Shown here: positions 1 through 64,000 of the stretch, piece by piece
How the letters are laid out: each line of letters starts with the position of its first letter
Position numbering within the stretch: position 1 is the first letter of the stretch
NCBI GenBank assembly: GCA_944389195.1
Contig: CALXLM010000026.1
Location: 1 to 64,000, forward strand
DNA: 64,000 bases
Source: an uncultured Opitutales bacterium
GTDB lineage: Bacteria > Verrucomicrobiota > Verrucomicrobiia > Opitutales > Intestinicryptomonadaceae
Direction: 5' to 3'
Made by a program: the position numbers and the translations under genes
The notes under the pieces: model-generated
What the model was told of the DNA's origin: nothing
Databases searched by the model: none
What the model saw: the letters and a program-made list of their open reading frames with translations, nothing else

Positions 1-1948
1 AATCGAGAATCTCGAAGCCGGTCTGCGCTATGTGCCTGTCGCTTCCGACAATTTGAGGACGGCCGAGAGACGGCCTGATAGACACCAGCCTGACACCGTG
101 CGCGGGAACCCGAAACGCAAACGGCGAATCCATGTTTCCGTAAGTCTTTTCGGTCCAAAATTCGCGGCAAATGTACGGCTTATTCGGCGGTATGCCGAGC
201 TCCTCCGCGGAAACCTCAACGAGTTTCTCGGTGTCGCCCCAGTTGAAAAACGCCACAACGTTGAAATCTCCGAGAACAGGGCTTTTAACCGCCAAATTCC
301 AGACGGGGAGCATGCTGAAGTACGGATAAAGGCTCATCGGCCTTACGAACGCCGGAGGAAGCGACTGCTGCAAAATTTTCATGCGCGACGGATCCAATCC
401 GTCGAGCTTGTCCCCAAAGAAGGTCAGCTGTCCGGGCAAAGCCACAATGGTGGCGGTGACGCGCGCCTCCTCAAGAGGAAGATCGCGGACTAAAAGGGTG
501 TCGGGATCGGCTATCATCGATATGTTGTGCGTAAATATTTGGTTTATCGTACAGCGCCCTTGAAGCATGACGTTCTTCCACATCACGGGCTTATTGGGGT
601 GGACAATGTCTGCGCCCGTCCGCGCCATTTCGGCGTAAGATGCCTCAGGCCCCGACGTGTGCCCCTGGCAGGCGAGAAAAATTCTGTCGTCTCCGATTCC
701 CTCGCGGAAAGCCTTTACAGTAACCTCAAACGGATTTGGGCAATCGGGATTTTTAAAGCGCGCGCGTATTTCGGGACGCTCGTAAAGGTGGGCGCAATAA
801 CTGCGGTTTCTCCCCGACATTCCGTCGATTTTAAAGAATTCATAGCCCCATTCCCTCGAAGCCTTCCGAAAGATGTTTTTCAAATGCTCGAGCGCCTCCG
901 GAACTGTGGGGTCGAGCGTGTACACTCCGTTCCAAGACTTTATGGGATTGCCGTCGGCGTCGTGGAGAAACCAATCCTTATGGGCCTCATAAAACTCCCT
1001 GTTTCCCGTACCGTACGGAGCCATCCACAACCCCGGCCTGAATCCGAGCGCTTTAATGTCGCGCGCAAGCTTTTCCATGCCCTCGGGAAACTGTTTAACA
1101 TTTGTCTCGAGATTCATGTTGTGGAATTTGGAAACCGGAAGTTTGTCGGAATTGCCCTGCCACGACTCTATAGACCAAATCTCGCAGCCGAACGGCTGAA
1201 GATACTTCTTGCCTATGCGGGCCTCCGCGAGGTTGTCATCGGCGGTGGCCTTGTCGAAATATGTGTTCCACGACATCCAACCCGTCGGCGTTTTCGGACA
1301 ATTCTTTCTGTCGAGAGGCCTGTAATAAGGCACATAGCGGTTTTTAAAATAATTTTTCTGCAAATCGAAAGAAAATTTGGCCTGCGAACTTTCGCCGATA
1401 TCGCCCGACATTGAAACCTTGAATAAACCTTCCCGTACGGTGCTAATGTTAAGAGAAGCCGCCGATAATTGCAAAAGCGTGTCGGATTGAGGGTCAAAGA
1501 CGGAATCGTTGAGATTTGAATCGGCCCCGTTAAAGCCCAATGCGAGCACGCGTTCGCCAGCTGACGGTTTCGAGCGGCAAGCAAAGCTTCCAGAGGCGAC
1601 TTTTATTTCGCCGTCGAAACGCATTACCCCGTGGTAGGCCTGCGCGGTCCGATGGTAAAAAAGCATTTCAAGTTCGCTGTTATTTTTCGGAAAAACTATG
1701 TACCCCTGGACGTCGCCGGCGCCATCGACCAGCGCGAGCCTGTTTTTCACGCCGTCGCGCGACTCCGATATCGACCATTTCTTTCCCCCTGAAAAAAACG
1801 ACAGCGTTCCGCTTATTGCGACACCCCCGCTCTCGGCCGAAAACGCGGAGTTCTTTTCGTCGAATTTAAAATTCCATTCGGAGCGCGCAAAAAATGGAAA
1901 AGTTAAAAATGCCATAAAAAACGATATAGATAATAGCCGTATATTCAT
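1..1948 (-). CDS. Exported clan GH-D (GH27/GH36-like) glycosidase, 3' end missing
   Basis: One open frame runs without a stop from an ATG at 1948 off the left edge, giving 649 visible residues. The first ~22 residues form a signal peptide (MNIRLLSISFFMAFLTFPFF), so the enzyme is exported. After a beta-rich N-terminal region, a TIM barrel starts near PTGWMSWNTYF. The motif FFKIDGMSG places the likely nucleophile at Asp375, and ARTGADIVHPN places a likely acid/base at Asp447, as in alpha-galactosidase-type clan D enzymes. The substrate cannot be told; alpha-galactosides are the family default. The gene starts 55 bp downstream of the epimerase gene, on the same strand. No strong SD precedes the ATG. 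Both plus-strand open frames over this region are shadows. Confidence 0.8.
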   Translation of the reverse strand, partial: MNIRLLSISFFMAFLTFPFFARSEWNFKFDEKNSAFSAESGGVAISGTLSFFSGGKKWSISESRDGVKNRLALVDGAGDVQGYIVFPKNNSELEMLFYHRTAQAYHGVMRFDGEIKVASGSFACRSKPSAGERVLALGFNGADSNLNDSVFDPQSDTLLQLSAASLNISTVREGLFKVSMSGDIGESSQAKFSFDLQKNYFKNRYVPYYRPLDRKNCPKTPTGWMSWNTYFDKATADDNLAEARIGKKYLQPFGCEIWSIESWQGNSDKLPVSKFHNMNLETNVKQFPEGMEKLARDIKALGFRPGLWMAPYGTGNREFYEAHKDWFLHDADGNPIKSWNGVYTLDPTVPEALEHLKNIFRKASREWGYEFFKIDGMSGRNRSYCAHLYERPEIRARFKNPDCPNPFEVTVKAFREGIGDDRIFLACQGHTSGPEASYAEMARTGADIVHPNKPVMWKNVMLQGRCTINQIFTHNISMIADPDTLLVRDLPLEEARVTATIVALPGQLTFFGDKLDGLDPSRMKILQQSLPPAFVRPMSLYPYFSMLPVWNLAVKSPVLGDFNVVAFFNWGDTEKLVEVSAEELGIPPNKPYICREFWTEKTYGNMDSPFAFRVPAHGVRLVSIRPSLGRPQIVGSDRHIAQTGFEILD

Positions 1949-2003
1949 ATTATGCACACGTGATTAGATAAAGTTTAGGCGATAATAAAAAAACCGCAAA
2001 AGG

Positions 2004-2942
2004 TCAAACGTTATTATCCGCAATATCCCCAAAAAACGAGTTTATATCGGAGTGCTTAAACAAAAAACCGCTCTCAATGAGCTTTCCGGGAACTGCCGCA
2101 ATATCCGAACAAAGCAGGTTTTCCGCCATTTCGCCTCCGATAAACCTCCCTACAACCGAAGGAATACGCGCAACAACCCATGCGCGCCGCCGCGCCGCAA
2201 GCTTTTCGGAAAACTCAAGTTTTGACGGGCACGACGGCGCGGAAAAGTTCACCGCTCCCCCGATATTACCGCAACGGATGCAAAACAAAATGGCCCTCGA
2301 TAAATCTTCAAGCGAAATCCATGAAAAACTGTCCTCCGCAGCCCCGAAATATGGAACAACCTTCCATTTCGCGAGAGTATCGAGTTTTGACAGCATGCCC
2401 CCCGAAAAGTCCAAAACCGGCGCAAACCGGGCGTTTACAGTGCGCACTCCGAAGTTTTCCGCCGATTTTGCCGCCGATTCCCATTCCCGGCACACCTCCG
2501 CTAAAAATCCACCCCCGGAAGGCGAATTCTCCGTACAGGGCGTTTTGCTTGAAATTCCGTAATAGCCGGTCGCCGACGCGCAAATAAAAACTTTCGGTTT
2601 TTTTGAAAGCTTGGAAATGGTTTTTGCAAGAATACCCGCCGACTTTATGCGGCTTTCAAGAATTTTTTTCTTTTTGGAGCTCGTCCACAATCCGAAAATG
2701 TTTTCCCCCGAAAGCGACACAAACGCCTCAAAACCCTCAACATCGTCCGGATTAAGCATGCCGCGTTCCAAATCCCAAAAGATTCTTTTTAATCCTCCGG
2801 CGCTTGAAGCGGCCGCCCCAGCAGATGAACGGGAAAGCGCTACAACCTCAAAGCACTCCGCTTCAAGCTTCGCCGCAACTGCGCTCCCCACAAAACCCCC
2901 GGCTCCGGCCATCAGGACACGCGGACGTTCGCTACTTTGCAC
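2004..2942 (-). CDS. TIGR01777-family NAD(P)-dependent epimerase/dehydratase (SDR)
   Basis: This is a 312-residue extended short-chain dehydrogenase of the YfcH/SDR39U1 type. The N-terminal Rossmann motif GAGGFVG lies at residues 13-19, and ASATGYYG follows, a signature of this family. The open frame extends upstream to 3074, but that part lies inside the lipocalin gene. I therefore chose the GTG at 2942, which overlaps the lipocalin stop by 11 bp and gives a normal family length. An ATG at 2912, inside the Rossmann strand, is too late. The substrate is unknown for the family. It is probably translated in a coupled way with the lipocalin and uvsE genes upstream. Confidence 0.8.
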   Translation of the reverse strand: MQSSERPRVLMAGAGGFVGSAVAAKLEAECFEVVALSRSSAGAAASSAGGLKRIFWDLERGMLNPDDVEGFEAFVSLSGENIFGLWTSSKKKKILESRIKSAGILAKTISKLSKKPKVFICASATGYYGISSKTPCTENSPSGGGFLAEVCREWESAAKSAENFGVRTVNARFAPVLDFSGGMLSKLDTLAKWKVVPYFGAAEDSFSWISLEDLSRAILFCIRCGNIGGAVNFSAPSCPSKLEFSEKLAARRRAWVVARIPSVVGRFIGGEMAENLLCSDIAAVPGKLIESGFLFKHSDINSFFGDIADNNV

Positions 2943-3468
2943 CGTTGTATTTGAATCTTTCAATGTCGTATCCCCGTTTTTTGGCAAGTTTGAGAATTTT
3001 GTCGATAACGTTTTGGGGCAGAGTTTTTGTGCGCGCCAAAATCCATAAATAGTCACTGTCGGAGCTGCCCACAAGAGACCACGAATAGTCGTCGGCCAAC
3101 TCCAATATGTAATAATCGGCGTAAAACGGCCAAAAGAAAGAAACCCTGATTTTTGAATTTTGAGACGGATCGGGAACGTATGCGCTCCCTTCGGCCGAAC
3201 GAATTTTGCCGTCGGCGCCGACGCCGCTGTTGACCACCCTTATCCGGCCGTCCCCCTTCAGCTCGTAAACGGCGCGCGAATCCGCAACGCCCTTTTGAAA
3301 AGAATTCTCAAAACGGGCTATTTCAAACCATAGCCCGGCATATTTTTTTAAATCTACGCCGTCCTTTGTCGAAATTTCGGGCTTTGACGCGCATGAGGCG
3401 GCCGCAAAAGCCAAAAATAAGGCAAAAGCTGCGTTGGCGATTACTTTAAAGATTATTTTTTTGCTCAT
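2932..3468 (-). CDS. blc: Outer-membrane lipocalin lipoprotein (Blc-like)
   Basis: This is a 178-residue lipoprotein. A hydrophobic signal ends in AAASC, so Cys26 is the probable lipidation site. The lipocalin hallmark GLWFEIARF follows at the start of the barrel, and the strand order (YELKGDGRIRV, YYILELADDYSWSLVG) matches bacterial Blc, which binds lysophospholipids or fatty acids in the outer membrane. The N-terminus overlaps the end of uvsE by 23 bp. A GTG at 3474 is an alternative start two codons earlier. Overlaps with both neighbours indicate a three-gene transcription unit: uvsE, lipocalin, epimerase. Confidence 0.88.
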   Translation of the reverse strand: MSKKIIFKVIANAAFALFLAFAAASCASKPEISTKDGVDLKKYAGLWFEIARFENSFQKGVADSRAVYELKGDGRIRVVNSGVGADGKIRSAEGSAYVPDPSQNSKIRVSFFWPFYADYYILELADDYSWSLVGSSDSDYLWILARTKTLPQNVIDKILKLAKKRGYDIERFKYNGAK

Positions 3469-4366
3469 TTTCACTCAATATTCTTTCAATAGCAAAATCC
3501 TTAGCCTTCGCCTCGATTTGGCATACGTAGGGAATGCCGTAATACGGAGGCATATCCCGACAGTAGTCGGCGTGCGAACGCGGAGCCGCAGACGAGGCGC
3601 TTTCGGCGTAATGAAATACGGGCTTAAATCCGCCCCAAGTTTCGGCCGCCGAAAAAAAGGCAACATCATCAGGTTCACCGTCGCCATTGAGCTTGTGGTG
3701 TAAAAAGTCGAAAGTCAACGGAATTCCGTATTTCGGCAGAAAGCGAATCAGTTTCGAAACTTTCCACGGGCCCCTGTCCTCGTTTTCAATCGCAATACGG
3801 GCGCGCGCAGAAGGCGAAAGCATGCCAAGCCCGTCCTCAAAATCCGAAACGAAGGTTCCGCGGCGCGGGTCGGAATTTATATGGACGTTTATCGGAGAGC
3901 TAAAATCCGCAGGAGCGCCCATAATATCCAGGATACGCGCGTTGAAGTTTATCTCCCCTGCGGAATTTTCCCTTGTTTTCCTGTCTGCCGACGCAAACAC
4001 CACAAACTGCGATGGATGCATAGAAAGCCCGACGCCGAGAGACTTTGCGGCATTTCCCGCCGATTTCAAAACCTCCGATATTTCGCCCGACAACGGCAGC
4101 GCATCGAGCGAAAGCCCGAGCCTGCCGAGCGTCAAAAGCGGGAAAATGTCGGAAGGCAGGCGGTAGTGCGCTATGCCGCTTTTTGCGCAAAACTTAACCG
4201 TTTCAAGCGCCACGCGCGCATTGTTGAGGCATATTTGCGCAAGTTTTTCCAAGGCCCCGCCGCGTCCGAGGCTCTCAAACGAGGCCGCCGTCATTTTCCT
4301 ATATGAAATTCCGCTTTGCTTTAGAGCCAAGGATATGCAGCACAAACCTAATTCCGGGCGATTCAT
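3446..4366 (-). CDS. uvsE: UV damage endonuclease UvsE/UVDE
   Basis: This is a 306-residue TIM-barrel endonuclease that nicks DNA 5' of UV photoproducts and other lesions. Family signatures include LGLCCISLAL at the N-terminus, AHYRLPSDIFPLLT, LSMHPSQFVVFAS, INVHINSD and LTFDFLHHKLN; several of these carry the metal-binding His, Glu and Asp residues. The frame is open to an ATG at 4420, but the conserved N-terminus begins at MNRPELGLC, so I prefer 4366. The gene is divergent from fba, with about 105 bp between the two starts. It heads the uvsE, lipocalin, epimerase run. Confidence 0.88.
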   Translation of the reverse strand: MNRPELGLCCISLALKQSGISYRKMTAASFESLGRGGALEKLAQICLNNARVALETVKFCAKSGIAHYRLPSDIFPLLTLGRLGLSLDALPLSGEISEVLKSAGNAAKSLGVGLSMHPSQFVVFASADRKTRENSAGEINFNARILDIMGAPADFSSPINVHINSDPRRGTFVSDFEDGLGMLSPSARARIAIENEDRGPWKVSKLIRFLPKYGIPLTFDFLHHKLNGDGEPDDVAFFSAAETWGGFKPVFHYAESASSAAPRSHADYCRDMPPYYGIPYVCQIEAKAKDFAIERILSENEQKNNL

Positions 4367-4471
4367 CGCCGTATTTATCGGAAATTTACCCCCCGCCCTT
4401 GAGCGTTTTTTTTGTTGCATTCGCCAGGCGGCCTGACACTATGGGAGACTTACAAAACAAAGAGCATTATT

Positions 4472-5464
4472 ATGGTATCCTACAAAGAATTAGGTCTTGT
4501 TAACACGCGCGAGCTTTTTAAAAAGGCGTTCGCAGGTCACTATGCGATTCCCGCGTTTAACTTCAACAACATGGAACAGATGCAGGCCATAGTGCAGGCC
4601 AGCGTTGAAACAAACTCCCCGGTTATACTGCAGGTTTCGAGCGGCGCGCGCAAATACGCCAACCAGACGATACTCCGCTACATGGCGCAGGGCGCATGCG
4701 AATACGCCAAGGAACTCGGCAAAAGCATACCGATTGTCCTGCACCTCGACCATGGAGACTCGTTCGACCTGTGCAAGTCGTGCATTGAATACGGATTCTC
4801 GTCTGTTATGATAGACGGTTCGGCTCTCCCCTACGAACAAAACGTAGAGCTTGCAGCAAAAGTCGTGGACTACGCGCATAAGTACGACGTCACGGTTGAG
4901 GGCGAACTCGGCGTTCTTGCGGGCATTGAAGACGAGGTTTCACACGAAACGCACTCATATACGCGCCCCGAGGAAGTAGAGGATTTCGTAAACAAAACGG
5001 GAGTTGACTCACTCGCCATTTCAATCGGCACGTCGCACGGCGCCTACAAATTTAAGCCAGAACAGTGCAAGCGCAACGCCGACGGCAGGCTCGTTCCGCC
5101 GCCGCTCCGCTTCGACATACTTAAAGAGGTGGAAAAGCGCATTCCTGGCTTCCCGATCGTCCTTCACGGTTCGTCGTCGGTTCCGCAAAAATATGTGGAC
5201 ATAATCAACGAGTACGGCGGCAAGCTCGAAGCCGCGGTCGGCATTCCCGAAGAGCAGCTCCGCCAGGCGGCGGAATCGGCGGTATGCAAAATCAACATAG
5301 ACTCCGACGGACGTCTGGCAATGACGGCAGCAGTCCGCGAGGTCTTTGCAAAAAAGCCGGCGGAATTCGACCCGCGCAAATATCTCGGCCCGGCGCGCGA
5401 CGAGCTCAAGAAGCTCTATATCCACAAAATCGTGAACGTCCTCGGTTCGGCCGACAAGGCGTAA
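4472..5464 (+). CDS. fba: Class II fructose-1,6-bisphosphate aldolase
   Basis: This 330-residue zinc-dependent aldolase interconverts fructose-1,6-bisphosphate with dihydroxyacetone phosphate and glyceraldehyde-3-phosphate in glycolysis and gluconeogenesis. The motif HLDHGDSFD holds zinc and active-site residues, VEGELGVLAGIED carries the conserved Glu, and IVLHGSSSVP the second zinc His region. The frame is open from 4412, but MVSYKELGL at 4472 matches the family N-terminus and has a weak AGAG upstream. A strong terminator follows 22 bp after the stop, so the gene is probably monocistronic. Confidence 0.95.
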   Translation: MVSYKELGLVNTRELFKKAFAGHYAIPAFNFNNMEQMQAIVQASVETNSPVILQVSSGARKYANQTILRYMAQGACEYAKELGKSIPIVLHLDHGDSFDLCKSCIEYGFSSVMIDGSALPYEQNVELAAKVVDYAHKYDVTVEGELGVLAGIEDEVSHETHSYTRPEEVEDFVNKTGVDSLAISIGTSHGAYKFKPEQCKRNADGRLVPPPLRFDILKEVEKRIPGFPIVLHGSSSVPQKYVDIINEYGGKLEAAVGIPEEQLRQAAESAVCKINIDSDGRLAMTAAVREVFAKKPAEFDPRKYLGPARDELKKLYIHKIVNVLGSADKA

Positions 5465-5486
5465 TACGGGTTTTGCGAAAAAAATT

Positions 5487-5521
5487 AAGCGCGGTTTCCA
5501 AAAGAGAGCCGCGCTTTTTTT
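5487..5521 (+). terminator. Rho-independent terminator after fba
   Basis: AAGCGCGG (5487-5494) pairs with CCGCGCTT (5509-5516) around a 14-nt loop and runs into a tract of seven T. Confidence 0.85.
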
Positions 5522-5661
5522 ACGGCCCCAGCGCATTTCAAAAAGATAAAATATGTCACATTAAAAGAGAAAAAATGTCCCACATTCCGCACTTGCGGCA
5601 ACAGCGCAATATGATACCAAACGACTTGCAAATTGGCACGCATAATGCTAAATAAGAAGTC

Positions 5662-8241
5662 ATGAGTAATATAGACGCAGAAAAATTTACCGAAAAAAGC
5701 CTTGAAGCTCTCAACGGAGCGCGCGAAATAGCCAAAGAAAGACAAAACACCGAAATTTTACAAATACACCTTCTTGCAAGCCTCGTCGCACAAGAAGGAG
5801 GCATAGTCGGATCTATGCTCAACAGGCTCGGCTCCGACAAACGCGCAGCCCTTGAACTTGGCATACGCAGGGTTCTCGACAACCTTCCCAAAGTAAGCGG
5901 TTCGAACACAGACCCCTATTTAAGCACCGGCCTTTCGGCCACGCTCGACAGGGCCGCATCAATCACAAAACAAATGTCCGACGATTTCATATCCACGGAA
6001 CATTTGATGCTTGCGATTGTGGGGCAGCCGGAACCGCCCGAAATTGCGAACCTGTTTAGAAGCCTTCAAATAACGCGTTCAGTCATAGAGGAGCTGGTTT
6101 CGGAAATGAGGGGTTCGGCGCACGTGACGACAAAGACGCCGGAAGCCACATACGAAGTGCTTGAAAAATACGGGGCCGATTTGGTAAGGCTCGCCCGCGA
6201 GGGCAAACTCGATCCGGTAATCGGGCGCGACGACGAAATAAGCCGCGTGATACGCATACTTTCGAGAAAGACAAAAAACAATCCCGTGCTAATCGGCGAA
6301 CCGGGCGTGGGCAAAACCGCCATAGCCGAAGGGCTTGCCCAGCGCATAGTCAGGCGTGACGTTCCTGAGGGGCTAAAAGACAAATCTGTATTCGCCCTCG
6401 ACATGGGAGCCCTGATTGCCGGCGCAAAATACCGCGGAGAATTCGAGGAAAGGCTAAAGGCCGTTCTCAATAAAATAAGGGAGTCCGACGGCAAGATAAT
6501 ACTTTTTATCGACGAACTGCACACGATAGTCGGCGCCGGTAAAACCGAAGGCTCTATGGACGCCTCCAACATGCTGAAGCCCATGCTTGCCCGCGGCGAA
6601 CTTCGCTGCGTCGGCGCGACGACCCTCGACGAATACAGGCAGTATATCGAAAAAGATCCCGCCCTTGAGCGCCGTTTCCAAAGCGTGTACGTTGCCGAAC
6701 CGGACGTCGAAACAAGCATTGCGATACTGCGCGGATTGAAGGACCGCTTCGAAACCTTCCACGGCGTGCACATACAGGACAAGGCGCTCGTAGAGGCTGC
6801 AAATTTAAGCGACAGATACATCACGGGAAGGCAGCTTCCGGACAAGGCCATCGACCTTGTCGACGAAGCCTGCGCCCGCATAAAGACGCAACTCGACTCA
6901 ATGCCGGCCGATCTCGACCTGCTGTTGAGAAAGCTGAGGCGACTCGAGATAGAGGAAACCGCCCTTGTAAAGGAAAATCACGACGAAAAGCGCCTGGCGG
7001 AAGTCCGCAAGGAGTTGGCAGAGATGCGCGAGCAGGCAAACGCCATGAAAGCCCAATGGGAAAAGGAAAAGCAGGCCACGAACAAGGCCGTAAAGCTACG
7101 CGAACAAATTGAGGCGGCAAAAATAAAAATGGAACGCGCCGAACGCGAATACAACCTGAACCAAGCCGCCGAAATAAAATACGGCGAACTTCCGAAATTG
7201 GAGGAGGCCCTCAAAAAGGCAATGAACGAGGAAATGAGCGAATCGGCCCTCGTAAAAGAAAGTGTAAGCGCAGATGAAATAGCCGCGATAGTCGCCGACT
7301 GGACGGGCATTCCCGTAAAGAAGCTTCTCGAAACCGAGCGCGAAAAGCTCTTAAAACTTCCGGAAATACTACACAAAAGGGTGATAGGCCAATCGGAGGC
7401 CGTAGACAGCGTTTCTAACGCCATATTGAGGTCGAGAGCTGGCATACAGGATCCGAAGCGGCCCACAGGCACGTTCATGTTCCTCGGCCCCACGGGCGTC
7501 GGCAAAACGGAGCTTGCAAAAACGCTCTCAGAGGCTCTTTTCAACAGCGAAGACAACATGGTGCGAATCGACATGTCCGAGTACATGGAAAAACATTCTG
7601 TCGCCCGTCTGATAGGTGCGCCTCCCGGATACGTCGGCTACGAACAAGGCGGCCAACTCACGGAAGCTGTAAGGCGCAGGCCGTACAGCGTGGTTCTCTT
7701 CGACGAAATAGAAAAAGCACACCCCGAAGTGCTCAACACGCTACTCCAGGTTATGGACGACGGCATTTTGACGGATTCGCAGGGCCGGAAAGTCGATTTT
7801 AAAAACACGGTTATAATCATGACGTCAAACATAGGCGCCCGCTTTATAACCGACGGGGCCATCGACGAAAAGGGAAATTTGTCGGACTCATCGCGCGAAG
7901 CCGTCATGACCGAGGTAAGATCCCATTTTAAGCCGGAATTTCTGAACAGAATAGACGACATCGTAATATTCAAAGCCCTGCGGCTCGACGAAATAGTAAA
8001 GATTGTAAAGCTGCAAATCGACATGCTTAACAAGCGTCTCGAACCGCAAGACATCAAGGTGGAGCTTACAAAGAAGGCATACGACTTCCTCGCAGACAAG
8101 GCTTACGATCCGCTTTATGGTGCGCGCCCCCTCAAGAGGGTAATCAACAATAAAATCGAAAACCCGCTGGCTCGCGCTATTATTTCAGGCCAGATCAGGC
8201 AGGGCGACACCATGAAATTCACAGAAAAAGAACTTCAATAG
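5662..8241 (+). CDS. clpB: Disaggregase ClpB (Hsp100)
   Basis: This is an 859-residue two-ring AAA+ chaperone that extracts polypeptides from aggregates together with DnaK. In order it has an N-terminal Clp repeat domain (about 1-145), a first AAA module with Walker A GEPGVGKT near residue 212, a coiled-coil middle domain (about 410-530), a second AAA module with Walker A GPTGVGKT near 610, and a C-terminal D2-small domain. Length is normal. The start is supported by AGAAG seven bases upstream. No HrcA (CIRCE) box is visible, and I could not assign a heat-shock promoter. A terminator follows. Confidence 0.97.
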
Positions 8242-8263
8242 CCTAAAGCTACACGTTGACTTC

Positions 8264-8297
8264 AAAAGAAGGTCCCCAAGCGGACTTTCTTTTTTTT
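8264..8297 (+). terminator. Rho-independent terminator after clpB
   Basis: AAAGAAGGTCC pairs with GGACTTTCTTT (11 bp, including one G-T wobble) around a short CCAAGC loop, followed by a T tract. Confidence 0.85.
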
Positions 8298-8687
8298 GTC
8301 TGCGCAATCGGCAGAAAGCCAACGCTATTTGGAATAAAAGCCGAAGCGCAAAATTCCGCGGCAACCCTTACCGTTATTATCCTTGTAGGCTGCAAATCGC
8401 GTGAGCGCCGCGTTCGAAGCGCACTTCGAGCCGTTTCCACTCCAAAAATCCGGGGCAGAACCGCAAAGCTGCCGCATAAATCCCGACAAGCCTCCAAAAC
8501 CAAACCTATTTCGGGGCGTCCAGAGCCAAAACCCATTCGGCGACGTAATATCCAGAATGGCAAACACCCGCATACTGGCATAAAAATTACACCGATTATC
8601 AAAAAAGTTTAAATTTGCGCCCCATAGAATTAAACGCGCCCTAAAAATATGCTTGTTAATTAACCCAAAGCGGATTCAAATCGTTCT
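8298..8687 (+). other. Non-coding stretch between clpB and the sialidase gene
   Basis: Open frames of 60-118 codons exist on both strands here, but none has a recognisable domain, a ribosome-binding site or support from context. The last 100 bases become AT-rich and probably hold the promoter of the next gene. No clear -35/-10 pair could be chosen. Confidence 0.5.
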
Positions 8688-10271
8688 ATGGAGACGGCAT
8701 TAAAAAAAGTTTATTTACATATTGCCCTGCTTTTGTCTGCGGCAGCGTGCTTGCATGCAGAAAACGCGGACGGGGGATACTTAAAATCCGTCCGCATTGG
8801 CGCCGACGAGTTTTCGGCCGGACTGGGGAATCCTGCAAAAGAAGCCGTGGAAATCGGTTCGAAAAAATTTCCCGCTTGGATATTTTCAGGAAACGCAGAA
8901 GAGTCCGTAAATTGCGTTGTCAAAGATATCCCCAAAGGATGCCGCGGCGTAAGGATTGAAATCGCCGTAGCGTCCCTACGCAAACCGGAAAATCAGCAGT
9001 CCGAAGACGTCTATAGGGCAAGCGTATTTCAAACGGACGGTCCCGAAAACAAGCATGTTAACAAATTAAAATGCGTCCCCGTGCGCTCCAAAATTTCCTC
9101 CTCACCTTTCGTTGCAAGAACTATCGAGCTGGAATCGTGCTATCCGGCAAAACCCGGCCTTCCCATACATGTAAAAATAGAACGCCTTAAGAACGACCCC
9201 GCCGACACCTTCGGCGGGCCGACGGCGCTGTTGGAAGCAATAATAACGCCTGTAAAAGACCGCCCCAGCCCCATGCAGGTCGAAACGGCAAAAGGGTACA
9301 ACTCATGGCCCATGATGCAGGCTCTCGGGAACAAGCTCGTCTGCGTCTACAGCAGGGGGAGCGCCCATATAATAGGCGAAGGCGCGCGCGGGGCATATGC
9401 GCGCACGTCGGCCGACGGCGGCAAGACATGGACCGGCGAAACCGTCCTTTCAAACGACCCCCATTACGGCGAGGTTCCGATAGGAAAGGGACTCGACGAA
9501 AACGGAGACATGCTCGTGTGGGTGAGGTTCCAGGGCAAAGACCGCGTTCACAAACTTTACAGGACAAAAGACGGCGTAAACTTCGACCTTATATCAACTC
9601 CCAAACTGGATCCGATGCCCATGCAAATTACCGACGTGTTTTCGGTTCCGACAGTGGGCCTTATGGCGATATGGTTCACGGGAAACTATAAAAAAGACGC
9701 GCTAAACGCATGGGGAATAATCGTAAGCAAAGACAACGGCGCCACTTGGACCCAAAAGACGGTTGAAGCGAACTTAAAAAGAACCGACTGGAATACGGAA
9801 CAGTCGGCAGTTTACCTCGGAGGCGGGAAAATACTCGCCATAGCGAGAGTCGAACACAGTTCCGACTCAACCGACAGGGCTCAGTTTCAATTGGAGTCGT
9901 CGGATTACGGCAAAACTTGGACGCGCAAAAGAACGAACATCGGCGATATTTACATATCCACCCCAAGCCTTATATACGACAAGAAAACCGGCCTAATAAG
10001 CAACTATTACTACCAGCGCGCGCGCGGAATGCTGAAGCGCAGGGTTGTGGAAGCAGACAAAATCTTCGGCAACCCGCTATCGTGGCCGGCCCCAGAAATA
10101 ACGGCATTCGCAAGCGACATAGGCTACGACGCCGGCAACGCAAACGCCACTTTCATGGGGGACACCCACTATATCGCCTACTATTCCGGCGACAGCAAAA
10201 ACGCGGCAGTTGTCGTGTCCAAAGCAAAGGCGCCGTCGAAAGCCGCTACAATGGGCGACAAGGCCGAATAA
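8688..10271 (+). CDS. Exported BNR/Asp-box sialidase-like protein
   Basis: This is a 527-residue secreted protein with a signal peptide (roughly residues 1-25, ending near LHAENADG). An N-terminal beta-domain of about 190 residues comes first. A six-bladed propeller then shows three Asp boxes: TSADGGKTW (about 241), VSKDNGATW (about 346) and ESSDYGKTW (about 403). This is the layout of GH33 sialidases and related BNR hydrolases. I could not confirm the full arginine triad or the catalytic Tyr/Glu pair, so a different glycan specificity, or mere binding, remains possible. It converges on rlmN with only 5 bp between the two stops. Confidence 0.75.
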   Translation: METALKKVYLHIALLLSAAACLHAENADGGYLKSVRIGADEFSAGLGNPAKEAVEIGSKKFPAWIFSGNAEESVNCVVKDIPKGCRGVRIEIAVASLRKPENQQSEDVYRASVFQTDGPENKHVNKLKCVPVRSKISSSPFVARTIELESCYPAKPGLPIHVKIERLKNDPADTFGGPTALLEAIITPVKDRPSPMQVETAKGYNSWPMMQALGNKLVCVYSRGSAHIIGEGARGAYARTSADGGKTWTGETVLSNDPHYGEVPIGKGLDENGDMLVWVRFQGKDRVHKLYRTKDGVNFDLISTPKLDPMPMQITDVFSVPTVGLMAIWFTGNYKKDALNAWGIIVSKDNGATWTQKTVEANLKRTDWNTEQSAVYLGGGKILAIARVEHSSDSTDRAQFQLESSDYGKTWTRKRTNIGDIYISTPSLIYDKKTGLISNYYYQRARGMLKRRVVEADKIFGNPLSWPAPEITAFASDIGYDAGNANATFMGDTHYIAYYSGDSKNAAVVVSKAKAPSKAATMGDKAE

Positions 10272-10276
10272 AAGCC

Positions 10277-11380
10277 TCACGGAGCCCCGATAGAACTGTC
10301 GGAATTGTACGCCGACGTGCGGAGCGCAAGCTGCCCGCATGCCGCGTCTATTTCCGAACCCTTCTCGCGGCGCAACGTAAAGGATACCCGCTCCCTTTTC
10401 AAGACCTCGGCGAAATCCGCCCTCCTGCGCGCAGGAGAGCGCTCCCACGGAAGCCCCTCCACGGGATTGTACGGGATAAGATTGACATGCGCGCCGATAC
10501 GCCCGGCAATTTTTGCCAATTCTCGCGCATCAGAGGGGCTGTCGTTGACGCCCTTTATCAGGATATACTCGAGGGTTATCATTCTTCCGTTCGATGCTGC
10601 AAAAGCCTCCGCAGCAGCAACGAGCCTTTCCAACGGAAATTTTGCGTTTATGGGCATTATGCGTGAGCGGGTCTCGTTTGTGGCGCCGTGCAGGCTTATG
10701 GCGAGGCGGTACGGAAAATCGGCCTTTGCTATGCGCTCTATGGAATCGGCTATCCCGCACGTTGAAACCGTTATGCGCCTCGCTCCGAAAGCGAATTTTT
10801 CCGGCGAATTGAGAACGTCCAAAGCCGCCAAAAGGTTGTCTGTATTCATCAGCGGCTCCCCCATGCCCATGACTACCACATTCTCGAAAGAAAAAACGCG
10901 CGCCTTTTTTGACCCGCGCCTTTCCTCTTTTACAAACGGCAAAAATTGCGCCACGATTTCCCCGGAAGTCAGGTTCCTAAAAAATCCGTTTTTTCCCGAC
11001 GCGCAAAACCTGCACCCGCACGCGCAGCCGACCTGCGTGCTCACACAAAGGGTCTTTCTGACTCCCCCGCCGTCGTCCGGGGCCTCGAGCAAGACGCACT
11101 CGACGAATTTGCCGTCATTAAGTTCGAACAAAAACTTCTTTGTATCGTCGGAAGCCCCCTTCCCGACCACTAGCCTGCCCGCCGAAAATTCGCAATTTTG
11201 CTCGAGCCACAACTTTAGTTTTTCCGGTATGGACGGAAAATTGCGGGGCGAAAATATCTTGTTTTTATATACGGCGTCAAAAACCTGACCCGCGCGGAAT
11301 TTTTCAAACCCCGCATTCTCCAACGCCGCGGACAATTCGCGCCGCGACAATGAATAAAAATCGGCCTTCACGCCGCGCAA
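10277..11380 (-). CDS. rlmN: 23S rRNA/tRNA adenine-C2 methyltransferase RlmN
   Basis: This 367-residue radical SAM enzyme makes 2-methyladenosine at 23S rRNA A2503 and, in many bacteria, at tRNA A37. The cluster-binding cysteines are Cys119, Cys123 and Cys126 in VGCACGCRFCASG. The C-terminal DAACGQL carries the Cys that forms the methylene-transfer intermediate. GMGEPLMN and STCG-type motifs of the family are also present. It ends a run of closely spaced minus-strand genes and starts 5 bp after the small lipoprotein gene. Confidence 0.95.
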   Translation of the reverse strand: MRGVKADFYSLSRRELSAALENAGFEKFRAGQVFDAVYKNKIFSPRNFPSIPEKLKLWLEQNCEFSAGRLVVGKGASDDTKKFLFELNDGKFVECVLLEAPDDGGGVRKTLCVSTQVGCACGCRFCASGKNGFFRNLTSGEIVAQFLPFVKEERRGSKKARVFSFENVVVMGMGEPLMNTDNLLAALDVLNSPEKFAFGARRITVSTCGIADSIERIAKADFPYRLAISLHGATNETRSRIMPINAKFPLERLVAAAEAFAASNGRMITLEYILIKGVNDSPSDARELAKIAGRIGAHVNLIPYNPVEGLPWERSPARRRADFAEVLKRERVSFTLRREKGSEIDAACGQLALRTSAYNSDSSIGAP

Positions 11381-11385
11381 ACCGA

Positions 11386-11613
11386 TTAAAAGCGCTCGTT
11401 CGACTGCGGCCTCCAGGTATCCCTGTCGGACGCCCTATTACGCTCGCTGACGCGCCTCACATAACCGCTCGCGTCGGTGGTTTCGCCGGTCATAACAGAG
11501 CCGATCGGAGTTTGCCTGGCATCGTCTTCCACATTGCTCAACGCAGAACAGCCGCATAAGCACGAAATCAGCCACGCCGACAAAAACAATCTTGATATTT
11601 TTAATTTTTCCAT
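11386..11613 (-). CDS. Small putative lipoprotein (75 aa)
   Basis: A hydrophobic segment with a positive N-terminus (MEKLKISRLF) leads to LCGC, so Cys22 is a plausible lipidation site. The remaining ~53 residues are polar and Arg/Ser/Thr-rich, with no recognised domain. It sits 5 bp downstream of the 93-codon gene and 5 bp upstream of rlmN, which supports translation as part of one transcript. The function is unknown. Confidence 0.6.
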   Translation of the reverse strand: MEKLKISRLFLSAWLISCLCGCSALSNVEDDARQTPIGSVMTGETTDASGYVRRVSERNRASDRDTWRPQSNERF

Positions 11614-11618
11614 ACCGT

Positions 11619-11900
11619 TTACCGTTTTGTTTCCTTAGCCCGCACGCTTTTGGCGTAATATTTCGAATCTATAAAAATTCTTCCCTTGTAAGACCATTTG
11701 GCCGATTTTGTGCCGTCGCTTTTCTTTAATATTATCCGTTCAAATTCTACGGTTTTCGACTGGTTGCCGTCAATAGGCAAAACGCAGATTTCGTCAAGGG
11801 TTGACGACGGGTCGGGCAATTCCGAAATGGCCGATCGAAGCTGCGACATGCTCGGTATGAACTTTCCTTTTTTTTCTGAAAGTTTTTCTGTATCTTTCAT
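11619..11900 (-). CDS. Hypothetical protein (93 aa)
   Basis: This is a soluble, Lys/Ser-rich protein with no signal peptide and a basic C-terminus (YYAKSVRAKETKR). I do not recognise a family. Support comes from its position between agmatine deiminase (49 bp gap) and the small lipoprotein (5 bp gap) on the same strand. A clear SD is absent, as for many genes here. Confidence 0.5.
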   Translation of the reverse strand: MKDTEKLSEKKGKFIPSMSQLRSAISELPDPSSTLDEICVLPIDGNQSKTVEFERIILKKSDGTKSAKWSYKGRIFIDSKYYAKSVRAKETKR

Positions 11901-11949
11901 ATTGTATGTTCTAATTATTTAGAAAAATTTTACGCGGTGTGCAAGAATA

Positions 11950-12978
11950 TTAAGCCGCCGGCTGCTGCTGTGTCAGGCAATGCACCGCCCCGCCCTCCAT
12001 CAGGAACACCCGCGAATCCACCCCCACGACTTCTCTGCCGGAAAAACATTCCTTCAATATGCCCAGCGCCCTTTCGTCCGACTTCATCGAATACGTCGGC
12101 ACCAAAACCGCGCCGTTCAAAACGAGGTAATTGGCGTAGCTTGCCGGAAGAAGCCTGTTGGAGCCGTCGTAGTATTTTGCAAAAATGGGCTCCTCCGGAA
12201 GCGGAAGCTCCACAATTTCGAAACGCCCTCCGCCCGCGCCTGAAGCGTTTTTCAATAGCGACAAATTCCTGCTGAGCGCGCCGCATGAAGGATTGCCCTC
12301 CCCGCATACCGACACAATCAGCCGCCCGCCCGGAGCGAAGCGCGCAATATTGTCTATATGCCCGTCGGTATCGTCGTTATACAATCCCCCGGGCAGCCAT
12401 ATCGTTTTCTCGACTCCGCAGTACTCGGCGAAAATCCGTTCTGCCTCAGACCTGCATAGGCTGGGGTTCCTGTTCGGGTTTAAAACTACGCTCTCGGTTG
12501 TCAACAACGTCCCGTTGCCGTCGAACTCTATTGCGCCGCCCTCGCAAACAATAGGAACCCTTATTGGCTCGACCCCCGCATTCTCCGCCATTTTGCCCGC
12601 CAGAGCATCGTCGAGATCCCACGGCGGAAATTTTCCGCCCCACGCGTTATAGCGAAAATCGAGCGCGTCCAAGCGGCCTTCTCCCGTGCGGAATACAGCT
12701 CCGCTGTCCCTGCACCAAACGTCGTTAGTTTCATTCGGAAAAAATTCGACATTGGAAAAATCGCAGCCGGGCGCGGCGCGCAAAATTTTCGACACCGCGC
12801 CTATCCTGCCGGGCGCGCAGTTTATGCGCACCTTTTCAAAGCGCGAAACCGCCGAGGCGAGGTTTGCGAAAGCGGATTCCGCCTCCTTGTCGAAACCCTT
12901 CCACCACTGGCCTCCGCCCGGCCATGTCATCCATACGGACTCCTGCGGAGACCATTCTGCGGGAACACGCATTTTCAT
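11950..12978 (-). CDS. aguA: Agmatine deiminase / peptidyl-arginine deiminase family
   Basis: This 342-residue guanidino-modifying enzyme converts agmatine to N-carbamoylputrescine and ammonia. Signatures are MTWPGGGQWW, FFPNETNDVWCRDSG, EGGAIEFDGNG, NDDTDGHIDN and the C-terminal GGAVHCLTQQQP, in which Cys334 is the nucleophile. It starts inside the stop of the CBS-domain gene upstream (4-bp ATGA overlap), so the two are translationally coupled. An arginine decarboxylase that makes agmatine lies 25 kb away at 37582, which gives this enzyme a plausible substrate source. Confidence 0.92.
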   Translation of the reverse strand: MKMRVPAEWSPQESVWMTWPGGGQWWKGFDKEAESAFANLASAVSRFEKVRINCAPGRIGAVSKILRAAPGCDFSNVEFFPNETNDVWCRDSGAVFRTGEGRLDALDFRYNAWGGKFPPWDLDDALAGKMAENAGVEPIRVPIVCEGGAIEFDGNGTLLTTESVVLNPNRNPSLCRSEAERIFAEYCGVEKTIWLPGGLYNDDTDGHIDNIARFAPGGRLIVSVCGEGNPSCGALSRNLSLLKNASGAGGGRFEIVELPLPEEPIFAKYYDGSNRLLPASYANYLVLNGAVLVPTYSMKSDERALGILKECFSGREVVGVDSRVFLMEGGAVHCLTQQQPAA

Positions 12979-14003
12979 TTTCTTTTCGAATTTCTGTGCC
13001 GGGCAAGCTCGCGCATGTCCACGGCTATGTCGTCCGTTTCGAAAATCTCCGAGCCCAAAAGGTGTTCGAATATGTCCTCAAGAGTCACAACTCCCGTAAG
13101 CGACGCGAACTCGTCCACCACTATGCCCATTTGTTGGTGTTTCTTTATAAGTTGCTTTAAAACGGCAAGCGCCGTTCCGTTTTCCGGAACGAAAATGGTG
13201 GGCTGCATTATCGAAGAAATTTTTTTATCGACGCTGCCGTTGGCCATCGACGTTAGTATGTCCCTTCTGCGGACGACGCCGACAATATTGTCTATCGCGC
13301 CCCTGCTCACGGGAAAACGGGAAAAGTTGGGGCTCGGGTGTTCGGCAAAAAACTCTCCCACAGTCTGGTCCTCGTCGGCCGTCTCCACCACTGTGCGCGG
13401 TGTCATTATCTGGGCGATTGTCACGTCGTCAAGCGAAAGCGAATTGGCTATTAAATCGCGTTCCTGCTGGGTTATCAGCCCGTCCTTTTCTCCCTTGTTT
13501 GCAAGCATTACTATTTCGTCGTCGCTGAGCGAACGGCGTTTCGCCTTGGATTTTAAACCCCTTAAAACGAACGAAGTGGCCCTTGCCACCGGGGCCAGCG
13601 CCACCCTCAGCCACGACAGCGGATACACCAAATACGGCTGCATCGGACGCCTGTAGAGTATGCCTATATTCTTAGGCAGTATTTCGGAAAAAAACAAAAT
13701 GGCCACCGTAAGCAGCGCGGGAAAGACATACTTTGTGCATATACCCGATCCGAAAAGGGCGGCGCATTGCACGCCGGCAAGAGTCGCCCCAAAGGTATTG
13801 GCTATCGTGTTGGCAGTAAGTATGGCAGATGTTGTTTCGTCTATGTCGCGCACGCAACTTTCGAGCATTTTCCCCCTGCGCGGGGACAACTTTTTCAGGC
13901 TCTCTATCTCGAATTCGGTGGTGCTTAAAACCATGGCCTCGAGGGTCGAGCAAAATGCGGACACGCCCAACGTTAAAACGACTGTGATTGCAAAATAAAT
14001 CAT
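12975..14003 (-). CDS. CNNM/DUF21 membrane protein with CBS pair (HlyC/CorC-like)
   Basis: This is a 342-residue integral membrane protein of the family linked to Mg2+/Co2+ handling. An N-terminal DUF21 domain has about four hydrophobic segments (residues 1-150). A CBS-domain pair follows (about 195-320, including IMTPRTVVETADED, GVVRRRDIL and GVVTLEDIFEHLLG). The usual C-terminal CorC_HlyC domain is missing. The frame is open to 14045, but MIYFAITVVLT at 14003 starts the first membrane segment and has GGAA upstream, so I chose it. Confidence 0.88.
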   Translation of the reverse strand: MIYFAITVVLTLGVSAFCSTLEAMVLSTTEFEIESLKKLSPRRGKMLESCVRDIDETTSAILTANTIANTFGATLAGVQCAALFGSGICTKYVFPALLTVAILFFSEILPKNIGILYRRPMQPYLVYPLSWLRVALAPVARATSFVLRGLKSKAKRRSLSDDEIVMLANKGEKDGLITQQERDLIANSLSLDDVTIAQIMTPRTVVETADEDQTVGEFFAEHPSPNFSRFPVSRGAIDNIVGVVRRRDILTSMANGSVDKKISSIMQPTIFVPENGTALAVLKQLIKKHQQMGIVVDEFASLTGVVTLEDIFEHLLGSEIFETDDIAVDMRELARHRNSKRK

Positions 14004-14072
14004 TTTTCCAAACCTATTCCATATCCGCCGGCATTTCGCAAACATAAATTTGCGGCTTATGACGCCGTACGT

Positions 14073-14393
14073 TTACGCTCCGCAGGCACCATCGACAAAC
14101 TTGGCATAGTCGGACGACGCCGAAGCCGATGCCACAATCCATTCGGGGCATTCGTATTCGTGAAGCTCCATAAAGCGCACCCTCAACCTATCGAGAACCG
14201 ATGCCGTCGCCTTAATAAAAACAGGATATTCCCTGCTGCGACACATTTCGCCCTTCCAAATATACGTCGAATCCACAGGCGAGCCTATTTGAACGCACGC
14301 GGCAAGATGTTCGGCAACGAGCGTTTCCGCCAAGCGTTCGGCGAGTTCTTTTGAGGGGGAAGTCGAAGAAATGCACAAAATTTGATTTTCCAT
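14073..14393 (-). CDS. cutA: Divalent-cation tolerance protein CutA
   Basis: This is a 106-residue CutA1 homologue, a trimeric ferredoxin-like protein linked to copper tolerance. Family motifs include LAACVQIGSPVDSTYIWKGE and HEYECPEWIV. It lies 69 bp upstream of the CNNM-type gene on the same strand and may be the first gene of that operon. It is divergent from the Gfo/Idh/MocA gene at 14526. Confidence 0.92.
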   Translation of the reverse strand: MENQILCISSTSPSKELAERLAETLVAEHLAACVQIGSPVDSTYIWKGEMCRSREYPVFIKATASVLDRLRVRFMELHEYECPEWIVASASASSDYAKFVDGACGA

Positions 14394-14415
14394 GCAACAA
14401 TTTTACATAATTATT

Positions 14416-14443
14416 TTGACTATTGAAGTTTTATTTTTTTAAT
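14416..14443 (+). promoter_or_regulatory. Candidate sigma-70 promoter for the 14526 gene
   Basis: TTGACT (14416-14421) and TTTAAT (14438-14443) are 16 bp apart in the divergent intergenic region. A start near 14450 would leave a leader of about 75 nt before the ATG. Confidence 0.45.
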
Positions 14444-14525
14444 CGGTTTAAATGTTCGGCGGATGCGCAAAAAGCTCGCCGTTTTGTTGTTTCACCTAAT
14501 GTTAGAAAACGGAGGAAATATCGCC

Positions 14526-15893
14526 ATGTTTACAAGAAGGAAGTTTCTTCTCAATTCGGCGCTTCTGGGAAGCGCCGCCATGTTTTTGCCCGGATGCGCC
14601 TCGACGCCCAAGCCCCGCAAAATAGGGGCCAACGAAAAGCTTAACGTTGCCGTAGTCGGACCCGGCGGCCGCGGAAGCGCGACCGTTTCGGCGGTGGGTT
14701 CGCACGCCGAAAACGCCAACCTGGTGGCACTTTGCGACGTGGACGACAACCGCGCGACCGAAGCATATAAAAAATATCCCAAAGCAAAAAAATTCCGCGA
14801 CTACCGCGTAATGCTCGACAAGATGGACAGGGACATCGACGCCGTCGCCGTTTGCACTCCCGACCACATGCATTACCCGATATGCGCATGGGCCATCGCC
14901 AAAGGAAAGCACGTTTTCTGCGAAAAGCCCCTCACCCGCACCATATGGGAGGCAAGGGAGCTCAAAAGGCTCGCAAAAGAAGCCGGCGTGACAACGCAGA
15001 TGGGCAACCAGGGCCACACATACGACGGCTGGAAAGACCTGCGGGAGTGGGTTGAAGCCGGCGTTCTCGGAGAAATAGAGGACATTTGGATGTGGACAAA
15101 CAGGCCGGTTTGGCCGCAGGGGGGAGACCTTAAAAAACCTGCCGGAGAGCCCGTTCCGAGCACACTCGACTATAAAACCTGGCTCGGAGTGGCGCCCTAC
15201 CAGCCATACAGTAAAAACATACTTCCGTTTAACTGGCGCGGAATAAGAAACTACGGAACGGGATCGGCGGGCGACATGGCGTGCCATTTCTTCGACACTC
15301 CGTATTCAGCGCTCGACTTGGGCTTCCCGGTGTCTTTTACGGTAAAATCGTCTTCGTTCTCAGACTACAGCTATCCGGACAAGACCTCCATGGTCATGAA
15401 CTTCGACAACAAGCTCGGCGTAAACGGTAAAATAAGGCTTCACTGGTTCGACGGAAAACTCAGGCCGGACGCCATAAAACGCGTGGACGATTCATTTCTG
15501 AAAGACCCGCGCAATTCCAACTGCCTGTTCGTCGTTGGGACAAAAGCGACCTTTACCGGAACGCACTATGGCACGGAATCAAGGCTGTCCTCCCGCGAGC
15601 AGATGATAGAGCTTAAGAAAAGCGGCCTCCCGGAAAAAAAATATCCCCGCTCTAAACATCCCGGGCTTCCGCAACTCGGTTGGATAGACTCGTGCATTGA
15701 CGGCTCAGTTTCGGAATCGAACTTCGACTACGCGTGTCCGTTCACAGAAATGGTTCTGCTCAGCATGGTCGGAGCGCTCATGCCCGAGCGCGAATTGAAA
15801 TACAATCCGGAAAAGATGTCGTTTGAATCTTGCCCCGAGGCCGACAGGCTCGTTTCGTCGCTCTACGACTACAATACGGAATACCTGCCCTAG
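14526..15893 (+). CDS. Exported Gfo/Idh/MocA-family oxidoreductase (paralogue 1)
   Basis: This is a 455-residue NAD(P)-dependent sugar oxidoreductase-type protein. It begins MFTRRKFLLNSALLGSAAMF, a twin-arginine-like signal, and continues to LPGC, so it may be a Tat-exported lipoprotein. The Rossmann motif VVGPGGRGS follows, and then CEKPLTRTIWEA, which carries the intact EKP motif. The C-terminal domain has RNYGTGSAGDMACHFFD. The start is fixed by GGAGG (14511-14515) ahead of the ATG at 14526; the open frame upstream to 14463 is ignored. Substrate unknown. It is closely related to the genes at 46133 and 47782. Confidence 0.9.
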   Translation: MFTRRKFLLNSALLGSAAMFLPGCASTPKPRKIGANEKLNVAVVGPGGRGSATVSAVGSHAENANLVALCDVDDNRATEAYKKYPKAKKFRDYRVMLDKMDRDIDAVAVCTPDHMHYPICAWAIAKGKHVFCEKPLTRTIWEARELKRLAKEAGVTTQMGNQGHTYDGWKDLREWVEAGVLGEIEDIWMWTNRPVWPQGGDLKKPAGEPVPSTLDYKTWLGVAPYQPYSKNILPFNWRGIRNYGTGSAGDMACHFFDTPYSALDLGFPVSFTVKSSSFSDYSYPDKTSMVMNFDNKLGVNGKIRLHWFDGKLRPDAIKRVDDSFLKDPRNSNCLFVVGTKATFTGTHYGTESRLSSREQMIELKKSGLPEKKYPRSKHPGLPQLGWIDSCIDGSVSESNFDYACPFTEMVLLSMVGALMPERELKYNPEKMSFESCPEADRLVSSLYDYNTEYLP

Positions 15894-15981
15894 CCATATT
15901 GCGATGCCCTATCGGTTCGCGGGCAAATAAATTAGCGCGCCGCAAGGCTGGGTGTTTTACCGCCGCTTGCAAGCCGCCGCT

Positions 15982-17712
15982 TCAAATTCCGAATTTCGGG
16001 AGAAACGGCGAGAGTATTTCGGCGCAATCTTCGGCGCTTAATCCGCTAAGCTGGACAGCCAAGGCCAGATACACGCATTCGCGCGGGCCGCAGGAGCCGC
16101 ATACGTCGGCCGCAAGCCTGAACGCCTTGCGCGCAAGCTCCGCGTCTGAATTGGCTGCGGCATTCATTCCTATCGCGCAGATATCCCCGAACAAAACTTT
16201 AAAATGCCCCCTGTTCCGGATCCGTTCCGATATGAAAGAAAAAGCCGCGCCGGGTTTGCCCAACGAAACCATATTTCGCGCCACAATTCCGCACAAATAG
16301 GCAAAGCCTTTCGCGTTTTCCGCTCCGCCCCTTGAAAGCTCCGAAACCGCCAAACGGTTTAACGCTTCCGCCGTCTTTGCGTCGGCGGACGCTATCTTAA
16401 AAGAAAGCTTCGCCAAACGCGCGCCCTGCAGCAATTCGCGCCCGAATTTATCGGCGTCGCCCGCGCCGTCAAATATCGACAGGCAATCGAGATTCGAAAT
16501 ATCCATGGACGATATGAACGCGACAGCCTCCTTGTCATTCGACGAATCGAACGCATGCTTTGCCCCGCGCGCCAAGGCGGCGTTTTTCCATCCGGCATCC
16601 TTTATTTTTGAGGATATTTCGCGCGATTCGGCGTACATGCCGCGTTCGGCTACATTTGAAGCCAATTCGGATAAAAATTTGTCCTTTTCGCCGCGGTTCT
16701 TGAGCCTGTCGGAAAGAACAACAGCCTGGCGGTAGTTGTTTTTGTCGCGCCCTATTTTTTCGGCTATCTCATAAAACACAGAATTGAACATTTCCGCATT
16801 TTCAATCTTGTACGTTATTGCAATGGCCCTCAAATTATCGCCGAAATTTGCAAACGCCACCGCTATGCCGCACAAAGCCTTTTCGCGGATGGAGGCCGCG
16901 CTTATTTTCAAAATGTTGTCGTAGGCGTCGGAAAGAATTTTTTCGAATTGCCCTCTTGCCGACCCGTCGGCTCCGCGGACTGCCAGGGCCTTTTTGCGAA
17001 GTTCGTCAACGGAGGCGATATTGTAAGCCACAAGCGAGGCGTCGGTTTTTGCGGCTTTAAGAAAAGCCTCTATATCGCCTATCTTTGGCGTATTCTGGAC
17101 GGAAAGCGAAACTTTTAAAACAGGCTTTTCCGCGTTTTCCGCCCGCGGACGGCCTTTCAAAACGCCGGACGCGAACTTGGCACCTGCCACTCCGCGAAGC
17201 TCCGGAGACCTTATGTTTGAAACCGCCGCCGAAACAATTTTCCCGGCTGCCCCGGTCTTGATTTTCGGCAGAAACTCTCCGCCCGAAACGGCTTCAGCCA
17301 AGCCGAAAAGCGCGGAATCGCGCCTATCCGGGTCGGCCTGTGAAATTGCAACAACCCATGCGAACTCAACGCCCTCCATATCGGGATTTCCGAAAAGGGA
17401 AAGCTTGGGGATTATTCTCTCGGTCAAATCGACATAGCGGCACGGACCTATGAGAGTGGAACTGTCCGTGACGACTTTCAAGGCGACCGGTGTTTCGGGA
17501 TATTTCTCCACTATTTGCTCTACGTCGGACCGCGCCTCCGTGCACAATTTGTAGGCGCCTTTGTAATCGGCCGCATCGAAAGCCTTTGCGGCTTTTAAAA
17601 CCTTTCTTGCGGCATTGACGTAATCGCGGCTCGCGCTCTTTTCCGGAGAATCGGCGCATGCGGCAAGCAACGCGCAAAGCATTGAACCGGCTATGATAAT
17701 AATCTTTCGCAT
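15982..17712 (-). CDS. Large putative lipoprotein, alpha-helical repeats
   Basis: This is a 576-residue protein with a lipoprotein signal (MRKIIIIAGSMLCALLAAC, lipid Cys19). The rest is Ala-rich and helical, with repeating units such as KALCGIAVAFANFGDN and AGAKFASGVLKGRP. It suggests a TPR- or HEAT-like solenoid, but I cannot assign a named family. The frame extends upstream to 17838, but that part overlaps the terminator of the previous gene and lacks a signal. It converges on the Gfo gene ending at 15893. Role unknown; a periplasmic or outer-membrane scaffold is a guess. Confidence 0.75.
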   Translation of the reverse strand: MRKIIIIAGSMLCALLAACADSPEKSASRDYVNAARKVLKAAKAFDAADYKGAYKLCTEARSDVEQIVEKYPETPVALKVVTDSSTLIGPCRYVDLTERIIPKLSLFGNPDMEGVEFAWVVAISQADPDRRDSALFGLAEAVSGGEFLPKIKTGAAGKIVSAAVSNIRSPELRGVAGAKFASGVLKGRPRAENAEKPVLKVSLSVQNTPKIGDIEAFLKAAKTDASLVAYNIASVDELRKKALAVRGADGSARGQFEKILSDAYDNILKISAASIREKALCGIAVAFANFGDNLRAIAITYKIENAEMFNSVFYEIAEKIGRDKNNYRQAVVLSDRLKNRGEKDKFLSELASNVAERGMYAESREISSKIKDAGWKNAALARGAKHAFDSSNDKEAVAFISSMDISNLDCLSIFDGAGDADKFGRELLQGARLAKLSFKIASADAKTAEALNRLAVSELSRGGAENAKGFAYLCGIVARNMVSLGKPGAAFSFISERIRNRGHFKVLFGDICAIGMNAAANSDAELARKAFRLAADVCGSCGPRECVYLALAVQLSGLSAEDCAEILSPFLPKFGI

Positions 17713-17798
17713 AAACGAAAGTCTGCCACCGCGGCGCAGCAAGTAAAGACTATATTTTGCGCTCCGGGCAACTTTTGCCGAATAACGGTTCCCGAAAC

Positions 17799-17832
17799 AA
17801 AAAAATCCGCGAAGCAAGCGCGTCGCGGATTT
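17799..17832 (-). terminator. Rho-independent terminator of the PEP-CTERM gene
   Basis: AAATCCGCGA (17803-17812) pairs with TCGCGGATTT (17823-17832). On the minus strand the hairpin is followed by a run of seven T. It lies 18 bp past the PEP-CTERM gene stop. Confidence 0.85.
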
Positions 17833-17850
17833 ATGCAAGAAAAATTCCGG

Positions 17851-18771
17851 CTATTTGCGGCGCCGGAACAGCGCCAAAGCAAGCACAGCCGCTCCAAGAG
17901 CCGCAGCCCAATGTGCAGGCTCGGGAACCGCCGTCAGAACCCAATAATTCCCGTCGCTGCTTTCAAACCAATTCAATCCTGTAAATGCGTTAGAATCGGA
18001 ATCTATGAAGTATAGCCTCTCTGCCTTTCCGGAACTTATTATGACAAGCGAGGCGGTTTCCGAATCGTATCCTGACGATACGATGTCTTTCAAAAATAGT
18101 ATGGATCCATCCGTAAGATCATTTTCAATCATAATTTTTGCGGAGATTCCGTGGTTTAAAATGCTTGCACCATCTATATAAAGTGTTGCCCCGTTTGTTA
18201 TATTCAAGTGAAACGTTGTAGAGCTTCGAAAATCCGATATAATGCGCTGGTTTTCTGACATATTCAGATAAACATTATTTGTGTTTGTAAGCGTAAAGGC
18301 GCCGCCGCTAAGCGACCTTATTCCATATTCCTGGTCAAGATTTAATGTCAGCATAATATTTTGTCCGCACACTTTCGGAGTTATGAGGCCGCCGGCGCCT
18401 TTAGCGACACTTATAGTAAGGGGACCATTAAAAGAATTAATGCCCGAATTGGAGGGTGTGATAGTAAGCGTTCCAGAACCCGTAAAGTTAAGCACCGCGC
18501 CCGAAGTATCTAAAGTAGTAAAGGAATATTTTCCAGACGTGCCGAGAGACTGCGCCCCCGACGTAAGCGTTATAGATGTATCGTCGTCAAAATTTATCTG
18601 CCCACTTAGGCGAATCCAATTATAGGACGTGCTTTTCAAATCGCTGGCGCTTCCGGTGCCTACGATGTCGAAACCCTCCACGCCGTCGGAAAGCGTGGAA
18701 GTTTCAGTAAAGTCGGCAAACAAAGCAGCGCTAAAAACAAAGGGCAGTAAGGAGTAGAAATATTTTTTCAT
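17851..18771 (-). CDS. PEP-CTERM sorted surface protein
   Basis: This 306-residue exported protein has a signal peptide (MKKYFYSLLPFVFSAALFA) and a Ser/Thr/Asn/Gly-rich beta-helix-like body. The C-terminus has the full PEP-CTERM sorting signal: VPEP at 282-285, a hydrophobic segment, then RRRK. Such proteins are recognised by an exosortase (XrtA-type), none of which is in this window. The body resembles autotransporter-type repeats (LTLTNTNN, NGATLYIDGASILNHG). It is flanked by its own terminator and an AT-rich upstream region, so it is probably expressed alone. Cargo or adhesive role is unknown. Confidence 0.85.
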   Translation of the reverse strand: MKKYFYSLLPFVFSAALFADFTETSTLSDGVEGFDIVGTGSASDLKSTSYNWIRLSGQINFDDDTSITLTSGAQSLGTSGKYSFTTLDTSGAVLNFTGSGTLTITPSNSGINSFNGPLTISVAKGAGGLITPKVCGQNIMLTLNLDQEYGIRSLSGGAFTLTNTNNVYLNMSENQRIISDFRSSTTFHLNITNGATLYIDGASILNHGISAKIMIENDLTDGSILFLKDIVSSGYDSETASLVIISSGKAERLYFIDSDSNAFTGLNWFESSDGNYWVLTAVPEPAHWAAALGAAVLALALFRRRK

Positions 18772-19150
18772 TTTTTAAGAAAGAGCAGGTTATACAATTA
18801 CTTTCAAAACAGATATAATAAAAATACAAAAACCTAATAAAGTCAAGATATTTTTATCAATAAAAAACTTAATGAAAATATAAAACACATCGAACGCTGC
18901 TGTTTTCTTTCCCGCACTTTCGCCCGCCTTTAACAACAACGGCCATACTGCCGAATTGGGCCGGCTTGCGGCAATAAAAACACAAAAAAAGACCATCCGC
19001 TCTCCGGCATAAAAACCGCATTAAAATTGCAAAAAAAAATATTTCAGCGTGCCGATCGGCGCGGATACGCCACAAGTTTCCGCCCGCGCCGCCGCGGCGA
19101 GCGCAGCTTTCAATGCGCCGCATAAATTCATGCATGCCCCGTACCCCGCG
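18772..19150 (-). other. AT-rich non-coding region upstream of the PEP-CTERM gene
   Basis: The 18780-18900 part is very AT-rich and probably holds the promoter of the PEP-CTERM gene. The remainder is GC-mixed with short open frames that show no coding features. Confidence 0.5.
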
Positions 19151-19190
19151 GCAAGGCCCGTAAAACTTAAGCAAGGTCCGTAAACTAAAT
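19151..19190. repeat. Two imperfect 20-bp tandem repeats
   Basis: GCAAGGCCCGTAAAACTTAA (19151-19170) is followed directly by GCAAGGTCCGTAAACTAAAT. The pair sits 6 bp downstream of the LOG-family gene stop. Confidence 0.7.
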
Positions 19191-19196
19191 ATCGGC

Positions 19197-20105
19197 CTAA
19201 ATGAGCTTCGCCTGCTTAACCCATTTTTCGAGTTCGCCCGTTATATAGTCGAAGGCTTCGTCGACCGTGTCGGCGTAAATAAAGAAATCGAGATCTGAGC
19301 GTGTAATCACGTCGGCCTTTATCAGCGTTTCAAAATTCACGCTGTTTTCCCAGAATTTTTTCCCGAACAGAACCGTGGGAATCTTGCGCGCCGTCTTGCG
19401 CGTTTTCATAAGGGTGAACACTTCGAAAAACTCGTCGAAAGTACCCGTCCCCCCGGGGAAAACCACAAGCGCCTTGGCAAAAAACAGCAGCCAAAATTTC
19501 CGCATTAGAAAATAGTGGAAGTTAACCCAAACCCCCTTGTCCACATACGGATTTCTGCGCTGTTCGTCCGTAATGAGTATCGTAGCGCCGACGGGAATCC
19601 CCCCCGCCATTTGCGCGCCCTTGCCCGCCGCCTCCATTATGCCGGGCCCACCTCCCGTCATGATGTAAAACTTTTGGTCTTCGGGAAGCGGAAGCATATT
19701 GAACCACTCCTGAAGCCTGCGCGCAAGCTCGCACGCGGCAGTATAGTATTTCGACATCTCCACGCACTCTTTCGCGGCGGCTAATTTTTCCCTATAGGCC
19801 TTCGTGCTCTCGGGACGCTTTTTAAGGGCCTCAAGCGCGTCCTTTGCGACCTGCTCCGACTTTATCCTCGCCGACCCGAAAAACGTGACGGTGTTCTGTA
19901 TTTTCTCCTTCTCGAAAATAAACGCCGGCGACAAAAGATCGCGCATTATGCGCATGAGCCTTTGCGACATGTCTGAAAACACGCATTCGATAGGCTGCTC
20001 GCTGCTTATCTGCTCGTCCTCAAGCGACGCGTTCTTTACCACGACGCTGTGGGCGTTTTTAGACGCCGAGGTCCTGCCGCCCTTTTTCCCTGCACCTTTT
20101 GCCAT
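19197..20105 (-). CDS. LOG-family protein (TIGR00730; nucleotide 5'-monophosphate phosphoribohydrolase type)
   Basis: This is a 302-residue Rossmann-like protein with both family signatures: GGGPGIMEAAGKGAQ and PGGTGTFDEFFEV (the PGGxGTxxE motif). Members hydrolyse nucleoside monophosphates or cytokinin ribotides to base and ribose-5-phosphate. An extra N-terminal part of about 80 residues, rich in Lys and Ser, precedes the core, as in the long bacterial LOG subgroup. It is preceded by the TIG-domain lipoprotein on the same strand with an 83-bp gap. The physiological substrate is not evident. Confidence 0.9.
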   Translation of the reverse strand: MAKGAGKKGGRTSASKNAHSVVVKNASLEDEQISSEQPIECVFSDMSQRLMRIMRDLLSPAFIFEKEKIQNTVTFFGSARIKSEQVAKDALEALKKRPESTKAYREKLAAAKECVEMSKYYTAACELARRLQEWFNMLPLPEDQKFYIMTGGGPGIMEAAGKGAQMAGGIPVGATILITDEQRRNPYVDKGVWVNFHYFLMRKFWLLFFAKALVVFPGGTGTFDEFFEVFTLMKTRKTARKIPTVLFGKKFWENSVNFETLIKADVITRSDLDFFIYADTVDEAFDYITGELEKWVKQAKLI

Positions 20106-20188
20106 AATAGAATCCTTTGCACGTGTTTTTCCGGAGTCGCAAGCCCCGGTTTTATGAAAAGCCTTTTTACAGAAACGGTTTAGCGGCC

Positions 20189-21181
20189 CTATTTTGAGGG
20201 CGACTCCGCCTTGGCGTCGATTTCGTTTATGGCGCTTTCTGCCTCCTTCATTACCGGTTCGGCGGTGTTTGCCGAAGTTATCTCCACCGGAATTGTTTTT
20301 TCCTTGAAGCCGAGCCCGTTGATGTAAAGGAAGCCCTTGCCCGGAGCCGCCGCCTTGACGGTCACGCTGACTGAACTCTGCCCTTCGGGAACCACAACCT
20401 CGTCCATTATTATGGAACTCGGAATGTTCGTCTTGACGTCGATGGGATAGCCACCTTTGGGAGCCGTAAATCCTATGTTAAAAATCATCGTCACCAGATC
20501 TCCGCCAGTCATCTTTATCTCGGAGGGAGACACTCCCATCTTGGCGGTATCGACCCGAAAGGCGCCTATCCACATTTCGCCTTTTTCACCGATAAGTTCC
20601 ACATCATACGTTTTGCCGGATTCGAGCGGCGGAACTATGAAATTGAGTGTGGAGCGCGAAAGATATTCGGTATCGGCAATTACTCCGCCAACGCAGATTT
20701 TGTCCTCCTTGTCGAATCCCCTGCCCAGAATCGGAATGGAGGCGCCGACGGGGCCGCGCTCGTTTTGCATGCTGACTATATAGCGCGTCGCCGGGCTGAG
20801 CGTATAAACAGTCGGGCTTTTCATCTCGCGGTCGCGGTTTACGCCGTCGATATTGCTGCTTACTTGATACTTTAACAGAAAATAGTATTTAGCGTCCTTT
20901 CTTCCCTTCGGGAGGGTGTAGTCGTACTCGTAAAGGCGGTCATACTTCATATCTTTGATCTCCTTCATGGGGATCGTTTCGCCGTCTATAACCACGAACG
21001 GCTTAATTGAATCCTGCACGACCGAACCGTCGTTTATGTATGCGCTCATGCTGAGCGTGTACACCCTCGACGAGTTTTCCGGTACGCGTTCGGGAGTGAG
21101 ATTTGTAAGCCCAGAGCAGCCCGCCGACAAAAGTGCGGCCGCCGAAACACACGCAACGAGAAAATTCTTTGCTTTGTCCAT
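20189..21181 (-). CDS. Lipoprotein with IPT/TIG-like Ig domain
   Basis: This is a 330-residue lipoprotein: MDKAKNFLVACVSAAALLSAGC gives lipid Cys22. The middle part (GPVGASIPILGRGFD, then FIVPPLESGKTYDVELIG) reads like an IPT/TIG immunoglobulin-like domain. A second beta-domain follows, with a charged tail. The frame is open to 21457 but runs back through the divergent hemW gene, so I set the start at the ATG that begins the signal peptide. No SD lies directly before that ATG; a perfect AGGAGG lies about 40 bases upstream, ahead of an ATG-TAA pair (see findings). Confidence 0.8.
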   Translation of the reverse strand: MDKAKNFLVACVSAAALLSAGCSGLTNLTPERVPENSSRVYTLSMSAYINDGSVVQDSIKPFVVIDGETIPMKEIKDMKYDRLYEYDYTLPKGRKDAKYYFLLKYQVSSNIDGVNRDREMKSPTVYTLSPATRYIVSMQNERGPVGASIPILGRGFDKEDKICVGGVIADTEYLSRSTLNFIVPPLESGKTYDVELIGEKGEMWIGAFRVDTAKMGVSPSEIKMTGGDLVTMIFNIGFTAPKGGYPIDVKTNIPSSIIMDEVVVPEGQSSVSVTVKAAAPGKGFLYINGLGFKEKTIPVEITSANTAEPVMKEAESAINEIDAKAESPSK

Positions 21182-21223
21182 AACTTTAGATAATATCGCG
21201 CTTTTACATAAAAAATACCTCCT

Positions 21224-22357
21224 ATGCAAGACATTTTCGAGAATTTCGGAATATATCTGCACGTTCCGTTCTGCGCCGGAAGCTGCGGCTATTGCCGCTT
21301 TTACAAGCGCATACCGACCCCCGAACTTTTCGACAGATACGCCGACGCTGTGGCTTTGGAAATAAACTTGAGAAAAAACGAAAACGGAGGCTTTTTGCCC
21401 CGCCCCCAAACCATGTTTTGGGGCGGAGGTTCGCCGTCGATGCTTCCAGAAAGGCATATTGAACGCATTGCAGCAGCATTCGGGGAACTGACTCCGTCTC
21501 TAGAATGGAGCGTAGAAGTCGCCCCCACAAATGCTACGCGCCAAAAACTCGCCGCGCTAAAAAGCGCCGGCGCGACCCGTATATCTATGGGAGTGCAAAG
21601 CTTCAACGAGAAAACGCTCGCCTCCCTTGGCAGAAAACACTCCCTCAAGGCCACGGTCGAAGCAGTGGGACGCGTTGCAGAAGCCGGTTTTAAACATTTT
21701 TCAATCGACCTTATTTTTGGAGCAAAAGGCCAAACGCCTGACGAATGGCTTGCCGACATTGAAACTGCTGCTGCATGCCCCGTGGACCACATAAGCGCAT
21801 ATTGCCTCGAATTTGAAAGCGCCACGTCGGCTTGCGGAGGAAACAGTCCCGACGGAGAAATTCCCGACGCCGACGGGCTTTTTCTCGAAATCGCCCAATC
21901 GCGGCTTCCCGAACTCGGGTTCCACCAATACGAGATTTCCAACTATGCAAAACCCGGCGCGCAGTGCCTGCACAACCTGTCCACATGGCACATGGCGCAA
22001 TGGCTCGGGCTCGGCCCTTCCGCGGCATCGCAATGGCGCGGAAGGCGCGCCAGAAACGCGCCGGACTTCGAAAAGTGGGAAACCGGAATAAAGTCGGGAA
22101 TGCCCTCCGAATGCGACATCGTCGCGCTCGACGACGCCGAAATGTTTTCAAGCGCGCTAATTTTCGGACTCAGAATGAACGAAGGCGTAAGCCTGAGCTT
22201 GCTTTCAAAAAGATTTCCGAAAGCCGACGCGCAAAAATACGCCCCCGCCATAGATTTTTTAAAATCGCAGCGGCTGATAGAAGAAAGCGGCGAAAACATA
22301 AGGTTGACCCCGAAAGGAAGGCTTGTCGCCGACGCCGTTGCTGTCGAGCTGCTGTAG
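21224..22357 (+). CDS. hemW: Radical SAM heme chaperone HemW-like (oxygen-independent coproporphyrinogen oxidase family)
   Basis: This is a 377-residue radical SAM protein. Cys17, Cys21 and Cys24 in PFCAGSCGYCRF bind the 4Fe-4S cluster, and the short N-terminus, GGGSPSML and GVQSFNEKTLASLGR motifs match HemW rather than HemN. HemW is a heme-binding chaperone, not a true coproporphyrinogen oxidase; no heme biosynthesis gene is nearby. The extra Cys after the third one, typical of HemN (CxxxCxxCxC), is absent. No SD precedes the ATG. It is divergent from the TIG lipoprotein, with 42 bp between the starts. Confidence 0.88.
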   Translation: MQDIFENFGIYLHVPFCAGSCGYCRFYKRIPTPELFDRYADAVALEINLRKNENGGFLPRPQTMFWGGGSPSMLPERHIERIAAAFGELTPSLEWSVEVAPTNATRQKLAALKSAGATRISMGVQSFNEKTLASLGRKHSLKATVEAVGRVAEAGFKHFSIDLIFGAKGQTPDEWLADIETAAACPVDHISAYCLEFESATSACGGNSPDGEIPDADGLFLEIAQSRLPELGFHQYEISNYAKPGAQCLHNLSTWHMAQWLGLGPSAASQWRGRRARNAPDFEKWETGIKSGMPSECDIVALDDAEMFSSALIFGLRMNEGVSLSLLSKRFPKADAQKYAPAIDFLKSQRLIEESGENIRLTPKGRLVADAVAVELL

Positions 22358-22963
22358 CTTCCATTAAAAATTCCCACTAAAAAACCTCCTTTTAATTCCT
22401 GCGCCGGATTTGAAAAACTAAAAAAAACGCCGAGCCGAGCCCCCTGCAAACAGACGCGCCTCCCGGGCGCTTCCTTAAAAAAAACTTCCGGCGCGCGGCT
22501 CTCCCGCGGGGTTCAGAACAAACAAAAAACTTTTGAAGACAAATGCGCCGCCGCAAAAATTTCGCCGCCGCCCCCTGCCGCTCCTGCGACACTCACCGGC
22601 GCCTGCCGTTCCTTGCCGTCACTGCCACGCCTGCCGAACATAACGCGCAATGCGCAATGCGCGTTTAGACCGCGCCATTTGGCGGCGCATTCGTTTTTTA
22701 GGCAAAACACCTCGCGTTTCCCACAGCGCCGCAAGGCAAAAAACACCGTAAAAAACGCCCCCCCCTTCTGCAAAACGCCGTATTTTGCCGTAAATAAAAC
22801 TTTAATACCGCCGAGCCGTTGATTTTTTACGAATGGATTTGAGCGCCGCCTTTAAGACCGCCTTTAAGAATGCCTGTACCCCGCGCATGTCCCGCCGTGA
22901 TTGAGCCAGGCGCCGCCCTTAAAAAACAGCTGAATTCGCGCCGAAGGGCGGGAACTGACAACC
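22358..22963. other. 606-bp non-coding region between convergent genes
   Basis: Neither strand shows a supported gene. The composition alternates C-rich patches with A-runs. A 12-bp unit CCGCCTTTAAGA occurs twice in tandem near 22850-22873. CCGCCCTT (22913-22920) and AAGGGCGG (22944-22951) form a perfect 8-bp inverted repeat 13 bp past the thiH stop, possibly a weak terminator for thiH without a T tract. Confidence 0.5.
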
Positions 22964-24094
22964 CTAATGTACCGCAAGCGAAGCGTCGAAATCCTTCCAT
23001 ACGGGATCGAGACCGTGCATTCTGAGCGCGGCGCAAAACTCCGCCGGAGTGCGCCCGTCGTCGATGCGGAACTGTTCTCCGCTCTCCTCGCGGTCTGCGT
23101 ACCCCCCCGGCTTGGTGCTGCTGAACGCGCTCATTTGTGTGACGCCGAGCCCCATGAGGCCGTCGCGCAGCCTTACGCTCTCGCGCGTCGAAACCACAAT
23201 TGCAAGGCGGCTTAAAAAAATTCTCAGCGCGCATATAATCTGAACGAGCTGCCGGTCGTCGGGTATGTTTTGGGGAAGCGGCACATAGCCTCCCGCCGCC
23301 GGCCTCATTCGCGGCAGGCTGACAGATATCTGCGACCTCCATGCCCTGTGCATGAGATATTTGGCGTGGAGCGCCACCGCCAGAACTTCAAAACGCCACT
23401 CGTTTACACCGAGCAGCGGCCCCAAGCCTATTTTCCTCATTCCCGCCTCTGCTCCGCGTTCCGGCGTTCCCAACCTCCACCAGAAAACCGACTTCGGACC
23501 GGACGGGTGAAGTTTCGGATAAACCAGCTCGTCGTAAGTCTCCTGAAAAACGGTGAGCCCCTCGCATCCTGCGTCCACATATTTTTTGTAGTCGCAAACC
23601 CTTGAAGGGGCTATTTCAATAGATACCGACGGCATTTTCGACACCGCCAATTTAACAATGTCGGCAACATATCCCGACGACACGAGTTTCGGATTTTCCG
23701 CAGCCACGATAAGCACATTGCGGAAACCGAGATTGTAAATGGCCTCTATCTCGCGCTCAACCTCGGCCAGGGAAAGAGTTCTGCGCTCTATCGAGCGGCT
23801 GTGCGCAAACCCGCAATATACGCAGTTGTTGACGCATTCGTTGCTAACATACAATGGCGCAAACAGGCGCATCGTGCGCCCGAAATACCTGCTCGTAATC
23901 TCCGCCGAAAGGCGCGCCATGGGCTCTATGAAACCGAGGGCCGCGGGCGAAATAAGCGCCGCAAACTCTTCGAGCGAGTCGGCGCGCCCCTTCCTCAAAA
24001 TCAACTCGACTTCACGCGCCGAAACGCCGAGCGAAGCCGCCGAAAGAGAGTGCAGGTCCCATTCCCTCAGCTCCTCAAGAAAAGTATCCTTCAT
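22964..24094 (-). CDS. thiH: 2-iminoacetate synthase ThiH
   Basis: This 376-residue radical SAM lyase cleaves tyrosine to dehydroglycine (2-iminoacetate) and p-cresol for the thiazole half of thiamine. Cys87, Cys91 and Cys94 in NECVNNCVYCGF bind the 4Fe-4S cluster. GLTVFQETYDE and the C-terminal TKPGGY segment are typical of ThiH. It begins 6 bp after thiG on the same strand. Because ThiH works only without oxygen, this points to an anaerobic lifestyle. thiS, thiF, thiC and thiE are not in the window. Confidence 0.95.
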   Translation of the reverse strand: MKDTFLEELREWDLHSLSAASLGVSAREVELILRKGRADSLEEFAALISPAALGFIEPMARLSAEITSRYFGRTMRLFAPLYVSNECVNNCVYCGFAHSRSIERRTLSLAEVEREIEAIYNLGFRNVLIVAAENPKLVSSGYVADIVKLAVSKMPSVSIEIAPSRVCDYKKYVDAGCEGLTVFQETYDELVYPKLHPSGPKSVFWWRLGTPERGAEAGMRKIGLGPLLGVNEWRFEVLAVALHAKYLMHRAWRSQISVSLPRMRPAAGGYVPLPQNIPDDRQLVQIICALRIFLSRLAIVVSTRESVRLRDGLMGLGVTQMSAFSSTKPGGYADREESGEQFRIDDGRTPAEFCAALRMHGLDPVWKDFDASLAVH

Positions 24095-24100
24095 GGCGGC

Positions 24101-24886
24101 CTACTCCAAAAAACCCGTTAGCGGGCTCGTGGCCGAAGCGAAAACTCCGCGCACCGAAGCCCCGACGCACCGCGCGGCGCGGCCCGCCGCCACGGCCGAC
24201 GAAAACGCAACCGCCATCGCAACCGGATCCGACGCAGCCGCCACAGCCGTGTTCACCATGACGGCCGCAGCCCCCATTTCCATCGCCTCCGCCGCGTGCG
24301 AAGGAAGGCCGAGCCCGGCGTCGACCACTACCGGAACGTCACACTGGTCTATCATAATCTCTATCTGCCCGCGCGTTTCAACGCCCCTGTTTGTCCCGAT
24401 GGGCGCCCCAAGCGGCATTACGGCGGCCGCCCCGGCGTCCTGAAGCCTGAGTGCCAGCACCGGATCCGCATTTATATACGCCATCACTTTAAAACCGTCC
24501 TTGGCCAAAATTTCGGCGGCCTTAAGGGTGTCTATGGGATCCGGAAGCAGATAATTCGGATCGGGGTGTATTTCAAGCTTTACAAAATCGCCGAAACCGG
24601 CCGCGCGGCCCAGCCTGGCGATTCTGACGGCCTCGTCGGCGTTGACGGCGCCTGAAGTGTTCGGAAGCACCATATATTTATCAGGCTCCAACCACTTCGC
24701 AATGTCGGCCGAAGCGTCCGATTTCCCGCTAAGATCCGCGCGTTTAAGCGCAACCGTGGCAACCGACGCCCCGCTTTTTGCCAGAGCCTCCCTCATTATT
24801 TCCATCGACGCGAATTTTCCCGTTCCAAGAAACAGGCGCGAAGAAAACTCCCTTCCGCCGACGATTAGATTGCTGTCGTTATACAT
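24101..24886 (-). CDS. thiG: Thiazole synthase ThiG
   Basis: This 261-residue TIM-barrel enzyme builds the thiazole phosphate moiety from deoxyxylulose-5-phosphate, 2-iminoacetate and ThiS thiocarboxylate. The Schiff-base Lys is Lys103 in FVKLEIHPD. SRLFLGTGKF, PNTSGAVNADEAVR and GLGLPSHAAEAMEMG are family signatures. It is 39 bp downstream of the helix-hairpin-helix gene and 6 bp upstream of thiH. I saw no TPP riboswitch upstream of this gene or of the operon start. Confidence 0.95.
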   Translation of the reverse strand: MYNDSNLIVGGREFSSRLFLGTGKFASMEIMREALAKSGASVATVALKRADLSGKSDASADIAKWLEPDKYMVLPNTSGAVNADEAVRIARLGRAAGFGDFVKLEIHPDPNYLLPDPIDTLKAAEILAKDGFKVMAYINADPVLALRLQDAGAAAVMPLGAPIGTNRGVETRGQIEIMIDQCDVPVVVDAGLGLPSHAAEAMEMGAAAVMVNTAVAAASDPVAMAVAFSSAVAAGRAARCVGASVRGVFASATSPLTGFLE

Positions 24887-24925
24887 ACGAAAAACAAAAA
24901 TTTCCGCCCGAAAAGCCCCCGAAAA

Positions 24926-25183
24926 CTACCGCGAGTCTTCGGCATCGGCAAATTCGACCGCTATTTTTAAAAAGCCCAATATGTCGCCCGGAGTGCCGGG
25001 ACGCATCTTCCTTATATCGGCAAAAACCGCCTCCGGATCCCGCCCGCGCAGCTCGTAAACCTCCCTGATGCCGGCGTCGAGCAGCGCCCGCGCCGCGCGC
25101 ACGTCCATGCGCGGAATGCGCATAAATGGGCTGTTCAGCGCGGCATAGTCGGTTTTCTTTTTTTTATTCCGGGGGAAGGCCAT
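24926..25183 (-). CDS. Helix-hairpin-helix protein, Cdd1-like
   Basis: This is an 85-residue basic protein. The segment from IPRMDVRAARALLDAGI through YELRGRDPEAVFADI matches the helix-hairpin-helix 'pathogenicity locus' (Cdd1) family of small putative nucleic-acid-binding proteins. Its ATG begins at the base immediately after the stop codon of the TPR gene, which indicates translational coupling. The role is unknown, and its place between coaX/TPR and thiG gives no clear hint. Confidence 0.7.
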   Translation of the reverse strand: MAFPRNKKKKTDYAALNSPFMRIPRMDVRAARALLDAGIREVYELRGRDPEAVFADIRKMRPGTPGDILGFLKIAVEFADAEDSR

Positions 25184-26365
25184 CTATTCTTTTTTTCCCT
25201 TGGCCTCCTTCAATTTTTTTGAAACCTCAGCCGCGCGCCCGTCGGAACCGTACTTTTTCAAGCCGTCCTCCAAAAGCTTCACCACGGCCTCGTCGCGATA
25301 GAGAAGGGAGGCGTTTTTATCGAGCGCGCCAAAATAGAATATGTCGGCCGCGTCGTCCCTGCCCACCGAATATTGCACGAGAGCCGCAAGCACCTGCGGA
25401 GAAGTCTTTATGTCGGCCGCATACCCCTTAAACATGTCCCATATGGCGCGGTTGCGCGAAAGCACAAAAAGGTCGACGCCGTCGGTGGCCGCATCTTTGT
25501 CTCCGGCGTTGTACGCTTTCATTATGTAATCGGCAGCCCCCATGATGTCTCCCGTCCTGTACGAAACCAGCCCCATCCCGCGCAGCGCCACGGGATTATT
25601 CGGCTCAGACTCGAGAACCTTTTTATACGTGGAAAGCGCAAGCGGCCAAAGTTCCGCAAGGGCGGCCGCGCGGGCCGGCACCACCAGCGTCGATACGGGC
25701 CATATATTCTTCGTGGCCATATAAAGCCTGAGAACGGTCGACATTCCCTCCGGAGTCGCCGATTCGAGAACTTTGCGCGCGTTTATCGACGCCAAAATCT
25801 CCTTTGCAAAAGCCTCGTCGAAAGACTTTCTGTCGCGACCGGCATAAAAAAGAAGAACGTTCAGCGCCTCGAGATTCTCATTTGCAAGCTTTTTAAGCGC
25901 CGGCAGATACGGAGCTATCTCGTCCATTTTGTTCGCCATTATATACGCGCTGCCAAGAAACACGACCGACTTGTCGTCTCCGGCGTCTATCGCGGCCTTG
26001 TAATATTTTATGGCCGTATCCACATCCTTCAAAAGAAAGCTTATCGTTCCGAGCGTCCTCAACGCGCGCAGGTTTTTCGGGCTTGTCTTCAAAAACGACT
26101 CAAACGCCGACTTTGCCTTGGGAATGTCTCCAAAGCTCAGATAGCACACTGCGACTGGCAAAAGCTGCTCGGGTTTGTAAGCCGACTTGTTGGCCTCGTA
26201 ATCGCGCAAAAGCGCGGCGTTTGCCGCCTTGTCCGCGAAGACTTCGTTCGGTTCAAACAATTCGGTTTTGCTGAAGTTCTCCTTATTTTTGAGAAGTTCG
26301 GGAGACGGCTGCTGTCCGAATGCCGCCGCGCACGACAAAACCAATGCTGTTAAGACTTTCTTCAT
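25184..26365 (-). CDS. Exported TPR-repeat protein
   Basis: This is a 393-residue protein with a signal peptide (MKKVLTALVLSCAAAFGQ) and several tetratricopeptide repeats. Clear ones are near KPEQLLPVAVCYLSFGD, NLRALRTLGTISFLLKD, ALSTYKKVLESEPNN and ALRGMGLVSYRTGD. It is probably a periplasmic scaffold for protein-protein contacts. The start overlaps the coaX stop by 4 bp and the next gene follows with no gap, so it is part of one transcript. Specific partners cannot be deduced. Confidence 0.82.
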   Translation of the reverse strand: MKKVLTALVLSCAAAFGQQPSPELLKNKENFSKTELFEPNEVFADKAANAALLRDYEANKSAYKPEQLLPVAVCYLSFGDIPKAKSAFESFLKTSPKNLRALRTLGTISFLLKDVDTAIKYYKAAIDAGDDKSVVFLGSAYIMANKMDEIAPYLPALKKLANENLEALNVLLFYAGRDRKSFDEAFAKEILASINARKVLESATPEGMSTVLRLYMATKNIWPVSTLVVPARAAALAELWPLALSTYKKVLESEPNNPVALRGMGLVSYRTGDIMGAADYIMKAYNAGDKDAATDGVDLFVLSRNRAIWDMFKGYAADIKTSPQVLAALVQYSVGRDDAADIFYFGALDKNASLLYRDEAVVKLLEDGLKKYGSDGRAAEVSKKLKEAKGKKE

Positions 26366-27138
26366 ATCGATATGTTTTTTACCTTGTTAAAAAATGAACG
26401 CGCCAATCCGAGATTTGCCAGATTGGACTCAATTTTCCTGTCTGCAAGCCATTTTTTCGGAAGGAGCCCCACGCTTCCGCCGGTAAACACCGTTTTTGAA
26501 TCCGCCGACTCCCCCTTAAAAAAATCTCGCTCTATATCCTTTATTATTCCGTCGGCAAGCTTGCAAAAGCCCTTTACGCACCCCACTTGCATCGCCGAAA
26601 CCGTATCTTTGCCTATGCTTTTACCGTAATCGGCCTCGGCCGGATTTATTTTAGGCAACTGCGCGGCGCGTTCACCCAAATAGTCGGTAAAAGCGTGCAT
26701 GCCGGGCGCTATCGCGCCTCCGGCATATCTGCCTTCGGCGTCCACAAGATCGATGGTGACCGCCGTTCCCATGTCCACTACTATATACGGGGGCTCGAAA
26801 AAAAGCCCCGCACCCACCGCGTCAGCAATCCTATCCTGCCCGACTTGCGCCGGGTTGTCCAAATCTATGCATATCGGCGAATTTTCATGCGTAAGCTGAA
26901 AGCTGCCAAACCCGGCAAGCGCGCTTTTTAAGCGCGCGCCGTATTCCGGAACGACCGAACACCATGCCGCATACCCCGCACCGCTTTCCTCCGCGAGGCG
27001 TCCGCAAACGGAGGTCCCGGCAAAATCCGCGCTCGCATAATCGGCCGAGGAGAGTATTTCCAAACGCCCCCCCGACAACCCTACCAATGCGCAATGGGTT
27101 CTCGTATTGCCTATATCGACGGTAAATACAGTATCCAT
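26362..27138 (-). CDS. coaX: Type III pantothenate kinase CoaX
   Basis: This 258-residue ASKHA-fold kinase performs the first step of coenzyme A synthesis, phosphorylating pantothenate. The phosphate motif DIGNTRTHCALV is at residues 8-19; GQDRIADAVGA and VVDMGTAVTIDLVD carry the other conserved Asp residues; FTGGSVGLL is near the C-terminus. Type III kinases are not feedback-inhibited by CoA. It heads the coaX, TPR, Cdd1-like, thiG, thiH cluster. Confidence 0.93.
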   Translation of the reverse strand: MDTVFTVDIGNTRTHCALVGLSGGRLEILSSADYASADFAGTSVCGRLAEESGAGYAAWCSVVPEYGARLKSALAGFGSFQLTHENSPICIDLDNPAQVGQDRIADAVGAGLFFEPPYIVVDMGTAVTIDLVDAEGRYAGGAIAPGMHAFTDYLGERAAQLPKINPAEADYGKSIGKDTVSAMQVGCVKGFCKLADGIIKDIERDFFKGESADSKTVFTGGSVGLLPKKWLADRKIESNLANLGLARSFFNKVKNISI

Positions 27139-27205
27139 TATCTCGACAATAATTGACGCTCAAGAGTCCTCAACGCGCGCGCTTCCCCGGCGGCATACCA
27201 AAACA

Positions 27206-27275
27206 CAAAAAAAACGCCCCGCCGCAGCTTATCCGAAATTTACCATGACGGATAATTCAAGCGGCAAAGCGTTTT
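27206..27275 (-). terminator. Long stepped hairpin with T tract (terminator or leader structure)
   Basis: Read on the minus strand, AACGC, GCCGC and TTATCCG pair in order with CGGATAA, GCGGC and GGCGTT across a 13-nt apical loop. The structure is about 62 nt long with internal loops and is followed by eight T. It lies 67 bp past the stop of the small lipoprotein gene and about 70 bp before coaX. Confidence 0.7.
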
Positions 27276-27342
27276 GAAAACAAAAAATAAACGCGCGGCG
27301 ACTGGGGTTTGAATGCCGTCCGCACGCATTTTTAAAAAGGAA

Positions 27343-27597
27343 TCAATAGTCTTCGATTGAAACGAGCCCCCAGAGGAACTGGGTTCTATCGCCGGAGGGC
27401 AACTCCATGCCGCAGGCATCTTCCGTACGTACGGTCATTGAAGTCGGGGACGAAGGGGCGAAGCAACCGGGTTCATACGTGTAAAGGCCGAAAACCGTGC
27501 TCTTCTGATGAGCCGTTGTTTCGTCCGCCACATTGCAGCCCGTCAGAGCGGCACCCGCTGCAAACAAAGATAGAAAAACTAAATTACGAAGTTTCAT
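27343..27597 (-). CDS. Small lipoprotein (84 aa)
   Basis: MKLRNLVFLSLFAAGAALTGC is a clear lipoprotein signal with lipid Cys21. The mature part of about 63 residues has two more Cys (PGCF and DACG), which could form a disulfide, and ends QFLWGLVSIEDY. No family is recognised. It has its own downstream terminator and a divergent AT-rich upstream region shared with the secretin operon. Confidence 0.65.
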   Translation of the reverse strand: MKLRNLVFLSLFAAGAALTGCNVADETTAHQKSTVFGLYTYEPGCFAPSSPTSMTVRTEDACGMELPSGDRTQFLWGLVSIEDY

Positions 27598-27791
27598 GGT
27601 AAGCTACTGTATGCGGCGAACCGCCAAATGCAACTCATTTTTTTTATTTTTTTTTGGAAACTTTTAAATTGCTGTTGCATTTAACATGTAAGACTGATTA
27701 CATTTTGTCCGTACGTTCGTCACCCTAATGGGGGGAGAGTGCGTGCTTTATCACTATATACCACTATATTTATTCCGTACAGCATATAAAA
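27598..27791 (+). promoter_or_regulatory. Divergent regulatory region upstream of the secretin operon
   Basis: The region is AT-rich. TTGCAT and TTACAT occur 17 bp apart (about 27674-27702), a weak promoter-like pair pointing to the secretin gene. CACTATAT occurs twice, at 27752-27759 and 27762-27769, exactly 10 bp apart, as expected of a direct-repeat operator on one DNA face. No SD precedes the secretin ATG. Confidence 0.3.
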
Positions 27792-30131
27792 ATGTATATT
27801 TTTAAGACAAGAAACACGGCTGCGATGGCTGCGGCCGCCGCGTTAACGGTCGGAACGATTGCGCTTCAGGCTCAAATCCCCGCCGAAAACTCCGAAGCTT
27901 CCCAGAATCTTCAGCCCCAAGAGCGGAACGCGCAAGCCCAACCGCAAACGCCGCAAGAGCAGAACGTTCAAGCCAAACTGCAAACGCCCAAACTCAACGA
28001 CGACCTTCAGGGACCGTTTTTCATAGTTGACGAAACGCCAGCCAACACCGTAAAGATTCTCGAAGCCCTTACCGGACAAGTGGCGATTATGGCACCGAAT
28101 CTGCCAAACGTCAAAATAAACTTTTCCACCTCCGGCAAGCTCACGCGTTCTGAGGCAATAATAGCGTTCAAGTCGCTGCTTGCTGCAAACGGAATTGCGA
28201 TTATCCCGCTGGGAGAAAAATTCTTCAAGGCGACCCCCGTGGCGGGTTCAAACTCGCAGGCGCCCGAACTTATTACGGGATCGGCAAAGGATATCTCCCC
28301 GAGCCAGGCGCTTTACACAAAATTGTACGAACTAAAATACATCGACATCGAGGGGTTCAACGCCTCAGTTCTGAAATTTCTGTCCGCCGACGCAATCGCA
28401 TCTCTTGCAATTTTCCCCCAAAAGAACGCTTTCATACTTTCCGACACGCTTCTGAACCACCAGCGCATAGAAACGCTTTTGTCCAAATTAGACACACCTA
28501 CGAGAATCAACGAAGATATTGGCGTAATAATGTTAAAAAATATGTCCGCCGAAGATTTAAAACGGCGTTTCGCAACGCTCAAAAGCGAAATCTTAAGAAA
28601 ATATTTCGACCGCACGACCATTGAGGCCGACGAACGCACAAACCAGGTCATAATCGCCACTGCAAGGGGCAATCTTAAAAATATTACCGATATAATAGAA
28701 AAACTCGATGTTGACGCCCAGCCCCTCACAAAATCGGAAGTCTTCTACATAAGGCACGGCGAGGCAAAAGACATTGAAAGCGTGCTTAACAGCATTGTAA
28801 AAGGCCAAAAAGCCGCGGCAAAAAATGCCCAAAGCGCAAAAGTTGCGGCCGCAAATACGGCAAACCGCATGAACAGAATTGCTAACGCCCAAAACCGCAA
28901 CACGGGCGCGGCACGGCTCCCCACAAACATCACGGCCGACCCGACCGGCGCGGCCCTCCAGTTTTCGGACTACATAACGATAGTTGCCGACGAGCGCAGC
29001 AATTCCGTCGTCGTTTACGGAACTCCGACCGACCTTAAGCAAATAGGGGACATTATCGATAAAATCGACGTTGTTTTGGCGCAAGTAAAAATAGACGTCA
29101 TCATAACGGAAGTCACCCTGACGGACAACCAAACCTCAGGCCTGTCGTCCTTCGGGCTGGGCTACTCCACGCTTCCCGACTCCGACGGCAAAAAGGGGTG
29201 GACCGGAAACACCACCATGGCGGCCTTGGACGGCACCGAGACTTCTCCTTTTACGCTTTCGATTGACGAATATGGCTTCAACAGCGTATTCAGCGTTGCT
29301 TCGCAAAACAACAACATAAAAATACTTTCTGCACCGTCGATTGTCACCACGCACAATAAGGAGGCGACAATCAACGTGTCGGAAACGCAGGCCCTGATAA
29401 CACAGACGACTTCCATTGAAACAACCGATTATCCGCAAACGAAAAACACGGTCGAATGGAAAGATATAGGCATCATACTCGAGGTAAAACCGCTGATAGG
29501 GGAAAACGGCGTAGTGCAGATGGAAATAAAGCAGACTGTCGAGTCGGTAGTCCGTACCCAAATCATAAACGACATAAGCCAGCCCGTAATCGGCAAACGC
29601 GAGGCTGAAAGCTTTGTGAGCGCAAAAAGCGGCGAAACCGTCGTGCTTGCGGGGCTGCAACAAACCAAAGCGAACAAGACCGACGGCGAAGTGTTCCTGC
29701 TTTCCGACATTCCCCTGATAGGAAATATTTTCAAGCCCGAATCGGAAAAGACGGAACGAACAGAGCTGATTATTTTCATACGCCCCACAATGCTCCACAG
29801 CCAGCACTATTCAAAGATTATCAAGGAGAATGAAATAACCTCAAAAGAAGTGTCCAAGGAAGTGGAGCAATATTTTAAGACGGGCAAATTCCACGATCCT
29901 GAAAAAGAAACCATGGGGCTTGAAAACCGCAAATACAGCTCGTTTGAAAAAACGATAATACCCAAATCGCTGAGGGATTCAAAAGACGGCGAAAATTCCA
30001 AAGACGAAGGAAACGTTCATAATTCCGAAAGCGCGCAAAACTCGGACTCTGGAGAATTTAAAAACGCGGAAACCGCGGAAAACCCGCAAAAAAACAAAGA
30101 CGCAAAAAAACTGCGCGGCTTGAGAAAATAG
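27792..30131 (+). CDS. gspD: Type II secretion / type IV pilus-like secretin (GspD family)
   Basis: This is a 779-residue outer-membrane secretin. A signal peptide (MAAAAALTVGTIALQAQ) is followed by a Gln/Pro-rich linker and N-domains with KH-like folds (near YELKYIDIEGFNASV, MLKNMSAEDLKRRF and YIRHGEAKDIESVL, the usual N1/N2-type modules). The secretin core carries NTVEWKDIGIILEVKP and SGETVVLAGLQQTKA. The end is marked by LSDIPLIGNIF and TELIIFIRPTML. A tail of about 100 residues, rich in Lys, Glu and Asn, follows. It is the first gene of a five-gene operon. Confidence 0.92.
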   Translation: MYIFKTRNTAAMAAAAALTVGTIALQAQIPAENSEASQNLQPQERNAQAQPQTPQEQNVQAKLQTPKLNDDLQGPFFIVDETPANTVKILEALTGQVAIMAPNLPNVKINFSTSGKLTRSEAIIAFKSLLAANGIAIIPLGEKFFKATPVAGSNSQAPELITGSAKDISPSQALYTKLYELKYIDIEGFNASVLKFLSADAIASLAIFPQKNAFILSDTLLNHQRIETLLSKLDTPTRINEDIGVIMLKNMSAEDLKRRFATLKSEILRKYFDRTTIEADERTNQVIIATARGNLKNITDIIEKLDVDAQPLTKSEVFYIRHGEAKDIESVLNSIVKGQKAAAKNAQSAKVAAANTANRMNRIANAQNRNTGAARLPTNITADPTGAALQFSDYITIVADERSNSVVVYGTPTDLKQIGDIIDKIDVVLAQVKIDVIITEVTLTDNQTSGLSSFGLGYSTLPDSDGKKGWTGNTTMAALDGTETSPFTLSIDEYGFNSVFSVASQNNNIKILSAPSIVTTHNKEATINVSETQALITQTTSIETTDYPQTKNTVEWKDIGIILEVKPLIGENGVVQMEIKQTVESVVRTQIINDISQPVIGKREAESFVSAKSGETVVLAGLQQTKANKTDGEVFLLSDIPLIGNIFKPESEKTERTELIIFIRPTMLHSQHYSKIIKENEITSKEVSKEVEQYFKTGKFHDPEKETMGLENRKYSSFEKTIIPKSLRDSKDGENSKDEGNVHNSESAQNSDSGEFKNAETAENPQKNKDAKKLRGLRK

Positions 30132-30137
30132 TGCAAT

Positions 30138-31070
30138 ATGAATACACTTATCAATCGCATGGTTTTCGCCGCCGCGTTGGCGGTGCCGGTATTAGCGCAG
30201 GAGCCGCCCAACCTCCCTCCCCCGCCGCCGCAAGCGGCGCAATTTGACGGCGGCGCGCAGGCCGCTATCCATCAGGAGGGCGCAGACCAAATCCCGGAAG
30301 GCCCCGCGCAGGAATTTCCCGAAAACGCGGCGCCAGCGAACGCCGCGCCGGGGGCTGAAATGCCGAACAATGCCAACCCGGCGCAACCAGCGAATTACAT
30401 TCCCCAAGAAGTTCCGCAACCCGCAGCGAATGCGGAAATTCAGAACGCGCAATATATCCCCGCACAGGCGCCCGCAGAAACCGACGCGGACTCCAGGCAA
30501 ACTTCCGAAGCGACGGACGTTGAAAACTCAAACGGCGCTCAGGCTCAAGATTCCGCCGAAAAAGCCAACGTGCAGAAAGCCACGCCACCCCCCCAAGAAA
30601 AGCTTACTCCCCAACAGGAGCGCATCAGAAACCTTCTCCAAAAAAACCCCTTCGGCAACTCGGCCAACGCGTCGGCATCTACGGCAAGAAATGCCGAACA
30701 GTCGGCTCAAAATCAAAACGGGCTTGAATTGCGCTCAATATACTGCGTTGACGGCGTGTGGACGTTTGGAATATCTGACAGCGTGACAAAAACCACATAC
30801 GCCATAAGGCTACGCGAACCCATGTCGGAAAAAGTCCCATACACGATAGACTTCTACGACGACGAGACAAACAGCATCAGCATATCAAACAATATAGACG
30901 CATTCATTCTAACGCTAAAGACTCCCGATCCACCGAGCGGTCCGGCGCCGAAACCCGCGCCGTTGTCGGGAGCGGCCGCGGCGGCCCCAAAAGCGCAGCC
31001 GCAACAAAAAAACACGACGGTCAGGGTACAAACGCTTCCCGCGGCAAACCGTCAAAGGACCGCCAGATGA
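30138..31070 (+). CDS. Proline/alanine-rich exported protein with a GspC/PilP-like C-terminal domain
   Basis: This is a 310-residue protein with a signal peptide (MNTLINRMVFAAALAVPVLA). A long low-complexity stretch rich in Pro, Ala, Asn and Gln (about 22-165) follows. A small beta-domain of about 70 residues then starts after LLQKNPFGN, reading LELRSIYCVDGVWTFGISD and continuing to about residue 255. The NPFG motif before a small beta-domain recalls PilP/GspC homology regions that touch the secretin periplasmic part. It is 6 bp after the secretin gene and overlaps gspE by 4 bp. Assignment as the secretin partner is inference from place and layout, not a recognised signature. Confidence 0.7.
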   Translation: MNTLINRMVFAAALAVPVLAQEPPNLPPPPPQAAQFDGGAQAAIHQEGADQIPEGPAQEFPENAAPANAAPGAEMPNNANPAQPANYIPQEVPQPAANAEIQNAQYIPAQAPAETDADSRQTSEATDVENSNGAQAQDSAEKANVQKATPPPQEKLTPQQERIRNLLQKNPFGNSANASASTARNAEQSAQNQNGLELRSIYCVDGVWTFGISDSVTKTTYAIRLREPMSEKVPYTIDFYDDETNSISISNNIDAFILTLKTPDPPSGPAPKPAPLSGAAAAAPKAQPQQKNTTVRVQTLPAANRQRTAR

Positions 31071-32752
31071 ACATAAAAGACGACATAGTTTTGCAAAGGG
31101 CGCTCGAATCGTTTTCGGGCATACTGTCTCCGAACGATTTGGAGGAAATGGCCAAGCTGCCGCCTTCGCGCCGTGCCGCATTCATACTCGAGCGCGGCTC
31201 GCTCACGGAAAGCGAAATAGCGCGCACTTTGGCGGAAATTTCCGGACTGGAGGTTGCGGAGTCGGTGTCGATAGCCCAAAATCCCACCGACGATCTGCCA
31301 ATACGCATCATAAACGAGTACGAATGCTTGCCGTGCTCGGACGGAACGCTCGCGCTTTCGTGGCCGCCCTCCCCCGACATGACGCGCTGGATAGGCGCCA
31401 TAACCGGGAAAACCCCGCACTGGGTGATAGCGCCCGCAAACGCCGTTTCAAAGGCAATGTCGGACACGTTCGGAGTGGGGGCCGAAAGCCTCGAAGGCAA
31501 AGACGCCGACGAATTTTCCGACATAGACGACTCCGACGCGCAGGAGGACGAAAACGCCGCCATCATAAAATTTGTAAACGAACTGATTACGCGCGCAAAA
31601 GCCGACCGCGCCACCGACATACACATCGAGCCGCAAAAAGGCTCGCTCAATATAAGATTCAGGATAGACGGGAACCTCGTCCCGCTGAAGCTTCCGGAGA
31701 ACCTCACGCGCTTCAAGGACGCCATCGTCTCCCGCATAAAAATAATGTCGCGCCTGAACATTTCCGAAAAACGCCGCCCGCAGGACGGGCGCATAGCGTT
31801 CACTTCGAGGGAGGGAGAGGAAATCGACATTCGCGTATCGAGCCTGCCGACGCTTTACGGCGAAAGCGTTTCACTGAGGCTTCTTTCGCAAAAGTCGCAG
31901 CCCGTGACGATAGAGGACCTCGGGTTTATGCCCGAAGACGTCGCAAAAATCAAGGGCCCCCTCGCGCGGCCGCACGGCATAATACTCGTGACGGGGCCGA
32001 CCGGCTCCGGAAAATCCACCACTCTTACGGCCTTCATACGGAGGCTGCGCTCTCCCGAGATAAGAATAATAACCGTAGAAGACCCCGTCGAATACGAAGT
32101 GGACGGGGTAAACCAAACGCAAGTGCAGCCGGAAATAGGCCTTACGTTTTCGTCGGTGCTCCGCTCCGTTTTAAGGCAGGATCCCGACGTGATAATGGTC
32201 GGGGAAATACGCGACAGGGAAACCGCCGACATAGCCATACGCGCCTCCCTCACCGGGCACCTTGTTCTCAGCACCCTCCACACAAACGACGCAGCCGGAG
32301 CGCTCACCAGGCTTATCGATATGGAAATAGAGCCTTTCCTAATAGCGTCGTCCGTCGAAATGATACTTGCCCAAAGGCTTGTGCGCAGGCTTTGCCAATG
32401 CGCAGTGCCCGCCGACATGCCCGCCGAGATCTTAAAAAACAGCCTCGCCGCGCTTGAAGTCCCGGCAGACGAGGCGCGTTTTGCGCACCTGATAAGGCGC
32501 CCCTGCGGCTGCGACAAATGCAGGGGCATCGGATATTTCGGGCGGGTGGGAATTTTTGAAATACTCTTGGCCAACGACGAAATACACTCCATGATAGTGT
32601 CGCGCGCAACCGCGCAGGAGATAAGGAGGGTTGCGGAAAGCCGCGGAATGCGCTCGCTCCAAAGGTGCGGTTGGGATTTGGTCAAGCGCGGCACCACCTC
32701 CATGGAGGAGATAATGTACTACGCCAACATAGCGGAAAACCAAAATGCCTGA
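31067..32752 (+). CDS. gspE: Secretion/pilus assembly ATPase (GspE/PilB family)
   Basis: This is a 561-residue hexameric traffic ATPase. An N-terminal MshEN-like domain (about 1-150) is followed by the catalytic part: Walker A GPTGSGKST near residue 310, the Asp box, Walker B-region RQDPDVIMVGEIRD, and the His box STLHTNDA. A zinc-binding CM insert is present but unusual: the first pair is LCQC and the second is CGCDKC before GIGYFGRVGIFE. The start overlaps the previous stop (ATGA). It would power pseudopilus or pilus assembly with GspF. Confidence 0.95.
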   Translation: MNIKDDIVLQRALESFSGILSPNDLEEMAKLPPSRRAAFILERGSLTESEIARTLAEISGLEVAESVSIAQNPTDDLPIRIINEYECLPCSDGTLALSWPPSPDMTRWIGAITGKTPHWVIAPANAVSKAMSDTFGVGAESLEGKDADEFSDIDDSDAQEDENAAIIKFVNELITRAKADRATDIHIEPQKGSLNIRFRIDGNLVPLKLPENLTRFKDAIVSRIKIMSRLNISEKRRPQDGRIAFTSREGEEIDIRVSSLPTLYGESVSLRLLSQKSQPVTIEDLGFMPEDVAKIKGPLARPHGIILVTGPTGSGKSTTLTAFIRRLRSPEIRIITVEDPVEYEVDGVNQTQVQPEIGLTFSSVLRSVLRQDPDVIMVGEIRDRETADIAIRASLTGHLVLSTLHTNDAAGALTRLIDMEIEPFLIASSVEMILAQRLVRRLCQCAVPADMPAEILKNSLAALEVPADEARFAHLIRRPCGCDKCRGIGYFGRVGIFEILLANDEIHSMIVSRATAQEIRRVAESRGMRSLQRCGWDLVKRGTTSMEEIMYYANIAENQNA

Positions 32753-33974
32753 TTTTAAGTACAGGGCCACCGACGAATTCGGAAAGATAGGCGAAGGCAC
32801 GATTTCCGCCCCGAATAAAAAGGCGGCTGCGGCGATTCTGTCGTCCATGATGCTTTCCCCTCTTTCCATAAATGCCGTTTCCGATTCCGAGTCGCAATCC
32901 CGGGCCGCGCAGGAAGCTCCGCTGCAAAAGGCGGGTGGTGAAAAAACCGCACTGGCGCTCGTCAAAAAGCTCCAGCAGCTGTGCGGAAGCGGCGGAATGC
33001 CCGTAAGCGACGCCTTAAAGGCACTGAGCCTGCGTTCGCTCGACCCCAAGGTGAAAAAGCTCTCGCGCGAGCTTTACAAGGATTTGAGCGAAGGTAAAAC
33101 CCTCGCGTCGGCGCTGCAAAAATATCCCGACACATTCGACGCGTCCATGACGCATTTGGTAGAGGCCGGCGAATCCACCGCAAACCTCGGGTTTGTTTTC
33201 AGCAACATAATCGAATACATCGAGGAGCGGAAAAAGCTGCGGGCGACTATTACCTCGGCGCTCGCCTATCCTATTTTTCTGTGCCTGATGGCATCGGGAG
33301 TCGTATTGCTGTTCCTGTTTTTCATGTTGCCGAAGATAAAATCCATGATGGCCAACATGGGCGCAGCCGAAAATATACCCATAAAAATGATGAACGTCAT
33401 AGGCGACGCCCTCATTGTGGGCGCGCCGGTTTTCATGTGCGCGGTAGCGGTGGCGCTAATATCCCTGCATTTTTACAGAAAAACCGAAAGCGGCCTCAGA
33501 AGCACCGACGCGGCTATGCTAAAAATTCCGTCGATAGGGAAAATCCTGCTCGACTCCGATATATGCCGTTTTTCGAACCTCGCCTCAACCCTGTTCGCGT
33601 CGGGAGTTAACACCACAGAAACTTTCAGGCTTGCCGAAAAATCCCTCAACAATACCGAGCTGCGGTTCCGCTTCAGGCAGTTCAGAACGGCGGTCAACGA
33701 CGGCGCGCCCATTTCGGCAGCCCTTCAAAGATTCGGGCTGCTGGACGCCGAGGACGTTGACGTTGTCTCTGTGGGCGAGCGCACCGGCAGCCTTGTCACG
33801 GCTTTCGGGGAGCTCGGAGCGGCCCATTCGGAAAGCCTCAAGCGCCGCATAAGAATAGCTACGGCCGCACTCGGGGGTTTTGCGCTCGGCTTTGCTTTTC
33901 TTCTTGTCTTCACTTTTGCGACGGGTATAGTTTTAAGCATATTGGGTTTAAGTCAAAGCATCATCGCAAAATGA
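32745..33974 (+). CDS. gspF: Inner-membrane platform protein (GspF/PilC family)
   Basis: This is a 409-residue polytopic protein with two T2SF domains. Each has the helical pattern with a conserved G-E segment (VEAGESTANLGFVF, VSVGERTGSLVTAF). Three membrane segments are seen near residues 165-195, 218-245 and 370-400. The N-terminus FKYRATDEFGK is typical of the family. It overlaps gspE by 8 bp and the next gene by 4 bp. Confidence 0.93.
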   Translation: MPDFKYRATDEFGKIGEGTISAPNKKAAAAILSSMMLSPLSINAVSDSESQSRAAQEAPLQKAGGEKTALALVKKLQQLCGSGGMPVSDALKALSLRSLDPKVKKLSRELYKDLSEGKTLASALQKYPDTFDASMTHLVEAGESTANLGFVFSNIIEYIEERKKLRATITSALAYPIFLCLMASGVVLLFLFFMLPKIKSMMANMGAAENIPIKMMNVIGDALIVGAPVFMCAVAVALISLHFYRKTESGLRSTDAAMLKIPSIGKILLDSDICRFSNLASTLFASGVNTTETFRLAEKSLNNTELRFRFRQFRTAVNDGAPISAALQRFGLLDAEDVDVVSVGERTGSLVTAFGELGAAHSESLKRRIRIATAALGGFALGFAFLLVFTFATGIVLSILGLSQSIIAK

Positions 33975-35716
33975 AGGAACATAAAACTCCCAAACGCGAC
34001 CGCCCTATGCTTTTCGGAATGTTTTACAGGCATTTCGACGAAAGTAAATCGGCTTGGACGTTCCGGGCAAACTTGAAAAGAATCGCGCTGTTTTGCGTAT
34101 TGGCGGCCGCCGCGTTTTGGCTCGCATGCGCCGCGGCGGTATATTGCGGATTCAAATATCTCAGAAAGTACGAGGAAATATCGTTCTTTGACGTCCTTCA
34201 AATGCCCTTTTCAACAGACAAGTACAGGGTTGAAATGGGGGAGTCCCTGATAAGAAAAGCAAAGGAATGCATAAAAAACGAGGATATTCAGGGCGCCTTT
34301 GCTAACATATTGAACGGGGTTGCCCGCTCTCCCGACAACCTTGAAGCCCGCATGATTCTGGCAAACATGTATTTTATATTTGCCAAAGACAGCGCCAAGG
34401 CTGCCCAAACTCTCGACTTAAAAATCGCCAAGGCATTCGAACTGAACAAAACCGACTACCTGGCCCTGTCAATCTCCGTATTTTGCGCATGCGACGCATA
34501 CAGGGAGAAGTCGGCGCATCTCATTTCGGCGTGTGTCGATTCCGGCGTCATATCCGAAAAAAGCGGCGTAAAAATACTGTCTAACATATTCAAACATTTA
34601 AACGCCGTAAACGAGTACGGCTTAATAGAAGATTACGCCGCCTTGATAATATCGTCGTCGAAAAGCGTTCCCCTGAGGAAAACCGCGGCGGTAAACGCGG
34701 CCGTATCCATGGTTTCGAATTCCGAAAGCGGCAGGGCGCTCGCGCTGCTAAAAAGCGCCGGCATAAATTCCGGCGAGACGTTTGCATTGGCGCTTTCCGC
34801 AAACATGGCCGAAAACGGCGACGAAATAACTGCGCTAAAGCTCCTGAACAAAGCCATAAAGAAATTCCCGAAAAAACTTTCGTTTTACGAGGTTTTGGCG
34901 CGCATTAGCGACGACTTCGGAGACGAGGAAGGCGCAAAAAACGCCAGAAAGGTCGCCAGGCTGATGTCAAAAGACATAACCTCCGCCCCGCTTGAAGAGA
35001 TAAGGGAATCCGAAGGAAACGAAGCCGTAAAGCTCGCAAAAAAATTCGCGAGCGACTTCCCGGACAAAATTTCCAGGCTGTCAAAAATCGCAGCCCTATC
35101 GAAAAACCCCGAATTGATAGATTATTGCCTTTCCCAAAAACAGAATCCCAAAGCCGAGATTATATTAAAGCTGTCCAAAGTCGAAACGTATATATGCCAA
35201 AACAACCCAAGAGACGCCCTCTCAACCCTCGATTCGGTGAAGTTCGGACCGAACAAGGCGCTTCTGGAAGACGGCCGAAAACTATCCCATTATGAAATGG
35301 CAATAAACGCCCTTTCGGGAAAGGACGTATTTAAAGACATAGCCGTTTTTGTGGCCTATTCCGACAAACGCCCGCAGAATGTGTTGTCGCTGGCCAAGCT
35401 TCTCCAAAACGCCGGGCTTGACGGCCACGCCATTTACGCCGCGGAATGCGGGCTGGCCGCATTTCCGAACAACGCGAGGCTCGCGTCGATATTCTGCGAA
35501 TCTGCCATGCGGAAAAACGACCCCGGCGCAATAATCGGCGCCATGGACAAATACGGAATCCGCGTACCGGTAAAATACATGGCGAAGCTCGGAGATTTCG
35601 CCCGCTCCGACAGAATGGTTTTCATGGGCCCGGAAAAAACGTCCGAATTGGCGAAAAAATCCGCGGAAGCCGCGGAAAAAATAGAAAAATTCAAAAAACT
35701 GCAGGGGAACTTTTGA
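33971..35716 (+). CDS. Single-span membrane protein with TPR-like helical repeats, secretion operon
   Basis: This is a 581-residue protein. A basic N-terminus of about 38 residues is cytoplasmic by the positive-inside rule. One membrane segment (about 37-63, IALFCVLAAAAFWLACAAAVYCGF) follows, and then a large helical periplasmic part with TPR-like units (near AFANILNGVARSPDNLEARMI, ALKLLNKAIKKFPKKLS and AIYAAECGLAAFPNNARLA). It is coupled to gspF by a 4-bp overlap. It may replace the missing GspL/M or PilN/O assembly factors or stabilise the secretin; this is inference from the operon. No homologue is recognised. Confidence 0.8.
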   Translation: MKEHKTPKRDRPMLFGMFYRHFDESKSAWTFRANLKRIALFCVLAAAAFWLACAAAVYCGFKYLRKYEEISFFDVLQMPFSTDKYRVEMGESLIRKAKECIKNEDIQGAFANILNGVARSPDNLEARMILANMYFIFAKDSAKAAQTLDLKIAKAFELNKTDYLALSISVFCACDAYREKSAHLISACVDSGVISEKSGVKILSNIFKHLNAVNEYGLIEDYAALIISSSKSVPLRKTAAVNAAVSMVSNSESGRALALLKSAGINSGETFALALSANMAENGDEITALKLLNKAIKKFPKKLSFYEVLARISDDFGDEEGAKNARKVARLMSKDITSAPLEEIRESEGNEAVKLAKKFASDFPDKISRLSKIAALSKNPELIDYCLSQKQNPKAEIILKLSKVETYICQNNPRDALSTLDSVKFGPNKALLEDGRKLSHYEMAINALSGKDVFKDIAVFVAYSDKRPQNVLSLAKLLQNAGLDGHAIYAAECGLAAFPNNARLASIFCESAMRKNDPGAIIGAMDKYGIRVPVKYMAKLGDFARSDRMVFMGPEKTSELAKKSAEAAEKIEKFKKLQGNF

Positions 35717-35767
35717 TGCTTCCCAAACGGCCTCTAATGGGGGCGGATTAAAAAATCACGAACTGGC

Positions 35768-36556
35768 TCAAACGCGCTGGTTCATATCCGAAGCCGGATT
35801 TTCCTCCTGCGGAATCCCCACCCTTCTTGCCGGGACTCCCGCAACGGTCGTATGGGGCGCGACATCGTCAAGAACCACGCTTCCTGCGCCTATTTTTGCG
35901 CCCCTGCCGACGGTTATATTGCCTATGAGTTTTGCCCCAGCGCCTATCAAGACTCCCGACTTGACTTTCGGGTGCCTGTCGCCGGTTTCGTTGCCAGTGC
36001 CTCCCAAAGTGACCTCGTGAAGTATCGATACATTGTCCTCTATTACGCTCGTCTCACCCGCCACGAAAGAGGTGGCGTGGTCGAGCAGTATGCCTCCGCC
36101 GATTAGCGCGGCAGGGTGGATATCAACACCGAATATCTCGCTTGAAAGGCTTTGTAGGTAGTAGGCGAGCGCTTTTCTGCCGCGCAGCCATAGCCAATGC
36201 GAAACGCGGTATGTGGAAATAGACTGAAAGCCCTTGAAATACAGCAGCGGATTAAGATACGACGCGCACGCCGGGTCGCGCGACTTCACCGCCAGAATAT
36301 CGGCAACGATATTGGCGCGTATTGCGGCGTCGGAATCGAAAGCCTCCATGAACACGGAATAAAAATCTCCGGCGGAAATCGCATTTCTGCCGAGCTTGCG
36401 CGAAATGCGCCACGCCACGGCGTCGAAAAGATTCTTTCTGTCAACGATGGTCTCGCGCAAAAGCGGGCCAAGCATAGGTTCAGACGCAGATATCGCTGAA
36501 GCTTCTTCGCGTATTGACGCCCAAATATCGCCGGCGCGTGTTTCAAATTCATTCAT
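35768..36556 (-). CDS. cysE: Serine O-acetyltransferase CysE
   Basis: This 262-residue enzyme makes O-acetylserine from serine and acetyl-CoA, the first step of cysteine synthesis. An N-terminal helical domain (about 1-135) is followed by a left-handed hexapeptide beta-helix; signatures are FGVDIHPAALIGGGILLDHAT, ILHEVTLGGTG and RHPKV. The frame is open to 36613, but MNEFETRAGDIW matches the family start. It converges on the secretion operon, with 51 bp between the stops. Confidence 0.93.
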   Translation of the reverse strand: MNEFETRAGDIWASIREEASAISASEPMLGPLLRETIVDRKNLFDAVAWRISRKLGRNAISAGDFYSVFMEAFDSDAAIRANIVADILAVKSRDPACASYLNPLLYFKGFQSISTYRVSHWLWLRGRKALAYYLQSLSSEIFGVDIHPAALIGGGILLDHATSFVAGETSVIEDNVSILHEVTLGGTGNETGDRHPKVKSGVLIGAGAKLIGNITVGRGAKIGAGSVVLDDVAPHTTVAGVPARRVGIPQEENPASDMNQRV

Positions 36557-36663
36557 GATTGCCGCGCATACTGAAACATTGCGCAGTAATTTCAACACTA
36601 ATTTATTTCGCAAACGCCATTTATTTAATTGAAAACGCCGCGCTAAATATTCAAACTCGCCTT

Positions 36664-37314
36664 ATGAAAATAATTCTTTTCTCTCTTTTGGCAGCAGCCG
36701 CATTTTTTCAATACGGATGTTCCGTGACGCAGGAAATGCAGGAAAACGCCTCATTTGAGGGCCTCGTAAAATTTTACGTTGAAAACCCCGTCGGAACCGG
36801 GGAGCTGTTTTTTCAAACGGGAAACGTAGAAAACGTTGATGCTGTTTTAAAGTCGGCCATTTCGGAGTACCTCAAAGGGAAAGGCTTCGACGAAGTGTCC
36901 CAAAAAAGCGACGCTCAAATTATTTTCAGGCCGTTGTTAAATGCATCGTACCGCCAACCCGAGTTTGAAGACTCCCGCAGTATAAACTCAACGTCGCAAG
37001 CGCTTCCGATAGGCGCAACCGCCGCGTCAAACCTTTACGCCACTCTTGAAATACAGGCGATTCTTCCCAACAGCGGCGATATATGGTCATGGCGCGGATT
37101 TTCCCCGACCATGATGTCCGCGACAAATTTCACAACCGCAAGCATAAAAGAGCAAGTTGCGTGGTGCCTTGAATACTTCCCGCCCGAAAAGAACCCTTCG
37201 AGGCTCGAAGAAATAAGGGAAAAGCGCAAGGAGTCAAAAATCAAGGCCGAAGAAAATCCGTTCAAGGAGGTTCTCGTAAAGGAGCGCGAAAAAAGAGAGA
37301 AGGCTTCGCAATAA
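36664..37314 (+). CDS. Putative lipoprotein (216 aa)
   Basis: MKIILFSLLAAAAFFQYGC is a lipoprotein signal with lipid Cys19; the open frame further upstream, to 36559, overlaps the cysE start and is not used. The mature domain has alternating strands and helices (AISEYLKGKGFDEVSQKSDAQIIFRP, ATLEIQAIL), resembling DUF4136-type lipoproteins, though I am not sure. A charged Lys/Glu-rich helix ends the protein. It is divergent from cysE and followed by a strong terminator, so it is probably monocistronic. Confidence 0.75.
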   Translation: MKIILFSLLAAAAFFQYGCSVTQEMQENASFEGLVKFYVENPVGTGELFFQTGNVENVDAVLKSAISEYLKGKGFDEVSQKSDAQIIFRPLLNASYRQPEFEDSRSINSTSQALPIGATAASNLYATLEIQAILPNSGDIWSWRGFSPTMMSATNFTTASIKEQVAWCLEYFPPEKNPSRLEEIREKRKESKIKAEENPFKEVLVKEREKREKASQ

Positions 37315-37343
37315 CATTTCTTGCAAAACATCCCCCATGCTGG

Positions 37344-37380
37344 GCGCCGCGGATTTTTTTTCGCGGCGCATTTTATTTTT
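37344..37380 (+). terminator. Rho-independent terminator after the 36664 lipoprotein gene
   Basis: GCGCCGCG (37344-37351) pairs with CGCGGCGC (37362-37369) around a T-rich loop, followed by ATTTTATTTTT. Confidence 0.85.
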
Positions 37381-37406
37381 CCAATCGTGAACCGCCCCTC
37401 TGAACA

Positions 37407-37442
37407 ACGGGCAAACAGATCATGCCCGTATGTCCGTTTTTT
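37407..37442 (+). promoter_or_regulatory. Possible attenuator-like leader element upstream of aaxB
   Basis: ACGGGCA (37407-37413) can pair perfectly with TGCCCGT (37423-37429), or, with one G-T wobble, with TGTCCGT (37431-37437). The second choice places six T directly after the stem, as in a terminator. The two stems are mutually exclusive. The element is about 140 nt upstream of the aaxB ATG and follows an independent strong terminator. Confidence 0.35.
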
Positions 37443-37581
37443 ATGCGCTAAACATGCGGGGCAATAATCCGATATATGAATCGATATTGTTCTACTGTCA
37501 CTGGGAAAAAACAACTGCCCGCGCTTTCTACAAAAAATCGACGACTGTGCGCGCAAAAAAATAAAGAACAAGGAGAACAAT

Positions 37582-38166
37582 ATGGTACTAGGTACAAGAT
37601 ATCCAACATTAGCGTTTCACACGGGCGGCGCGGGACAAGCCGCCGACGGGATTCCTCCCCAACCATTCGAAACGTTTTGCTACGATTCCGCCCTACTGCA
37701 GGCGAAAATAGAAAACTTCAACGTGATTCCGTACACGTCTGTTTTGCCGAAAGAGCTTTTCGGCAGAATATATCCGGTCGATAAAGTCGCAAAGTATTTC
37801 AAACACGGCGCCGTGCTTGAAGTGATAATGGCCGGAAACGGCGCGAAAAGCTCTGACCACCGCGCCATAGCAACTGGAGTGGGCGTCTGCTGGGGCAAGG
37901 ATTCCAAAGGCGAACTAATCGGTGGTTGGGCGGCCGAATATGTGGAATACTTCGACACTTGGATTGACGACGACATCGCGAAGGCTCACTGCGAAATGTG
38001 GCTCAACAAGTCGCTCAACCACGAACTCGACATACGCGGCGTGCAAAAACACAGCGACTTCCAAATCTTCCACAATTTTATCAATATCGAACAGCCGTTC
38101 GGATATTGTTTAACAGCTTTAGGATTCCTCAACTTTGAGTTTGCCGAACCGGCGGCCGTAAAATAA
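37582..38166 (+). CDS. aaxB: Pyruvoyl-dependent arginine decarboxylase (AaxB-like)
   Basis: This is a 194-residue proenzyme that converts arginine to agmatine and CO2, consuming a proton. It should cleave itself between Thr52 and Ser53 (in [15 protein letters not shown]), turning the Ser into the pyruvoyl group. Cleavage would give chains of 52 and about 142 residues. Long stretches ([56 protein letters not shown]) match my memory of chlamydial AaxB almost exactly, with the same cleavage numbering. AAGGAGA lies 5 bases before the ATG. The antiporter gene follows after 9 bp. In chlamydiae an outer-membrane porin AaxA precedes AaxB; none is present here. Confidence 0.95.
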
Positions 38167-38175
38167 GGAGTTAAC

Positions 38176-39651
38176 ATGTCCGATTCTAACGGAAGCGCGG
38201 GAAAAACGGCAGCGGTTCCCGCGCCATCTAAAAAACTCGGAGTCATCGGGCTTGCGGCAATTGTCGTAAGCTCGATGATAGGAGGCGGCATTTACAGCCT
38301 TCCCCAAAATATGGCCGCAGGCGCGGCAGTAGGGGCAGTAATTATCGCTTGGATAATTACGGGAGTGGGTATGTATTTCGTTGCAAACACCTTCCGCACT
38401 TTGTCTGCGGCCCGCCCGAATCTTACCGCAGGCATATACATGTACAGCAAAGAGGGTTTCGGCAACTACGTCGGATTCACTATTGCATGGGGGTACTGGC
38501 TATGCCAAATATGCGGAAACGTCGGATACGCCGTAATTACAATGGATTCACTCAACTACTTTTTCCCCGGATGGTTTTCCGGCGGAAACAACTGGGAATC
38601 CATCGTGGGCGGTTCGCTTTTGATATGGATCTTCAACTTCGTGGTTCTGGCGGGAGTAAAACAGGCTTCCATAATCAACTTGGTGGGCACTGTATGCAAG
38701 CTGTTGCCGCTGGCGGTATTCCTTTTGGTTTTGCTGTTCGTTTTCCAATGGGACAAATTTACATTCGACTTCTGGGGGCACCTTACCTCTGGCGGCGAAA
38801 CGAATCTCGGAGGATTGGGAAAGCAAATTAAAGGAACGATGCTCGTGACTCTCTGGGCTTTCATAGGAATTGAAGGCGCGGTAGTGCTGTCAGGACGGGC
38901 ACGCTCGCAGAACGACGTCGGGAAGGCTACGATACTCGGCTACGGCGGAGGCCTGGCCATATTTGTGCTTCTTTCAATTCTACCGTTCGGATTCATGACG
39001 CAAGCCCAACTTGCAACCGTGCCAAATCCGTCAACCGCGGGAGTTTTGGAGAAGATCGTAGGTGAATGGGGCAGCTGGCTGATGAACGTAGGCGTCATCA
39101 TATCTGTTCTCGCAAGCTGGCTGGCGTGGACTATGATTACGGCTGAAATGCCATACGCAGCCGCAAAAGACGGCACATTCCCGAGCTTTTTCGGCCGCGA
39201 AAACAAATACGGGGCGCCAAGCTTTTCCCTTTGGATAACGAGCTCTCTCATGCAACTGGCAATGCTTATGGTTTATTTTTCAAACAACGCTTGGAACACA
39301 ATGCTTAGCATTACGGGGGTAATGGTTCTGCCGCCGTATCTTGCAAGCACGGCGTATCTATGGAAGATAAGCGAAAAAGGCCAACTCGGCAGCGTTGTTC
39401 CGAATATTCGGATCAGCCGTAAATTCGCGCTTGTTTCGGGAATATTCGGATCGGCTTACGCAGTCTGGCTCATATATGCGGCCGGTGTAAGTTATCTTTT
39501 GGATTCAGTGATATTCCTCGCTCTCGGCATACCGTTCTATGTGTGGGCCAGAAGGGAAAACAGCCAAAAGGCCTTCACAAAAACGGAAGCAGCCATAGCG
39601 TCGATTCTCGTATTGATAGCCTTGTACGGATTGTGGCGTATGCTATCTTAA
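38176..39651 (+). CDS. aaxC: Arginine/agmatine antiporter (AaxC-like, APC superfamily)
   Basis: This is a 491-residue inner-membrane protein with about 12 membrane segments. The first helix holds VVSSMIGGGIYSLPQNMA, the GSG-type substrate-binding break of arginine and basic-amino-acid antiporters. IEGAVVLSGRARSQNDVG in helix 6 is another family mark. With AaxB it would exchange external arginine for the agmatine made inside, exporting one proton equivalent per cycle. GGAG precedes the ATG, and the gap to aaxB is 9 bp. A terminator follows, so aaxBC is a two-gene unit. Confidence 0.93.
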   Translation: MSDSNGSAGKTAAVPAPSKKLGVIGLAAIVVSSMIGGGIYSLPQNMAAGAAVGAVIIAWIITGVGMYFVANTFRTLSAARPNLTAGIYMYSKEGFGNYVGFTIAWGYWLCQICGNVGYAVITMDSLNYFFPGWFSGGNNWESIVGGSLLIWIFNFVVLAGVKQASIINLVGTVCKLLPLAVFLLVLLFVFQWDKFTFDFWGHLTSGGETNLGGLGKQIKGTMLVTLWAFIGIEGAVVLSGRARSQNDVGKATILGYGGGLAIFVLLSILPFGFMTQAQLATVPNPSTAGVLEKIVGEWGSWLMNVGVIISVLASWLAWTMITAEMPYAAAKDGTFPSFFGRENKYGAPSFSLWITSSLMQLAMLMVYFSNNAWNTMLSITGVMVLPPYLASTAYLWKISEKGQLGSVVPNIRISRKFALVSGIFGSAYAVWLIYAAGVSYLLDSVIFLALGIPFYVWARRENSQKAFTKTEAAIASILVLIALYGLWRMLS

Positions 39652-39671
39652 CAGATTTCGACTTTATACAA

Positions 39672-39709
39672 AAACGCGAAGGCTTGAAACAGGCCTCCGC
39701 GTTTTTTTT
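39672..39709 (+). terminator. Rho-independent terminator after aaxBC
   Basis: AAACGCG and AGGC, with one mismatch between them, pair with GCCT and CGCGTTT around the loop, followed by a T tract. Confidence 0.85.
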
Positions 39710-39745
39710 AACATTCCAAAACGCCAATAAATCTGGCGTCAGCGG

Positions 39746-39817
39746 CCGTCCGGCAAAAGCCGTCCGCGGAAAATAAACCCTTATAACGACCGTCCAGTAA
39801 AAACTGTCCGGAAAAAA
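39746..39817. repeat. Four degenerate CCGTCC-centred repeats of ~14 bp
   Basis: Copies are CCGTCCGGCAAAA (39746), CCGTCCGCGGAAAA (39760), CCGTCCAGTAAAAA (39790) and CTGTCCGGAAAAAA (39804). A CCGTCCGGAAG also occurs at the end of thrS, near 39850. They lie between the convergent aaxC and thrS genes. The pattern is too short and irregular for CRISPR. Confidence 0.5.
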
Positions 39818-39843
39818 AAGAAACCGCCGTAAGAACCGGCAAT

Positions 39844-41670
39844 TTAGAAGCCGTCCGGAAGCGCCCTCGATTCGGCGTCGCCCGCGATTTCCTCTACCGC
39901 GTCTTCGACCACCTTTACGCCCTCAAAAGACTTGCGGACGCGCGATCTTACCGACACCCTCCCCGACTCTGCCTCTTTGCGCCCGACGACAAACATGTGC
40001 GGCACCTTCTCGGTTTCGGCCTTTCTGATTTTAGCGCCGAGCTTCTCGGCAGATGCGTCCATCGAAACGCGCAGCCCTCTTTTCTTGAGTTTTTTAAAGA
40101 CCTCGTCGGCGAACGGAAGAACCTCGTCGGTAAGAGTAATCACCCTGACCTGCTCAGGAGCCAGCCATGTCGGGAAATTGCCCGCAAAATGCTCTATTAA
40201 CACTCCCGTAAAACGCTCGAGAGACCCAAACGGAGCGCGGTGGATCATTATCGGGCGGTGCGGCTTGTTGTCCTGTCCGATATAAGAAAGGTCGAACCTT
40301 TCCGGCAGATTATAATCGACCTGGACCGTGCCGAGCTGCCATTCGCGGCCGATGCAATCCTTGACCACAAAGTCGATTTTCGGGCCGTAGAATGCAGCTT
40401 CACCTATCTCCTCAGTAAACGGAACCCCAAGAGTTTTTGCGGCCTTGCGTATGGCGGCCTCGCTCTTTATCCAGTTCTCCTCAGCCCCGACATACTTGTC
40501 GCTCGAAGGATCGCGCAATGATATCCTCACCCTGTACTCCTTCATGCCGATAGTCGCAAAAACCTCGCGCACCAAATCGAGGCATCCCTGTATTTCGCCG
40601 TCAAGCTGGTCTGGGGTGCAAAATATGTGGGCGTCGTCCTGCGTAAATCCGCGCACGCGCGTCATTCCGTTCAGCTCGCCCGACTGCTCCCAGCGATACA
40701 CGTTGCCGAACTCCGCCAGGCGCACCGGAAGATCGCGGTAGGAATGCGGATCGCTCTTGAAAATCTCCACATGGAACGGGCAGTTCATGGGTTTAAGCAA
40801 AAAGCCCTCCACGTCGCCCGACTCTATTTTCGGCTCAAATTCCGCCACGGAAAGATTTTCTTCGGCCATTTTCTGGAGGTCTTCGCGCTCCACAATCGGC
40901 ACAAACTGCGACTCTTTGTAATAAGGGAAATGCCCGCTTGTCCTAAACAGCCCGAGCTTGCCTATGTGCGGGGTAAACACCTGCTGGTAGCCCTGCTCGT
41001 TGAGAAGCTCGAGAATAAAATCTTGAAGGCTTTGGCGAACTACCGCCCCTTTCGGCTTCCAAAGTATGAGGCCCTGCCCTACCCTGTCTACGATTGTGAA
41101 AAGCCCCATTTCCTTCCCTATCTTGCGGTGGTCGCGCAACTTCGCCTCTTCTGCGCACTTAAGATAGCTTTCAAGCTCTTCCTTTGAGGCGAAAGCCGTT
41201 CCGTAAATGCGTTGAAGCTGCTTATTTTTCTCATCGCCCCTATGGTACGCCCCGGCGACTGATAAAAGTTTAAAAGCCTTTATTTGACCCGTGCTTTCCA
41301 CATGCGGGCCGGCGCATAAGTCACAAAATTCACCGTTTTTATAGAATGTTATTTTTTCTCCCTCCGGTATGTCGGAAAGGCGCCCAAGCTTAAACTCCTC
41401 CTGCCCGTTTTCCCTTATTCTTGCGGCCGCGTCTTCGCGCGAAAGTTCGAATTTTTCGAACTTCTGGTTCTCCGATACGATTTTAGCCATTTCGCGCTCG
41501 ATGTTAGCCAAATCCTCCGCCGTGAATTTATGGCCGAGATCGAAATCGTAATAAAAGCCGGTGTCGGTAGCCGGGCCAATGTCGAGTTTCGCGTCCGGAA
41601 AGAGGCGCAAAACGGCCGTTGCCAAAACGTGGGAAGCGCTGTGTCTTATTTTCAGGAGATCTTCGTTCAT
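39844..41670 (-). CDS. thrS: Threonyl-tRNA synthetase without TGS domain
   Basis: This is a 608-residue class II synthetase. It begins directly with the editing domain (HSASH, His10 and His14, with the later CDLCAGPH). The catalytic core follows (MNCPFH zinc Cys; RVRGFTQDDAHIFC motif 2; APFGSLERF motif 3), then the anticodon-binding domain. The ~60-residue TGS domain usual at the N-terminus is missing. In-frame sequence upstream of the ATG meets a TAA within about 20 codons, so it is not simply mis-started. GAGG lies upstream of the ATG. TGS loss is known in some synthetases and should not stop aminoacylation. Confidence 0.94.
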   Translation of the reverse strand: MNEDLLKIRHSASHVLATAVLRLFPDAKLDIGPATDTGFYYDFDLGHKFTAEDLANIEREMAKIVSENQKFEKFELSREDAAARIRENGQEEFKLGRLSDIPEGEKITFYKNGEFCDLCAGPHVESTGQIKAFKLLSVAGAYHRGDEKNKQLQRIYGTAFASKEELESYLKCAEEAKLRDHRKIGKEMGLFTIVDRVGQGLILWKPKGAVVRQSLQDFILELLNEQGYQQVFTPHIGKLGLFRTSGHFPYYKESQFVPIVEREDLQKMAEENLSVAEFEPKIESGDVEGFLLKPMNCPFHVEIFKSDPHSYRDLPVRLAEFGNVYRWEQSGELNGMTRVRGFTQDDAHIFCTPDQLDGEIQGCLDLVREVFATIGMKEYRVRISLRDPSSDKYVGAEENWIKSEAAIRKAAKTLGVPFTEEIGEAAFYGPKIDFVVKDCIGREWQLGTVQVDYNLPERFDLSYIGQDNKPHRPIMIHRAPFGSLERFTGVLIEHFAGNFPTWLAPEQVRVITLTDEVLPFADEVFKKLKKRGLRVSMDASAEKLGAKIRKAETEKVPHMFVVGRKEAESGRVSVRSRVRKSFEGVKVVEDAVEEIAGDAESRALPDGF

Positions 41671-41833
41671 TTCATTCGTCCTCTGTATAAAAAATTTTTC
41701 CGTTTATAAAAATGTTTCACTTGCGGGGGAACGGCGCCCCGCACTGCGCGCACGATCCCGCAAACCGATTTATAGTGAACCAGACGCCATAAAAGTAAAG
41801 AGTTTTTATAAATCAAATAAAGGGCAAAAAAAG

Positions 41834-42328
41834 CTATAGGTCTATGCCCATAATGTAGTCGTTCATGAAAAAGCAGTTTCCGATAGGAAAATCTCCCCTG
41901 CCGACCTCCGACATTCCCATGCGCTTATAAAAACCCAAAGCGGCATTGTACCTGTTCACGTTTAAAATCATTCTGCATGGCGACGGGCACTCAGACTTTA
42001 CATGCTCTTGAGCCTTTTCAAAAAGGAGGCGCCCAAGTTTTCTGCCCTGAAAACGCTTGAGAAGGTATATCTTTTCAAGGTGGAAAAGAGCTTCAGACTC
42101 CCTCCTAACAGAAACATACCCGAAAGGCTCTCCGTCAAGCAGTCCGATATAATACGTATGACCCTCTTTCATCTGTTCGGCGATACTCTTTTCGGAATAC
42201 ATCCAATCGAGCATGTATTCTATCTGCGCAGGAGACAATATCTTCTCATAAGTCTGCGGAAATGCCTCGCAGCCGAGTTTGTGTATAAGCCGTATATCGG
42301 CTTCGGTGGCTTTTTTTATTTCTATCAT
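41834..42328 (-). CDS. GNAT-family N-acetyltransferase
   Basis: This is a 164-residue acetyltransferase. Acetyl-CoA-binding motif A is seen in YLLKRFQGRKLGRLLFEKA, and the late ILNVNRYNAALGFYKRMGM segment is typical of GNAT proteins acting on small molecules or protein N-termini. The frame extends to 42409 within the upstream gene, but MIEIKKATEADI at 42328 is the family-like start, 2 bp after the stop of the GH20-like gene. The substrate is unknown; its neighbour suggests an amino sugar, as inference only. Confidence 0.85.
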   Translation of the reverse strand: MIEIKKATEADIRLIHKLGCEAFPQTYEKILSPAQIEYMLDWMYSEKSIAEQMKEGHTYYIGLLDGEPFGYVSVRRESEALFHLEKIYLLKRFQGRKLGRLLFEKAQEHVKSECPSPCRMILNVNRYNAALGFYKRMGMSEVGRGDFPIGNCFFMNDYIMGIDL

Positions 42329-42330
42329 AA

Positions 42331-43860
42331 TTAAAAAATTTCCGGTTTTACGCTGCGAATTCTCGAAGACGCCTTCCATAGGCCTCCGATTTCGCAAGTC
42401 GCCGCCCAAATCTTTTCAAAATCCGACACTATGAATTTTAACGCCGTCTTCTGTGCGTCCGATTCCGTGGAGATGTCAGAACGCGCCCGGACGGCCGCCC
42501 ACTTGGCCATCGCCCCAGCAAGCGCAAATTCGGCCGCCAATACAGCCGCGTCGCGCGACTCCGGTTTTGAAGAAGCCGCCAAACCCATGGCGAAATCGGC
42601 CGCGCCCTCAATCACATCTAAATCTGCAGCCGAATATGATGAAGCCAAAGCGCGCACATCTTCTTCCGAAACGCCAAACATTCCGTCCACAAAGCGGCTG
42701 GAATCCACCCTTCCCAAGGCGCATAAGGCTCGCGCGAAATCTCCCGACGAATCGTAAAACACAATGGCATCAAGAACATTGCAAACCGCCTCTTCTGGAA
42801 CAGCCTTGCCCCACATTGAGGCTGCTGCATGCGCAATGGCGGGATACGCGGCACAAAACGGGAAAAACGCGCCGCCCCCAAACGGAACTCCAAAAATCGC
42901 GCCGGCGGCGCTAAACTTCTTGGCCGCAGCGCATGCGGCGTCTATTTTTTGCCTAACAAGGTCAAACTCCGGACAAACGGCCGCATCCATTTCCGCTGAA
43001 ACAAAAAATTTTCTGCCCTCCGCAAATGCGCTTTCGCATAGCCCGACTAAAAGCGCGTTTTCTCCGGAGGAAAATACCGGAATACCCCACTTCGGCAAAT
43101 CCGAAACTTCGGGCACCCGCAAAAGCCGCGTTTTGGCAGAATAAAGCGCTGGCGAACCGAAAGACCCGAACTCGGCGCACAATTTGGCCTCCACATCTAA
43201 GCGCTCCGAAACGTCTCCCAAGTTAAAATGGCCGCCTTCAAAATTGCGAACAACCTCCGCTGCGCATTCCCTGGCGCAAATACCCCCGGACAAATCAAAG
43301 CGGCATGCCAGCTCCATTCCCGACAGTTTGCAGCGGCGTTTCAAAACCGCTATTTTCTCTTCCGAAAACGTCCCCTTCCCCGCCCATTCCGACTCCCTCC
43401 CCCGAAACGGATAAGCGTTTGAAACGTTCAGCTCAAGCATGTTGTACTTAAACAGAGAAAGCCTGTCGGCAAGAATTCCGAGATACTCCGAAGTGGGAAC
43501 GCAGCCAAAAGACGCGTCCAACGCAAACGCCCGCACGGGTATGTCGGGATAGTCGTATATTTCGCAAAACCTGAAACCGCGGCTGTCGGCCTGCATTCCT
43601 ATTTGCCTAAGAGTTTGAAGCGCGGCCTTCGCTCCTGCGACCGATGCTGCCTCTATTGATATGCCTTCCCCGTTTATCGACAGCCTATAAGCTTCTTCAG
43701 AATCAAACCCGCCCGCATAATCCGTCTTGACGAATTTGCCGCATGCGAGGCCGTCGCCGTCTATCTGAAACTCCGCCTTCTCCCATTCCAAAAATCCGTC
43801 GCCCCAAAGAGCCTTCTTCGGAACAGGCAGAAGTTTCGGAGTGCGGAGGATATAAGCCAT
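42331..43860 (-). CDS. GH20-like (beta-hexosaminidase fold) cytoplasmic protein, catalytic pair not evident
   Basis: This is a 509-residue protein without signal peptide. Residues ~1-105 resemble the alpha/beta GH20b N-terminal domain (EAYRLSINGEGISIEAASVAG, AALQTLRQI). The TIM-barrel start IYDYPDIPVRAFALDASFG, then YLGILADRLSLFKYNMLEL, matches family 20. The segment GGHFNLGDVSERL aligns with the catalytic H-x-G-G-D-E region but lacks the Asp-Glu pair (Asp kept, Glu apparently replaced by Val). The C-terminal ~170 residues are Ala-rich and helical. It may be a pseudoenzyme or have a shifted acid residue. It is 2 bp from each neighbour. Confidence 0.65.
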   Translation of the reverse strand: MAYILRTPKLLPVPKKALWGDGFLEWEKAEFQIDGDGLACGKFVKTDYAGGFDSEEAYRLSINGEGISIEAASVAGAKAALQTLRQIGMQADSRGFRFCEIYDYPDIPVRAFALDASFGCVPTSEYLGILADRLSLFKYNMLELNVSNAYPFRGRESEWAGKGTFSEEKIAVLKRRCKLSGMELACRFDLSGGICARECAAEVVRNFEGGHFNLGDVSERLDVEAKLCAEFGSFGSPALYSAKTRLLRVPEVSDLPKWGIPVFSSGENALLVGLCESAFAEGRKFFVSAEMDAAVCPEFDLVRQKIDAACAAAKKFSAAGAIFGVPFGGGAFFPFCAAYPAIAHAAASMWGKAVPEEAVCNVLDAIVFYDSSGDFARALCALGRVDSSRFVDGMFGVSEEDVRALASSYSAADLDVIEGAADFAMGLAASSKPESRDAAVLAAEFALAGAMAKWAAVRARSDISTESDAQKTALKFIVSDFEKIWAATCEIGGLWKASSRIRSVKPEIF

Positions 43861-43862
43861 AT

Positions 43863-45089
43863 CTAAAACGTATGTACAAACAGCCCCGAACGCAATTTAG
43901 GCTCAAACCATGTACTTTTGGGCGGCATGATTTGCCCGGCGTCGGCTATGGCCATAAGCTGTCCGACGGTCGTCGGATACATCGAAAATGCCACTGCGAA
44001 TTTTCCGGAATCAACAAGCCTTTCAAGCTCCCCCGTACCCTTTATGCCGCCGACAAAATCTATGCGTTCGTCGGTGCGCGGATCCCCTATTCCTAAAACA
44101 GGTCCGAGAATTCTGTCCTGCAAGAGGGCTACATCGAGCGACGAAACCGCATCCAAGCCGTCGGTATTGCCGAAAGAAAGCATATACCATTGTCCATCAA
44201 GATACATCGAAACTTTTTTAGAAGAATCCGGAGACTTAGATTCGGTTTTCTCCACACTGCATATTTCCGAAAGTTTCTTTAGCAAAGTTTCCCGCGTATA
44301 ACCCGCCAAATCCCTCACGACCCTATTATACGGCAATATGCTCAGCTGGCCCGCGGGAAATACGACCGCCAAAAACCAGTTGTAGTCCTCGTCTCCGGTA
44401 TGGTTAGGGTTTTCAGACTTAAAATAGCGCGCGCAACGGGCATTGCTGGCGCTGCGGTGGTGCCCGTCGGCCACATAAGCGCAGGGAATGGCGCCGAATA
44501 TGGCGGTTATTTTCCCGATGACATCAGGATCGGAAATTTTCCAAACAGTGTGCCGTATGCCGTCGTCAGCTGTGAAATCAAACAGGGCGGTGTCGTCGCT
44601 TTTATCCTCGACTATTTTGTCGAGCTCCGTTCCGTCTTCGACCGTGAGAAACACTGGGCCTGTGTTCGCGCGGAGGGTCCGCGTGAGCATATAGCGGTCG
44701 TTTTCCTTGGCTTCGCGGGTTTTTTCGTGTTTTTTTATAATGTCGCGCTCGTAATCGTCGGCACTGAAGACTGCCACAAGCCCCGTTTGGGAATGACCGC
44801 CCATAATCTGCCTGTAAAGGTACATACACGGAACGTCCTCCCTCACCAGATGCCCGTCTGCGACGAGCCTGTCAAAATTCTCCTTGGCATGCCCGTAAAC
44901 CTCCTGAGAATACGGATCCGTCCCCAAAGGAAGCTCTATTTCCGAGCGCACCACCCTCATAAAACTGAGCGGTTTGCCCTCGGCCTGTTTTGCCGCCTGC
45001 TCGAAATTGACCACGTCGTAGGGAAGGCTCGCTATGTCGGCAGCCTCCCCGCATGCGGGCCTCAAACCCTTGAAAGCTTTAATTTTCAT
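43863..45089 (-). CDS. DUF1015 family protein
   Basis: This is a 408-residue cytosolic protein of the DUF1015 family. Its markers are IKAFKGLRP at the N-terminus, ASLPYDVVN, SFMRVVRSEIELP, EKTREAKENDRY and YVADGHHRSAS. The conserved His/Asp/Arg set suggests an enzyme, but no reaction is known to me. The start at 45089 (MKIKAFKG) has AAAGG upstream and fits the family; an earlier ATG at 45110 is less likely. It is the first of three genes separated by 2-bp gaps. Confidence 0.88.
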   Translation of the reverse strand: MKIKAFKGLRPACGEAADIASLPYDVVNFEQAAKQAEGKPLSFMRVVRSEIELPLGTDPYSQEVYGHAKENFDRLVADGHLVREDVPCMYLYRQIMGGHSQTGLVAVFSADDYERDIIKKHEKTREAKENDRYMLTRTLRANTGPVFLTVEDGTELDKIVEDKSDDTALFDFTADDGIRHTVWKISDPDVIGKITAIFGAIPCAYVADGHHRSASNARCARYFKSENPNHTGDEDYNWFLAVVFPAGQLSILPYNRVVRDLAGYTRETLLKKLSEICSVEKTESKSPDSSKKVSMYLDGQWYMLSFGNTDGLDAVSSLDVALLQDRILGPVLGIGDPRTDERIDFVGGIKGTGELERLVDSGKFAVAFSMYPTTVGQLMAIADAGQIMPPKSTWFEPKLRSGLFVHTF

Positions 45090-45185
45090 ATATGCCTTTA
45101 AGAATCGCAATTTGAATTAAAATTTGCAAGTTTTACTTCAAAAACCTTGCAAATTTACGGAATAATCAGCAATAATTTAAAGGTA

Positions 45186-46022
45186 ATGAAAGCTCAAATT
45201 CCAAATTCCAGAAAAGGCGGTTGCCTGTTCAAGCTAATAAAACTCTTTGTATTGGTGGCGGTAATACTGTGCGTCGCCATTTATTTCAGCCTCGGTTTAA
45301 TTGCAGATTACGCGCTGAAAACCGTGACATCAGGAACCGGAATAGAAGCCGGGGTTTCGTCGGTATCGCTCGGCATAACAGACCAAAAGGTTCAAATAAA
45401 AAATTTCTTTATAACAAACCCGCCGAATTTCAAGAAATGCGACGCCATTGCGTTTAAAGAGGCCCTGTTTGACGCCGGCATAACATTATCGGACGTCGTC
45501 GCAAAAAGGCTCATAGTTATAGACGAAATAAAAGTCGTGGGTCTTTCCATGAACATGGACATAAAGACCGCATCCGGGCTTTCCGCCCTTACGACGCTAC
45601 CGCAGTCGAATATATCGGAAATACAAAACACCCTTATGGGTAAATTGGGCGGAGGCCAGACCAAACAGACCGAAAGCGCAGCAGAACCCTCCGAAGCGTC
45701 GCAAGATTGGAAAATAATAATAAAGAAAATCGTTTTTGACAACGGCGAGATCTCGGGTTCGGTGAACGGGAAAAGCCTAAAAATAAACATACCGTCGTTC
45801 ACCCTCGAAAATCTTGGAACGTCCAAGGGTGGCGAAACTCCGACGGAACTCATGGCCGATATCGTAGGCCAGCTTGCGAAAATCGGGACTTCCAACCTTG
45901 TGAAATCGGCAATCAAGGGCGGTCTCGACGCCGGAGAAAGCGGTGCTGAATCCACGGAATCGGCAGTAGGAGGAGCGGCAAAAGCCGTCGGGAACACGCT
46001 AAAAAGCCTGTTTGGAAATTAA
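45186..46022 (+). CDS. AsmA-like membrane-anchored protein
   Basis: This is a 278-residue protein with one N-terminal membrane segment (about 13-37, LFKLIKLFVLVAVILCVAIYF) and a periplasmic beta-rich domain (VSSVSLGITDQKVQIKNFFI, KIVFDNGEISGSVNGKSLKI). This layout resembles the AsmA/YhdP-like families, which are involved in envelope lipid homeostasis. The C-terminus is Gly/Ala/Ser-rich. The start at 45186 has AAAGG directly upstream; the frame from 45147 has no such site. It is divergent from DUF1015. Confidence 0.7.
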   Translation: MKAQIPNSRKGGCLFKLIKLFVLVAVILCVAIYFSLGLIADYALKTVTSGTGIEAGVSSVSLGITDQKVQIKNFFITNPPNFKKCDAIAFKEALFDAGITLSDVVAKRLIVIDEIKVVGLSMNMDIKTASGLSALTTLPQSNISEIQNTLMGKLGGGQTKQTESAAEPSEASQDWKIIIKKIVFDNGEISGSVNGKSLKINIPSFTLENLGTSKGGETPTELMADIVGQLAKIGTSNLVKSAIKGGLDAGESGAESTESAVGGAAKAVGNTLKSLFGN

Positions 46023-46053
46023 GGTGCGCAAAAAATTTCTCGGCCTTTTGCAC

Positions 46054-46091
46054 AAAAAAAGCTTTCGGAACAAATCCGAAAGCTTTTTTGC
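46054..46091. terminator. Bidirectional terminator between convergent genes
   Basis: AAAAAAGCTTTCGGA pairs with TCCGAAAGCTTTTTT around an ACAAA loop, giving a T tract in both directions. It serves the AsmA-like gene (+) and the 46133 gene (-). Confidence 0.88.
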
Positions 46092-46132
46092 AATTTTTCA
46101 AGCCCGCGCCGAATGCGCGAAACTCCGAAATA

Positions 46133-47488
46133 TTACGGAAGAAATTCCTTTTTATAGTCGTAGAGGGAACGGACATATTTGTCGGCCTCAGGACAATCCG
46201 CAAAACGCATTTTTGACGGAATGTATGACAGCTCCCTGTCGGGGAAGCATATCGCTATCATTCCGAGCAGCGCCATCTCCGTAAACGGAGCCGCGTAGTT
46301 GAAATTGCCCATCGGCTGCTTGCCGGCATGGCACGCCTCAACCCATTCGCGGAACGGATTACCCGGAGATACGGAACGCGGCACCGTCTTGCCCGGAAGC
46401 TTGCCACCTTTCGAAAGCTCCTTCATGCGGGCAGCGGGCCATATGCGCGTTCCCTGTCCGTATTCGTTGGTATAAACCGTCTCCTTTGTGCCGACTATGA
46501 ATGTCGCGTTGTTATTGCGCGGATCCTTTAGGAACGCGTCTTCGACGCGCTTGATAGACTTCGGCTTTCTGCCGCCGTCGTACCAGTGCAGGCGGATTCT
46601 GTTGTTTACGCCGCACTTGTTCATGAATGTCATAACCGACGACGCTTGGCTCGGCCAGCTGTAATCGTTAAACGGCGAGGAGTTTCCCTCGATTTTTATC
46701 GGGAATCCGAGATCGAAAGCCGAATACGGAACGTCGAGGAAGTGGCATGCCATATCGCCGGCAGCTCCAGTGCCGTAGTTGCGCAAGCCCCTCCATTTAA
46801 ACGGGAGAACCGCCTCGTTGTACGGCTGGTACGGCGCCACACCCAACCAAAGCTTGTAATCCAGCGTCGAAGGTACGGGTTGACCTTCGGGCATCTGCAA
46901 ATCTCCCTGAGGCCAAATCGGGCGGTTCGTCCAAATGTATATGTCCTCTATTTCTCCCAAAACTCCGGCCTGATACCACTCTTTTATAAGCCTCCAACCC
47001 TCGTTGGTGTGCCCCTGGTTGCCCATCTGGGTTATTACGCCGGCGTTGTTTGCAAGCCTCTTAAGCTCTTCCGCCTCCCATATCGTGCGCGTGAGCGGCT
47101 TTTGGCAAAATACATGCTTGCCCTTTGCTATGGCCCATGCGGCTATCGGATAGTGCATATGGTCGGGCGTAGAGATAACGACAGCGTCGATCTGCCTGTC
47201 CATTTTGTCGAGCATGACGCGGTAGTCCCTAAATTTCGGCATCCAATCAGGAAACTTTTTAAAGTTTTGCGCGGCGCGGGCGTCGTCAACATCGCAAAGG
47301 GCGACAATTTTTGCAGATTTGCACGGAAGGAGGCTCGATATGGCCATGCCGCCGATACCGCCCACTCCCACGAGCGCCACGTTCAATTTGCCGTTTGGCC
47401 CCGGCTGCCTGCCGATACTCCAAGACGGCAACAACATAAGGCCGCCCGCGGCGGCCGTCGATTTGATGAAACTTCTACGATTTAACAT
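46133..47488 (-). CDS. Exported Gfo/Idh/MocA-family oxidoreductase (paralogue 2) with Gln in the EKP motif
   Basis: This is a 451-residue protein starting MLNRRSFIKSTAAAGGLMLL, a twin-arginine-like signal that ends without a lipobox. The Rossmann motif ALVGVGGIGG is intact. The motif that should read EKP is CQKPLT: Gln129-Lys130-Pro131. The Gln codon is CAA, one base from Glu GAA. The C-terminal domain (RNYGTGAAGDMACHFLD) is nearly the same as in paralogue 3. Substrate unknown. The Lys, the main catalytic or nicotinamide-contacting residue in the family, is retained. Confidence 0.9.
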   Translation of the reverse strand: MLNRRSFIKSTAAAGGLMLLPSWSIGRQPGPNGKLNVALVGVGGIGGMAISSLLPCKSAKIVALCDVDDARAAQNFKKFPDWMPKFRDYRVMLDKMDRQIDAVVISTPDHMHYPIAAWAIAKGKHVFCQKPLTRTIWEAEELKRLANNAGVITQMGNQGHTNEGWRLIKEWYQAGVLGEIEDIYIWTNRPIWPQGDLQMPEGQPVPSTLDYKLWLGVAPYQPYNEAVLPFKWRGLRNYGTGAAGDMACHFLDVPYSAFDLGFPIKIEGNSSPFNDYSWPSQASSVMTFMNKCGVNNRIRLHWYDGGRKPKSIKRVEDAFLKDPRNNNATFIVGTKETVYTNEYGQGTRIWPAARMKELSKGGKLPGKTVPRSVSPGNPFREWVEACHAGKQPMGNFNYAAPFTEMALLGMIAICFPDRELSYIPSKMRFADCPEADKYVRSLYDYKKEFLP

Positions 47489-47666
47489 AGATGACTATCC
47501 TCTTTTAATTTATTTTATAAAAACCGGCGGAACGCTCCCGCAACACCGCTTTTATTTACCAATAATTTTACCGGAGCAAAAAAACGTCAATAAAAAAATC
47601 CGAACGGCGGTTTAAAAAAACGGCACAAGCATTTGCCGCGCGCGGCAAATAAGAAAAATAAAACGC
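47489..47666. other. Intergenic region with a perfect 20-bp palindrome
   Basis: ATTTGCCGCGCGCGGCAAAT at 47631-47650 is a perfect palindrome. It lies between the two Gfo paralogues, about 140 bp upstream of paralogue 2 and just past the terminator of paralogue 3. It could be an operator or a cruciform-prone site. Nothing else was seen in this stretch. Confidence 0.55.
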
Positions 47667-47709
47667 AAAAAAAGCGCGGCCAAAAGCGTAAAAACGCCCC
47701 GCCGCGCCT
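47667..47709 (-). terminator. Rho-independent terminator of paralogue 3
   Basis: On the minus strand GCGCGGC (47707-47701) pairs with GCCGCGC (47680-47674), with a small inner GCGT/ACGC stem, followed by seven T. An 11-bp unit GAACCCGCGCC is repeated twice in tandem just before it (47724-47745). Confidence 0.75.
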
Positions 47710-47781
47710 TTAAGCACGCATTCGAACCCGCGCCGAACCCGCGCCCATCAAACCGGGCCGGAATCCGCCGCGCGCCGAGCG

Positions 47782-49161
47782 CTAAAAGAATATTTTTGAC
47801 GGTAGGAACTCGTCGTTATACGCGTAAAGCGACCTTATATACTTGTCGGCCTGCGGATAATTCAGGAACGACATCGTTTTCGGATCGTAAACGAGGGGCA
47901 TGTTCGGCACGCAAATTGCGACCATGCCCAGCAGCGCCATCTCCGTAAACGGAGCCGCATAGTTGAAGTTGCCCATCGGCTGCTTGCCCTCGAGACAGCA
48001 AAGAGCCCATTCCTTGTGCGGATTTCCGGGAGCTATGGAGCGCGCCACCGTTTGTTTCGGAAGCCCACCGCTTTTGGCAATCTCTTTCATGCGGGCTGCG
48101 GGCCATATGCGCGTTCCCTGTCCGTATTCGTTGGTATAGACCGTCTCCTTTGTGCCGACTATGAACGTCGCGTTGTTGTTGCGCGGGTCGTTCAGGAATG
48201 CTTCTTCGACGCGCTTGATAGACTTCGGCTTTCTGCCGCCGTCGTACCAATGCAGGCGGATTTCGCCGTTTGCGCCGCAATCGTTGTCGAACGTCATCAC
48301 CGACGACGCCTGGCTCGGCCAGCTATAGCTGTTAAATGGAGTTGAATTTGCCACAACCTTCTGGGGGAATCCGAGATCGAAAGCCGAATACGGAACATCG
48401 AGGAAGTGGCATGCCATATCGCCGGCAGCTCCAGTGCCGTAGTTGCGCAAGCCCCTCCATTTAAACGGAAGAACCGCCTTATTGTATGGCTGGTAAGGCG
48501 CCACGCCCAACCAAAGCTTGTAGTCCAAAGTCGAAGGCACGGGCTGTTCCGGCGGAACAGTCAAATTACCCTGGGGCCAAATCGGGCGGTTCGTCCAAAT
48601 GTATATGTCTTCTATTTCGCCGATAATCCCGGCCTGGTACCACTCTTTTATAAGTCTCCAACCCTCGTTGGTGTGCCCCTGGTTGCCCATCTGGGTTATT
48701 ACGCCTGCGTCGGCGGCGAGCCTTTTAAGCTCCTCCGCTTCCCATATCGTGCGTGTGAGCGGTTTTTCGCAATAGACATGCTTGCCGTTGGCAATCGCCC
48801 ATGCGGCTATCGGGTAGTGCATATGGTCGGGCGTTGCTATCGCCACTGCGTCGATGCGGTCTCCAAGCTTATCGAACATAACGCGGTAATCGCGGAAACG
48901 GGGAACTGCGGGATACTCGTTATACGCTTTTTTTGCGCGGTCGTCGTCAACATCGCAAAATGCGACGAATTTAACCTGCGGGACGTTTCTCAACGCCTGA
49001 ATGACCGCATATCCGCGGCCGCCGCAACCTACAAGGGCGACTTTAAGTAAGTCGTTGGGACCCGATTTCTTTTCCGCAAAGGCGGAAGAACGGCCTCCCA
49101 TGAACATTGCGGCGCTGCCGAGCAACGCCGAATTTTTTAGAAACTGCCTTCTGTTGAACAT
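47782..49161 (-). CDS. Exported Gfo/Idh/MocA-family oxidoreductase (paralogue 3)
   Basis: This is a 459-residue protein starting MFNRRQFLKNSALLGSAAMF, a twin-arginine-like signal with a probable cleavage near SSAFAEKK. The Rossmann motif ALVGCGGRG and an intact CEKPLTRTIWEA follow. The start at 49161 matches the paralogues; the open frame to 49209 is not used. It is a near neighbour of paralogue 2, and part of the two genes is almost identical in DNA sequence. The substrate is probably a sugar or cyclitol, as inference from the family. Confidence 0.9.
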   Translation of the reverse strand: MFNRRQFLKNSALLGSAAMFMGGRSSAFAEKKSGPNDLLKVALVGCGGRGYAVIQALRNVPQVKFVAFCDVDDDRAKKAYNEYPAVPRFRDYRVMFDKLGDRIDAVAIATPDHMHYPIAAWAIANGKHVYCEKPLTRTIWEAEELKRLAADAGVITQMGNQGHTNEGWRLIKEWYQAGIIGEIEDIYIWTNRPIWPQGNLTVPPEQPVPSTLDYKLWLGVAPYQPYNKAVLPFKWRGLRNYGTGAAGDMACHFLDVPYSAFDLGFPQKVVANSTPFNSYSWPSQASSVMTFDNDCGANGEIRLHWYDGGRKPKSIKRVEEAFLNDPRNNNATFIVGTKETVYTNEYGQGTRIWPAARMKEIAKSGGLPKQTVARSIAPGNPHKEWALCCLEGKQPMGNFNYAAPFTEMALLGMVAICVPNMPLVYDPKTMSFLNYPQADKYIRSLYAYNDEFLPSKIFF

Positions 49162-49484
49162 AGTTTTTAGTTTTACCTTTTTATTTTTCCAAAAATGGAG
49201 GAAACACAACCACCGATCTTATATCGGGCGAACTACGCTACTCCCCCACTTTTTCAACCATTCAAAAAATATCTCAAAATTAGTCAAATGTTTTTATGCG
49301 AAATTTATGCGAAAATTTCGCCCGATTAAGTTTGGCATATATAAATTAAAAAAAAATAATACTCAAAATTAATAAAAAGGCTTGATATAACCTAAAAAAT
49401 GCTGATTTTATAATATTGGATCCGCCGCTGTTTCGCACGACGCGGAAATAGTGTGGGTTGCAACCTCCAAAAAATGGGAGTTCT
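49162..49484. other. Divergent intergenic region with a perfect -10 box
   Basis: The 49250-49420 part is very AT-rich. TATAAT at 49409-49414 is a consensus -10 for a rightward transcript, but no -35 lies at 16-18 bp. GGTTGCAACC, a 10-bp palindrome, and CTCC, which can pair with the SD of the next gene, lie in the putative leader (about 49447-49482). Confidence 0.4.
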
Positions 49485-49691
49485 ATGAAATATCGAAAAG
49501 AGAATGCCGCCGCGTTCGAATACGAATTAAACGGCAGCTCAAAAACGGGTGCAAATAAAAAGGCATGCAGACCGTCCAATTCGCTCGAGGAATACATCGA
49601 GCGCGAATTGAAAATCGAAGCCGAAGCTCCGAACCGCGGACGGCAATGCGCTAACAGATGCGGCTTGCTCAGGGCGTTTGCGCTCAACTGA
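49485..49691 (+). CDS. Small putative protein (68 aa)
   Basis: This is a polar, charged protein starting MKYRKENAAAFEYELNG. It has a likely amphipathic helix (SLEEYIERELKIEAEA) and two Cys near the C-terminus. GGGAG sits 6 bases before the ATG, and a strong terminator follows 50-60 bp after the stop, so it has its own short transcript. No family is recognised. An in-frame ATG at 49458 lacks an SD. A non-coding RNA is the main alternative. Confidence 0.45.
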   Translation: MKYRKENAAAFEYELNGSSKTGANKKACRPSNSLEEYIERELKIEAEAPNRGRQCANRCGLLRAFALN

Positions 49692-49742
49692 ATAAAAAAA
49701 CGGCGCAAACTTTGAACCGAGCCGCGATGTCCGCGCATCATG

Positions 49743-49780
49743 AAAAAAGGGCGGCAACTTTCCGGTTGCCGCCTTTTTTT
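49743..49780 (+). terminator. Rho-independent terminator after the 68-aa gene
   Basis: GGCGGCAAC (49750-49758) pairs with GTTGCCGCC (49765-49773), followed by seven T; an A-run precedes the stem. Confidence 0.88.
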
Positions 49781-49871
49781 ACGCCCATTAGGGTAGCCCG
49801 CCCACTAAAAGATGTTTTGTTTTATTTTGTTGCAAGCGTCCGACTTTGAAAATATCCACTTTACAAAAGAT

Positions 49872-52598
49872 ATGAAACAAATAATAACGCCAATCATTGC
49901 GGCCATGCTTCTCACCTTTGCGTCGGCTCCAGTATCGAACGCGAAAAACTATGGCGCCCTAGAAATAGCTCCAAAAGGCATAACCGAATCCAACGGGACA
50001 AAAATGGCCGTCGTATGGAGATATTTTAACCAGGAGGAAATAATTAAAATATCATCGGGAAAAGGCGGGGAAGAATCCTACGAGATATGCGGAAAAATGT
50101 CGCACCCGAAAATCGGCGAAATGGAGCTGGCACAGCGCTTCCTAAAAAAATCCCCCACTCAAACGTCAATGCGCGCCGATATGCGAATACTCGGAACGCC
50201 CCCGCGCGGATCCAGCCTCGAGCCGGCTTTCCAATTCCACCTTCCCCGCGACGTGTTCGACGGAAGGCTTTTCGCCGACGGCGCGCCGGTTTCTCCGGAT
50301 ACAAAAAAATTAGACGCCAAGGAGCTGTCTTTTCAATCGGAATCCGGCGAGCTGAAAATATCGGGGAACCTAAATGTCCACCTCCGCGACAGCACGCGAC
50401 AAAGAATACTAAAATATAGAACCATCTCCATAGTCGCCGACGACCTCGGAAACGGGAAATACTCTTTGGAACTCGATTTCTCCTTTGATAAAAACAAGAA
50501 GCCAGTGACCCTTGCCGGCGAATACAGGGTACGCGAAAACGAAGATTACCAAAAGTTTGAAGTAATCCGCAATACGCTCAAATCGAGCGCCCTCGACTTT
50601 TCGTTCCTGCTCGACGCCCCCGCCGGAAAATACGGGTTTGTCAAAACTGACGGTGAAAACTTCACTTTTGAAAAACTTCCCGGAAGCAAGGTTAAATTCT
50701 TCGGTTCAAATATATGCCAAAGCGCCACGATTCCCGAAAAAGACGAGGCAAAAGCGCTTGCCGACGAATTTGCCGCATCGGGGTTCAACACCGCGCGCCT
50801 CCACCAGTCTTCGTCGATACTCCGCGGCACAAAGAGCGACTCCGCGGCCCTAAACCAGCAAAAAATGGACAAGTTCGACTACCTTTTTGCCGAATTAAAA
50901 AAACGCGGCATATATTCTACAATAGATTTCTACTCGTCCGGAAAACTATATCCACACGAGTACGACGACGTCCAATACCGCGGCGACAACATGAAAGCGC
51001 TGTTTTTCGCCTCCGACAAGGCACGCGCAACGCTAAAGAGATTCATATCCAATTTTCTAAACCACATAAATCCGTACACGGGACTGGCCTACAAGGACGA
51101 TCCGGCTCTGTTTTTTGCAAGCATAATCAATGAAAACGCAATAGCACGCATTCAAAACTTTGTGGTCAGGACGCATCTCGACCGCGATATTTTCGAGCCC
51201 ATTTTTAAAAAATGGGAGGAAAAAAACGCAAAATTCCTCGGCGAAAAGCCCTACACGGAGCGCTTTCAGCTTTTCCTCATCGACAGATACGAAAAATATT
51301 ACGCGGAAATGTCCTCACACATAAAGTCGATTGCCCCGCACCTTCTCCTTACCGACCAGACAAACGGCGGATGCCTGCTTACGGTGTCCATGTCGGAAAA
51401 ATACGACCTGTTCGATTGCCACGTCTACAACGGGCATCCCCTGTTTTACGAAAAACGCTTTACCGTACCGCTCTATGTTGACCCTTCAGATCCGATAGGG
51501 AATTTTGCCGGCGCGTTTAAGTCGGCGGGAGCGTTAAAATTGATGGGAAAACCCTCGGCCGTCACCGAATGGGACTACGTGCGCCCCAATCCGAAAGCCG
51601 CCGCCGGGGGGCTGATTGTCGGGGCCTACGCCGCTCTTAACGGAATAGACGGCCTGTGGCAGTTTTGCTATACCCACAACCGGCAAAAGATACTTTCCAA
51701 CATGCCCCTCGGCCTGTTCGACACGGCAGGCGACGCTGTCAGAACGCTCGCCAACAAGATAGGCGCCCTCATGTATCTGCGCGGCGACGTGTCGGAAAGC
51801 GATGTCACAATTCCCATGATAGTGGAGTCGAACCTGTATGCGAACGGAAACACGGCGCGCGCATACGAACTGAGCGGCGGCCTTGCAAAACTTTCTCTGG
51901 CGGTAAAAACCGGAAATATCGTCGCGGACAGCGCCGAATCCGCAAAAAAAGCGCTCCCGAAAAACTCAGCCGCAGCCCTTTACGCCGACAAAAAAATGGC
52001 GCCTAAAAACATATCCGTCAAGGCGTTCGACGCTTTCGACGGCGACGTCCTCAAAAAGGTAGCCGATTCGGTAAAATTGGGCCGGGGCGCAATCGATGCC
52101 GAAAACGGCGTATTTGCAAGCTCTACCGGAGAACTGTTTCTCGATTCAAAGAACGCCATATGGAAGGCTGTCACTCCGCGCACGGAGGTCTTCATACAAG
52201 GTTGCGGCGCAACGCAAAAGGGCGCTTTTGCGGAGGTCAAAAACATAAAAGGCTGGTCGATTGCGGCGGTGTGCTCAGTTGACGGAAAGCCATTGGATTC
52301 GTCCGATCGCATGCTCATAGCGCATTTGACCGACGCCATGAACGACGGCCAGCGTTTCGGAAAGCGCGACTTTAGCGTCGTTCTTGAATGGGGGGGCGGA
52401 TGTTATCTGCTAAAAAGGGCCGATTCGGAAATAACTTTTTCGTCGGAACTTGAAGGGTTTAAATGCCACGCGCTCGACACCTCCGGGAAACGCATAGCCG
52501 AAATTCCCGTCGAACGCAAAAACGGAAGGGCAAAAATTTCAATCTCGACGCACAATTCCTTCGGAAGCGTTATAGCCTACGAACTTTCGCGCAAATAG
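49872..52598 (+). CDS. Large exported clan GH-A-like glycosidase
   Basis: This is a 908-residue secreted enzyme. A signal peptide (MKQIITPIIAAMLLTFASAPVSNA) is followed by a beta-rich domain (~25-280). A TIM barrel then carries a likely acid/base Glu near residue 421 in SIINENA (the Asn-Glu pair of clan A) and a likely nucleophile Glu near 566 in AVTEWDY. A C-terminal beta-domain follows (~680-908). Clan A includes GH2, GH5 and related families; I cannot name the family or substrate. The start at 49872 begins the signal peptide; the earlier frame from 49812 is not used. Confidence 0.75.
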   Translation: MKQIITPIIAAMLLTFASAPVSNAKNYGALEIAPKGITESNGTKMAVVWRYFNQEEIIKISSGKGGEESYEICGKMSHPKIGEMELAQRFLKKSPTQTSMRADMRILGTPPRGSSLEPAFQFHLPRDVFDGRLFADGAPVSPDTKKLDAKELSFQSESGELKISGNLNVHLRDSTRQRILKYRTISIVADDLGNGKYSLELDFSFDKNKKPVTLAGEYRVRENEDYQKFEVIRNTLKSSALDFSFLLDAPAGKYGFVKTDGENFTFEKLPGSKVKFFGSNICQSATIPEKDEAKALADEFAASGFNTARLHQSSSILRGTKSDSAALNQQKMDKFDYLFAELKKRGIYSTIDFYSSGKLYPHEYDDVQYRGDNMKALFFASDKARATLKRFISNFLNHINPYTGLAYKDDPALFFASIINENAIARIQNFVVRTHLDRDIFEPIFKKWEEKNAKFLGEKPYTERFQLFLIDRYEKYYAEMSSHIKSIAPHLLLTDQTNGGCLLTVSMSEKYDLFDCHVYNGHPLFYEKRFTVPLYVDPSDPIGNFAGAFKSAGALKLMGKPSAVTEWDYVRPNPKAAAGGLIVGAYAALNGIDGLWQFCYTHNRQKILSNMPLGLFDTAGDAVRTLANKIGALMYLRGDVSESDVTIPMIVESNLYANGNTARAYELSGGLAKLSLAVKTGNIVADSAESAKKALPKNSAAALYADKKMAPKNISVKAFDAFDGDVLKKVADSVKLGRGAIDAENGVFASSTGELFLDSKNAIWKAVTPRTEVFIQGCGATQKGAFAEVKNIKGWSIAAVCSVDGKPLDSSDRMLIAHLTDAMNDGQRFGKRDFSVVLEWGGGCYLLKRADSEITFSSELEGFKCHALDTSGKRIAEIPVERKNGRAKISISTHNSFGSVIAYELSRK

Positions 52599-52905
52599 CA
52601 CCGGGAAACGAGGCGCAAAAAGTGTTCGGCGCGTCTTCGTAATTCGGACGCACTCCGTTTTCCCGCGCCGGCTCAGCTTTTACCGTTTCCCATCGCCCTA
52701 TGCCGCCCGCGCCGTGCCGGCTTATCCCGTTGCGCGACGCGGCGGTTTTGAACCGCACATAACGCACCGTTCCAAAGTTAAAAATTTTTAGAGCGCGCCG
52801 TCCGCGGTTTTTACGCAAAAGTGGAATTATTTTTTTTGTGGAAATCCTTGCAAAAAAGTGTTTGACTCGGCGTTTTATACAATTTCTGGAATATTATCTA
52901 CCACC
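52599..52905. other. Intergenic region before leuB
   Basis: There is no supported gene; a minus-strand frame at 52570-52818 shows no domain and no SD. The last 80 bases are AT-rich and probably hold the leuB promoter, but TTGCAA and TTGACT hexamers there have no well-spaced -10 partner. Confidence 0.45.
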
Positions 52906-54006
52906 ATGTCCACATTCAAATTCGCAGTACTGCCCGGCGACGGCATCGGGCCCGAAGTAATGAAGGCGGCGCTTGAAGTCCTCGAAGCCGCATGCAAAAA
53001 GCACGGCCACGCGCTCGACTATAAAACATGCGCCGTCGGTGGCGCAGGCATAGACGAATTTGGCAAAGCCCTTCCCGACTCCACCGTGGAAACCTGCAAG
53101 AATGCCGACGCCATACTTTTCGGTTCCGTCGGAGGCCCAAAATGGGAAAACCTTCCGCCCGCCGAACAGCCCGAACGCGCAGCTCTTCTGCCGTTAAGAA
53201 AAATATTCAAGCTTTTTGCCAATATCCGTCCCGGCCTGCTCTATCCCCAGCTCACCGACGCGTCGCCCCTAAAGACGGAACGCATACCCGACGGAATAGA
53301 CATCGTTTGCATAAGGGAGCTTACAGGCGGCATATATTTCGGCGAGAAAAAGACCTGGACCGAAGAGAACGGGGAATCGGCCGCCTGCGACACGATGGCA
53401 TACCGCACAAGCGAAATAGAACGCATAGCCGAAGTTGCCGGAACCGCCGCAATGTCCCGCGGCAAAAAGGTTTGCTCCATAGACAAGGCTAACGTATTGG
53501 AAACGTCGGTGCTATGGCGCAAGACAGTGACCGAATACTTCAAAAAGCACTTTCCGGAGGTAAAGCTTACGCACATGTATGTGGACAACGCCGCAATGCA
53601 GCTGGCGCGCGACCCCAACCAGTTCGACGTGTTCTTTACCGAAAACATGTTCGGCGACATCCTGTCCGACGAGATGGCCGTGATATGCGGCTCTCTCGGC
53701 ATGCTTTGCAGCGCGTCGCTGGGCGACATTAAAAACTCGTTGGGCCTGAAATTCGGCCTGTACGAACCGGCGGGCGGGACGGCGCCCGACATCGCCGGCA
53801 AGGGGATAGCAAATCCGTGCGCGCAAATACTTTCCGCGGCGCTCATGCTCCGCTATTCTTTCGGGCGCGGCGACATCGCCACCGAAATTGAAAAAGCCGT
53901 CAGGGGAGCCGTATGTTCGGGCGTCCGCACGGGAGACATCGCCTTCGGAATCGAACCCGTATCCACGGATAAAATGAGGGATGCGGTCATATCAAGGCTC
54001 AAATAA
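52906..54006 (+). CDS. leuB: 3-isopropylmalate dehydrogenase
   Basis: This 366-residue enzyme oxidises and decarboxylates 3-isopropylmalate in leucine synthesis. Family marks include LPGDGIGPEV, RPGLLYPQL, RELTGGIYFGE, the DKANVLETS segment and NMFGDILSDEMA with the metal-binding Asp residues; EPAGGTAPDIAGKGIANP completes the cofactor site. The start at 52906 fits the family; the frame upstream to 52858 is extra. No other leu gene is in the window. alaS follows after 13 bp. Confidence 0.95.
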   Translation: MSTFKFAVLPGDGIGPEVMKAALEVLEAACKKHGHALDYKTCAVGGAGIDEFGKALPDSTVETCKNADAILFGSVGGPKWENLPPAEQPERAALLPLRKIFKLFANIRPGLLYPQLTDASPLKTERIPDGIDIVCIRELTGGIYFGEKKTWTEENGESAACDTMAYRTSEIERIAEVAGTAAMSRGKKVCSIDKANVLETSVLWRKTVTEYFKKHFPEVKLTHMYVDNAAMQLARDPNQFDVFFTENMFGDILSDEMAVICGSLGMLCSASLGDIKNSLGLKFGLYEPAGGTAPDIAGKGIANPCAQILSAALMLRYSFGRGDIATEIEKAVRGAVCSGVRTGDIAFGIEPVSTDKMRDAVISRLK

Positions 54007-54019
54007 AGCCATCGCCATC

Positions 54020-56692
54020 ATGGACTCAGCTGAAATCAGAAAAAGCTTTCTGGAATTTTTCAAATCAAAGGGGCACACGATAGTCCCTTCGGCATCGCTC
54101 ATGCCGGCATCTCCGAACCTCCTATTCACAAACGCGGGAATGAACCAGTTTGTGCCGTACTTTTTGGGCGAGGAGAGAAACCCATTTTTGAGGGCGGCGG
54201 ACACCCAGAAGTGCATACGCGCGGGGGGTAAGCATAACGACCTTGAAGACGTCGGGTTCGACACGTACCACCATACGTTTTTTGAAATGCTCGGGAACTG
54301 GTCGTTCGGAGACTACTTTAAAAAAGAGGCGATAGAGTGGGCGTGGGAATTGCTGGTGGAAAAATGGAAATTTCCCAAAGAGCGCCTTTACGCCACAGTT
54401 TATACTCCCGGGGAGGGCGAACCCGCCGAATTCGACTCGGAGGCGTTCGGATATTGGTCGGAAATTTTCCGCAAGTACGGAATGGACCCCGAAATCCACA
54501 TAAAGAAGTTCGGCAAAAAGGACAACTTCTGGATGATGGGAGAAACGGGCCCTTGCGGGCCGTGCTCCGAAATACACATGGACCTGACTCCGAATGGCGA
54601 CACCGGCGGAAAACTTGTAAACGCCGGATCGCCTCTCTGCATAGAGATATGGAATCTCGTGTTCATGCAGTTCAATGCCATGCCCGACGGAACTTTCGTT
54701 CCGCTGAAGAGCAAAAACATCGACACCGGAATGGGTTTCGAGCGCGTGGCCGGAATAATTGCCACAACAAAGAATTTTACGGATTTTTCGAGGCTTGCGT
54801 CCAATTACAACAGCGACCTTTTTACTGACATATTCAAATATATCTCGCATATGTCCGGCAAGACGTACGCCGGAACCCTTCCGAGGGATCCGCGCGACAT
54901 GTCGGCGCAGGAGCTCACCGACTGCGTTTTCCGCGTGCTCGCCGACCATATAAGAACCCTTACGTTTTCAATAGCCGACGGCATAATTCCCGGAAACGAG
55001 GGACGCAACTACGTTTTGAGGCGCATACTCAGGCGGGCGGTGATGTACGGCAAGCGGCTCGGGCTGGAGCGCGGGTTTTTCACCCGCCTTACAGAACCCG
55101 TGATAGAAAAGATGTCGCCCTACTTTCCGGAGCTCGCCCAGCAGCGCAAAATGATAGTCAAGACCATAGAGGCCGAAGAGACGAGTTTTGCCAGAACGCT
55201 CGACAGGGGGCTCGAACTGCTCGACAGAATAACCACCACCGATGGCAGAATCAGCGGCGAACAGGCCTTTATATTGTATGACACTTTCGGGTTTCCAATC
55301 GACCTTACCGAATTGATAGCCAGGGAAAGAAACATGCCCGTGGACCTCGCCGGATTCGAGAGGGAGATGGAAAAGCAGCGGCAACGCGCAAGGGACGCCC
55401 AAACCCGCAAGGTCATAAGCGTATCGGATCTGGCGGAAGCCGAGCACGCGACGCAGTTCATAGGGTACAGCCCCGACAATCTTTCAAATTTTTCAACGAC
55501 AATAAGCGCGATTCTCGAGGACGCCGACGCCGACTACATCATATTTCCGCAGACGCCATTCTACGCCGAGAAAGGCGGCCAGGTGGGCGACACCGGCTTC
55601 ATAGAAATAGACGGGGTTGCGCACGAAGTCTCCGACACTAAATCGGACAAGGCCGACCACGTTCTGCACAAGGTTCGCAAGGGAGTGTTCAAGCCGAACA
55701 TGATAGGCCGCGAAGCGATAGTGTCGGTCGACGCCATGAGGCGCCGCGCGATACAGCGCCACCATACGGCGACGCACATACTGCACTGGGCCATGAGGCA
55801 GGTTCTGGGGACGCACATCAGGCAGGCAGGATCGTACGTCGACGCCGACCGCCTGCGCTTCGACTTTACCCATTACGAAGCGCCCACCCCGGAGCAGCTG
55901 CACGAAATAGAGAGCCTTGCAAACCACAAAATCCTGATGAGCGAACCCGTGACATGGCGCGTTTTGCCGCGCAACGAAGTTCCGCCGGACTGCATGGCCA
56001 TATTTTCCGAAAAATACGGCGCAGTGGTCAGAATGGTAGAAATCGGGAAGTTCAGCAAAGAGCTGTGCGGAGGAACGCACGTGTCTTCGACGGGAGAAAT
56101 AGGCTTTATAAAAATTCTAAGCGAAGGCGCCATATCAGCCGGAACCCGCAGAATAGAAGCCGTTGCTGGGGTCGCCGCTCTCGACAGGGTTGACAAAATG
56201 CAGTCGATGCTCGGAGAGATATCGCGCGGGTTGTCGTGCAAGACTGAAGACGTGCCCAACAGGCTTAAAAAGCTCATAGACGCCAAGAACGAGCTTGAAA
56301 AGGAGCTTAAAAGCTTCCGCAGGGAAAACGCAGAAAAGCTCGCAAAGAGCCTGGCAAACGACGCCGTTCTGGCGAACGGCAAGACGCCGTTTATGGTACG
56401 CATCGTCGAAGCTGAGACGCCGGCTTCCATGCGCGAACTTGCTGTGGACGCGATAAAGGAACGCCCTGACGGAGCCGTTGTCCTTGGGGCGCGCTTCGGC
56501 GAAAAGGCCACCGTTCTTGCATTGTGCTCTCCGGACGCCGTGGAAAACGGGATAAAAGCCGGAGACATCGTCCGCGAGCTCGCGGCAAAACTCGGCGGCA
56601 AGGGCGGCGGAAAGCCGGACTTTGCGCAGGGCGGAGGATTGTCCGACAATCTCGCCGCCACATTCGCCGAATATAAAGCGTCAATAAAGTAG
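54020..56692 (+). CDS. alaS: Alanyl-tRNA synthetase
   Basis: This is an 890-residue synthetase in standard order: catalytic core (SAEIRKSFLEFF, FTNAGMNQF, HHTFFEMLGNWSFGDYFKKEA), tRNA-recognition helices, editing domain with HHTATH near residue 580 and CGGTH near 683 (zinc ligands), and the C-Ala domain with a coiled-coil (about 730-790) ending GGGLSDN. The ATG at 54020 is preferred over an upstream one inside leuB. smc follows 7 bp after the stop. Confidence 0.96.
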   Translation: MDSAEIRKSFLEFFKSKGHTIVPSASLMPASPNLLFTNAGMNQFVPYFLGEERNPFLRAADTQKCIRAGGKHNDLEDVGFDTYHHTFFEMLGNWSFGDYFKKEAIEWAWELLVEKWKFPKERLYATVYTPGEGEPAEFDSEAFGYWSEIFRKYGMDPEIHIKKFGKKDNFWMMGETGPCGPCSEIHMDLTPNGDTGGKLVNAGSPLCIEIWNLVFMQFNAMPDGTFVPLKSKNIDTGMGFERVAGIIATTKNFTDFSRLASNYNSDLFTDIFKYISHMSGKTYAGTLPRDPRDMSAQELTDCVFRVLADHIRTLTFSIADGIIPGNEGRNYVLRRILRRAVMYGKRLGLERGFFTRLTEPVIEKMSPYFPELAQQRKMIVKTIEAEETSFARTLDRGLELLDRITTTDGRISGEQAFILYDTFGFPIDLTELIARERNMPVDLAGFEREMEKQRQRARDAQTRKVISVSDLAEAEHATQFIGYSPDNLSNFSTTISAILEDADADYIIFPQTPFYAEKGGQVGDTGFIEIDGVAHEVSDTKSDKADHVLHKVRKGVFKPNMIGREAIVSVDAMRRRAIQRHHTATHILHWAMRQVLGTHIRQAGSYVDADRLRFDFTHYEAPTPEQLHEIESLANHKILMSEPVTWRVLPRNEVPPDCMAIFSEKYGAVVRMVEIGKFSKELCGGTHVSSTGEIGFIKILSEGAISAGTRRIEAVAGVAALDRVDKMQSMLGEISRGLSCKTEDVPNRLKKLIDAKNELEKELKSFRRENAEKLAKSLANDAVLANGKTPFMVRIVEAETPASMRELAVDAIKERPDGAVVLGARFGEKATVLALCSPDAVENGIKAGDIVRELAAKLGGKGGGKPDFAQGGGLSDNLAATFAEYKASIK

Positions 56693-56699
56693 AAACGCC

Positions 56700-59600
56700 A
56701 TGTATTTAAAGCAGGTAAGCATCAACGGATTCAAAAGTTTCGCCGACCGGACCGAACTTCCACTTACCCCCGGAATCACGTGCATCGTGGGTCCGAACGG
56801 ATGCGGGAAAAGCAATATCGTCGACGCGATCCGGTGGGTGCTCGGCGAACAGAGCGCAAAAGCCCTGCGCGGCGGCAAGATGCAGGACGTAATATTTCAG
56901 GGTACAGAAACCCGCAAGCCACTGCAATTGTGCGAGGTCAGCCTGCTTTTTTCTGACTGCGAAAAACAGCTCGGAACGCAGTTTAACGAAGTCGAGATTA
57001 CGCGGCGCGTCACGCGCGACGAAGGCAGCGACTATTTTATAAACGGCAAGGCCGCGCGCCTTAAAGACATACAAAATCTTTTTATGGACACCGGGGTGGG
57101 CCGCGTATCCTACTCGTTCATGGTGCAGGGCCAGATAGACCAGATTTTGTCGTCAAACCCCGGCGAAAGGCGCTCGATTTTCGAGGAGGCCGCCGGAATA
57201 ACAAAATACAAAACGCAGCGCCGCGAAGCGCTCAACAAACTTGCGCTCGTCGAGCAAAACCTCGCGCGCGCCACCGACAGGATAGAGGAGATAGGCAGGC
57301 AGATAGGAACCCTGAAAAGGCAGGCATCGAAAGCGTTGCGCTATAAGAGGTTGACTTTCAGGCTTAAGCATTTGGATCTGGCCTCAAACGCAAAAGCCTA
57401 CTCCGAACAGTCGGCGGCCCTGAAATCCGACGAGGAATCTTTGGGAAAGCTTTCATCGGAAATACTGAAGCTTACGCAAAAACTTTCCGACGCCGAAGAA
57501 ACTCTTGCCCGCATGCGTTCCGAAAGGGCCGACTTTGCCGCGCAGCTTGAACATCTGCGGCAAAACGCCGCCGAAACGCGCTCCCAAAAAGAGCAAGCCG
57601 AAAGGAATTGCGAATTCGCCGCCGTGAGAAAGCGGGACCTGTCGGAACGGCGCGAGCAGATATCCGCAGAACTTTCGTCGCTTTCCGAACAGCTTTCGTC
57701 GCTTGAGGGCAAAGCCAAAGGCGACACTGAGGTAAAACAAATGCAGTTTGACCTGGTGACCGCCGACGACGAAACCTACCGCAGGCAAAGCGCGGAACTT
57801 GCCGACATTGAAAACGCATTGCGTTCGGCAGAAAACGAATTGTCGAGGGCAAAACAGGACGCCCTGATGAGCGAAAGTTCCGTCACACGTCTGAGGGCTG
57901 ACTGTACGACGCTCGAGCTCGAGCTTAAATCCTACCAGGTTCGCCATGCCGCCGTATCTGACTCGGTATTCCAGCTCAAAGAGGAAAGAATAGCCCTTGA
58001 AAACCGCAAATCGGAGCTCGAAGCGGCGCTTGACGGCGCCCAAGAGAGGCTCGGAAACGCCGAAGCGGACATCGTGGACGCGCAGTCCATGTCCGACGAG
58101 CTCCGCTCACAATACAGGGCCAAACAGGCCGAAATACAGCAGTTGGACAGGCTTTTGGCCAGCAAAAGCGCGCGGCTCGGACTTCTAAACGACTTCCAAT
58201 CCAGAATGGAGGGTTTTTCCGAGGGCACAAAAGCCATTGTCAAAGGGCGGCTTTCCGAATTTATCGACCCTTCCGACGTAAAGATAGTCGGGCAAAACAT
58301 CGAAGTCGCCGAAGGTTGGGCCGCCGCGTTTGAAGCCATGCTAGGAACGGCCGCCGACGCCGTAATTTTGGACGACAGCTCCAAGCTTTCGGAGACGCTT
58401 TCGGCCATTCGGCAAAGGAATCTCGGGAACGCCTGCCTGCAAATTCCCGAAGCGGCCTCCTACGATTGCCCCGCCGAGCTTCCTGACGGCGTATATAAGG
58501 GGTCGGACATAGTCGGAACGGAACGCGAGGATCTCAAAGCGTTTACCGAGAATCTCGTGTCGGGCTGCTACTTCTGCGAAGACATCGCCGAATTCGCACG
58601 CTTTGCCGCAGGCAGAGGGGATTTCAAATTTCTGGTCGCGGCAGCCCGAGACGGCAGCATGCTTGACTCGCGGGGGATATTATTCGCCTACGGCGGCGAA
58701 AAGCGCGACACCGAAACGAGTTTTATTCTCAGGAACCGCGAGATAAAGCGCCTCAACAGGGAAATAGAGGACGACAACGCCGCCCTCACGGCTCTCAACG
58801 AAAGCGCGATGGAAATAAACGCGCGCCTCGAAGCTTCGGAGGCGGAAATTGAAAACAGGAAAAACGTCGCGGCCGAAATAAAACGCGAGATTGCATCCAT
58901 TAACGGCCAGTCGGCCGGCGTAAACGCGTCGATTGCGGAAAAGTCCGCCGAAATAGAGAGAAAGGCGGCGGCAATAACCGAAATGGAAAACTCCAGGTTT
59001 GAGGCCCAAGACAAACTAAATTCGGCGGCGGAGGCTTTGGCAAAGGCGGAGACGACTATTGCCGAAGCCAGAAAAATTGCCGCGCAAAAGGAGCTTGAAA
59101 TAGCTTCAATGCGCGAAAACAAGGATCAGAAGTATGCGGTTGTATCCGAAACGCGCCTCGAACTCGCCTCGAAGAGGTCGCGCCTGGAAAGCTTGGAGCG
59201 GGGGCTCGGGGCAATCAGGGAGCAGCAAAACGAGACGCGCCTGCTCATGGAGCGCCGAAAGGCAGAATCCGACGCGGCAGAAGAACAAATAAGCAAACTC
59301 GACGGCGAAGCGGCGGCGGAAAAGGAGCGCGCTTCCGCGCTTGCCGAAGCGCTCGAAGGCGATCTTGAAGCCATAAGCGCCCAAAACTCCAAACTTTCCG
59401 AATGCGAGCGAAACATATCGGAATTCGAGGAATCTCTGACGGGCGATCGCGAAGATCTCATGCGCCGCAACGTTCTCAAAAGCGAGGGCGACGTGCGCGC
59501 GGCAAAGCTGAGGGCAAAGCTCGACTACATAGCCGAACGGATATTAAACGAATACGAAACCGACATAGCGTCGGTTGACTGGAAAACGGAGCTTTGGAAG

Positions 59601-60392
59601 TCCGAGGACGAATTCGAGCTCAAAGTGAAGCTCGACGAGCTTGAGGACGGCGAAATAGCCCCGAAACGCAAGAGGGAGCGCGGCGACCCCACCGAAGCCG
59701 ACCTCGCCGAAATGGACAGCGCCGACTTCGCGAAAATAGCTGACGAAGTCCGCGAACTGCGCGAACGGATAAACTCCATGGGGGCAGTAAACCTCGTGGC
59801 CATCGAAGAGTACGCCGAACTCAAGGAAAGATACGATTTTCTAAAGTCGCAAACCGACGACCTGTGGGCCTCCAAGAACGCGCTGGTCGCCGACATAGAC
59901 GAAATCAACAAGACGAGCCAAAAGCTTTTCGACGACACTTTCGAGCAAATCAAAAAGAATTTTGCCTTTACATTCCAAAAGATTTTCGGCGGTGGAACGG
60001 CCGACTTGAGGCTTGTGGAATCTGAAGACGTCCTCGACAGCGGAATAGAAATAGTGGCCAGGCCGCCCGGAACAGTTTTAAAAAGCCTGTCGCTCCTTTC
60101 TGGCGGCCAGCGCACGATGACGGCCGTATCGCTGCTTTTTGCAATATACATGGTAAAGCCCAGTCCGTTCTGCGTGCTCGACGAACTCGACGCCCCTCTC
60201 GACGACGCAAACATAGGCCGCTATACCGACCTGCTTAAAGAGTTCACCAGATATTCGCAGTTCATAGTGATATCACACAACAAGCGCACAATGTCGGCGG
60301 CCCGCACTATTTTCGGGGCTACGATGCAGGAGCGGGGGGTCACGCGCCTCATATCGATGCGCCTGAAAGAGGCGGAAGAAATGAAAATGTAA
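56700..60392 (+). CDS. smc: Chromosome partition protein SMC
   Basis: This is a 1230-residue structural maintenance of chromosomes ATPase. Walker A GPNGCGKSN is at 31-39, the first long coiled-coil spans about 170-495, the hinge about 500-665 (near EGFSEGTKAIVKGRLSEF), the second coiled-coil about 680-1015, and the C-terminal head holds the signature LLSGGQR near 1130 and Walker B FCVLDELDAPLDD near 1155. The signature reads LSGGQ, where many bacterial SMCs have LSGGE. It is only 7 bp after alaS. ScpA/ScpB genes are not in the window. Confidence 0.96.
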   Translation: MYLKQVSINGFKSFADRTELPLTPGITCIVGPNGCGKSNIVDAIRWVLGEQSAKALRGGKMQDVIFQGTETRKPLQLCEVSLLFSDCEKQLGTQFNEVEITRRVTRDEGSDYFINGKAARLKDIQNLFMDTGVGRVSYSFMVQGQIDQILSSNPGERRSIFEEAAGITKYKTQRREALNKLALVEQNLARATDRIEEIGRQIGTLKRQASKALRYKRLTFRLKHLDLASNAKAYSEQSAALKSDEESLGKLSSEILKLTQKLSDAEETLARMRSERADFAAQLEHLRQNAAETRSQKEQAERNCEFAAVRKRDLSERREQISAELSSLSEQLSSLEGKAKGDTEVKQMQFDLVTADDETYRRQSAELADIENALRSAENELSRAKQDALMSESSVTRLRADCTTLELELKSYQVRHAAVSDSVFQLKEERIALENRKSELEAALDGAQERLGNAEADIVDAQSMSDELRSQYRAKQAEIQQLDRLLASKSARLGLLNDFQSRMEGFSEGTKAIVKGRLSEFIDPSDVKIVGQNIEVAEGWAAAFEAMLGTAADAVILDDSSKLSETLSAIRQRNLGNACLQIPEAASYDCPAELPDGVYKGSDIVGTEREDLKAFTENLVSGCYFCEDIAEFARFAAGRGDFKFLVAAARDGSMLDSRGILFAYGGEKRDTETSFILRNREIKRLNREIEDDNAALTALNESAMEINARLEASEAEIENRKNVAAEIKREIASINGQSAGVNASIAEKSAEIERKAAAITEMENSRFEAQDKLNSAAEALAKAETTIAEARKIAAQKELEIASMRENKDQKYAVVSETRLELASKRSRLESLERGLGAIREQQNETRLLMERRKAESDAAEEQISKLDGEAAAEKERASALAEALEGDLEAISAQNSKLSECERNISEFEESLTGDREDLMRRNVLKSEGDVRAAKLRAKLDYIAERILNEYETDIASVDWKTELWKSEDEFELKVKLDELEDGEIAPKRKRERGDPTEADLAEMDSADFAKIADEVRELRERINSMGAVNLVAIEEYAELKERYDFLKSQTDDLWASKNALVADIDEINKTSQKLFDDTFEQIKKNFAFTFQKIFGGGTADLRLVESEDVLDSGIEIVARPPGTVLKSLSLLSGGQRTMTAVSLLFAIYMVKPSPFCVLDELDAPLDDANIGRYTDLLKEFTRYSQFIVISHNKRTMSAARTIFGATMQERGVTRLISMRLKEAEEMKM

Positions 60393-60452
60393 TAAACCAG
60401 CCGCCAACGCGCAAGCGTTAATACTCTAAGCATGCAATAGAAAAGCGCGAAA

Positions 60453-60478
60453 GGCGCCGGAGATTTTAATCCGGCGCC
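60453..60478. terminator. Hairpin between convergent smc and zinc-peptidase genes
   Basis: GGCGCCGGA (60453-60461) pairs with TCCGGCGCC (60470-60478) around a TTTTAA-rich loop. Only a weak T-rich tail follows on either strand, so it may act as a bidirectional terminator of moderate strength. Confidence 0.65.
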
Positions 60479-60508
60479 CTTCTGTTAAAAAAAGCCGATG
60501 TTTTTTCG

Positions 60509-61180
60509 TTAGCGCCTCGAATTCGCCGCCGAAAGGAGATACAAAAGCCAGCCCAAAGACGATATGAACGCAGCAACGTACGTAAACGCAGCCGCGTCCA
60601 AAACGTCGTCCACGCCGCGCGCTTCCGACCCTTCGATAATCCCCAGTCCCTTCAGCTGCGCCTTAGCCCTGCTCGACGCGTTAAATTCGACAGGCAGAGT
60701 GACGAGCTGAAATACCGCCAATATTATGTATATGCCTATGCCGATATAAATTGTCATGAGGTTGTTGAAAAGGAAAAAGCCTCCGAGCATTACTATGGGA
60801 AGGAGAGAGCATGCAAAATTGGTAATTGGCACAAGCGCCATTCTCAAGTTTAAAGGCGCGTAGCGGAAACGGTGCTGCAAGGCGTGTCCGGCTTCGTGCG
60901 CCGCGACGCCCAAAGCCGCAAGCGATGTGCCGTCGTAATTTTCGGCGCTTAAGGCCAAAACTTTTTTGGACGGGTCGTAGTGGTCGGTGAGATGCCCGGG
61001 GATAGACACTATTTTAACATCGTCGATGCCCGCCGACCGCATGACGGCTTCCGCTGCGTCGCGCCCCCTCATGCCCGAACGCGACGCCACGCGGGAATAC
61101 TTCTCGTACGCCGACGTCACTTTTGCCTGCGCATACAAACCGATTACAATCGGCACCAATATCAACGCTATAAATTCCAT
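60509..61180 (-). CDS. Membrane zinc metallopeptidase (YugP/PF04298 family)
   Basis: This is a 223-residue membrane protein. The zinc motif HEAGH is at residues 95-99 (AAHEAGHALQHR), preceded by an N-terminal hydrophobic segment. Two or three further membrane segments follow (around LVPITNFACSLLPIVMLGGFF, IGIGIYIILAVFQLV and the C-terminal FISSLGWLLYLL). The family is a putative intramembrane-type peptidase of unknown target. It begins 20 bp after folA on the same strand. Confidence 0.85.
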   Translation of the reverse strand: MEFIALILVPIVIGLYAQAKVTSAYEKYSRVASRSGMRGRDAAEAVMRSAGIDDVKIVSIPGHLTDHYDPSKKVLALSAENYDGTSLAALGVAAHEAGHALQHRFRYAPLNLRMALVPITNFACSLLPIVMLGGFFLFNNLMTIYIGIGIYIILAVFQLVTLPVEFNASSRAKAQLKGLGIIEGSEARGVDDVLDAAAFTYVAAFISSLGWLLYLLSAANSRR

Positions 61181-61200
61181 TTTGAATGATTCCGTATAAC

Positions 61201-61680
61201 CTATTGTTTTTTTCTTATATATCTGACAACGTCAAAGAGCGAATGGCTCAAAATTGTTTCAGCCTTATCGAATTTATCTTCAAATTTGGGAAAGAAAACA
61301 TCGCCTTCGGGAGACATTTTCACGCGGCTTATGACAAGCTCGGAACAAAAATCCAAAGCCGACTCGTACAAACGGGCACCGCCTATTATCCACAAATCGC
61401 GGCTATCTGAAGCGTACGCGTCAACAAGCGCCTGAGGGGAAGCAAAAACCCTCGCGCCGCCTCCGACAGAGCCGGGGTGCGACGTGACAACGGCGTTTTC
61501 CCTGTTTGGAAGCGGCTTGCTACCCAAACTCTCCCACGTTCTGCGCCCCATGGCTACGATGGAACCCGATGTTGTCTTTTTAAAATGCCTGAAATCTTCG
61601 GAAATATGCCACGGTATGGAAAGGCCCTTCCCTATCACTCCGTTTTCAGCGATGGCCGCTATGGCTTTGACAGTGCTCAT
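61201..61680 (-). CDS. folA: Dihydrofolate reductase
   Basis: This 159-residue enzyme reduces dihydrofolate with NADPH. The active-site pattern [26 protein letters not shown] is recognisable, with Glu in the usual acidic position, and the cofactor segments [10 protein letters not shown] and [10 protein letters not shown] are present. It overlaps the thyA stop by 4 bp, the classic thyA-folA pairing that regenerates the dihydrofolate made by ThyA. Confidence 0.95.
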
Positions 61681-62474
61681 ACGGCAATCGGCGCCTTAAT
61701 GGCCGGGTACGGATTGTAATCTTCAAGAACGAAGTCTTCAAAGACGAACTCGTCAAGCTCCCTGCGTTCAGGATTGAGCTTCATGGCGGGAAGCTCGCGC
61801 GGCTCGCGGGAAAGCTGCTCGCGCACCTGATCAAGATGGTTCTTATATATGTGCAAATCGCCGAAAGTATGCACAAATTCGCGCGGCTTCAAACCGCAAA
61901 CCTGCGCCACCATCATTGTAAGAAGCGAATACGACGCTATATTGAACGGAACGCCGAGAAACAAGTCGGCGCTTCGCTGATACAACTGGCAACTGAGGCC
62001 ACCGTCGGGCCAAACGTAAAACTGGAACATTGCGTGGCACGGCGGCAGGGCCATTTTGCCCAGCTCTCCGGGATTCCAAGCGCATACGACATGCCTCCGC
62101 CCGAAAGGATCGCGCCTGATTCCGTCCACGAGATTTTTTATCTGATCGACGCTGCCGCCGTCGGGAGAGCGCCAATCCCTCCATTGGGCGCCGTATATCC
62201 TTCCGAGGTTGCCTTCGGAATCCGCCCATTCGTCCCATATCGTGACACGGTTGTCGTTAAGATATTTTATGTTCGTATCGCCCTTTAAAAACCAGAGAAG
62301 TTCGTAAATTATGGAGCGCGTATGAAGCTTTTTTGTTGTTAAAAGCGGAAACGACGAGCGCAAATCGAAACGCGCCTGGGCGCCGAAAAGGCCCACCGTG
62401 CCGACACCGGTTCTGTCGGATCTCTCCTCACCGTTTTCAAGAACAAGTTTTAAAAGGTCCAAATATTCTTTCAT
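61677..62474 (-). CDS. thyA: Thymidylate synthase
   Basis: This 265-residue enzyme methylates dUMP to dTMP with methylenetetrahydrofolate. The nucleophile is Cys146 in [11 protein letters not shown], the same number as in E. coli; [28 protein letters not shown] and [12 protein letters not shown] are other signatures. The frame extends to 62669, but [11 protein letters not shown] at 62474 is the family start and has GGGA upstream. It is the first gene of thyA, folA, zinc peptidase. Confidence 0.96.
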
Positions 62475-62870
62475 TTGTTGTCCCGTTATGATGGCGGCAA
62501 GGAGCACGGCTTGCAAATAAAAAACTCGCGCACGCCCAATTTGTAAAAAGCAAAAAAACAAATATCCCCTGTAAAAACCCGCATGTTCCTGCAACATTCT
62601 ACGCCGCATGGATTTCCAATCAAAAAGGAAAGCCGCCGGCAAAACGCGCGCTTCGCATGCTGCGCGCAAGCAGAATGCCGTGGAAGCGCGTCCGGAATGG
62701 CGTGCGCCGTTAAACAGATGCGCTCAAAGCGAAGTGCATGCGCCGGGCCGAATATATGTCGGGACTGTGCGCCAAACCGGCGCGCCGGGCACCTAAACGC
62801 CCCGCGCGACGTCCTGCAAAGGAAGGCAAAATGCCGAAAATAATTCGGCATCGCCGCGCGGCAAAATAAT
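62475..62870. other. Non-coding region between thyA and rpsU
   Basis: Short frames on both strands lack domains and start signals. The 62480-62600 part probably holds the thyA promoter. A small inverted repeat, GCCGAAAATAATTCGGC, lies near 62833-62849. Confidence 0.5.
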
Positions 62871-62898
62871 AAAAAAGCTTCGGGGAAATCCCCGAAGC
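62871..62898 (-). terminator. Rho-independent terminator of rpsU
   Basis: On the minus strand GCTTCGGGG pairs with CCCCGAAGC around an ATTT loop, followed by six T (62876-62871). It lies about 53 bp past the rpsU stop. Confidence 0.88.
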
Positions 62899-62951
62899 CC
62901 GAAAATCGTAATATTCCCGCAACCAGCGGTTTTATTTTACAATTCCCGCCG

Positions 62952-63152
62952 TTAGCGGTTTTCGTAGCGCTGGCGCAACATGTTATTGAAAGCCGCCACC
63001 TTGTTCTTGCGACGCTTGATTTCGCAAGGTTTTTCATAATAGCGCTTCTGCCGGATATCGCGGATAATCCCTTCGCGATCCAACTTTTTCTTGAGACGGC
63101 GCAACGCTTTTTCCATCGCCTCTCCTTTGCGCAATTTTACTTCTACCGGCAT
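62952..63152 (-). CDS. rpsU: 30S ribosomal protein S21
   Basis: This 66-residue basic protein of the small subunit helps mRNA recruitment. MPVEVKLRKGEAMEKALRRLKKK, KRYYEKPCEIKRRKN and the basic C-terminus are typical. AAGGAGGTGA is the strongest ribosome-binding site in the window. It sits 9 bases before the ATG at 63152 and runs straight into an ATG at 63158, so the second ATG is the better start. It lies 34 bp downstream of tRNA-Lys on the same strand. Confidence 0.95.
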   Translation of the reverse strand: MPVEVKLRKGEAMEKALRRLKKKLDREGIIRDIRQKRYYEKPCEIKRRKNKVAAFNNMLRQRYENR

Positions 63153-63186
63153 TACCATTCACCTCCTTGCAAAAAAAACGATTCGC

Positions 63187-63259
<73 letters not shown>

Positions 63260-63275
63260 AAAAATCAATAAGCGT

Positions 63276-63306
63276 TGCATAGTGGATATTCATACAGCGA
63301 GTGCAA
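63276..63306 (-). promoter_or_regulatory. Candidate promoter of tRNA-Lys-rpsU
   Basis: On the minus strand TTGCAC (63306-63301) is followed by TATGCA (63281-63276) at 19 bp, or by ACTATG at 17 bp. A start near 63270 would be about 10 nt before the mature tRNA. Confidence 0.35.
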
Positions 63307-63395
63307 GAAAAAAAATTATTTTTTTTGGCATGAATGCCGTTATACTCCCCGTCCCGCCCGACGCGCGGCAAAATGCCGGTACGGTTTATTATTTG

Positions 63396-63425
63396 TTGAC
63401 GACCCGAAACATTTATATTCATAAT
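63396..63425 (+). promoter_or_regulatory. Candidate promoter giving a leaderless start
   Basis: TTGACG (63396-63401) and CATAAT (63420-63425) are 18 bp apart. Transcription would begin at about 63432, the A of the ATG of the next gene, and no SD precedes that ATG. Confidence 0.4.
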
Positions 63426-63431
63426 AAAGCC

Positions 63432-64000
63432 ATGATGTCCGTATTATATAAAAATTTAATCTTAATCGGAATAATTGCGTTTGCGGCAACAAGCTCTGTT
63501 TTTGCCGGATCGGTCAAACCGAATACGCTTCTCGTCTGGCCGGACGGCAAAATGCCGGGTACCGCCGCAGAAAGCGACAAATGGAGGGGAACGTCGGTAT
63601 CGGCGGTAAAAAATCCGACGCTGGAGCTCTATAAGATAAACTCCGATGCCCCCACCCCCCTTGTAATCATATGTCCCGGAGGCGGATATAGCGGCCTCGC
63701 ATACGACCACGAGGGTAAACAGGTGGCGGAATGGATAAACAAGTTGGGAATGTCGGCGGCCATACTGAAATACCGCGTGCCGCGCAACCCGGAAGGCGCC
63801 CTTATGGACATACAAAGAGCCATAAGGCTTGCGCGGGCAAACGCTAAGCAATGGAACGCAAAGCCCGATAAAATTGCGGTTATAGGTTTTTCAGCCGGCG
63901 CTAACCTTTGCGCGCGGGCCTCCACAAACTTTTTAAAATCCTCTTATGAAAACGTCGACGAAGCCGATTCGCAATCGGCGCGCCCCAACCTCACCTGCCT
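63432..64000 (+). CDS. Exported alpha/beta-hydrolase (esterase), 3' end missing
   Basis: The frame starts ATG ATG TCC and stays open to the right edge (189 codons). The signal peptide is about MMSVLYKNLILIGIIAFAATSSVFA. The mature part shows the esterase pattern: an oxyanion-type CPGGGYSGLAYDHEG segment and the nucleophile elbow GFSAGANL (GxSxG). This resembles acetylxylan-esterase-like and BD-FAE-type carbohydrate esterases. The catalytic Asp and His lie beyond the window. It may begin another block of polysaccharide-active genes. Confidence 0.8.
   Translation, partial: MMSVLYKNLILIGIIAFAATSSVFAGSVKPNTLLVWPDGKMPGTAAESDKWRGTSVSAVKNPTLELYKINSDAPTPLVIICPGGGYSGLAYDHEGKQVAEWINKLGMSAAILKYRVPRNPEGALMDIQRAIRLARANAKQWNAKPDKIAVIGFSAGANLCARASTNFLKSSYENVDEADSQSARPNLTC

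Follow-up and report, generated by a model that had tools for sequence, protein, structure and literature searches.

The window, a stretch of 64,000 nucleotides from a Verrucomicrobiota genome, shows a minus-strand unit of three genes encoding a DUF1015 protein, a GH20-like protein and a GNAT acetyltransferase, in this order, and raises the question of what a widespread domain of unknown function does beside a GH20-like protein. No reaction is assigned to DUF1015 in the openly licensed literature searched. The unit and the next downstream gene are distributed as follows:

43863-45089, minus strand: DUF1015 (PF06245) protein of 408 aa, a predicted SerK/SbnI-like (ParB-fold) serine/phosphoserine phosphotransferase, with an N-terminal extra region of about residues 1-87
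42331-43860, minus strand: putative GH20-derived pseudoenzyme of 509 aa, with domain 2 and the C-terminal helical part retained and the catalytic barrel degenerated
41834-42328, minus strand: GNAT acetyltransferase of 164 aa (PF13673), PaiA-like, far under the PaiA equivalog cut-off
39844-41670, minus strand: threonyl-tRNA synthetase (ThrRS), the next downstream gene, given for context only

Both intergenic gaps (43861-43862 and 42329-42330) are 2 bp long, which bears out the tight operon-like spacing described in the initial annotation. By inspection of the three sequences, no signal-peptide-like N-terminus is visible in the DUF1015, GH20-like or GNAT protein, and the cytosolic location proposed earlier for the GH20-type protein agrees with its N-terminus. 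The ThrRS gene is also downstream of the unit in genomes G001, G003, G007 and G008, again as context only. Conservation of the trio across genomes, which the initial annotation had raised, holds for the DUF1015-GH20 pair, present in 13 of the 19 family genomes, and fails for the GNAT gene, which is next on the same strand in just four of the 19; DUF1015 is present without the GH20-like gene in G002, G005 and G011. The GNAT protein matches PF13673 (54.3 bits, cut-off 23.6) and is probably a loosely attached passenger of the unit. Its assignment as a PaiA spermidine/spermine acetyltransferase was rejected (57.2 bits against an NCBIfam equivalog cut-off of 250).

The DUF1015 protein matches PF06245 over residues 3-320 (336.4 bits, cut-off 25.8) and its AlphaFold model shows a pLDDT of 95.1 and a pTM of 0.90. 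With this model, all nine Foldseek matches in the PDB at E <= 0.001 are SerK (5x0 entries and 1vk1) or SbnI, with modest TM-scores of 0.32-0.37 by query length. In the VIA comparison, the nine SerK/SbnI chains, which are 232-254 residues long, show Z values of 11.2-13.2 over 211-225 aligned residues, with an rmsd of 4.0-6.4 Å, and none of the other chains among the 996 compared reaches Z 2. A hmmsearch of the DUF1015 profile against the PDB (E <= 10) does not match SerK or SbnI, and hhalign of DUF1015 with SerK gives an E-value of 0.00023 with a probability of 44%. From its predicted structure, the bacterial DUF1015 looks distantly related to SerK and SbnI, two free serine kinases with the ParB fold. 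Three motifs, whose invariance was counted over 57 diverse DUF1015 homologues, are located as follows:

44724-44729, minus strand: H121-E122, invariant in 57 of 57, resembling the SerK PHE motif that contains E30
44454-44468, minus strand: D208-G-H-H-R212, invariant in 57 of 57, identical to the SerK DGHHR
43911-43925, minus strand: P389-P-K-S-T393, with P390, K391 and T393 invariant in 57 of 57, resembling the SerK SPKTT

The order of the HE, DGHHR and PK[ST]T motifs is the same in DUF1015 and SerK, and in the hhalign alignment DGHHR falls on DGHHR and PPKST on SPKTT. H121-E122 is likened, from the motif and its place in the order rather than from coordinates, to the SerK motif with the catalytic Glu E30, which has been mutated in several of the solved SerK complexes. 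On this reading, DUF1015 most likely binds a nucleotide via the DGHHR box, and E122 is the probable catalytic residue.

The neighbourhood of DUF1015 leads in the same direction. Of 80 named DUF1015 loci, spread over many phyla, 29 have genes like serA, serC or both nearby: 26 loci contain a SerA-like gene, 25 a SerC-like gene and 22 both, and in 27 of the 80 one such gene is on the same strand and within 2.5 kb of DUF1015. No SerA/SerC-like gene is found in the 18 control loci, in the fetched stretch of the other 51 DUF1015 loci, or in any of the 20 DUF1015 loci from the order of the window. Locus L145, of Lutispora saccharofermentans, shows a T-box upstream of serC-serA-DUF1015, the only one among 11 Firmicutes DUF1015 loci scanned. 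None of these 11 shows a glycine riboswitch over the cut-off, and five of them show none at E <= 0.5. COG4198 we take to be DUF1015. A glycine riboswitch upstream of COG4198 genes, presumed to be of Firmicutes, has been described (PMC2211319). Of 147 genomes sampled from the class to which G055 belongs, 119 have DUF1015, 85 SerC and 78 both, and none has SerB over the cut-off; seven of the 85 SerC-positive genomes lack DUF1015, and 41 DUF1015-positive genomes lack SerC.

Since the predicted fold is SerK/SbnI-like and serA and serC are neighbours in many phyla, DUF1015 points to serine or phosphoserine, as does its motif set. On this reading, O-phosphoserine is most likely made or consumed by DUF1015, which most likely would move a phosphate between a nucleotide and serine/O-phosphoserine. 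Where serA-serC adjoin DUF1015 and the genome has no recognised SerB, the reaction may naturally run from phosphoserine to serine, and DUF1015 could supply the final step of serine synthesis that bacteria without serB are missing. PMC9026213 gives 450 gut genomes, diverse Firmicutes, that have SerA and SerC and in which four known phosphoserine phosphatases are all absent, and similar gaps are given in PMC7311316. The window genome has no such gap to fill, because SerA (over the cut-off), a SerC-like class V aminotransferase and the phosphatase ThrH are all encoded at other loci; with ThrH present there, DUF1015 may run in this genome as a kinase, from serine to phosphoserine, a direction at least as likely as the reverse.

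The same fold is open to a different interpretation, in which DUF1015 is a non-enzymatic ParB-fold regulator that senses a nucleotide or phosphoserine and acts on serine genes where they are adjacent and on other targets elsewhere. Many DUF1015 genes are indeed not near serine genes and, in PMC12704722, non-enzymatic NTP switches exist among ParB-fold proteins and a DUF1015 protein is among the 50 ParB-fold fusions selected. We judge this regulator unlikely: the SerK-like HE and DGHHR and the C-terminal PK[ST]T are kept in every homologue counted, the closest structures are those of two kinases and not of ParB clamps, and the Pfam scan of DUF1015 shows no DNA-binding domain.

The second gene of the unit encodes a protein that matches GH20 domain 2 (PF02838, residues 51-104, 35.0 bits, cut-off 26.1) and shows no Pfam match to the catalytic domain PF00728. 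This domain is matched by 15 of the 18 members of the alignment; the window protein is one of the three exceptions, and G004 and G008 are presumably the other two. Two parts of the protein are referred to below:

43549-43860, minus strand: N-terminal conserved part of the putative pseudoenzyme (residues 1-104, GH20 domain 2), with identity of 0.58-0.71 among three pseudoenzymes
43210-43215, minus strand: D216-V217, at the alignment columns where intact orthologues have the catalytic Asp-Glu

Nine relatives show a full-length GH20 orthologue at the same locus with the Asp-Glu pair intact. By alignment, on which all residue comparisons with intact GH20 are based, the two positions read D-E in nine of nine intact orthologues, against which the window protein has D-V, that of G004 Q-N and that of G008 V-L, so that the loss of the pair, suspected in the initial annotation, is confirmed. 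The other active-site motifs are also gone in the window protein and its two congeners: all seven motif blocks examined are altered or deleted, and the replacements differ among the three species. The AlphaFold model of the GH20-like protein, obtained with two sequences, has a pLDDT of 38.6 and is too poor for use. In the GH20 tree the three pseudoenzymes form one clade (100/100) with common deletions, a grouping that long branches could favour, and in the DUF1015 tree the three species are not grouped (3 changes). Judged from its sequence, the GH20-like protein became a pseudoenzyme at its present locus; it would descend from a hexosaminidase that was cytosolic and encoded there, and whose site was probably lost via shared deletions and substitutions.

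The window genome carries further GH20 genes, because of which this copy would be free to diverge. It is highly improbable that the protein is still carbohydrate-active with a rebuilt active site, as these other GH20 genes and the retention of domain 2 and the start of the barrel might suggest, when the changes in the seven motif blocks are species-specific and conservation is lowest in the barrel core.

The identity of this core among the three pseudoenzymes is 0.24-0.25, which, together with the missing gene beside DUF1015 in three family genomes, would suit a decaying pseudogene carried by the operon without protein function. Such decay is nevertheless quite improbable. The reading frame is open over 478-509 codons in the three species, and it is not a chance ORF, because each of the other five frames across the window gene contains 8-16 stops. 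Against decay also count the N-terminal identity given above and the 15 invariant residues of the N-terminal part, of which the three proteins keep 14, 13 and 14. Substitutions are biased to third positions over first and second in all regions; codon-position differences were used, and not dN/dS, because synonymous sites are saturated in most pairs (a rough NG86 estimate for a single pair, G000-G008, gives dN 0.47 and dS 2.39). The pseudoenzyme would now be non-catalytic and retained for its N- and C-terminal parts, and we infer solely from its fixed, tight adjacency that it may be a partner or ligand-sensing subunit of DUF1015.

In the initial annotation, the unit was thought to handle an amino-sugar-derived metabolite. 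Amino sugars may be substrates of the intact GH20 orthologues, which align with GH20C-type hexosaminidases, DE pair included, and amines can be acetylated by GNATs. For the three genes as an amino-sugar unit, however, the window copy has lost its site, the GNAT gene seldom adjoins the pair, and DUF1015, with its predicted kinase-like fold, is tied to serine genes across phyla; the proposal is thus weakened and scarcely credible.

From gene layout, fold prediction, motifs, neighbourhoods, site loss and coding constraint, we regard as probable a unit formed by a serine/phosphoserine phosphotransferase (DUF1015), a non-catalytic retained protein (GH20-like) and a passenger (GNAT), in which the reaction of DUF1015, its direction and its partnership with the GH20-like protein are the steps that we infer. 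The first two proteins of the unit do not have to function together. A wider reading is tentative and, as a whole, rather doubtful: DUF1015 would be the enzyme long missing from the end of serine biosynthesis in the many bacteria that have SerA and SerC and lack SerB, passing the phosphate of O-phosphoserine to a nucleotide and not releasing it as inorganic phosphate; elsewhere it would run in reverse, as a free serine kinase common among bacteria, and in the lineage of the window the dead hexosaminidase would be a fixed, tightly adjacent accessory.

Among known systems, SerK, the ADP-dependent free serine kinase of Thermococcus/Pyrococcus (5x0b, 1vk1), shares with DUF1015 the fold, as predicted along almost the full length of SerK, the order of three similar motifs and, in part of each family, neighbours encoding 3-phosphoglycerate dehydrogenase and an aminotransferase, as given for SerK clusters of Desulfurococcales in PMC5120207. 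DUF1015 is broad in bacteria, whereas the same paper reported no clear-cut SerK homologues there. Unlike SerK, DUF1015 has about 87 extra N-terminal residues and other insertions, with 11-13% identity; it is not matched by a simple profile search and its activity is predicted. SbnI, the free serine kinase of staphyloferrin B synthesis (5uje, 6nr6), has the fold predicted for DUF1015 (Z 11.2-12.1); SbnI is a member of a siderophore cluster, whereas DUF1015 is found with serA/serC or in no fixed cluster. The phosphatases ThrH and SerB would have in common with DUF1015 the step from phosphoserine to serine, if DUF1015 is run that way, but they belong to the HAD fold and are unrelated to it. In contrast to GH20 beta-N-acetylhexosaminidases, the window protein and its counterparts in two congeners have neither the DE pair nor the remaining site motifs, whereas the intact orthologues are like GH20C of Streptococcus pneumoniae (5a69) in domain 2, barrel and C-terminal arrangement, and their DE pairs align. 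The GH20 case would be that of an enzyme turned into a pseudoenzyme in place, with sister species keeping the intact form at the same locus.

The three minus-strand genes with 2-bp gaps reported in the initial annotation are present as described, and their Pfam assignments are DUF1015, GH20 domain 2 only, and GNAT:

45089-43863, minus strand, DUF1015 protein (408 aa)
43860-42331, minus strand, GH20-like protein (509 aa)
42328-41834, minus strand, GNAT acetyltransferase (164 aa)

The genome containing the window is 2.37 Mb, with the window on contig C26. Among the 19 genomes of the family, 13 (the window's own included) have a GH20-type gene immediately downstream of DUF1015, the two lying a few bases apart or overlapping by a few; in genomes G007 and G008 the overlap arises between longest ORFs taken mechanically, and in G013 the second gene is truncated by the contig end. 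DUF1015 is present without this GH20 in G002, G005 and G011, and neither gene gave a match in G010, G017 and G018, the last two being incomplete genomes. Sixteen further loci with GH20 relatives (L044-L046, L048-L060), one from the genus (G011) and the others from other families of the order, show no DUF1015 relative within the fetched stretch. A GNAT ortholog was found in 13 of the 19 genomes, but it is downstream on the same strand in only four (the window, G007, G008 and G012), and in G009 it adjoins the unit but is convergent. Since DUF1015-GH20 is found in 13 genomes and same-strand GNAT in four, the conserved unit is the pair and not the trio on which the initial annotation had based its operon. 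An unnamed protein without Pfam match (45189-46022, plus strand), divergently transcribed from DUF1015, is retained beside it in many family genomes. Also in the window, two tandem Gfo/Idh/MocA-type oxidoreductases, 74% identical, are encoded on the minus strand (46133-47488, with a TAT signal match, and 47782-49209, the second taken as 47782-49161). On the plus strand, a small protein (37582-38166) without NCBIfam match at E 1e-10, which we take to resemble pyruvoyl-dependent arginine decarboxylase, is followed 9 bp later by a basic amino acid/polyamine antiporter (38176-39651; TIGR00905 above cut-off), a possible acid-resistance pair.

Intact orthologs of the GH20-like protein in the family have 570-588 aa and NIGGDEPWELG-type motifs, and a profile of the whole GH20 set aligned with GH20C of Streptococcus pneumoniae keeps the Asp-Glu pair in register. 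The alignment bears out the absence of this pair in the window copy, and the G004 and G008 copies likewise lack it. Of 153 columns identical across nine intact orthologs (15 N-terminal, 114 barrel and 24 C-terminal), the window copy retains 14, 34 and 17, respectively, the G004 copy 13, 29 and 19, and the G008 copy 14, 37 and 13. Pairwise identity among these three is 0.58-0.71 in the N-terminal part, 0.24-0.25 in the barrel core and 0.47-0.52 in the C-terminal part; the mean for eight intact copies is 0.40, 0.60 and 0.44. Since intact pairs at like DUF1015 distances reach N-terminal identities of up to 0.61, the N-terminal part of the three copies is roughly as constrained as before, and the barrel is released. 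All three have open frames, with third codon positions varying more than first and second ones, and form one clade in the GH20 tree; the DUF1015 tree, which is poorly resolved, does not group the same genomes. Intact-type GH20 genes with PF00728 are found elsewhere in the window genome (two), G004 (one) and G008 (one). By every sequence test made, the GH20 part is enzymatically dead, and the protein is, on these alignments, a pseudoenzyme made in place; its partnership with DUF1015 is hypothetical.

In 80 DUF1015 loci, tblastn found a SerA-like gene in 26 and a SerC-like gene in 25 (either in 29, both in 22), on the same strand and within 2.5 kb in 27; blastp clustering of the same loci gave 25 SerA-like and 23 SerC-like. 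No such genes were found by tblastn in 18 GH20-centred control loci or in 20 DUF1015 loci from the window's order (L092-L111). NCBIfam naming of representatives gave two PGDH-like proteins under that model's cut-off, one SerC above cut-off and one class V aminotransferase. By record title, the loci with such genes represent, among others, Planctomycetota, Ignavibacteria-type Melioribacteraceae, Acidobacteria, Elusimicrobiales, Spirochaetes, Gemmatimonadetes, Clostridia, Bacteroidales and Anaerolineae. In Lutispora saccharofermentans a T-box leader (L145:3455-3649) is upstream of serC-serA-DUF1015, and PMC11316588 reports the Porphyromonas gene order serC, NAD(P)-binding protein, DUF1015. Among 147 genomes of the class of genome G055, DUF1015 is present in 119, SerC above cut-off in 85 and both in 78 (Fisher p 0.0002, the genomes not being independent), and the two genes are 3 kb or less apart in 19. 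SerB above cut-off was found in none of the 147, TIGR00338 alone being the phosphatase model searched; PMC9026213 and PMC7311316 describe SerB as missing in many such bacteria. DUF1015 matches in this class split into high- and lower-scoring groups, sometimes both in one genome, and may represent two subfamilies.

The window genome shows SerA above cut-off (G000:C40), a SerC-related class V aminotransferase (C2) and ThrH above both cut-offs (C53); therefore, DUF1015 is not needed there as a phosphatase step, and it may instead serve as a kinase or in another way linked to serine. G010, of the same genus, 95% complete and in a single contig, oddly gave zero matches to all families and proteins searched, SerA included; this genome is perhaps divergent, masked or misplaced.

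Our literature search found no paper giving DUF1015 a reaction. In the available part of PMC12704722, a 'DU1015' fusion is among 50 ParB-fold proteins picked for binding tests and is not named among the binders. PMC5120207 reports no clear-cut SerK homologs in bacteria; in Desulfurococcales, it describes serK as a neighbour of genes for 3-phosphoglycerate dehydrogenase and aminotransferase. The predicted DUF1015 model is very confident, and its significant Foldseek matches are solely the free serine kinases SerK and SbnI and the P. furiosus homolog of SerK; VIA-align gave Z 11.2-13.2 to these three and nothing else. In most of these alignments the match starts near model residue 88 and runs to 408, the preceding N-terminal stretch being extra in DUF1015 with respect to SerK and SbnI. 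The link to SerK could not rest on sequence similarity by itself; hhalign pairs the DUF1015 counterparts with DGHHR and SPKTT of SerK. In an alignment of the window DUF1015 with 56 of the 80 loci, from many phyla, H121, E122, D208-R212, P390, K391 and T393 are invariant. DUF1015 is a strong candidate to be a phosphoserine enzyme of the SerK type, and these residues resemble the SerK motifs PHE, DGHHR and SPKTT, the first containing E30, whose altered letter is visible in the E30Q and E30A structure entries.
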